IMG/VR virus record: IMGVR_UViG_3300011115_000777
Coordinates: 1 to 26,332 of that record
Direction: 5' to 3' (one strand)
Length of the DNA stretch: 26,332 bases
From: a virus
The notes beneath the pieces were generated by a model that made no database searches, had not been told where the DNA came from, and saw nothing but the letters and a program-made list of their open reading frames with translations. Of the stretch, positions 1 to 26,332 are shown one piece after another. Each line of letters begins with the position of its first letter. The stretch's first letter is position 1. A program made the position numbers and the translations under genes.

Positions 1-264
1 CTCGTCGTGGATCGGCTCTTCGAGGCAGATCATGATGCCTTTCTGCAATGTCTCTGCGTCCAGCGTAGCTGGCTTGATGTCATCTTCGTCTGCACACTCA
101 TCCTTTACATGGATGCTGTATGCCCAGCCATCTGGGCAATAGTTTTCCGCTTGAGTATGCATACCATCGGCGGAGGAGCACCAATAATTGATGCCCCCCT
201 CGAATGCGGCGCAGACAATGTTTTCCATGTCCTCTGCGCTCAGCTCTACTGCTTTAACTTTCAT
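1..264 (-). CDS. hypothetical phage protein, GGINYWC type (partial)
   Basis: The leftward frame opens with ATG at 264 and is still open at base 1, so 88 residues are seen and the C-terminus is missing. The N-terminus reads MKVKAVELSAEDMENIVCAA followed by an E-G-G-I-N-Y-W-C block near residues 22-29. That block recalls a small phage and plasmid protein family of unknown function with a GGI(N/T)YWC motif; this is recalled, not searched. The start overlaps the end of the upstream gene (stop at 254-256) by 11 bases, so it is the last visible gene of a leftward operon and probably translationally coupled. Rightward frames over this stretch are shadows. Confidence 0.72.
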   Translation of the reverse strand, partial: MKVKAVELSAEDMENIVCAAFEGGINYWCSSADGMHTQAENYCPDGWAYSIHVKDECADEDDIKPATLDAETLQKGIMICLEEPIHDE

Positions 265-988
265 TGATTACATCCTCTCCTTCGCCATGCCATTCCGCAT
301 TCGGATACTTGGCTTGCGCTTCGTCAAGTGTCTTGAACGAATCAAGGAACACTCTCCGTTCTTCACCGGCAAGCACTGAGTTTTCATCGTGGACGCTGTA
401 CTCGTACACACCGTATTCATTGGTGGCATAGGTCCGACCGATAGACGGGTATTCAATGATCACTGTAGGTTCCTCGTCCTCGTCATCGTCCTCGTCATCG
501 TGACCAAGGATAAACTTATCGTCATCGGTCAGAGTGCCTGACGCGCCGCATCTGGCGCTCCCTGATGACAGCTCGCCGTTGGTCCATTCCATTTCAATCA
601 CATAGTCAGAATCATACGAATGACTGTTGAGTGTAAATGTCAGATGTGGATACTTCGCCGCTACCTCCTTCAGCCAGCCACGCTTGACCCAGACGGTATC
701 TGCGTCATGATCGTAGATGAGGGGGATGCTGTCACCGGTCTCAAAGTAAACAACAGCCGTCTGGCCATCATCTTTAATTTCAAGCTCATCATCCGTGCCA
801 TAATACCTAGCACCAATCGCGTCTTCCCACAACTCGTCATCAGGGATATGACATGAGGCGCTCATATCCAACTCGATGTATGGGAACGATTCTGTCGAGG
901 TTATGTTTTCCTTGACCCATGCGGAAACGTCTTCCTTGAGCCCAGATATAGCAAGTCTATTACTGTAGGTGTCAACCATTTTCGTCAC
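254..988 (-). CDS. hypothetical protein, possible DUF1281/YubB ferredoxin-like fold
   Basis: A 244-residue acidic protein. The opening NRLAISG followed by a helix, and a central block with a tryptophan pair (VWVKRGWLKEVAAKYPHLTF) leading into a beta-rich stretch, resemble the YubB/DUF1281 ferredoxin-like proteins of plasmids and phages; this is a pattern resemblance of moderate strength. Near residues 164-173 there is a run of Asp and Glu that looks like a linker, followed by a second beta-rich part of about 70 residues. It overlaps the upstream gene (stop 972-974) by 17 bases and the downstream gene by 11, so the operon is tightly packed. No catalytic motif is visible. Confidence 0.75.
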   Translation of the reverse strand: MTKMVDTYSNRLAISGLKEDVSAWVKENITSTESFPYIELDMSASCHIPDDELWEDAIGARYYGTDDELEIKDDGQTAVVYFETGDSIPLIYDHDADTVWVKRGWLKEVAAKYPHLTFTLNSHSYDSDYVIEMEWTNGELSSGSARCGASGTLTDDDKFILGHDDEDDDEDEEPTVIIEYPSIGRTYATNEYGVYEYSVHDENSVLAGEERRVFLDSFKTLDEAQAKYPNAEWHGEGEDVINES

Positions 989-1565
989 CGTATCCTACTT
1001 CGTCTGCAAGGATTGTAATGTGCGCGTAGGTTACATCAGCAATCATAGCAATATATGGTTTCGCGACAATCTTGGACCCATCTCTGAGCGTAACGGTAAT
1101 CATGATGGTTGGTTCTTCGTCAAAGGATGAATCCTTCAGCATGGATGCAAGCTTCCCTGCAAAACCCATAGGGTTGTATTCCTTGTAGACATCACCGTTG
1201 TACATCCAGACACTAGTCTCTTGATCTTCCACATAGTGTTCAAACGTCGATTCAGCCATGTAGAACAGGTAGGTTGAAATGACAGTCTTGCCGCCGACGA
1301 TAACCTGATGCTTGTGGATGCATGGCATCTCAACCAGAATGTCATGTGTTTCATACCATTCCATGATTGTGTCTGCGTTACCCCACTTGATTTCGCCATG
1401 CCCAAGCGCTTCGGTCAGCTTTTCATGGTTCCAACAGGTGATATCGGTATCGCCGTCAATTGTGCGGACGGTCATAGACATTTGTCCGCGTTCCTCATGC
1501 CAATCGCATGATATTCCTTTTGTGAGCTCAACATGTTTGTCCCACTTGGTTGCTTTTGTAATCAT
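972..1565 (-). CDS. hypothetical protein
   Basis: A 197-residue leftward protein not recognised by family. It is soluble-looking, rich in His, Trp and Met, with alternating charged and hydrophobic residues suggesting beta structure, and a C-terminal segment of the kind TIMITVTLRDGSKIVAKPYI that reads as two beta strands. The ATG at 1563-1565 shares an ATGA overlap with the stop of the 26-residue peptide upstream (TGA at 1562-1564), a standard sign of translational coupling. Codon use matches the flanking leftward genes (many GAC, ATC and ACC codons). Confidence 0.72.
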   Translation of the reverse strand: MITKATKWDKHVELTKGISCDWHEERGQMSMTVRTIDGDTDITCWNHEKLTEALGHGEIKWGNADTIMEWYETHDILVEMPCIHKHQVIVGGKTVISTYLFYMAESTFEHYVEDQETSVWMYNGDVYKEYNPMGFAGKLASMLKDSSFDEEPTIMITVTLRDGSKIVAKPYIAMIADVTYAHITILADEVGYGDENG

Positions 1566-1642
1566 TTACTTTTCCGTTTCAGAAACTCGATGAACAATGC
1601 AAAGACGAAAAATACTAAGAGTGTGGGGAATGGGTTATCCAT
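1562..1642 (-). CDS. 26-residue membrane peptide
   Basis: Short leftward frame starting at ATG 1640-1642 and ending with TGA 1562-1564. The product begins MDNPFPTLLVFFVFALFIEF and ends with a basic tail (L-K-R-K-S-K): one hydrophobic helix of about 16 residues followed by positive charges, as expected for a single-pass membrane peptide with a cytoplasmic C-terminus. A GTGGGGG run lies about 4-9 bases before the ATG and could act as ribosome binding site. The stop overlaps the next start as ATGA, which strongly argues that it is translated. Function unknown. A similar tiny membrane peptide ends the other leftward operon at 5818-5889. Confidence 0.62.
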   Translation of the reverse strand: MDNPFPTLLVFFVFALFIEFLKRKSK

Positions 1643-1925
1643 GATCCCCCACATATCTTATGTAGCGTGTGTGTGTGTGTGTCACTAGTAACCTTTCATA
1701 CAATCGCCCGTGCGAGCACGAACGTGACATCAATATACACAAACAGGCATACACATGCAAGGGAATCCAGCTGCGGCCAGCGGATCCGAGCTTGGGTGCA
1801 TCAGATGCCTGGACTTCCTAGCACGGCTTGACTTTGGGTGCAAGTAGGTTACATGCAGCTCAAGCACACACACTTGCATACTTCAATAGACTATGTGTAC
1901 AATCGCATTCTAAGGAGTTACTAGT
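1643..1925. promoter_or_regulatory. divergent intergenic control region
   Basis: No gene is seen in these 283 bases. The region separates a leftward operon (start 1642) from a rightward one (start 1926). It holds CCCCACATATCT at 1647-1658 (also at 5557-5568), a GT tract at 1665-1682, two TACAATCGC blocks at 1699-1707 and 1898-1906 whose TACAAT suits a -10 box, and a small palindrome CGTGCGAGCACG at 1709-1720. TTGCAT about 18 bases before the second TACAAT can serve as -35. TTGGGTGCA occurs twice (1792-1800 and 1834-1842), exactly 42 bases apart, four helical turns, as for a cooperative regulator site. Roles are inferred. Confidence 0.5.
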
Positions 1926-2162
1926 ATGACGTTAGGTTTGCAATGTGGACAGGTCCCGCCATCCGAATGGCTCCGGGACATTGGTTCCCAACGGGACCTC
2001 GAATCAACAATCGTGATGCTTCGCACCACATGGGGCATCAATGACATGACAGCAGAGAATATTGCCAAGACAATATTCCCTATTGCCATTGGTGAGAGAG
2101 AATTGGTCGTGACTATGCCAGACGGCTGGCATTGGCAAGTAGAGGAGAATGAAAGTGAATAG
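1926..2162 (+). CDS. hypothetical protein
   Basis: First gene of a rightward operon, 78 residues, acidic C-terminus. The start is well supported: AAGGAG at 1912-1917 followed by TTACTAGT and ATG, a start context also found at 3477 and, on the other strand, at 7273. The protein has a segment of the kind PDGWHWQVEE at its end, suggesting a small beta hairpin, but no family is recognised. The end overlaps the next gene by up to 14 bases. It is probably transcribed from the TACAAT-type promoter at 1898-1903. Confidence 0.7.
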   Translation: MTLGLQCGQVPPSEWLRDIGSQRDLESTIVMLRTTWGINDMTAENIAKTIFPIAIGERELVVTMPDGWHWQVEENESE

Positions 2163-2406
2163 TGTAAGCATACGGTTGACGAGCAACCCGATGATCCATG
2201 CGCCGGGGATATTCCGGTACGCGCAACATGGCTACAAGACCAGCCGGAAGAAAGCAGACAAGCAACGGTTTGTCAATCTCATTATGTCGTGGGAACACCC
2301 GATGATGGATGAGACTGTCGTGCATGGCATCCTGTCTGGCAAGGTGGATGTAACCATCTTTGAAGAGGCCGGTGAGGTGGAGTTTACAATCAATGAAACG
2401 AACTAA
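2149..2406 (+). CDS. hypothetical protein
   Basis: An 85-residue protein not recognised by family, basic in the first half (SRKKADKQRF) and acidic at the C-terminus. Two in-frame starts are possible: ATG at 2149, which lies only 2-3 bases after AGAGGAG, and GTG at 2155, which has a better spacing of about 8 bases from the same site. ATG is kept here, but GTG may be the true start and would shorten the protein by two residues. It overlaps the genes on both sides, consistent with coupled translation in one operon (1926-3112). Confidence 0.68.
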   Translation: MKVNSVSIRLTSNPMIHAPGIFRYAQHGYKTSRKKADKQRFVNLIMSWEHPMMDETVVHGILSGKVDVTIFEEAGEVEFTINETN

Positions 2407-3112
2407 CGCTGAATGGCAACGGCGAGTGATTGCCCGTCTTCTCAAGCAGGAGACGGGTCGGCACTTCCTCGACTCTGGTTCAGCGTACGGTCGGAACTGG
2501 GAACTCAATGCCATCAAGACCGATGAACAGCTGACGGGTTGGGACTACAGCTTGGAGGTACGTCCGACACACTTCGAGGTATCCCGTAACGTGGCCGACT
2601 GGATGTATCACGGGTTTGACTTTGACCGAGAGCACACTACTAAACTGATGGCATTCTCACGTTCCGAGCGCATGGCAGAAAAAGACTGGTACAAATGCCT
2701 CGTTGCATACCTAGACTCTATCGGTGCAGATATCGACCGTGAGAAGAGTGGTAATACTTGCAACAGCCAAACATTGCTGACGCAGGACGTGACGTACCTT
2801 TCGATTGACATCCCAAATCTATGTGGTGACTACTATGCCATAGCGGTGCATCAAGGATGCGATGTTCGTGGTGGATACGGTGAGTATGTAATCGCGGAGG
2901 CAACGGATGACATGTGGTCTTACGCCAATGCCACCCTGTATTGCAAGAATAGACACTACCTGACAACCGATGATGCATATCGCTGGTATCTAGATGGGGA
3001 TTGTTCGAGCGCATCGACCTTCACAGATGAAAACCTCAAGATTGCGTCCAACGCGCATGCATGGTGGCTCCAGTGTCCAGAATGCAAATGCAAACTGGAA
3101 GTAGGAAGATAA
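2393..3112 (+). CDS. hypothetical phage protein with GRNW motif and C-terminal cysteines
   Basis: Read from ATG 2393 (239 residues), preceded by GGTGGAG at about 10 bases; a TTG 33 bases upstream in frame has no better site. The N-terminus carries RHFLDSGSAYGRNWELN, a block I recall from unannotated phage proteins of similar size. The last residues contain the cluster C-P-E-C-K-C-K, which could bind a metal. No enzyme motif was recognised. It is the last gene of the operon and is followed 11 bases later by a strong intrinsic terminator. Confidence 0.78.
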   Translation: MKRTNAEWQRRVIARLLKQETGRHFLDSGSAYGRNWELNAIKTDEQLTGWDYSLEVRPTHFEVSRNVADWMYHGFDFDREHTTKLMAFSRSERMAEKDWYKCLVAYLDSIGADIDREKSGNTCNSQTLLTQDVTYLSIDIPNLCGDYYAIAVHQGCDVRGGYGEYVIAEATDDMWSYANATLYCKNRHYLTTDDAYRWYLDGDCSSASTFTDENLKIASNAHAWWLQCPECKCKLEVGR

Positions 3113-3122
3113 TCCAAAAGCA

Positions 3123-3157
3123 AAACGCCATCCAATACGGGTGGCGTTTCTGTTTGT
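3123..3157 (+). terminator. intrinsic terminator after the 1926-3112 operon
   Basis: AAACGCCA at 3123-3130 pairs with TGGCGTTT at 3142-3149. A T-G wobble and two more C-G pairs extend the stem to 11 pairs around loop AATAC. It is followed by a T-rich stretch (CTGTTTGTTATTT). It sits 10 bases after the stop of the preceding gene. Confidence 0.88.
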
Positions 3158-3168
3158 TATTTATGGCA

Positions 3169-3260
3169 TATGTTACCTGCGTGTGTTGTGTGGCCATCCG
3201 CGAGCGAAGCGAGCGGATGAATGGAAGGGCAGGGCGGAGACCTGCAACCGGTGAAAAAAC
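3169..3260 (+). ncRNA. structured intergenic element, copy A (candidate small RNA)
   Basis: A possible -10 box TATGTT at 3169-3174 is followed by ACCTGC and a GTGTG initiation-like stretch. Then comes a stem of CATCCGC (3195-3201) with GCGGATG (3213-3219) that encloses the shared core GCGAGCGAAGCGAGC (3200-3214), a GGAAGG stretch, a second hairpin GCAGG/CCTGC (3229-3245), and AACCGGT (3246-3252). Copy B at 5574-5670 has the same order with the same core, but with different stem arms that still pair. That argues for selection on RNA structure. No terminator with a T run was found just after copy A, so the 3' end is uncertain; the stretch up to 3476 shows no convincing gene. Confidence 0.4.
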
Positions 3261-3476
3261 AGCTGGAAAGGGCGCTCATTGTGGATCCGTGGCGCGGGTA
3301 CAAGTGGATGCTGCTTAGCTCAGCCACGCCGGGTACAGCACATGCCTGGACAAAGATGCACGGGTTGCTACAGCTCAAAGTAATTCGAATACACCCAAAT
3401 AGACCAGCTGAAACCCGCAGGTACTTGATGTACAATGACGTTCCCACACAGGTGGGATGGAGAGTAAGTAACTAGT

Positions 3477-4226
3477 ATGAAGACTAAACAGTCAACGGGG
3501 CAGACGCAATTTCTGCATCATCAACTTGGGTTGTATTGGAAGCGGGACAAGAACATCCTGCCGCTTGGCGGTGACTACATCCCATCATGGGGATGGACAG
3601 GTCCAGAGTTTTCCAACTGGCTCGAACGCATGGGCGAAGGCAAGTCTTGGACACCAACACTGGTCGAAGAACTGGCGAACGCAGGAGCATTGCCTATGCC
3701 AGTCTACAAAGGCAAACCGCAAGGTATCTCAAATCTCGTGCTCGCTGAAATCAAAGCAAAGCACGATGCAGACCCGCAGGTATTCTCTGAGGTATGCATC
3801 GAGTTTGACGAGGACGAGTCTGAGACGTTCGTATCCCGGCATGACCGGTCAGACATAGCGCAACGCGACAACTGGTTCGCAGAGCAAATCAAAGGCGCGT
3901 ATCCAGACTATGTATTCAAGTCTGAAGAGCACGACATCGACATGGACATCATCAAGCTGGAAAACCGATACGACTATTGGATGGCCAAGTATCAACCCAT
4001 TCCACACTTCCTATTCGAGGACGATAAACCCATCGACATGCGGATTGACATATCAGGTAGCGATATCCCGCTAGGGATAAACGTACAGCATATTTGGACA
4101 CGTATATGGGCCGACAATTGCGACTTGATTGTTCCCGGATATCACTGGGTCAATCGCTTGGCATACATCGTGACCAACCAGCCGTGGAACGCGGACACTG
4201 ACGGAGACATAGAGGTAATCGATTAA
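3477..4226 (+). CDS. hypothetical protein
   Basis: A 249-residue acidic protein that opens a second rightward operon. The start lies in the context GTAACTAGT-ATG, nearly identical to those at 1926 and 7273 (minus), with GGAGAG about 12 bases upstream. The N-terminal part (about residues 15-60) has many aromatic residues (YWKRDKN, SWGWTG), the middle is acidic (FDEDESET), and the C-terminal part is beta-rich. No family or catalytic motif was recognised. A TACAAT at 3431-3436 could be its -10 box. It joins the next gene by a TAATG stop-start overlap. Confidence 0.74.
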   Translation: MKTKQSTGQTQFLHHQLGLYWKRDKNILPLGGDYIPSWGWTGPEFSNWLERMGEGKSWTPTLVEELANAGALPMPVYKGKPQGISNLVLAEIKAKHDADPQVFSEVCIEFDEDESETFVSRHDRSDIAQRDNWFAEQIKGAYPDYVFKSEEHDIDMDIIKLENRYDYWMAKYQPIPHFLFEDDKPIDMRIDISGSDIPLGINVQHIWTRIWADNCDLIVPGYHWVNRLAYIVTNQPWNADTDGDIEVID

Positions 4227-4606
4227 TGGACACACAGCTCATCTTGGTAAAGGCCAAGCCGCAAAGCGATGACCGCTTCATCCTGCATAGCAAGGTGGAG
4301 ATAACGGAAGACAACACATTTGCCCGTGCAGACATGCGCGGATTCCCGGTGTCATTCGGGACCGATGCAAAGCAAGACGTACACGACTGGGCCGTTGTCA
4401 ACGGCTATGACGTGCACGATGTCATCCAACCCGGCGGATGGCAGATCATCGTAACAACAGCGCCCGGCGAACGCTGGGCCAGCAACGCGATGGTCTACCC
4501 GACATGGGAAGAAGCACAGGACGCTTTGTATGACTTGACTGGCCGATGGTTTGCCATCAAGCATGGTGCAATCCGACCTATTCAACAGGAGACGGTGAAG
4601 ATATGA
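4226..4606 (+). CDS. hypothetical protein
   Basis: A 126-residue protein in a tight operon: its ATG overlaps the stop of the previous gene by one base (TAATG) and its TGA overlaps the next ATG (ATGA at 4603-4606). It has an alternating beta pattern and a C-terminal helix with YPTWEEAQDALYDLTGRW, similar to helices at the end of many small phage proteins of unknown role. No conserved family could be named. Codon use is like the neighbouring rightward genes. Confidence 0.72.
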   Translation: MDTQLILVKAKPQSDDRFILHSKVEITEDNTFARADMRGFPVSFGTDAKQDVHDWAVVNGYDVHDVIQPGGWQIIVTTAPGERWASNAMVYPTWEEAQDALYDLTGRWFAIKHGAIRPIQQETVKI

Positions 4607-5388
4607 GCGAGTATTGGAATCTCGAAGAGCGCAACTACGCCAACGACCATCGGGTCCAAGCTCGTGATGCACACCGCTGGTATTCCGAAGTGGACGATGC
4701 AAAGATGGTCGCTTTATTGCCAACCGAATATCCAAACGCGGTCAAGGTTTACGCCCGCTTTGAATACAAAGTTTGCGAAACCTGCAACGGCAAGGGCTCC
4801 CACGTCAACCCAAGCATTGACGCATCCGGCATTACGGCAGATGACATGCACGACATGGACATGGAAGCGTACATGGACGGTGACTATGACGTTGAATGCT
4901 ACGGTTGCTTTGGAAAGCGGGTTGTCCCACATCAGGTAGGTGAGACATGGACGGAGCAGAATAACGAGATGGCGATAGACATCGCGTTCGGTCTGGCTCG
5001 CATTCTCATCTACCGATTCGACCTGCCCGTACCACCATGCAAGTATGGCCACAATAACTGTTCAGCTGATGGCCTTCATGGCGGCACATGCTGGGACGAA
5101 ACCTACCAAGGTATGAAGGCAGACGGCCTCATCGATTCCCAGACGGACAGTGTTTGGATTCCAGAAGGCATGAAGATTAACGTGCACACCCTGCATGCCG
5201 TTATCGCCAACTTATGTTCAGAGCACGAGGATACCGGGGAGGAGCTCACGGTGGAGATGGAGGAGGCAATGGATGTCTCTGACCCAGACAACCTGAGCGC
5301 ATCCAAAGACCTGTACACATACATCAATGAGCAACGGCCCATCGTGCGTGAAGCATTGCGGCGCTTCAGGCGGCAATCGCAACCGTAA
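4603..5388 (+). CDS. phage protein with DnaJ-like zinc-binding cysteines
   Basis: Read from ATG 4603 (261 residues), the start overlapping the preceding stop; a longer frame upstream lacks a good start. Near residues 58-64 there is CETCNGKG followed by SHVNPSIDASGIT, and about 35 residues later CYGCFGKRVVP. The paired C-x2-C-x-G-K motifs resemble half of a DnaJ zinc finger, and the HVNPSIDA..G block matches a recurrent phage family of unknown function that I recall. A further C/H-rich part (PPCKYGHNNCSADGLHGGTC) follows near residues 145-165. A role in protein or nucleic acid binding is inferred only. A terminator follows. Confidence 0.82.
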   Translation: MSEYWNLEERNYANDHRVQARDAHRWYSEVDDAKMVALLPTEYPNAVKVYARFEYKVCETCNGKGSHVNPSIDASGITADDMHDMDMEAYMDGDYDVECYGCFGKRVVPHQVGETWTEQNNEMAIDIAFGLARILIYRFDLPVPPCKYGHNNCSADGLHGGTCWDETYQGMKADGLIDSQTDSVWIPEGMKINVHTLHAVIANLCSEHEDTGEELTVEMEEAMDVSDPDNLSASKDLYTYINEQRPIVREALRRFRRQSQP

Positions 5389-5408
5389 CCAAAAGCCGTC
5401 AACCCTCC

Positions 5409-5438
5409 AACCCGTCCGCGCATGCAGACGGGTTTTTT
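5409..5438 (+). terminator. intrinsic terminator after the 3477-5388 operon
   Basis: AACCCGTC (5409-5416) pairs perfectly with GACGGGTT (5427-5434) around a 10-base loop, and the T run continues to 5438. It lies 20 bases after the last stop codon of the operon. Confidence 0.92.
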
Positions 5439-5445
5439 CATGCCA

Positions 5446-5552
5446 TATGCTAACAACCCGTGTGTGTGTCGGAATCCCCGTAGAATCGCCCGTACGGGAC
5501 CGATACAGGATGGATGCATCGAATATCCCGGATGATAGGGAAACATCCCGGA
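5446..5552 (+). promoter_or_regulatory. possible promoter and operator stretch
   Basis: This stretch follows the terminator and has no gene. TATGCT at 5446-5451 precedes a CGTGTGTGTG run, as in copies A and B. TAGAATCGC at 5481-5489 matches the TACAATCGC boxes at 1699 and 1898 and is followed by the palindrome CCCGTACGGG (5489-5498). ATCCCGGA is repeated at 5525-5532 and 5545-5552, exactly 20 bases apart, about two helical turns, as in paired protein binding sites. All roles are inferred from position and repetition. Confidence 0.35.
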
Positions 5553-5573
5553 AATGCCCCACATATCTAAGCA

Positions 5574-5670
5574 GATACTTGCGTGTGTGTTGAAGCCAGC
5601 CGGGCGAGCGAAGCGAGCACGGCTGATAGAGGGAAGGCCGCCGGGCCAGAAAGGGCCGGAACCGGTCAGA
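5574..5670 (+). ncRNA. structured intergenic element, copy B (candidate small RNA)
   Basis: GATACT (5574-5579) followed by TGCGTG and a GT run forms a promoter-like start. The stem CAGCCG (5597-5602) with CGGCTG (5620-5625) encloses the core GCGAGCGAAGCGAGC (5604-5618). Next come GGGAAGG, a second hairpin with arms CCGG/CCGG (about 5640-5659), and AACCGGT (5660-5666). Distances from the -10 box to the core (25 bases) match copy A (26). A TTCTTTTT tract near 5690 could end the transcript. The rest of the space up to 5757 shows nothing else clear. Confidence 0.4.
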
Positions 5671-5757
5671 TATTCGGGATCTACAGCTTCTTTTTGTTAG
5701 CGGCTAAACATCCGGAAAGTATCCGCGTGCATGTCCGACCAGGTGATACATGGACCC

Positions 5758-5789
5758 AAAAAAACCCAACCGAGAATCCCCGGTTGGGT
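5758..5789 (-). terminator. intrinsic terminator of the 5818-7273 leftward operon
   Basis: On the minus strand ACCCAACCG (5789-5781) pairs with CGGTTGGGT (5772-5764) around an 8-base loop and runs into a T7 tract (the A run at 5758-5764 on the plus strand). It lies 28 bases past the stop of the last leftward gene. Confidence 0.9.
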
Positions 5790-5817
5790 GTATCCAAGTG
5801 CTGCGAGCTGGTGCACG

Positions 5818-5889
5818 CTACATGTCCCGATTCCGCCTATCAGCGATGAACAGCACGCAACCCGCTAACAAGATCCACAAGATAATCAT
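5818..5889 (-). CDS. 23-residue membrane peptide
   Basis: The minus-strand ATG at 5887-5889 directly follows the stop of the upstream gene (TAA at 5890-5892) and has a very good ribosome binding site, GGAAGGTGG, about 8 bases upstream inside that gene. The product begins MIILWILLAGCVLFIADRR and ends N-R-D-M: one hydrophobic helix of about 15 residues with a basic C-terminal side. It has a cysteine (C11) in the helix. The strong site and the terminator 28 bases downstream make translation likely. The function is unknown; small membrane peptides in phages include holins, spanin-like and regulatory peptides, but nothing here decides. Confidence 0.6.
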   Translation of the reverse strand: MIILWILLAGCVLFIADRRNRDM

Positions 5890-6762
5890 TTATAGCCCAC
5901 CTTCCGCGCCGGTCCCGTGCACAGGAAATAGAATCACATCGGGCCGCTTGGCATGGTCCAGACAGAGCCGACAATCCCGGCACGAAATAAGGCCGCTTGG
6001 ATTCTTTCCAGTTTTTGCGCGGGACAAATCCCACGGACAGTATTGGACCGAATAACCCGCAGATTCTAAGACCCGCTTAGAATCCCGTAGAAGGCGCAAC
6101 GGCTGGGCCAATGTGACACCGACAGCATAGGGCCGACCCGCTCTTTTATAGGCGCTTATTGCGTCCATTTCCGAGAGGGCATCAAGTGCCGTATCACGAG
6201 ACACCCAGAGCGACATACCAGCGCCGACCAATTCCGCGCCATACCTTTTCAAGCCGTGGCCATGGCCAGTATGCGTATAACCAAAGACGCAACCCAATTG
6301 CGAAGGTAGCCAAGACATCACCGCTTCATGGTGGCCAGTATCCCAAGCGCCGCCAGCCCCGAGCCAGTCTCCCGACACCATCAAGCGAACATCTAAGCCA
6401 CGGCCGATATTGAACAGGGACCCGAAATTATCCGGCTCCCCGCTTCTCGCTTGATGCTTCCTACAATAGCCGGTCATCGCGTAGCACATAACCTTTTCAT
6501 TGTCGGTTTGCTGGTCTACTACCGTCATAATGTCAGGGACCCGAGAGAGGTAGTTTATAGCGTTGGATTCCCGCAGGCTGTTAGTGCTATAAGGCCGCAC
6601 ACCGCCCAACCTAGCCGGTAAGAACTGACAGGAACTAGGACAGGACCCGCCATGCTCAGCGGTCCCAACCGGGCGATATGTTGCGGCCATGCCGCCCAAC
6701 TTCTCATTCCCGCTAAACGCCACGACCAAGGCCGACAACATCGGCAATTCTTTACGCGCCAT
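5890..6762 (-). CDS. cysteine-rich phage protein, possible metal or Fe-S binding (DUF7227-like)
   Basis: Read from ATG 6762 (290 residues), with GGAAGG 9 bases upstream; it overlaps the previous gene by 11 bases. The pattern is an N-terminal CPSSC (about residue 40), a middle C-Y-A-M-T-G-Y-C segment, and a C-terminal CRDCRLC block followed by VILFPVHG. CP..C, CY and C..C..C followed by FPxHG are arranged as in a widespread phage and plasmid family of unknown function that I recall as DUF7227; this is from memory. The seven or more conserved-looking cysteines suggest an Fe-S or zinc site. Other blocks: RLMVSGDWLG and GYTHTGHGHG, the latter His-rich and possibly metal-binding too. Confidence 0.78.
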   Translation of the reverse strand: MARKELPMLSALVVAFSGNEKLGGMAATYRPVGTAEHGGSCPSSCQFLPARLGGVRPYSTNSLRESNAINYLSRVPDIMTVVDQQTDNEKVMCYAMTGYCRKHQARSGEPDNFGSLFNIGRGLDVRLMVSGDWLGAGGAWDTGHHEAVMSWLPSQLGCVFGYTHTGHGHGLKRYGAELVGAGMSLWVSRDTALDALSEMDAISAYKRAGRPYAVGVTLAQPLRLLRDSKRVLESAGYSVQYCPWDLSRAKTGKNPSGLISCRDCRLCLDHAKRPDVILFPVHGTGAEGGL

Positions 6763-6994
6763 GGTTCGCCGCCTTCCGACAATCGCGAACGACGAGCACG
6801 AGCGCCACGGCCAGCAGGGAACCAGAGTATGCAAACCCTAGCGCCGGATGGATGCGTAAAAGGACCGCCAACAGACCAAAGACCAGCCACGACGAAAGGG
6901 CCAAGGCCGCAAGGAATGCGGCCATGATAACAAGCGCCGCGACAGCGGCCACGACGATATGAAACAAACTAGAGTCAAGGATTCGAGATCTCAT
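6752..6994 (-). CDS. small membrane protein
   Basis: An 80-residue leftward protein with ATG at 6994 and AGGAAACC just upstream. Two long hydrophobic segments (about residues 10-45, probably one or two helices, and 50-68) are separated by a short polar turn with R47 and H49, and a basic tail with a cysteine (RDCRKAANHG) follows. It is predicted to be an inner-membrane protein with two or three passes. It lies between another small membrane protein and the cysteine-rich protein in one operon. A holin-like role is possible, but no endolysin is adjacent, so it is not named. Confidence 0.65.
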   Translation of the reverse strand: MRSRILDSSLFHIVVAAVAALVIMAAFLAALALSSWLVFGLLAVLLRIHPALGFAYSGSLLAVALVLVVRDCRKAANHGA

Positions 6995-7000
6995 GGTTTC

Positions 7001-7273
7001 CTACTTTCTGCCCTTCCCGCGCATGAAAGAGACCCATGCCCAATGTCGGAGGGAATCCCCGATTCCGTAGTAAGCGCCACAAGCGGCCACGACAGACAAT
7101 CCCAGACAAAGCAAGCGAGCGACCTGCACCGCTTCCGAGATGTCGAAACGGCTGGTTATGATAGAAGCGAAAGCGCAGAAACCCGCGACGATGCAAGCAA
7201 TGAAAGAGAGAGCCCACCAAGCGAGCGAGAGCGCCAGCCGGGCAACTTCCCGGCGCGTTAGGTAATCGTACAT
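7001..7273 (-). CDS. small membrane protein, first gene of the leftward operon
   Basis: Read from ATG 7273 (90 residues), not from an upstream start in the same frame, because the conserved context AAGGTTACTAGT-ATG (also before 1926) lies exactly here. After a basic start (MYDYLTRREVARL) come two hydrophobic segments, about residues 15-38 and 52-72, then a basic tail (MRGKGRK). It is therefore a two-pass membrane protein with both ends probably cytoplasmic. Six bases separate its stop from the next start. Function unknown. A TATAAT lies about 50 bases upstream. Confidence 0.62.
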   Translation of the reverse strand: MYDYLTRREVARLALSLAWWALSFIACIVAGFCAFASIITSRFDISEAVQVARLLCLGLSVVAACGAYYGIGDSLRHWAWVSFMRGKGRK

Positions 7274-7322
7274 ACTAGTAACCTTCCCATGTCCCCAGAA
7301 CAAACGCGGGACACGTTCGACA

Positions 7323-7328
7323 ATTATA
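7323..7328 (-). promoter_or_regulatory. -10 box for the 5818-7273 leftward operon
   Basis: On the minus strand the hexamer TATAAT (complement of 7323-7328) matches the consensus perfectly and lies 50 bases before the ATG at 7273. No good -35 box is seen 16-18 bases upstream, so an activator or another sigma factor may be needed. Confidence 0.5.
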
Positions 7329-7329
7329 C

Positions 7330-7676
7330 AAGAGAACGCAATAGATGGAACTGGATGGAAGCGAAACGCGGGGACAAATGCGCGGAAGTGTGAAGCGGAA
7401 ACACGCGGGCGATTCCCTAGGATGTGGCGGGCATACTTGCAGGGTAAGTAGACACGACTACACAGCAGGGTACAACAGCAAACTAAGCAGCTCATGCACG
7501 GCGCTAGATGCAACGCGGGCGGAAGCGCAACAGGGTAGAACATTGCCCAGGTACTACACGCGCACGCGTGCAACAGCTGGCCAGCGGCCACATATGCCCA
7601 GATATACCAGCGGGGGAAGCGGGCAAGCCGCGCAGCTCGACACCACTTGTACCCAAATAGAGGGGTGATGAAAATT
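7330..7676. other. stretch without convincing genes
   Basis: No frame here has a ribosome binding site and plausible composition. Noted sites: CATACT at 7432-7437 followed by TTGCAGGG, similar to the TACCTGCG/TACTTGCG initiation sequences elsewhere in the window; the palindromes GCACGCGTGC (7562-7571) and CTGGCCAG (7577-7584). Confidence 0.4.
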
Positions 7677-8012
7677 TCCGGCTCGTCCCTCGCCGGGCTA
7701 CGGTGCTTCGCGGTAGTCTTCGCTAGAGTAGGAGTTCACGTTCGTTCACGGCGTGTTGCGCTGCACCTTGTGCAGCTTCGCTCTGGCGTGCATCCGCACG
7801 CCTGTGTTGCACACTTCGTGTTGCACCAGTGCGACTCGCTCCGCGAGTCAGCTCCGCGTGTCTTCGCTCCCTGGTCGGTCTCCGCTACGCTGCGCCAACC
7901 AGACGCTACGACCCGCTCCGCATGGTGTGCACCTTGTGCTACACCAACCTCACTCGCTCCGCGAGTGTGTGGTGCACACTTCGTGTAGCACCAACGTGCT
8001 CGCTCCGCGAGC
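7677..8012. repeat. array of short perfect hairpins with 3-4 base loops
   Basis: At least six tight palindromes lie within 260 bases: GCTGCAC-CTT-GTGCAGC (7760-7776), GGCGTGC-ATCC-GCACGCC (7785-7802), GACTCGC-TCC-GCGAGTC (7833-7849), CACTCGC-TCC-GCGAGTG (7951-7967), GGTGC-ACAC-TTC-GTGT-A-GCACC (7971-7992) and GCTCGC-TCC-GCGAGC (7998-8012). CTGGT/ACCAG near 7880-7915 and GGTGT/ACACC near 7924-7945 are looser ones. The TCGC-TCC-GCGA core occurs three times with different, still paired, outer bases. Spacing is irregular and there are no spacers of equal length, so this is not a CRISPR. Function unknown: origin, structured RNA or selfish palindromes are all open. Confidence 0.6.
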
Positions 8013-8039
8013 GTCCGTCACCCCTTCGTGTGTTGTGTA

Positions 8040-8250
8040 CGCGCTTAGCTGACTACGCTGTGTGTCCGCCGCCCCGCCTCCCCCTCCTCCCTCCCTTGTG
8101 TGCTCCACCCGTGTAGGGAGGGGGGTATGGCAAGCCCCGCCCCCACCCGATAATTTCTTTATGCACCCCCCGCCTACGGAAGATCCACTTTCTAACCCTT
8201 TTCTCCCGTCGGAGAACCTACCCTGTAAATATTCCACCCTCCTTAGCGGA
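8040..8250. other. C-rich low-complexity stretch without genes
   Basis: The plus strand is strongly pyrimidine-rich (CCTCC-type runs at 8067-8097, CCCCGCCCCC near 8135-8147, CCCCCC near 8165). CCTCCCT (8090-8096) can pair with AGGGAGG (8115-8121). Frames here encode only proline or glycine runs and have no start signals. It ends where the AT-richer phage module begins. Confidence 0.45.
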
Positions 8251-8291
8251 GCCCCTATGCCTATTGCTTAGCTACAATGTATGCAATGCGG

Positions 8292-8328
8292 TATACTTAC
8301 CTAGCAGGTAACACCTGTAAGTAGGAGG
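8292..8328 (+). promoter_or_regulatory. promoter, operator and ribosome binding site of the early-type operon
   Basis: The -10 box TATACT (8292-8297) abuts and overlaps by one base a perfect inverted repeat, TTACCT-AGC-AGGTAA (8297-8311); a second half site, ACACCTGTAAG, follows. AGGAGG at 8323-8328 lies 6 bases before the ATG at 8335. A repeat touching the -10 box is the expected place for a repressor, and an XRE-type regulator is encoded two genes on, so self-control is likely but inferred. Confidence 0.6.
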
Positions 8329-8334
8329 ACGGTT

Positions 8335-8601
8335 ATGATCAGTAGGGACGTTAGATTGCGCTATGGTGTGCTGCTTGGTCAGCTACTTACGTGTCAGGCA
8401 GAGATAGAAGTTATGCGCCGCGTTACAGTCATCGAGGGTGACTATGAGAGCGTTGATCTAATCAAGGACATGCGTAAGGCCAGTGAGTTGATGACTCAAC
8501 TCATTGACGCTATGGAAGCTGTTGGTGATTACAGTGAGATGCGCGTAGCGGAGCCCCTCGGTGTATTGGAACGCATCAAGAGAGTCTTCTCCGGGGAGTA
8601 G
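8335..8601 (+). CDS. hypothetical protein
   Basis: An 88-residue, mostly helical protein with a strong start (AGGAGG, 6-base spacing). It is first in an operon of five small genes and directly precedes the XRE regulator. The sequence shows three amphipathic helices with an acidic middle (VIEGDYESVDLIKDMRKASE) and no cysteine cluster or signal peptide. No family recognised. From position it may be an early regulatory or host-takeover protein, but that is only a guess. Confidence 0.72.
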   Translation: MISRDVRLRYGVLLGQLLTCQAEIEVMRRVTVIEGDYESVDLIKDMRKASELMTQLIDAMEAVGDYSEMRVAEPLGVLERIKRVFSGE

Positions 8602-8605
8602 AACT

Positions 8606-8932
8606 ATGACTGGTCCTAAATACATAACGCTACGCCGTGAGCACATTGGTATGACGCAGCGCGAGCTTGCTAGTAAGATACGGCGCACTGACGGTGACGG
8701 CTCAATCTCGCCCCAGCTCATGAACTGCATTGAGCATGGTCGTAGGAGCTTTAAGCCTTACATTACAGACTTGTCTCACGCTTTAATGATTGACCCGTGG
8801 GTGTTACACTTCTACCTCGGTCAGATCCCATCGTATTTCATTGATGGGCTTAACGTTGATGACGCTACGATTGTGAACGCTTACGAGGCGTTTAATTACG
8901 TGATCAGACACAACAGTGAAGCTAACAGCTAA
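8606..8932 (+). CDS. XRE (Cro/CI) family DNA-binding protein
   Basis: Read from ATG 8606 (108 residues), 4 bases after the preceding stop, with GGGGAG upstream. Residues 7-45 form a Cro/CI-type helix-turn-helix: LRREHIGMTQRELASKI, a short insert with DGDG, then SISPQLMNCIEHGRR, where the recognition helix precedes the typical I-E-x-G-R-R end. The rest (about 60 residues) is helical and could dimerise. Likely a transcription repressor of the operon, acting at the inverted repeat 8297-8311. Whether it controls lysogeny cannot be told, since no integrase is in the window. Confidence 0.85.
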   Translation: MTGPKYITLRREHIGMTQRELASKIRRTDGDGSISPQLMNCIEHGRRSFKPYITDLSHALMIDPWVLHFYLGQIPSYFIDGLNVDDATIVNAYEAFNYVIRHNSEANS

Positions 8933-9116
8933 AGACATTGAATCTATACTCGCCAAGCATAAAGATGGCGCGTCTATCAAGCAGCTGGCATCTACCTGCG
9001 GGGTTAGCTACGAGCAGGTTAGGCGGATAGTGAAAGGGGAGCGATGGACTCACAGATTAATGCTGCACAGGAACAGGGTGAAACACCAGGCGTTGCTAAA
9101 AGCGTTGTTAAAATGA
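8916..9116 (+). CDS. small helix-turn-helix protein
   Basis: A 66-residue basic protein from GTG 8916, overlapping the XRE gene by 17 bases. Residues 3-45 (AKDIESILAKHKDGASIKQLASTCGVSYEQVRRIVKG) have the pattern of a homeodomain-like or resolvase-type HTH: helix, G-A-S-I-K-Q-L-A, turn G-V-S, recognition helix. The C-terminal 20 residues (HRLMLHRNRVKHQALLKALLK) are basic. It shares 73 bases with the next gene if that gene starts at 9044, an unusually long overlap; the start of that gene at 9113 would remove most of it. Confidence 0.62.
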   Translation: MKLTAKDIESILAKHKDGASIKQLASTCGVSYEQVRRIVKGERWTHRLMLHRNRVKHQALLKALLK

Positions 9117-9364
9117 CAGGAGTTGAAGCCTTACAGGCATTGATGGATGGAAAGAAATTGACGATTCCTGACATTAGGAAAATGAATGATGATTCCGAGG
9201 AAGAGTTTTACGTTCAGGTTTGTGAGTATGTTCGTTGGAATCCGGAGATGGTCTGGTTAAGCACAACAGGTAAACCAGTAATTACAAACCCGTCAACTTA
9301 TGAGTACGGCAACCTTGTAGATGCATCGTTGTTTTTACGAGACGATTGGGAGGTATTTGAATGA
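9044..9364 (+). CDS. small phage protein, resembles DUF2829/Tad2 anti-defence family
   Basis: 106 residues from ATG 9044 (preceded closely by AAAGGGGAG), or 83 residues from ATG 9113, which overlaps the previous stop as ATGA. The core begins MTGVEALQALMDGKKLTI and ends DASLFLRDDWEVFE. DUF2829 proteins, which include the Thoeris inhibitor Tad2, have the same frame: N-terminal E-A-L-x-A-L-x-x-G-K-K, C-terminal D-W-E-V, about 85-100 residues. The characteristic R-x-x-W after GKK is not seen here, so this is a weak to moderate resemblance, not an identification. Tad2 sequesters the Thoeris signal molecule; such a role here is speculative. Confidence 0.65.
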   Translation: MDSQINAAQEQGETPGVAKSVVKMTGVEALQALMDGKKLTIPDIRKMNDDSEEEFYVQVCEYVRWNPEMVWLSTTGKPVITNPSTYEYGNLVDASLFLRDDWEVFE

Positions 9365-9558
9365 AAAAGAATCAGCAGGTAGCTCCGACGGGCTTTACTA
9401 AAACCTTTGCTAAAAAGTTGCACGATGCAGCTTCTAGTAAAGGATCAGCAGAGCTTTTTATGCATCGAGATCATCATAAAAAAGTTGTTGATTGGCACGA
9501 AGATGATAGAGCCAAAGTCACAGTTACGGTAATATCAGAGAGATCGAAAGATCAGTAA
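9361..9558 (+). CDS. small hypothetical protein
   Basis: A 65-residue, Lys- and His-rich protein. Its ATG overlaps the stop of the previous gene as ATGA (9361-9364), so it is the last gene of the 8335-9558 operon. The sequence has an H-R-D-H-H-K-K stretch near residues 35-41 and a C-terminal beta strand (KVTVTVISE). No family recognised. A strong terminator follows 56 bases later. Confidence 0.68.
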   Translation: MKKNQQVAPTGFTKTFAKKLHDAASSKGSAELFMHRDHHKKVVDWHEDDRAKVTVTVISERSKDQ

Positions 9559-9613
9559 AAGGAAAGGCTCCTTACTCCGGCCAATCCCGACACGCTTAAA
9601 CTCTGCAAACAGG

Positions 9614-9643
9614 AAAGACCAGTCAGCCACACTGGTCTTTTTT
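9614..9643 (+). terminator. intrinsic terminator after the 8335-9558 operon
   Basis: AAAGACCAGT (9614-9623) pairs perfectly over 10 bases with ACTGGTCTTT (9631-9640) around loop CAGCCAC, and the T run continues to 9643. The leading A run would make it active leftward as well. Confidence 0.92.
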
Positions 9644-9733
9644 GCTGTCTGGTGTTTGGTACAATAAATCACCCGCAAGGGAATTCAAAAAAACAACAAC
9701 TACTGTGCTGGATTAGCGCGAGCCATCTGTCAG

Positions 9734-9768
9734 TATGTACCCGTGTAAAACCTCGGATGAAGTACATA
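9734..9768. repeat. inverted repeat between convergent genes
   Basis: TATGTAC (9734-9740) pairs with GTACATA (9762-9768) around 21 bases. It lies downstream of the leftward gene 9800-10243, so it may form a weak terminator or stabilise its mRNA end. The 155 bases 9645-9799 hold no gene. Confidence 0.35.
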
Positions 9769-9799
9769 ATGAGGGGTGGCTTTTGCTATAAAAAGTAGG

Positions 9800-10243
9800 T
9801 CAGCATACCTGCGGGTATGGCGCAAATGGATCTAAGTTATGTGTATTGCAGTAGGATCTATAGCGTTGGATAACTTTCTTTACAGCTTCACCATTCCACT
9901 CGCCATACTGCACATTGTATGACCCACACTCGTTTAGGTAGTCGGCTATATCTCTGCAAGTCATGTCTCTGTGGTCCTTTAGAAACATCATCTGGCGCTC
10001 TAAGTACATCGGGTGGCTGCGCCTTTTAACTGCTGGTTTAGTGCCAATAGTCTTTGCTACAACTTGCTTTACAAGATTAATTGACCACACAACAGGTTCT
10101 CCTGAGCGAAGAACTTTACCTGTAGTTGGTGGTTCTATATCCCTATAATCCAGATCACAGGCTATGGCATTGAAGCTGTATCCTTGCCTAGCTAACCACA
10201 ATATGCTTGCGGTGGTTTCGATGCTTACTTCATCTATCAACAT
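9800..10243 (-). CDS. putative DNA-binding protein with two recombinase-type helical repeats
   Basis: A 147-residue leftward protein. Two segments have the layout of the DNA-contacting part of serine-recombinase C-terminal domains (x-I-A-x-x-L-N/D ... G ... W-S/N ... V-x-x-V): residues 21-65 (SFNAIACDLDYRDIEPP ... VVWSINLVKQVV) and 93-130 (DMTCRDIADYLNECG ... GEWNGEAVKKVI). No catalytic serine domain is present, so it is not a recombinase itself. It may be a regulator or terminase-like DNA binder. No ribosome binding site precedes the ATG; TAAAAT ends exactly 6 bases before it, so the mRNA is probably leaderless. Confidence 0.72.
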   Translation of the reverse strand: MLIDEVSIETTASILWLARQGYSFNAIACDLDYRDIEPPTTGKVLRSGEPVVWSINLVKQVVAKTIGTKPAVKRRSHPMYLERQMMFLKDHRDMTCRDIADYLNECGSYNVQYGEWNGEAVKKVIQRYRSYCNTHNLDPFAPYPQVC

Positions 10244-10249
10244 GTGTGC

Positions 10250-10284
10250 ATTTTACGGCTAAACCAGCATGATATAACCGTTAT
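10250..10284. promoter_or_regulatory. overlapping divergent leaderless promoters
   Basis: Leftward: TAAAAT (complement of 10250-10255), GCACAC, then ATG at 10243. Rightward: TATAAC (10273-10278), CGTTAT, then ATG at 10285. Both have exactly 6 bases from -10 box to start codon. The two boxes lie where each other's -35 would fall (17 bases apart), so the promoters probably exclude each other. ATATAAC-C-GTTATAT (10272-10286) is a perfect inverted repeat over the rightward -10 box and start codon, a likely operator. Confidence 0.6.
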
Positions 10285-10821
10285 ATGAGCCGTCCTATTG
10301 CAATGCAGATGATTCGTAACGCCTTGCTCGCTGTGGGTACACAAGAAGAGGGCAACAACGCTGGTGACGAAGTAGAGTCCTACCTTAGTCAATGTAAACC
10401 ACCACTTGGCCCAGGTAATCCTTGGTGTGCAGCGTTTGTACGAGCCATGATGAAAACGGCTGCTACGCAACTAAACACCACTTACAACTCAGCTTTCCCT
10501 AGATCTGCGTACACTCCAGACTGGGCTAATTACGCTAAGCAAAACAGCCTGTGGGTTCCTGTATCAGCAATACGCGACGGAACATCTGTCCCTAGAAAAG
10601 GTGACATTGCGTTGTTTTACTTCAGCCAGCTAGGTCGAATAGGGCACATCGGTATTGTCATTGACGTACATCCAACGTATATGTGGACTATTGAGGGCAA
10701 TACTTCACCTGAGCCAGATGATGATGGTGTTGTAGACCGAGATGGCGATGGCGTATATAAGAAGAATCGCCAGTGGAACGAGCTTGGTAAATTTGGTGGA
10801 ATCTTGAGGGTAAACTTTTGA
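10285..10821 (+). CDS. CHAP or NlpC/P60-type cysteine hydrolase, candidate endolysin
   Basis: A 178-residue protein. NPWCAAFVRAMM (catalytic Cys48), RIGHIGIVIDV (His121) and WTIEGNTS (Glu137/Asn139) follow the order of the CHAP amidase/peptidase family, which cleaves peptidoglycan. Single domain, no signal peptide, no cell-wall-binding domain. A D-rich loop (PDDDGVVDRDGDGV, about residues 144-157) looks like a calcium-binding loop. It could be the phage endolysin or a virion-associated lysin; the location far from any holin and next to a leftward regulator leaves this open. The start is leaderless, ATG 6 bases after TATAAC. Confidence 0.85.
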   Translation: MSRPIAMQMIRNALLAVGTQEEGNNAGDEVESYLSQCKPPLGPGNPWCAAFVRAMMKTAATQLNTTYNSAFPRSAYTPDWANYAKQNSLWVPVSAIRDGTSVPRKGDIALFYFSQLGRIGHIGIVIDVHPTYMWTIEGNTSPEPDDDGVVDRDGDGVYKKNRQWNELGKFGGILRVNF

Positions 10822-11036
10822 AAGAATTAATAGCTAAAATGCTTGGCGTTAAAGTTGCGCCAACTAATATTGAAGACGCATGTAAGTTGTTTGGCGTTGA
10901 GTACGAACCAACTAAGACTTTCCACGACATGTGCAAAATACTTGATCTTCCCGGCGAGTTTTCAAACATGGACTCTACACTCTTAAGAAAAGTGTTCGTA
11001 TCTGCCGCAAAAGAGCTACGTAAACGCAATCAATGA
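10818..11036 (+). CDS. small hypothetical protein
   Basis: A 72-residue helical, basic protein. The start is taken as TTG at 10818, which overlaps the previous stop (TTGA) and has GAGGGT 9 bases upstream; an ATG seven codons later is the alternative. The sequence repeats the pattern K-x-x-G-V-x-x-x-P-T twice (KMLGVKVAPT at 7-16, KLFGVEYEPT at 23-32), so it may contain a short duplicated unit. No family recognised. It is coupled to the lysin-like gene. Confidence 0.62.
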   Translation: MKELIAKMLGVKVAPTNIEDACKLFGVEYEPTKTFHDMCKILDLPGEFSNMDSTLLRKVFVSAAKELRKRNQ

Positions 11037-11042
11037 TATAAT
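11037..11042 (+). promoter_or_regulatory. -10 box TATAAT
   Basis: A perfect TATAAT begins immediately after the TGA of the preceding gene. ACCTGC and then GTG follow; the block TAT..TACCTGCGTG is shared with the element at 3169. It serves the gene at 11079, or a leaderless GTG start at 11049, and then SSB. No good -35 box. Confidence 0.6.
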
Positions 11043-11078
11043 ACCTGCGTGGGTAACCACAGTAAGTCAGAGGTATTT

Positions 11079-11336
11079 ATGATCACTATTGCGAAGAAAA
11101 GCAACACTTGTGACGTTGACATTAAAATCGTCCAAGGTGTTACAGGCATTCACTATGCCATCAACGGAGAAGAGCTTGCATGCGTTCCAGCATGGGAGCG
11201 TTTGGTTGCCCTGAATGAGACTAGTAAGGTCCCAGGCCGGATTATGATTGAGATTGCGAGCAGTATCATCAACTCTATGATGTTGCAGAACAAGCGCAAC
11301 GCAACAATCATCACTGACGAAACCGTCATTATCTAG
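11079..11336 (+). CDS. hypothetical protein
   Basis: An 85-residue protein of alternating beta strands and one helix, not recognised by family. ATG 11079 has AGAGGT 5 bases upstream. An in-frame GTG at 11049 lies exactly 6 bases after TATAAT, so a leaderless, 95-residue form is also possible; the two are not resolved here. It has two cysteines and a Met-rich helix (IINSMMLQNK). It lies 8 bases before the SSB gene and is probably co-transcribed with it. Confidence 0.66.
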   Translation: MITIAKKSNTCDVDIKIVQGVTGIHYAINGEELACVPAWERLVALNETSKVPGRIMIEIASSIINSMMLQNKRNATIITDETVII

Positions 11337-11344
11337 GAGACAAA

Positions 11345-11737
11345 ATGAATAACGTAGTGCTAATTGGACGGCTTGTAGCTGATCCAGATTCAAAAACATT
11401 GGCAAGCGGTAATGCTGTAGCCAACATGCGTATTGCAGTAGATCGTGGAAAAAATGAAGAATCTGACTTCATTGACCTTTCCGCTTTTGGAAAAACAGCA
11501 GAGTTTGCTAGTACATACCTTTCTAAGGGGCGCTTGATTGCAGTCCAAGGCAAGCTTCGCATCCGCCAGTATGAGCACAATGGTGAGAAGCGCAAATCTG
11601 CCGAAGTCATTGTTGATAACATCCAGCCACTTGACAGCAAGAAGGATTCTAGTGGAGCTCAAAACGCCTATCAGGCTCCACAACAACGTCAGCCTGTGAA
11701 GACCGAAGACATCTCGGATCCGTTTGGCGATGACTAG
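11345..11737 (+). CDS. ssb: single-stranded DNA-binding protein
   Basis: A 130-residue SSB. It starts MNNVVLIGRLVADPDSKTLA, the standard OB-fold opening, followed by SGNAVANMRIAVDR, SDFIDLSAFGKTAEFASTYLSKG and LIAVQGKLRIRQYEHNGEKR, all in canonical order. A Gln- and Pro-rich linker (about residues 101-118) leads to the acidic tail DISDPFGDD, a variant of the D-D-D-I-P-F tip that recruits partner proteins. It protects single-stranded DNA during phage replication. AGGAG lies 6 bases before the ATG. It overlaps the next gene by 8 bases. Confidence 0.95.
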   Translation: MNNVVLIGRLVADPDSKTLASGNAVANMRIAVDRGKNEESDFIDLSAFGKTAEFASTYLSKGRLIAVQGKLRIRQYEHNGEKRKSAEVIVDNIQPLDSKKDSSGAQNAYQAPQQRQPVKTEDISDPFGDD

Positions 11738-11993
11738 TGAGCAAATCGGTGAATTTGTATCCGAAGGTTCTGTGACATATGACGGGTTTGATAGTGCTAT
11801 TTATGGTATTGCTGTCAGACCCTGTAATAGAACCGTGGTCGCATACGATTTTGATCTAATGGTTAAACAATGCGAAGAAGACGGTATGACATGGGAAGAA
11901 GCTATCGAGTACATTGACTTCAACATCATTGGAGCATACATGGGCGAAGGCACACCAATTATTGTTCGTAAGATTGGTGAATACGAACTGTAA
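11730..11993 (+). CDS. conserved hypothetical phage protein
   Basis: An 87-residue acidic protein starting at ATG 11730, overlapping the ssb end by 8 bases; a TTG two codons earlier is less likely. The segment VVAYDFDLMVKQCEEDGMTWEEAIEYIDFNIIGAYMGEGTPIIV matches a small protein widely seen in phages and bacteria (Y-D-x-x-x-M-x ... M-T-x-E-E-A-x-E-Y-I-x-F-N-x-x-G-A-Y-x-G-E-G-T-P) whose function is unknown. The family is recalled, not searched. Last gene before the terminator. Confidence 0.8.
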   Translation: MTSEQIGEFVSEGSVTYDGFDSAIYGIAVRPCNRTVVAYDFDLMVKQCEEDGMTWEEAIEYIDFNIIGAYMGEGTPIIVRKIGEYEL

Positions 11994-11994
11994 T

Positions 11995-12061
11995 CTTGCT
12001 TGAGTTGGGGTCAAGCAAGTGAAGAGCATTAGTCAATCAATCCTAGTGCTCTTCCTTTTTT
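11995..12061 (+). terminator. double hairpin with intrinsic terminator
   Basis: First hairpin: CTTGCTTGA (11995-12003) with TCAAGCAAG (12011-12019), 9 perfect pairs. Second: GAAGAGCATTAG (12021-12032) with CTAGTGCTCTTC (12043-12054), 12 pairs with one wobble, followed by T6 (12056-12061). The second hairpin also contains the last codons and stop of the convergent leftward gene, an economical shared end. Confidence 0.85.
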
Positions 12062-12277
12062 AAGGGCTCTGTTCTTAGCGTCAAGTCCACTTACTCCAAG
12101 CTTCCAGTAAAGGTTGTCCAAGTGGAAGTTGACGGTTCGGTGGCTAATAGATAGAGCGACACCCATCATCTTTGCTGTGCGCCCTTTAGGCAACATACGT
12201 AAGATCTCTAGCTCACGATCCGAAAGTGGATACGTGAGCTCAGAGTTTACGGACTCTACGGTTTTCTCGTCAGACAT
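12029..12277 (-). CDS. LuxR/GerE-type HTH protein, HTH domain only
   Basis: Read from ATG 12277 (82 residues), with GGGAGG 5 bases upstream and one-base overlap (TAATG) with the thyX stop. Residues 20-80 form a GerE helix-turn-helix: LSDRELEILRMLPKGRTAKMM, then G-V-A-L-S-I-S-H-R-T-V-N-F-H-L and NLYWKLGV. The family sites S-x-R-E, T-V-x-x-H and K-L are all present. It lacks any signal-binding domain, so it would be a simple DNA-binding regulator. It is the last gene of the dut-thyX operon and could regulate it or a later gene. Confidence 0.86.
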   Translation of the reverse strand: MSDEKTVESVNSELTYPLSDRELEILRMLPKGRTAKMMGVALSISHRTVNFHLDNLYWKLGVSGLDAKNRALKKGRALGLID

Positions 12278-12897
12278 TAGTCCTCCCATACAGTGGGGCA
12301 TTGTTGTCTCAGTATGGCCAATACGATAGTGGCAACATGCTGATGTTCGTCTTGCGCCCCCTCTTCAAGACGGCTTTCTAGGTAATGGATCCAACTCCGA
12401 AGAGTTCCATTAACGTACATAGTTGTAGGTGTACACATAGGCAACACGTTGCGAGCTGTCTCTGGTGCAACACCAAACGCGATCATCTTTTCATAGGTGT
12501 CAAATGCCAGTGCTACAGATTCATCAGCTAGGCATTCCATCTCGCGAAGCTCAGGATTGTCATCGTCAATGATTGATGATTGCCTATTGGTTGGATGCTT
12601 TAACCTAAGTTGTATAGGCATAGGTTTTTCTACTACAGGAGAATACCGTTGAGAGAAAACTTGGAATGACATAGACTTATGGCGCTGCATTTGCATAGCG
12701 ACTGCAATTGATGTTTTGATTTCCAAACAGGCGTTTGCCATCTCGAATACAGACCAGTGCTTCTTGCGCTTGCAGTACTTTAACAGCTTGGCAAAGTCTG
12801 GGTTGTCTTGATTCTTTGGATTACTAACCCGTGCACAATATGCGATGTGGGATTCAGCGTCAGGTGTTATCCATACGAGTCTAGCTTGGGTCCTCAT
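12277..12897 (-). CDS. thyX: flavin-dependent thymidylate synthase
   Basis: A 206-residue ThyX, which makes dTMP from dUMP with FAD, NADPH and methylene-tetrahydrofolate. The signature R-H-R-x7-S appears as QRHKSMSFQVFSQRYS (residues 71-86): the third residue is Lys instead of the usual Arg. The N-terminal CARVSNP and the helix KHWSVFEMANACLEI, the NVLPMCTPTTMYVNGTLRSWIHYLESR region and the final A-Q-x-E-x-x-x-x-A segment (GAQDEHQHVA) are in family order. The start overlaps the dUTPase stop by 4 bases (ATGA), so dUMP made by dUTPase feeds this enzyme. Confidence 0.95.
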   Translation of the reverse strand: MRTQARLVWITPDAESHIAYCARVSNPKNQDNPDFAKLLKYCKRKKHWSVFEMANACLEIKTSIAVAMQMQRHKSMSFQVFSQRYSPVVEKPMPIQLRLKHPTNRQSSIIDDDNPELREMECLADESVALAFDTYEKMIAFGVAPETARNVLPMCTPTTMYVNGTLRSWIHYLESRLEEGAQDEHQHVATIVLAILRQQCPTVWED

Positions 12898-13349
12898 ACG
12901 CCTGTGCTTCCAAATCCACCGGCTCCACGATCAGTTGTAAATAGGTCACCTGTTGACGTGTTAACTAGCTCTATAGTAGGGACAGTAGCGAATACAATCT
13001 GTGCAATACGCATGCCTGGTTGTACAAAGAATACATCAGCGCCAAAGTTAGCAAGAATAACTTTAACTTCACCGGTGTAATCAGAATCAATAGTTCCAGG
13101 GCTATTAAGGACAAACACGCCATTCTTAGCAGCAAGGCCACTGCGGCTACGTACTTGAGCTTCAACGTTAGAAGGCATCTGCAAAGTAACGTCAGTTGGC
13201 ACAATAGCAATTTTCCCTGGCTGTATTGCAATAGCTTTTTTGACAAACGCGCAGATGTCGAATCCGTGACTTCCGGCAGTTGCCTGTGATGGCATTACAA
13301 AACGAGGGTTATCAGATATAGATCTGATTGCAATCTTAATTGGTTCCAT
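12894..13349 (-). CDS. dut: dUTP diphosphatase
   Basis: A 151-residue trimeric-type dUTPase, which hydrolyses dUTP to dUMP. All five motifs are seen: AGSHGFDI (25-32), RSRSGLA (67-73), GTIDSDYTGEVKV (85-97), GMRIAQIVF (112-120) and the glycine-rich RGAGGFGSTG (141-150). Motif 1 has S-H-G in place of the usual A-G-Y/F-D, a mild variation. First gene of the leftward operon with thyX and the LuxR-type gene. No ribosome binding site is seen; TATGAT lies exactly 6 bases before the ATG, suggesting a leaderless mRNA. Confidence 0.95.
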   Translation of the reverse strand: MEPIKIAIRSISDNPRFVMPSQATAGSHGFDICAFVKKAIAIQPGKIAIVPTDVTLQMPSNVEAQVRSRSGLAAKNGVFVLNSPGTIDSDYTGEVKVILANFGADVFFVQPGMRIAQIVFATVPTIELVNTSTGDLFTTDRGAGGFGSTGV

Positions 13350-13355
13350 TACACC

Positions 13356-13409
13356 ATCATATACTTGCCTACATGCGAGTGCAATGTGGCTATTTACCTA
13401 TAGTACAAT
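13356..13409. promoter_or_regulatory. divergent leaderless promoters of dut and 13417
   Basis: Leftward: -35 TTGCAC (complement of 13379-13384), 17 bases, -10 TATGAT (complement of 13356-13361), GGTGTA, then ATG of dut. Rightward: TACAAT at 13404-13409, 7 bases, then ATG 13417. Neither start has a ribosome binding site. The 67-base space holds both promoters. Confidence 0.6.
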
Positions 13410-13416
13410 CAACATT

Positions 13417-13665
13417 ATGGGCGTTGTAAAAAAGTACCAGAACCCTTCTGGTGGTTTGAATGCTGCTGGACGGGCGCATTACAAGCGTACTGAAGGGCTA
13501 AACCTTAAGCCGCCAGCTCCTAACCCTAAAACGACTAAAGATGCTTCACGTCGGAAATCGTTTTGTGCACGGATGGAAGGAATGAAACGCGCAAACACCT
13601 CTGCTAAAACGGCTAAAGATCCTAATAGCAGGATAAACAAAAGTTTGCGTGCCTGGGACTGTTAA
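13417..13665 (+). CDS. small phage protein with KSFCARM motif (DUF6321-like)
   Basis: Read from ATG 13417 (82 residues), 7 bases after TACAAT; upstream codons in the same frame overlap the promoter. The protein is very basic and begins MGVVKKYQNPSGGLNAAGRA, then KPPAPNPKTTKDASRRKSFCARMEGMK, and ends INKSLRAWDC. The order S-G-G-L-x-x-x-G-R, K-S-F-C-A-R-M-x-G-M, S-L-x-A-W-x-C is a conserved small protein of aquatic phages that I recall as DUF6321, function unknown; given the location next to head genes it may be packaged in the virion. Family named from memory. Confidence 0.82.
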   Translation: MGVVKKYQNPSGGLNAAGRAHYKRTEGLNLKPPAPNPKTTKDASRRKSFCARMEGMKRANTSAKTAKDPNSRINKSLRAWDC

Positions 13666-13910
13666 TGAATAAAAATATCAATCACGCACAAACGTTTACC
13701 CGTGACTTACCGGACATTGAGCGCCGTGAACACGGAATGAAAACAGCTCCAACTAAAGCGCAGATGCAACAAATGGAGAAGAAGGAACACGGACTTAAGC
13801 GTACACCATCAATGGGACAGATTATGATGATGGAACGCAAGGAGCACATAAAGCCTGATGGCAATGTGATTATTGGTAAAGGTTATAAAGGAAGAGCGAG
13901 GGCAAAGTAA
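13665..13910 (+). CDS. small protein with tandem EHG repeats
   Basis: An 81-residue basic protein whose ATG overlaps the previous stop (TAATG). It contains a 19-residue unit twice and a third partial copy: IERREHGMKTAPTKAQMQQ (18-36), MEKKEHGLKRTPSMGQIMM (37-55) and MERKEHIKP (56-64). Each starts [MI]-E-[RK]-[RK]-E-H. The ending is glycine- and lysine-rich (IGKGYKGRARAK). No family recognised. The high charge suggests binding to nucleic acid or another virion protein. Confidence 0.74.
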   Translation: MNKNINHAQTFTRDLPDIERREHGMKTAPTKAQMQQMEKKEHGLKRTPSMGQIMMMERKEHIKPDGNVIIGKGYKGRARAK

Positions 13911-14026
13911 TGGCTAAGACAGTAAAGACAATGAAACCAGCGAAGACTATGTCTGACATGATGGGCGTTAAAAAAGCTCATCCGTCTGGGTGCAAGTGCC
14001 CGATGTGTAAAAAGGGTAAATGTTAA
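13910..14026 (+). CDS. 38-residue cysteine-rich peptide
   Basis: A short gene that begins with a TAATG overlap to the preceding stop and ends at TAA 14024-14026, three bases before the next ATG. The product begins MAKTVKTMKPAKTMSDMMGV and ends with the cluster C-K-C-P-M-C-K-K-G-K-C (residues 28-38), four cysteines in 11 residues that could hold a zinc ion. The overlap on one side and tight spacing on the other support it as a real gene. Function unknown. Confidence 0.68.
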   Translation: MAKTVKTMKPAKTMSDMMGVKKAHPSGCKCPMCKKGKC

Positions 14027-14028
14027 CT

Positions 14029-15354
14029 ATGGCAGAACCTAAAAAAACTAAGCCTAAAACACCAAAAGCTAAACCTACGCCTCCGGGTCAAGGGTCAATG
14101 GATTTCAACGGCGGAGGCCGTGGTGGTGCGCTTCAGCGTTGGCAACCTGACTTTGTTAGACAAGGTACGGGTAAGTCATATGGTGGTTCTAATCAGATTC
14201 TTGCTGACGCACGCCTTCAAGGAGTTGGCTACGGTGGTAATGCATCTAACCGGCCTCCTGTTAAATATCCGGGTGGGCTAGAAGTTAGTCCTGGCAGAGG
14301 AAACATTTATGATGTCACTTCTCGATACAATCCTGGCCGTCTTGTTAATCGTGATGTTTATTCCACTGGTCCTGTAGCAAAATCTGGCGCTGCCCAAGCT
14401 GTACGAAATTCTCAACCAGGCCGTGGTGCTTTAGCGGTTGTACCTAAGCCTACTCCTACACCACCACGCCCAGCGCCTATGCCAGAAACTGGTCGTGCAA
14501 CACCTATTTCATCTGTAGAAAATAGTGCAGGTTCTCGTTTTAATGCTATGGGGTCAAGAGATCCTAGAGCACAAGCGCCACCAATGAGTAGTAGTGGTAA
14601 GAACAATCCTATTCGTAATCCAGGTGCAGCATTAGCACGAACGCGACCAGGAGGTGCTATTGCTACAGTACAAGCAGCTGAATCACTTGATGATTTTGCA
14701 AAGGCTACAAAGGCAACTAAAGGCTTAGGCCGTCGTGGTAAAGGACGATTGCTTGGTCTTGCTACAGTAGCAGCTGGTGCTGCCGGGCTTGGGTATCTTG
14801 CTACTCGCAATCGCAATCAAAACGAGGCTGCTGCAAAACCAGCTCCAGCATCTCCAGACATTGGTATTGCTGGACGTAATCAGCCTCCATCGGCTGGCAA
14901 CAATCCTGATCGCCAATTGTATCCACCTGCGAGTAATGGGCCTGGTGCTGCTGTTGCTGGTGGTGGAACGTCTCCTAAGCAGCCATCGCTTACTGAACGT
15001 GTGCGCGGTAACAATAAAGCCAATCGTGATCCTGATAGTTATCTAGGAGAAGCTTTTGACGCAACTGTAAAGCGTGGACGTGATGTTGGCCGTAAACACC
15101 TTCAAGGAATGATTGCTCGTGATTCTGTTGATTCAGACACGGCAAGTAAACTGTTGTCCAAATACGACGAGAAGATTGGTAAGCAATCAACTCTTAGGGA
15201 CTACAAGTCTGAAGGTATTGCCGAGAAATTTGACAGAGAGAATCCAGGTAAAGCTGGACGAATTCTTGACGAATATCGTGCAATGGGTAGAAGCGCTGGT
15301 GCAGCACCTAAAAACGCTACATACACTGACATTAAGGCAAGGGCTTTACGTTAA
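14029..15354 (+). CDS. low-complexity protein, possible virion protein
   Basis: Read from ATG 14029 (441 residues); a TTG three codons upstream would overlap the preceding stop. The N-terminus is lysine- and proline-rich (EPKKTKPKTPKAKPTPPG), then long Gly-, Pro- and Arg-rich disordered parts, a proline stretch (KPTPTPPRPAPMPE), a hydrophobic segment near residues 241-259 (LLGLATVAAGAAGLGYLA), and a more ordered charged C-terminus. No family recognised. Position before another low-complexity gene and the head module, plus one membrane-like helix, suggest an internal ejected protein, by inference only. It joins the next gene by TAATG. Confidence 0.72.
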   Translation: MAEPKKTKPKTPKAKPTPPGQGSMDFNGGGRGGALQRWQPDFVRQGTGKSYGGSNQILADARLQGVGYGGNASNRPPVKYPGGLEVSPGRGNIYDVTSRYNPGRLVNRDVYSTGPVAKSGAAQAVRNSQPGRGALAVVPKPTPTPPRPAPMPETGRATPISSVENSAGSRFNAMGSRDPRAQAPPMSSSGKNNPIRNPGAALARTRPGGAIATVQAAESLDDFAKATKATKGLGRRGKGRLLGLATVAAGAAGLGYLATRNRNQNEAAAKPAPASPDIGIAGRNQPPSAGNNPDRQLYPPASNGPGAAVAGGGTSPKQPSLTERVRGNNKANRDPDSYLGEAFDATVKRGRDVGRKHLQGMIARDSVDSDTASKLLSKYDEKIGKQSTLRDYKSEGIAEKFDRENPGKAGRILDEYRAMGRSAGAAPKNATYTDIKARALR

Positions 15355-16514
15355 TGCCACCAAAGCAACCAACAATGTTTGACCTAATGAAATCATCCGC
15401 AGAAGGGATGCTGGATCCAGAACTTATGGTTCCGGCGTTAGGTGCTGCGGCAGTTGTTGGTGCTAACCAAGTCAAAAAACGATTACCTGGGGCAGCAGCC
15501 AAAGCTGCTCCAGTAGTTGGAGCTGCGGCTCAAAAAGTAGGTGCGGCGGCTACAAGAGTTGGTAACGCAGCACAATCTGCGTTTCGCACAGGTATGCCAT
15601 TTATTGACAAAGCTCTAACTAGCGCAAAGGTAGCATATGATCTTGATGCTGCTCCGTTAGTAAATAAATATGTTGAGCCTTTAGTTAGACCTGTACGTCA
15701 AGCTGTTGGAAAAGTTGCCGCTGGTCCGTTGGGTAAAGTAGCAAGTGCTTACAAAACTAATGTAGCGGCTCCAATCAAAGGCTTTACAGACTCTCTGTAT
15801 AAAGGTGGTCCGGGATTAGCCCAGAGAACATTAACTGCTGCATCTATGTCTGGAGCAACTGGTGACCCGTACGTGCAAGGTGAAGGTGTAAGACGCACGC
15901 AACTTGCAGACAACATTATAAGCAGGTACACAAGCCTAAGTAATCCTAGTACTCTAGAAAAAGTACTAGCAGAAGATAAAGGCCGTGAAAAAGCCATGTT
16001 TATGCTTAATGACTTTAAGGCTCAAATGGAAGGAGCTGGGCTACCACCACAAGTTGTTAAGCACATAATGACTGCTACACAAAATCCTGCCATGATGGAC
16101 TTGTCCGATCATCAATCAATTAAGATGATTTTGGATAGATTTTTACCTCGAAATCAAGTTCGTAATGACCCAACGTTTAGGCAACAACCAGCAAACTCAG
16201 TTGCCCCAATGGATGCAGTTAACGCCATTACGTTTAACGCGCCAGATATAGCGGCTAACATGATTCCGCAAATAGGGCTTTTGGCTAGTCGTGGACAAAT
16301 GGATCTTAGCAACCCGCTTTTTGATGAGTTAAAAAACAGCGCTAGTCGTGGTGGAGATGCTATTGGTCGCTATAACGACACTGTTAGGCAACAAGAGGTT
16401 ATGCGCCTTGATGCTTTAATGAAACATCCTGACCCTAAATATAGACTTCCGTTAAATGCAGCTAAACAACAGCTAATGATGTTTGATGCTCAAAGATCAA
16501 GAAAGGGTTTTTAA
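15354..16514 (+). CDS. alanine-rich protein, possible virion protein
   Basis: A 386-residue protein. The first 80 residues are alanine- and valine-rich with basic residues (GAAAVVGANQVKK, AAAKAAPVVGAAAQKVGAAATRVG), as in membrane-active helices; the remaining 300 are helical, Met- and Gln-rich. No family recognised. It is coupled to the preceding gene (TAATG) and converges with a leftward gene, their stop codons overlapping in TTAA. Internal ejection proteins of short-tailed phages have this kind of composition, but no specific match is claimed. Confidence 0.72.
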   Translation: MPPKQPTMFDLMKSSAEGMLDPELMVPALGAAAVVGANQVKKRLPGAAAKAAPVVGAAAQKVGAAATRVGNAAQSAFRTGMPFIDKALTSAKVAYDLDAAPLVNKYVEPLVRPVRQAVGKVAAGPLGKVASAYKTNVAAPIKGFTDSLYKGGPGLAQRTLTAASMSGATGDPYVQGEGVRRTQLADNIISRYTSLSNPSTLEKVLAEDKGREKAMFMLNDFKAQMEGAGLPPQVVKHIMTATQNPAMMDLSDHQSIKMILDRFLPRNQVRNDPTFRQQPANSVAPMDAVNAITFNAPDIAANMIPQIGLLASRGQMDLSNPLFDELKNSASRGGDAIGRYNDTVRQQEVMRLDALMKHPDPKYRLPLNAAKQQLMMFDAQRSRKGF

Positions 16515-16789
16515 GGAAGTTCTTGACGAGCTTCCTTGTTTACTTTGTCAATGCGTTTAAGTAACTTTGCTACAACCCAATCAGCGTCTTTTGGGTCCTG
16601 AGTCATGTATAGGACTATGTACCAAACGCATTTGACAAGGTCATCTGTTTCAGTCTCACCTAGTTTTTTACCTGCCCGTGCAATGTACTTTAGTGCAGTA
16701 AAAAGCTCGAACCCAAGCCCCCACGCTTTTGCTACAGATACTACTGGGAATCCGAGGCTACGGTAATGATCGGGTGCGTACTTAGGCAT
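16511..16789 (-). CDS. DUF3310-like protein
   Basis: A 92-residue leftward protein. The start PDHYRSLGFPVVSVAKAWGLGFELFTALKYIARAGKKLGETETDDLVKCVWYI follows the DUF3310 pattern: P-x-H-Y at the front, G-F, then K-Y-I-x-R-A-G-K-K and (E)-D-L-x-K-x-x-W-Y. These proteins are common in phages and are sometimes annotated as nucleotide kinases without good evidence; the fold suggests MazG-like helical pyrophosphohydrolases, so a nucleotide role is possible. It is the only leftward gene in the head region. No ribosome binding site; the ATG is 6 bases after TATACT. Confidence 0.8.
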   Translation of the reverse strand: MPKYAPDHYRSLGFPVVSVAKAWGLGFELFTALKYIARAGKKLGETETDDLVKCVWYIVLYMTQDPKDADWVVAKLLKRIDKVNKEARQELP

Positions 16790-16795
16790 GCAGGT

Positions 16796-16803
16796 AGTAT
16801 ACT
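16796..16803. promoter_or_regulatory. single palindromic -10 box serving both strands
   Basis: The palindrome AGTATACT (16796-16803) gives TATACT on both strands. Rightward: TATACT, TGCGTG, ATG at 16810. Leftward: TATACT, ACCTGC, ATG at 16789. Both spacings are exactly 6 bases, and neither start has a ribosome binding site. A leftward -35 box TTGCGA (complement of 16819-16824) has 17-base spacing and lies inside the rightward gene. Only one polymerase could use the box at a time. Confidence 0.62.
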
Positions 16804-16809
16804 TGCGTG

Positions 16810-17607
16810 ATGATAGACTCGCAAAACGTAGATGACCCTATGTTCATTGAACGTGCAGATGGGTTGTACCGAAAAGCTTTTGGCAAATATGTCAAATGTT
16901 GCGCTGGTTTTGTCATGGACGGCAATCAAAAGCGAAACTGTAAAAGCCCTGCAATATCGGGTAGTCAGTATTGTGCAGCGCATGGATCACAAGCACTGCA
17001 AAAACTAGAGAAACCTCAGTATCTATCTCACTTATTCCAGAAAGAACGCAAAAGATTTAAGCGTATTGGTAGAGATCTATTAGAGAAAGTAGATCTTTAC
17101 CGAGATGACCCTGATCTTTTCTCTCTACGAGATGACACTGCTTACATAACAGCATTGATGGATACACGCGCTGAAGCTGCTGCTGAAGGTGTAGGTCTAG
17201 AACAGTATCGTAAAGTTGAAGCGGCTTATTCGTTGGCCAAATCAAAGTTAGGTAGTCCTGACTTCATTGATGCGTTTGAGCAGATTGGTGATCTGTTAGA
17301 CGAGCGCATGGATGAATACTCAGCCAGTAAAGACGTTATTGAACTTATCTCGCGTCGATCTGACTTGGTTGAAGCAGAGCAACGGATTATGCAGACCAAG
17401 GCGTACACGCTGGAGGCAGATCAAGCGTTCATGTTGGTCATGCAAATTGTGGAAGTCGTAAAGACATCCATCCGCGATGCAGACGAATTGGTTGCAATAC
17501 AGAGTGGTATTAATAAGTTACTGCGTATGCATAATGCTGATCAAGAGGTTGAGATCCAAGACGCTGAGATTGTAGGTGAGACAGATGTCGAAGTCACAAG
17601 CGTATAG
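16810..17607 (+). CDS. zinc-finger protein, candidate terminase small subunit
   Basis: 265 residues from ATG 16810. Near residues 29-58 it has C-C-A-G-F ... R-N-C-K-S-P ... G-S-Q-Y-C-A-A-H-G, a C-x..C..C..H zinc-binding pattern of the kind C-x-x-P-x-x-G-x-x-x-C-x-x-H found in phage packaging and other DNA-binding proteins. The rest is helical and acidic. It directly precedes and overlaps the terminase large subunit by 23 bases, the usual place of the small subunit, which picks the DNA to be packaged. The assignment rests mainly on position. An in-frame GTG just before the ATG is the alternative start. Confidence 0.75.
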   Translation: MIDSQNVDDPMFIERADGLYRKAFGKYVKCCAGFVMDGNQKRNCKSPAISGSQYCAAHGSQALQKLEKPQYLSHLFQKERKRFKRIGRDLLEKVDLYRDDPDLFSLRDDTAYITALMDTRAEAAAEGVGLEQYRKVEAAYSLAKSKLGSPDFIDAFEQIGDLLDERMDEYSASKDVIELISRRSDLVEAEQRIMQTKAYTLEADQAFMLVMQIVEVVKTSIRDADELVAIQSGINKLLRMHNADQEVEIQDAEIVGETDVEVTSV

Positions 17608-19318
17608 ATCAACTCCAAAAGAGTTTAGGCGTTTTACTCAATCCGATAAACCATTAGCAGTTGCATTACTTGAAGCACTCAATGCACAGATTGGTGAAGT
17701 AATAAAAACGGGGGACTACGACAGTGGTAAGGCATTCGCAATAGACGGCGCATCGTTGGATTACAAAACCTGGCTGCGTACATTTGCGCCACACGCTATG
17801 TCCTCAGAGATGGGTACTCATCACGAACGTGCTTGGGAGTGGGCCGAAAGTATTAGCCCAGGTACACCTCCACCGGCTCTTATCGAATGTTGGTTTCGTG
17901 GTGGTGGAAAGTCTACTACCATGGAGCACATTGCTGCTCGTATAGCAGTTAAAGGCACACGTCGTTTTCTTTTATACGTTTGTAGTACTCAGGAAGCAGC
18001 TGACCGCCACGTATCTGACATAGCACACACGATGGAGCGCTGCGGGATTGAAAGGGCCCTTAACCGCTATGGATTTAGTAAAGGTTGGAATGCGTCAAAA
18101 CTGCGAACGGCTAACGGTTTTAACGTGCTTGCGTTCGGTCTGGACACTGGTGCACGCGGTGTTAAGCTTGATCACCTTCGTCCTGATTTCATCATTTTGG
18201 ATGACATTGACGAGCTTGATGACAGTGTTAATCGCGTTGAAAAGAAAATTGCAACTATTACACAGACTATCCTGCCAGCAAAGTCCACCGACTGCGCGAT
18301 AGTTTTTGTTCAAAACAAAATCCACGCTAATAGCGTAATGGCTCAGACTTTGTCAGGTGAGCTTGATATGCTTCAGCATCGCGTTCAGTCACCTATTGTT
18401 CCTGCATTAGAAGGCCTTACTTACGAACCGTTTGAGCGTGAGGATAAACGTACTGGATACAAGATCACTAGTGGTACTCCTACCTGGGTTCACAAGAACC
18501 TCGAAGTCTGCCAACGTGAGATTGACGATTACGGAATCATCTCGTTCCTGCGTGAGTGCCAACACGAAGTTGGAGTAGGTGGTCGGTTATTCCCTGACTT
18601 CAAGCAGTTTGACTCAACAGGTAAACCATGGCACGTTGTTGACCAGATGGACATCAAGCCTTGGTGGCGTATATGGGCAAGTCATGACTTTGGTACAGCA
18701 GCTCCTGCTGCTACGTTGTTTTATGCGTCAGATGAGAACGAAGACATCTACGTCTTTGACGAGATTTACGAAGCTGGCCGCGTGTCAAGTAAACAGGCCG
18801 AAGATGTTATACAGAAGCTGAAAACACGAGGGTATGCATCTCCGGCTAATAAGAATAATCTAGACGGACCGTGGAACACTAAGCTTGAGGCTATAGCGTT
18901 TGACTGGGCTAATACATTCCCTCCTGAGCGAGGAGATCAACGTATTGGTGAGTATCCAGTTGAGATCTGGTGGAGGCGCAACTTGCCTTGTGTAAGGGCT
19001 GTGAAAGACCGTAAGGCAGGTTGGAGGCGAGTCATGGAATGGCTTGCTGGCAAACGAGTAACCAATGGAGTTGTTTACCCACGCATACGTATCTTACGTA
19101 GTACTTGCCCTAACCTAATACGTGAGCTAGAAGTTGCTATGTCTGATCCCCGTGACCCTGAAGACCTTGATGCAGGAACTAAGTCTGACCACGCACTTGA
19201 CTCGTTTAGGTATGGTGTTATGTGGCGTGAGTTTCCTGTTACGTGCCCAGAGACACATAAGGCTAAGCCTTGGACTCCGATGTGGATGAACAAAGATAAG
19301 GATGACGGGTTTGTCTAA
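17585..19318 (+). CDS. terL: terminase large subunit
   Basis: 577 residues from ATG 17585 (AGGTGAG upstream, inside the preceding gene). Packaging ATPase and nuclease. Walker A is FRGGGKSTT (about residues 104-112), and Walker B is DFIILDDIDELDD (201-213). Nuclease-domain acids are seen in ASHDFGT (about 369-375) and in the late GTKSDHALDSFRYG. The GGGKST form without the usual leading Arg-Gln-x-G spacing resembles terminases of P22-like and freshwater phages. It joins a small membrane peptide by TAATG. Confidence 0.94.
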   Translation: MSKSQAYRSTPKEFRRFTQSDKPLAVALLEALNAQIGEVIKTGDYDSGKAFAIDGASLDYKTWLRTFAPHAMSSEMGTHHERAWEWAESISPGTPPPALIECWFRGGGKSTTMEHIAARIAVKGTRRFLLYVCSTQEAADRHVSDIAHTMERCGIERALNRYGFSKGWNASKLRTANGFNVLAFGLDTGARGVKLDHLRPDFIILDDIDELDDSVNRVEKKIATITQTILPAKSTDCAIVFVQNKIHANSVMAQTLSGELDMLQHRVQSPIVPALEGLTYEPFEREDKRTGYKITSGTPTWVHKNLEVCQREIDDYGIISFLRECQHEVGVGGRLFPDFKQFDSTGKPWHVVDQMDIKPWWRIWASHDFGTAAPAATLFYASDENEDIYVFDEIYEAGRVSSKQAEDVIQKLKTRGYASPANKNNLDGPWNTKLEAIAFDWANTFPPERGDQRIGEYPVEIWWRRNLPCVRAVKDRKAGWRRVMEWLAGKRVTNGVVYPRIRILRSTCPNLIRELEVAMSDPRDPEDLDAGTKSDHALDSFRYGVMWREFPVTCPETHKAKPWTPMWMNKDKDDGFV

Positions 19319-19458
19319 TGCTCAGTGATATTATCCAAATACTGCTATTGCTTGTTTGCACTGTGTTTTCCGGGCTTTGCTGGTGGAACTTGCACACAAT
19401 TCGTTTAAGATCTTGGCAACAAGATGAGTATGAAAAACTTAGGGATCAGTACTTATAA
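19318..19458 (+). CDS. 46-residue membrane peptide between terminase and portal
   Basis: It starts and ends in TAATG overlaps, with the terminase stop (19316-19318) and the portal start (19458), so coupling is clear on both sides. The product begins MLSDIIQILLLLVCTVFSGL, continues with C-W-W-N, and ends in a charged amphipathic helix (HTIRLRSWQQDEYEKLRDQ). One membrane helix covers residues 5-24. Function unknown; Rz-like or holin-like roles are possible in principle but nothing specific supports them. Confidence 0.7.
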   Translation: MLSDIIQILLLLVCTVFSGLCWWNLHTIRLRSWQQDEYEKLRDQYL

Positions 19459-21665
19459 TGGCTCCAGACATTAATGGGATGGGTGGTCTTCCTGGCGCAC
19501 CCAATTTAAAAGCTCGTGTCTTGGCACTTAAGAAGCAGAACAATACTGGTACGCCCGGTTCATTCCCAACTGGTAACTTAAACCTTACTAACAAAGAAGA
19601 TCTTACCCTTGACCACGAAGGTAATCAGTGGAGTGTAGACCCAAAGGAACAACCTGAAGAAGCGGTTCGTTTATACAATTATGTACGCGAACAGTTTGAT
19701 ACCGCATACAGAGCTCGTCAGGAAATGGAACTTGAATGGGCTCAGGCGTTAGCGTTCTTCGAGGGACGGCAATGGTTCCGCATTAACAGTCAAACACGTA
19801 ACCTTGTACAGCTACAGAACCCATCCGAGGCAAACCGTTACATCACCGTTAATAAGATGAGGCCACTCATTGATGGAGTTGTAGGTAAGCTTACGCAAGT
19901 TGCACCTGACTGCCGTGCAGTTCCTTTGTCAATGAATCCTAAAGATCAACAGGCTAGTGATGAGGCTAACTTTATTGCCGGTCACTACACTAGAAAATTT
20001 GATCGGGAAACCCAAACTAAAGAACGTGTTCGCTGGGCATGTGTAACAGGTACATCTTTCGTCAAGGTTTACTGGAACGCTAAGTCTGAAGTAGTTATGC
20101 CATTGCGCGATATGTCTTCGGGTGAGATTACCGCGTATGAATCACTTCCACTTGGAGATGTCGAGGAAGAAATTGTCCCGTGCTTCAACATCCTGTTGGA
20201 TCCTACAGCGCAACGAGATCATGACATCCGTTGGGTTATTCATGCATCAATTAAACCTCTATCGTGGTTTGTCGATAATTACGGAGAAGCTGGCAAAGCT
20301 GTTCGCGCTGACGCTATAGCTGGACAAAACTCAGGGTATGTTGACGCTTACCTAGAAGGTGCAAACGGATCTGGTAACGGATGGGTGCAACCTTCATCGG
20401 CTCGTTTGAACAATGTTGATAGCAAGAAACATGCTGCTATTGTTTACGAGTATTGGGAAAAACCTACGTCACAATATCCAGAAGGACGTTACATTGTAAG
20501 TACAAACCGAGCATTGCTTTATGCCGGTGATTGGCCTTACAAGAAGAAAGATGATTTCCCTTTTATACCGTTACGTTGGCAACCACGAAGCGGAACTCCG
20601 TACGGACACAGCCTTGGTTTTGACCTTTGTCCATTACAGCAATCGTATAACCGCATTTATTCGAGGGCTTTGGAACAGTTTGAACAAAACAAAGACTACG
20701 TAATGGTTGAGCGCCTGTCTCGTGTTGGGGCAGATGCATTTGATCAAGCTGCTGAAGATATTGATGACAAGGGTCGTATCTACAGGAAGATCTATTACGA
20801 TCGCGGTAGCAACCCTCCGTCTATTCAACGTGCGCCTGGAATTAGCGGAGACCTATTCCCGTTCCTCCAAGTACTTGAAAAAGACATGATGGACGTGGCT
20901 GGACTACACGATGTTAGCCAAGGTCAAGCTGCTGCTGGTACTCCGGCTGAGTCAGTCAAGCTGCTACAACGGGCTGATAACACGCAGCACTCGTTTGTCC
21001 GTGCGGATATCGAAGCGTCGATTGCTCGCATCAAAGAGTGGGAGATTGCACTGGTAGATCAGTTTGCAGTTGCTCCGTTTATCGGATCTGTTGATGATCA
21101 AGTCAATCCTAAGAACGAGATCCAACAAGGCATCATTACGTTTGACAGCATTCGTGATGGTGGACAATACCGAGTTGTATACATCCCAGGTTCATCACAA
21201 CGTGAATCCGATGATCAGAAGTTGCAAAAGATTGTCTTACTTCGTCAAATGGGACTGTTTGGAGACCCGCAGGATCCAGAAACTAATGCTCTTGTAATAC
21301 GCATGTTGCAGTTGCCGGAAACATCAGACATTTTGCAGAACCTCGCAATGCAGCAAGCAAAGCAGCAGGGAATGCAAGAACAAGCACAACAGATGCAACA
21401 GATGCAGTTACAGCTTGAGCAACAAAAGATATTCAACCCTGAAGCTGAACAAATGAAAGCTCAGATTGACATGGAGAAACAGGCACAGATGATGCAGATG
21501 CAAGGTCAATTTGACATGCAAAAGCAAGCACAGAAGTCTGAACTAACCAACAATGAATACGCAGCAAAGCAAATTGCAGACCTGAGTAAAGACATGATCA
21601 CTGGGGGCAGTGGTCAGGAGAACGCACAACCTACAAAGCCAGCAGTGGCGAAATCTAAAAAATAG
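19458..21665 (+). CDS. portal protein (P22-type)
   Basis: A 735-residue portal, the twelve-fold ring through which DNA enters and leaves the head. The N-terminal half has EQFDTAYRARQEMELEWAQALAFFEGRQW, NRYITVNKMRPLIDGVVGKL, a D-P-x-A block (LLDPTAQRDHDIRWVI), and the wing-to-stem part PFIPLRWQPRSGTPYGHSLG, then QGQAAAGTPAESVKLLQRAD and ENxR-like motifs. These match P22-type portals in order and length. The last ~105 residues (from about 631) are very rich in Gln and Met and read as a coiled coil (MQEQAQQMQQMQLQLEQQ), as in the P22 barrel. Confidence 0.92.
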   Translation: MAPDINGMGGLPGAPNLKARVLALKKQNNTGTPGSFPTGNLNLTNKEDLTLDHEGNQWSVDPKEQPEEAVRLYNYVREQFDTAYRARQEMELEWAQALAFFEGRQWFRINSQTRNLVQLQNPSEANRYITVNKMRPLIDGVVGKLTQVAPDCRAVPLSMNPKDQQASDEANFIAGHYTRKFDRETQTKERVRWACVTGTSFVKVYWNAKSEVVMPLRDMSSGEITAYESLPLGDVEEEIVPCFNILLDPTAQRDHDIRWVIHASIKPLSWFVDNYGEAGKAVRADAIAGQNSGYVDAYLEGANGSGNGWVQPSSARLNNVDSKKHAAIVYEYWEKPTSQYPEGRYIVSTNRALLYAGDWPYKKKDDFPFIPLRWQPRSGTPYGHSLGFDLCPLQQSYNRIYSRALEQFEQNKDYVMVERLSRVGADAFDQAAEDIDDKGRIYRKIYYDRGSNPPSIQRAPGISGDLFPFLQVLEKDMMDVAGLHDVSQGQAAAGTPAESVKLLQRADNTQHSFVRADIEASIARIKEWEIALVDQFAVAPFIGSVDDQVNPKNEIQQGIITFDSIRDGGQYRVVYIPGSSQRESDDQKLQKIVLLRQMGLFGDPQDPETNALVIRMLQLPETSDILQNLAMQQAKQQGMQEQAQQMQQMQLQLEQQKIFNPEAEQMKAQIDMEKQAQMMQMQGQFDMQKQAQKSELTNNEYAAKQIADLSKDMITGGSGQENAQPTKPAVAKSKK

Positions 21666-21668
21666 GTG

Positions 21669-21683
21669 TGCTAGAATAAGGAG
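21669..21683 (+). promoter_or_regulatory. promoter and ribosome binding site of the scaffold-capsid operon
   Basis: TGC-TAGAAT (21669-21677) is an extended -10 box, directly followed by AAGGAG (21678-21683), 11 bases before the scaffold ATG. It would allow strong separate expression of scaffold and capsid, which end at the terminator near 24256. Confidence 0.5.
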
Positions 21684-21694
21684 AACTTGTTTTA

Positions 21695-22597
21695 ATGCCT
21701 GAAGAGATGATGACACGAACTACGGATTCATCAGCCGTAGCGATGGGCGAGACAGGTGGTTTGGGGAACGCTGTATCAGACTTTATTCAGAACGCCGCCG
21801 GTTCTGATGATAACTCGCAATGGGCGATAAGCGAGCAAGCAGGTCAAGATGCGGATCAGTTCGACGAGTACGGTGACGGTGAAGACGAAAACTACGACGA
21901 TATTGTCAATGACATTCTTGGCGTAGAATCCGAACCACATCACTCGCAACAGGACGCTTATTCAGAGCAACCTAACCCTGTGCCCTATGAAAGGTTCCGC
22001 GAGGTAAACGAGCGAGCCCGACAAGCAGAGGAATATGAAACGAAACTCCAGAAATGGGGTCGCGTTATCGAACAATTTGAGCAACAGGGATACACCGACG
22101 CATCGCAGGTAGATGCTGCACTTGAACAACAACGACAAGCAGCAGAAGACCAAGCGGTTCGTCAGCGATATCAACAGCTCGTAGATTCGCAACTGTTGGA
22201 TCCAGCCGTCGCAGAAGCCCAGTATGAAGCTGAATCAGCTCGCATGGGTTATGAACGGCAGATGCAACAAGTCCAGGAATATATGATGTACCAGCAGCGT
22301 GAAGCTGCTTTTCAAGCATATCCACTGGCAGCTCGTGCAGAAGTGTTGGTTGACAACTTGATTCAAGCTGGTGTTGATCCAGTTTATGCAGCTCAAGCGG
22401 TCCACGAACAAGTACGCACATTGACACAGGCAATGGTTCCTGAGATCACAAGTCGCATCAAAAAACAGCAACGTGCACCACAACCGATAAGCCAAGGGCA
22501 AGCTGCCCGAATGGGCCCAACTGGTGGTGGTGGACAGAATAGACCATCTGGTTTTGCTGCACTACTTGGTATCCAACGGGGCCGTGGAACTCTATAA
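21695..22597 (+). CDS. capsid scaffolding protein
   Basis: A 300-residue protein between portal and major capsid protein, the usual scaffold position. The first 80 residues are acidic and disordered (DQFDEYGDGEDENYDDIVNDI), followed by PVPYERFREVNERARQAEEYE, a typical phage scaffold opening of the coiled coil, then Gln-rich helices (about 100-225) and a glycine-rich basic tail (RMGPTGGGG ... IQRGRGTL). Scaffolds organise capsid subunits during head assembly and then leave. No protease motif is seen. Confidence 0.86.
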   Translation: MPEEMMTRTTDSSAVAMGETGGLGNAVSDFIQNAAGSDDNSQWAISEQAGQDADQFDEYGDGEDENYDDIVNDILGVESEPHHSQQDAYSEQPNPVPYERFREVNERARQAEEYETKLQKWGRVIEQFEQQGYTDASQVDAALEQQRQAAEDQAVRQRYQQLVDSQLLDPAVAEAQYEAESARMGYERQMQQVQEYMMYQQREAAFQAYPLAARAEVLVDNLIQAGVDPVYAAQAVHEQVRTLTQAMVPEITSRIKKQQRAPQPISQGQAARMGPTGGGGQNRPSGFAALLGIQRGRGTL

Positions 22598-22610
22598 GGA
22601 ATAGAAACAA

Positions 22611-23660
22611 ATGGCAATCGCATCCGGTGCAGTCCTGCTTGATACACAGGCGCTTACTCTTGCCGATCAGGCAATCATCTCCAATGACCCTCTCGTAAAA
22701 GAAATTACGAAAGCTCTTCACAAAACCTGGAATGCCCTTAAGGACATCCCTCTGACATCTTCGCCATCGTTGCGTCAGGTTGGCGTACGGTTTACGAACC
22801 AACAGGGCTCGCTACCTACGATTAACTGGGCAACGGTTAACGAAGAGCCGACAGTCAGCAAGGGTAAACCAAAGCAGTACGAAGAATCTATGTACCTGAT
22901 CCGTAACAAGATCCAGGTGGACCATGTACTTTTGGATCAACCAAACAACATTGTTGACCCTATTGAAGCACAGGTTCAGATCTTCATGGAGTCGTTTGCT
23001 TATGATTTCAATACGAAATTCATAAACAATGACCCCACCGCCGCAAGCGGTGATGTCGATTGTTTCCCTGGACTTCGTTATCGTCTAGCTAACCCAGACC
23101 AGTTTGACATTCCTTCTGAAATGTCTGTCAACGCGGCTGGTACTGACCTTACGACTGCAACTTCTGCATCTGCATTGGCTAACAACATGATGTTGTACAT
23201 TCAGCAGTTGCTCGACAACATGAACTCCCCTGATGGGGATGGCGTAGTCCTTTACGTATCTGAGCGTCTCAAGCGTCGTATTGAGTGGGCTATCCGTAAC
23301 ATGGGAATCGGGGCAGGATTCGATATTACGAAGGACTCCTTCGACCGCCCGGTTGAGAAGTACAAGGCTGCAATCGTTCGCTCTGTAGGCCGTCGTGCAG
23401 ATGGTGTGACTCACGTCCTTAAGGATGAAACAGCAGCTGGTGTTGAAGCAACAACGGCTACTGGTCTTGAATCAATCTATGCTGTTCGCTATGGCTCCGG
23501 TTACGCAACAGGATGGCAGTCCGGTCCATTCAAGCCAACCTACCTTGGCCTTTCTAAAGAAAACGGCGTTCTTCACAACATCGTTTTTGACTGGGGTGTT
23601 GGTCTTTGGATGCCTCACGTGCGTGCTGTAGGACGTGTCTACAACATCAAGGTTTCGTAA
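22611..23660 (+). CDS. major capsid protein
   Basis: A 349-residue protein following the scaffold, start with AAGGAA about 9 bases upstream. Features: an N-terminal helix (DTQALTLADQAIISNDPLVKEI), a long beta-hairpin region (VGVRFTNQQGSLPTINWATVNEEP), a spine helix (NIVDPIEAQVQIFMESFAYDFNTKFINND), and a C-terminal domain with RVYNI, consistent with the HK97 fold seen in P22-like and related podovirus capsids. Assignment rests on size, order and these features. It is likely to be strongly expressed. Confidence 0.9.
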   Translation: MAIASGAVLLDTQALTLADQAIISNDPLVKEITKALHKTWNALKDIPLTSSPSLRQVGVRFTNQQGSLPTINWATVNEEPTVSKGKPKQYEESMYLIRNKIQVDHVLLDQPNNIVDPIEAQVQIFMESFAYDFNTKFINNDPTAASGDVDCFPGLRYRLANPDQFDIPSEMSVNAAGTDLTTATSASALANNMMLYIQQLLDNMNSPDGDGVVLYVSERLKRRIEWAIRNMGIGAGFDITKDSFDRPVEKYKAAIVRSVGRRADGVTHVLKDETAAGVEATTATGLESIYAVRYGSGYATGWQSGPFKPTYLGLSKENGVLHNIVFDWGVGLWMPHVRAVGRVYNIKVS

Positions 23661-23670
23661 GGAGTAACTA

Positions 23671-24252
23671 ATGGCAAGAGATTTTCTTCTCAACTTTGGT
23701 TCACTTACGCTATCTGGCGCAAGTACATTGGCAGCTCCTACGATTACTGCAACTACTGGTTATTCAACTGGTACTACAAACTTATTGCTTAACGCAGGTT
23801 CAGCAGTTGTAGACCTTGGAGTAATTGGTGGCCATAACAATCGTTCTGAGTTGTTCGTGAAGATCAACGTTAACGCAACGGCTGTAACTGGCGGTGGAAC
23901 TGGTGACTACTGGACCATTGTTCCGCTTGTAGAGGCAAGTAAAGACGGCACAAACTTTAGTGTTGTGTCAACTTTGCCTGTTGACGTAAGTGCATTGAAA
24001 GTTGCGTATGCTACTGCTACCACTATTAGTGGAGATAGTTCTAGTCAAGTGTTTGTACCTTTGTACGCACCTGCTGGAACAATCGCACAAAACGCTAGTG
24101 GTGCGGCTGAAGATAACTACCGATATTTCAGAGTGCGAATTATGACTCGCGTTCTTGGAACCGGTGCTAACAATGCTCCAGCTGGTTCGTCTTGGACAAT
24201 TACAGCCACAGTAAGTGGCGCGATTGTTAACTCTAAAGACGGCGCTATCTAA
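23671..24252 (+). CDS. decoration-type structural protein 1
   Basis: A 193-residue, Thr-, Ala- and Gly-rich beta protein with AAGGAG 6 bases before the ATG, just after the capsid gene. It shares blocks with the next gene: N-terminal MA[RK]DxLL, ASKDG(TN/NT)F ... LPxDxxALK, a [FY]xPLYAPxG / YLPICAPVG block, DNYRYFR / DNYKYVR, and a final S[KR]DGA. This points to a gene duplication. Likely a head surface or decoration protein; the family was not recognised by name. Confidence 0.8.
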   Translation: MARDFLLNFGSLTLSGASTLAAPTITATTGYSTGTTNLLLNAGSAVVDLGVIGGHNNRSELFVKINVNATAVTGGGTGDYWTIVPLVEASKDGTNFSVVSTLPVDVSALKVAYATATTISGDSSSQVFVPLYAPAGTIAQNASGAAEDNYRYFRVRIMTRVLGTGANNAPAGSSWTITATVSGAIVNSKDGAI

Positions 24253-24255
24253 TAT

Positions 24256-24284
24256 AAAGGGGAGGGGAAACCCTCCTCTTTTTC
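24256..24284 (+). terminator. terminator after the capsid and first decoration gene
   Basis: GGAGGG (24261-24266) and CCCTCC (24271-24276) form a stem with a GAAA tetraloop, extended by G-T, G-C and A-T pairs, followed by a T run to 24283. It sits between two rightward genes of the same module, so it probably lowers transcription of the later genes relative to capsid. Confidence 0.85.
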
Positions 24285-24297
24285 TGAAAGGAAAACT

Positions 24298-25344
24298 ATG
24301 GCAAAAGATGCTTTGCTTGGTGGGTCGGTAACAATCAACGCTGGTTCTACGTGGACCAGTGGTACAAGTTACTACAGCCCTACAGTATCCATTGAACCTT
24401 TTGGTTCTAATGGAACTCACTCTACTATCTGGGCGCGTTTTATTCTTAGTCAGCCGACATTTGCTGCAATTCCAGTTGCCTCTGGTACGTACGGATTTCA
24501 CTTCCATGTTGCTGCATCTAAGGATGGCAATACGTTTACTCAGATTTCTCAGCTCCCAACTGATACCGATGCACTTAAAACACATATGGTTTACGTGCAA
24601 GGAACATTGGCTGCTTCAGCACAGAGTCTGACAATTCCACACAACGTAAACGCCACATCAAGCCCTACGTTTACTAACGGAAACTCGGCTATCCCTGCTG
24701 CTCCATACGCAGTAGTGGGTGATGTGTTTACGTTTGCGGCAACCGCTACTCCATTTGCAACGGGTACTCCGTATTACGTAGTTAGTTCGACTCCTGTTGC
24801 AGCAGCTGCGACTCCACAGTCGAACATTACGCTTTCTGCTACACCTGGTGGTGCACCTATTACCTTTACTGGTACTACAGGTGCATTCTCCATCAGTAAA
24901 GTAACGCCAGTTCCAATTGCTGTTGGTGATACGTATCAAATAAAGGGTACGTTTACTGCTGGCCTGGATGGCGTTGGTGGATCAGCATTTACTATCGCAG
25001 ATGGACAGAACATTGTTGTGTCTCGTGTAGCGAACACTGGTGTTGCAACATCCGTATTCTTCCGTGTAGCTGGTGATACAAACAACAGTGGAACTCTGCG
25101 AGAGTATGTACAAGGTGCAGCTTCATCAACATCCGTGTCGATCAACATGCCTAACTTTGGTGGAGAGATCTACTTGCCAATTTGTGCACCAGTTGGAACA
25201 CCTACTAATATGTCTACTGTCCAGCAAGACAATTACAAATATGTTCGAGGTGTAGCAGTATTCACTTCCTCTGGAACAACAATTACTCCTACTACTACGG
25301 TGCGTATGGATCTTGTTACTTCTCGTGACGGAGCCTTTTCATAA
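24298..25344 (+). CDS. decoration-type structural protein 2 with inserted beta domain
   Basis: A 348-residue relative of the preceding protein. Residues 1-95 and 285-348 match it block by block (ASKDGNTF at 73-80, LPTDTDALK 86-94, YLPICAPVG 292-300, DNYKYVR 311-317, SRDGA 342-346). Between them lie about 190 extra residues with GDVFTFAATATPFATGTPYYVV (141-162), NITLSATPGGAPITFTGTTGAF (176-197) and a further beta-rich part. The YYVV...LSATPGG.PI.FTG pattern recurs in phage tail-fibre and adhesion proteins. It may project from the head and bind carbohydrate or host surfaces. Confidence 0.82.
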   Translation: MAKDALLGGSVTINAGSTWTSGTSYYSPTVSIEPFGSNGTHSTIWARFILSQPTFAAIPVASGTYGFHFHVAASKDGNTFTQISQLPTDTDALKTHMVYVQGTLAASAQSLTIPHNVNATSSPTFTNGNSAIPAAPYAVVGDVFTFAATATPFATGTPYYVVSSTPVAAAATPQSNITLSATPGGAPITFTGTTGAFSISKVTPVPIAVGDTYQIKGTFTAGLDGVGGSAFTIADGQNIVVSRVANTGVATSVFFRVAGDTNNSGTLREYVQGAASSTSVSINMPNFGGEIYLPICAPVGTPTNMSTVQQDNYKYVRGVAVFTSSGTTITPTTTVRMDLVTSRDGAFS

Positions 25345-25991
25345 TGACTAGAGGTGAGATCAAACGGCGTATACGTCTGCTTGGACGGCACTATTTTGGT
25401 TCGGATTCGGACCAGGATCCGTTTGGTCTTGACCTCCTCATTATCGAAACTACTAATCAGATAGCCAGGTCAACTGACTGCTTTACAGGCAGAAGGTATC
25501 TTGATCTGGCTGCTGATACATCAGACTACTGCGCTCCCGATATTTATCGCGTACGTAATGTCCAGGTTAAAAACACCGGCGGTGACTGGCAACGTATGCG
25601 TATCCTAGACGCTTACAACCGCAAGGTTGATATGGTTCGCGGTGATGGATCATCTTTATTCCCAACGATTGCCGTGTTTACTGGCATGAATAAAGTGTCC
25701 GTGTATCCACCACCATCAGCAATTATTACTCAAGGTCTCATGATTGAAGGTTATGCCATTCCTGGTGATTACTGGGTGTACGACTCTAATGGTGTAGCTC
25801 AAACAATGACAGACGCTAGTGAATGTCCACTACCTGCGGTGGCGCATGACTGTCTCGTTTACGGTGTTCTTGCACAACGAGCAATGCAATCTAAAGACCC
25901 TGAAGGTTTTCAAATTTTTAATTCTCAATACACTGATCGACTTGGAATGGTTGAATCGTTTGCAGCAACTTATGCAAGGAGACCCGTCTAA
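25344..25991 (+). CDS. head-completion or adaptor protein
   Basis: A 215-residue protein whose ATG overlaps the previous stop (TAATG). Opening MTRGEIKRRIRLLGRHYFGS and LLIIETTNQIARSTDCFTGRRYLDLAADTSDYCAPDIYRV fit the head-to-tail adaptor family: an N-terminal helical bundle and a beta part with a substrate-independent C-terminal helical segment (AHDCLVYGVLAQRAMQSKDPEGFQIFNSQY). Adaptors bind under the portal. The assignment rests on order and general resemblance; no closer family named. Confidence 0.7.
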   Translation: MTRGEIKRRIRLLGRHYFGSDSDQDPFGLDLLIIETTNQIARSTDCFTGRRYLDLAADTSDYCAPDIYRVRNVQVKNTGGDWQRMRILDAYNRKVDMVRGDGSSLFPTIAVFTGMNKVSVYPPPSAIITQGLMIEGYAIPGDYWVYDSNGVAQTMTDASECPLPAVAHDCLVYGVLAQRAMQSKDPEGFQIFNSQYTDRLGMVESFAATYARRPV

Positions 25992-26332
25992 TGGCCCTCA
26001 CAATGGCTCAATTGACCACAGAGACATACAAGCTGCTTAACGAGGCAACAAACTCCACGTTGGGCATTGTGAGCGCCGGTGACGGCACTGTTTCTGCTGG
26101 TAATGAATCAGACACTACGATCAGGGGCTTCATTGGCGAGGCCGTATCCGAAATCTGTCGCACATGTGTTGCGTTTCAGGTGTCTGGGTCTTTGTCTTTT
26201 TCCCAAAACACTAGAAACGTTTTACTGTCGAGTATGACAATTGCAAATAATACACCGGCAAACTCTTCGATGTGGTTTGTAACCGATGCGTATGTTGGAT
26301 CGACCAGGCTAGTACACGCCTCTGAGTCCAGC
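25991..26332 (+). CDS. hypothetical structural protein (partial)
   Basis: Its ATG overlaps the previous stop (TAATG) and the frame is open to the end of the window: 114 residues, starting MALTMAQLTTETYKLLNEAT. It then shows TVSAGNESDTTIRGFIGEAVSEICRTC, an N-terminal helical bundle of the kind found in small head-tail connector proteins, and a beta-rich part beginning QVSGSLSFSQ. The end is outside the window, so length and family are unknown. By order it is another head-completion or tail-start protein. Confidence 0.72.
   Translation, partial: MALTMAQLTTETYKLLNEATNSTLGIVSAGDGTVSAGNESDTTIRGFIGEAVSEICRTCVAFQVSGSLSFSQNTRNVLLSSMTIANNTPANSSMWFVTDAYVGSTRLVHASESS

Follow-up and report, generated by a model that had tools for sequence, protein, structure and literature searches.

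The window analysed here is the entire IMG/VR record IMGVR_UViG_3300011115_000777, 26,332 bases of a tailed-phage fragment with genes for a terminase (phrog_38), portal (phrog_156), capsid (GP7), SSB, dUTPase and ThyX. Megablast and distant blastn searches of phage records with the window and with each unit described below returned nothing useful, and the protein encoded at 3477-4226 had no detectable relatives in viral contigs. No TerL relative was found in genome contigs, and hence no host or prophage was identified; a search for WhiB as a sign of an actinobacterial host was also negative. Two similar units, A (3169-3260) and B (5574-5670), lie on the left of the window, each after the terminator of a rightward operon, as the original prediction had placed them. 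The features of the two units and of related sites in the window are as follows:

3123..3149, + strand: intrinsic terminator of rightward operon 1 (1926-3112), directly before unit A; 11-bp stem with a T-rich tail
3174..3183, + strand: unit A box TACCTGCGTG, preceded by TATGTT, read from the sequence; the 10-mer is enriched in related phages
3184..3194, + strand: unit A TG-rich tract TGTTGTGTGGC, read from the sequence
3195..3219, + strand: unit A hairpin CATCCGC-GAGCGAAGCGA-GCGGATG, by folding; arms identical in copies A' and C of the relative G004
3229..3245, + strand: unit A stem II, GCAGG-GCGGAGA-CCTGC, by folding
3247..3252, + strand: ACCGGT, the closing part common to A and B, by flank comparison
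about 5408-5437, + strand: terminator of rightward operon 2 (3477-5388), read directly from the sequence
5444..5500, + strand: related TG-tract stretch without a complete box, CATATGCTAACAACCCGTGTGTGTGTCGG ... AATCGCCCGTACGGG
5576..5585, + strand: unit B box TACTTGCGTG, read from the sequence
5586..5596, + strand: unit B TG-rich tract TGTGTTGAAGC, read from the sequence
5597..5625, + strand: unit B hairpin CAGCCG-g-GC GA GC GAA GC GA GC-a-CGGCTG, by folding
5632..5666, + strand: unit B GGAAGG, second GC-rich stem and AACCGGT, by folding and flank comparison
5764..5789, - strand: opposing intrinsic terminator, belonging to the leftward genes on the right side of unit B; 11-bp stem with a T-run
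11042..11051, + strand: box TACCTGCGTG with promoter-like surroundings (TATAATACCTGCGTGGG); an ATG follows after about 37 nt
12029..12301, - strand: 90-aa LuxR/NarL-type (GerE) DNA-binding protein (PF00196, 1.5e-14), candidate binder of the box
16800..16809, + strand: box TACTTGCGTG within TATACTTGCGTGATG, at the start of gene 16807-17607, read from the sequence

A and B are similar units with differing yet pairing arms, which bears out the central claim of the original prediction. Their 15-base core, GCGAGCGAAGCGAGC, has two exact occurrences in the window, 3200-3214 and 5604-5618, and no others, while stem I is closed by CATCCGC/GCGGATG in A and by CAGCCG/CGGCTG in B, where a G.A mismatch lies between the arms and the core. 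The likeness extends beyond the core, with a left-flank score above all 2000 shuffles and right flanks at P = 0.016. Stem II had been proposed for both units; it forms in A (GCAGG/CCTGC), whereas in B RNAfold prefers another pairing to the proposed CCGG/CCGG. Folding of the whole units barely beats shuffles (z of -0.9 and -1.7). The TG run of unit A is broken, reading TGCGTGTGTTGTG, and the combination of GGAAGG with AACCGGT was encountered only in A, A' and B. Stem I of both units was also considered as an intrinsic terminator and rejected, a T-run being absent on both strands.

The core does not define a family; the leader does. The core forms a mini-hairpin built from GC, two G.A pairs and GC again, capped by a GAA triloop, and hairpins of the d(GCGAAGC) type are very stable as DNA (literature on d(GCGAAGC)). 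A scan of viral contigs placed the core in at least 120 unrelated contigs of all sorts, and 62 of the 95 instances listed, which include the window and its relative, show no pairing beyond it. Among 50 terL relatives only G004 carries it. The whole A/B architecture, used as a pattern, was not found in viral contigs; a looser pattern of leader plus core matched only G004 and one unrelated contig, and leader plus GAGCGNAGCGA matched G004, the relative G017 and three unrelated contigs.

G004 is the nearest relative (57,378 bases, TerL 98% identical) and carries unit A at its contig end (A'). The arms of A' are those of A, so this pair gives no covariation, and since A is the only unit with an orthologue, no orthologous covariation is shown. 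Stem II of A' likewise keeps its stem, with the loop GCGAAGA instead of GCGGAGA. A third copy, C, flanked by leftward gene groups on both sides, lies in G004 upstream of where the window begins and reads TACCTGCGTGGGGTGTGTGCA-CATCCGC-GA-GCGGATG, that is, the arms of A around a 2-nt loop. With a leader and a stem and no core, copy C indicates that these two parts can occur coreless.

Across the clade, the leader box proved strongly enriched and oriented. The 25 related records (1.01 Mb) contain TACYTGCGTG 49 times, whereas 60 permutations of its letters yield a median of 3 and at most 17. In 22 related phage records the widened box TAC[CT][TA][AG]CG[TGA]G reaches 238 copies (25.8 per 100 kb), and it is about tenfold sparser, at 2.4 per 100 kb, in a 1.06-Mb control of unrelated viral contigs; because the definition of the box started from A and B and was broadened, after inspection, to variants that were also enriched, these counts carry some choice, and they come from relatives that are not independent, with near-duplicates among the copies. 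A box followed by a TG-rich run is found at 62 sites in the clade and at none in the controls, and all 62 of these TG-rich copies point in the direction of terL. Intergenic boxes number 144 in the terL orientation and 15 in the opposite one, the label intergenic being approximate, as gene calls were crude (long ORFs). Boxes of promoter-like appearance lie by gene starts at 11042 and 16800 in the window and, as TATACTTGCGTGGGAGGTAACATTATG, in the relative G016. Elements recur at many gene junctions in seven relatives (G036, G039, G041, G043, G045, G048 and G050), where same-orientation pairs of boxes often form direct repeats 45-47 bp apart.

Two further arrangements were observed among the relatives. 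In G045, G050, G043, G036 and G048 (for example at loci L254 and L260), a conserved TGTAG[AT]TCG lies between both boxes, and CGTGNNNN is directly repeated with a 16-bp period, possibly marking further binding sites. At G016:39374-39391 and G017:35745-35762, boxes stand back to back with overlapping upstream sequence, each before a gene, as in a compact divergent promoter pair.

The hairpin is held in a fixed register behind the box. Arms and loops are too divergent for a covariance model, which would amount to a generic hairpin, and pairing was therefore assessed by register and shuffle tests. In 14 of the 62 TG-rich copies, only about a quarter, a perfect stem of 6 bp or more begins +13 to +16 nt after the GTG of the box, against 0.64 expected from shuffles (maximum 4 in 200 rounds) and 2.3% of random intergenic windows; unit B falls outside the 14 owing to its stem mismatch. 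Stems at other offsets ahead of a terminator occur in 0-2 copies. Eleven distinct arm pairs are represented, and the paired cells, 66/66 as observed, average 35 when arms are dealt among the copies, although this dealing test uses copies picked for pairing, which makes the register test the fair one. The loops, predicted to be fixed, vary among the other copies (GA, GAGGTACGA, GAA, CCGAAGA, GTCA, CAG and more). Those near A and B resemble variants of one fold, namely GA-GCGAAGC-GA (A, B), GA-GCGCAGC-GA (G017), GA-GGTAC-GA (G013), GAA (G014) and CCGAAGA (G005); the loops of G039 and G041 are unrelated (CAG, AACCA, TT).

A candidate regulator is encoded in the same genomes. The GerE gene of the window lies 5.3 kb before terL, beside thyX, and its protein is found in 39 of the 50 terL relatives, the other 11 of which have little sequence left ahead of terL. 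The recognition helix of the protein hardly varies across the clade, as expected of a shared target. Proteins of the NarL family usually bind paired sites; here the usual paired inverted sites are not seen, the box being single or in the direct repeats described above. The NarL heptamer is TACYYMT (PMC4886647), and the box begins in the same way, TACY(T/A), whereas its remainder, RCGKG, does not fit the MT of the heptamer. The GerE-type protein of the clade is a good candidate to bind the box. This regulator, which consists of the GerE domain only, is present in every terL relative that apparently covers its position.

Our preferred reading, held tentatively and at somewhat less than even confidence, is that A and B belong to a clade-wide set of oriented intergenic regulatory cassettes, each combining a promoter-start box with a leader hairpin. 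The order would be the box TACY(T/A)(A/G)CG(T/G/A)G, a TG-rich run and a hairpin about 14 nt past the box. From this arrangement we infer promoter activity, a start site, a role for the hairpin and binding by the GerE-type protein: the box would overlap the -10/start region of promoters reading in the terL direction, the RNA would start near the GTG of the box with a UG-rich first stretch of about 14 nt, and the hairpin would fold immediately in the leader and there might shield the 5' end, induce pausing or alter polymerase behaviour. The transcript from A would form the leader of rightward operon 2 (3477-5388), and those from B, C and most of the remaining copies would head into the terminator of the opposing gene; the conserved GerE-type protein would bind the box. 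Counting against a promoter is the poor -10 hexamer and missing -35 element of many hairpin-bearing copies, A and B included. A broader formulation, possible though we lean against it, takes the element as an oriented composite junction signal read by the phage's own LuxR/NarL-type protein, an undescribed genome-wide code in which selection would act on the pairing of the hairpin and not on its sequence.

The prediction had offered two interpretations, a new phage small RNA class with a conserved core and a repeated regulatory site. The second is supported, given a leader box that is clade-wide, oriented and intergenic and a hairpin whose register is fixed while its arms change. The first we consider improbable, despite a promoter-like leader, stable hairpins and arms that change but still pair. 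An intrinsic terminator in the element's own direction lies within 200 nt of 4 of the 62 TG-rich copies, near the background of 4.6% in random windows, and is missing from the other 58 and after both A and B, a scarcity that argues against a discrete small RNA. Moreover, loops and everything past stem I vary among copies, with no sequence conserved beyond the promoter-like leader, Rfam searches with the units gave no match, and the core sequence is common elsewhere. The element probably organises transcription rather than makes a free small RNA. Two chance insertions of a ubiquitous mini-hairpin by ordinary promoters, as the wide occurrence of GCGAGCGAAGCGAGC, mostly without extended arms, might suggest, are scarcely credible in view of the flank similarity of A and B, the A-like leader and arms of the coreless copy C, and a register that is fixed clade-wide and stands up to the shuffle and control tests.

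An alternative that we regard as somewhat unlikely places the function at the DNA level, as an oriented recombination or replication signal or a homology junction for cassette shuffling, in which case orientation would reflect genome polarity and not transcription. The terL orientation of all TG-rich copies holds regardless of the direction of neighbouring genes, the elements lie at gene-cassette junctions within a variable region, and the hairpins near A and B fold as DNA and are capped by GNA triloops (GAA, GCA, perhaps GTA) that are very stable in DNA. Against this, boxes by rightward gene starts resemble promoters, and the differing loops of other subclades mean that the GNA cap is not general. 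The boxes could also be distant operators of the opposing leftward genes, with a box and its partner 45-47 bp away binding the regulator and the hairpin by the terminator blocking read-through. This possibility arises from the seven relatives, in which the elements precede leftward genes whose own TATA-like promoter stands closer to the start codon; read on the leftward strand, the order is terminator, T-run, hairpin, CA-run, box, about 36 nt, box, 60-80 nt, TATA-like promoter and ATG, and an opposing intrinsic terminator lies within 200 nt of 41 of the 62 TG-rich copies. We nevertheless judge it distinctly unlikely, as A sits between two rightward operons and would have no leftward gene to control, no such gene lies beyond B, and many boxes directly precede rightward genes.

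The element, read as a regulatory cassette, resembles known phage systems. SAS/ESAS of Cluster K mycobacteriophages is a short asymmetric repeat present 11-19 times per genome and almost always in one orientation; adjacent inverted repeats with imperfectly conserved arms accompany about half of the copies (PMC3203893). Both systems share an asymmetric repeat, many copies, a single orientation and a partial association with inverted repeats. They differ in that the SAS sequence, GGGATAGGAGCCC, lies at translation starts with its inverted repeats upstream, whereas here the box is TACYTRCGKG, many copies have no following gene start, and the hairpin is downstream with freely changing arms. The stem-loop of PeSL elements is reportedly a terminator next to an early promoter. 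PeSL, as summarised in PMC4503421, are promoter and stem-loop motifs at intergenic positions in gene-shuffling zones of T4-type phages (Arbiol 2010, Comeau 2014). To the extent of that summary, the likeness lies in stem-loops at intergenic positions in a variable zone, the promoter here being predicted only; unlike PeSL, the present element belongs to another phage group and has an extra hairpin between the box and the opposing terminator. The element is therefore neither SAS/ESAS nor PeSL and, matching neither in sequence or layout, constitutes a separate case of oriented, repeated intergenic control elements in phages. The put RNA of phage HK022 is said to comprise two hairpins; most copies here have one. 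PMC9378689 describes it as an element of the nascent RNA that acts in cis on polymerase downstream of an early promoter, and in this it parallels the leader RNA proposed here to act on polymerase.

Uncultured phages are mostly read as lists of proteins, and here an oddity present in two copies leads to a repeated, oriented intergenic signal. Together with its candidate cognate regulator, this signal makes transcription control in the clade directly testable. A variable hairpin at a fixed register is also an uncommon case in which many copies per single genome show selection on pairing alone.

Several other stretches of the window carry related or repetitive sequence. The region 1647-1725 contains a similarly oriented TG-tract stretch, CATATCTTATGTAGCGTGTGTGTGTGTGTGTC ... 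ACAATCGCCCGTGCGAGCACG, with the hairpin CGTGC-GA-GCACG, and has AATCGCCCGT in common with 5484-5493. On the - strand, the GT tract at 1649-1692 gives a possible small ORF (GTG ACA CAC ACA CAC, VTHTHT..), which is open in G004 too and is preceded by AAAGGTTACTAGT, a start context like that at 7271-7285. Dense short hairpins of the types CTCGCTCCGCGAG and CACACTTCGTGTTGCACCA, each repeated at least 2 times, fill the stretch at 7660-8080, which looks non-coding.
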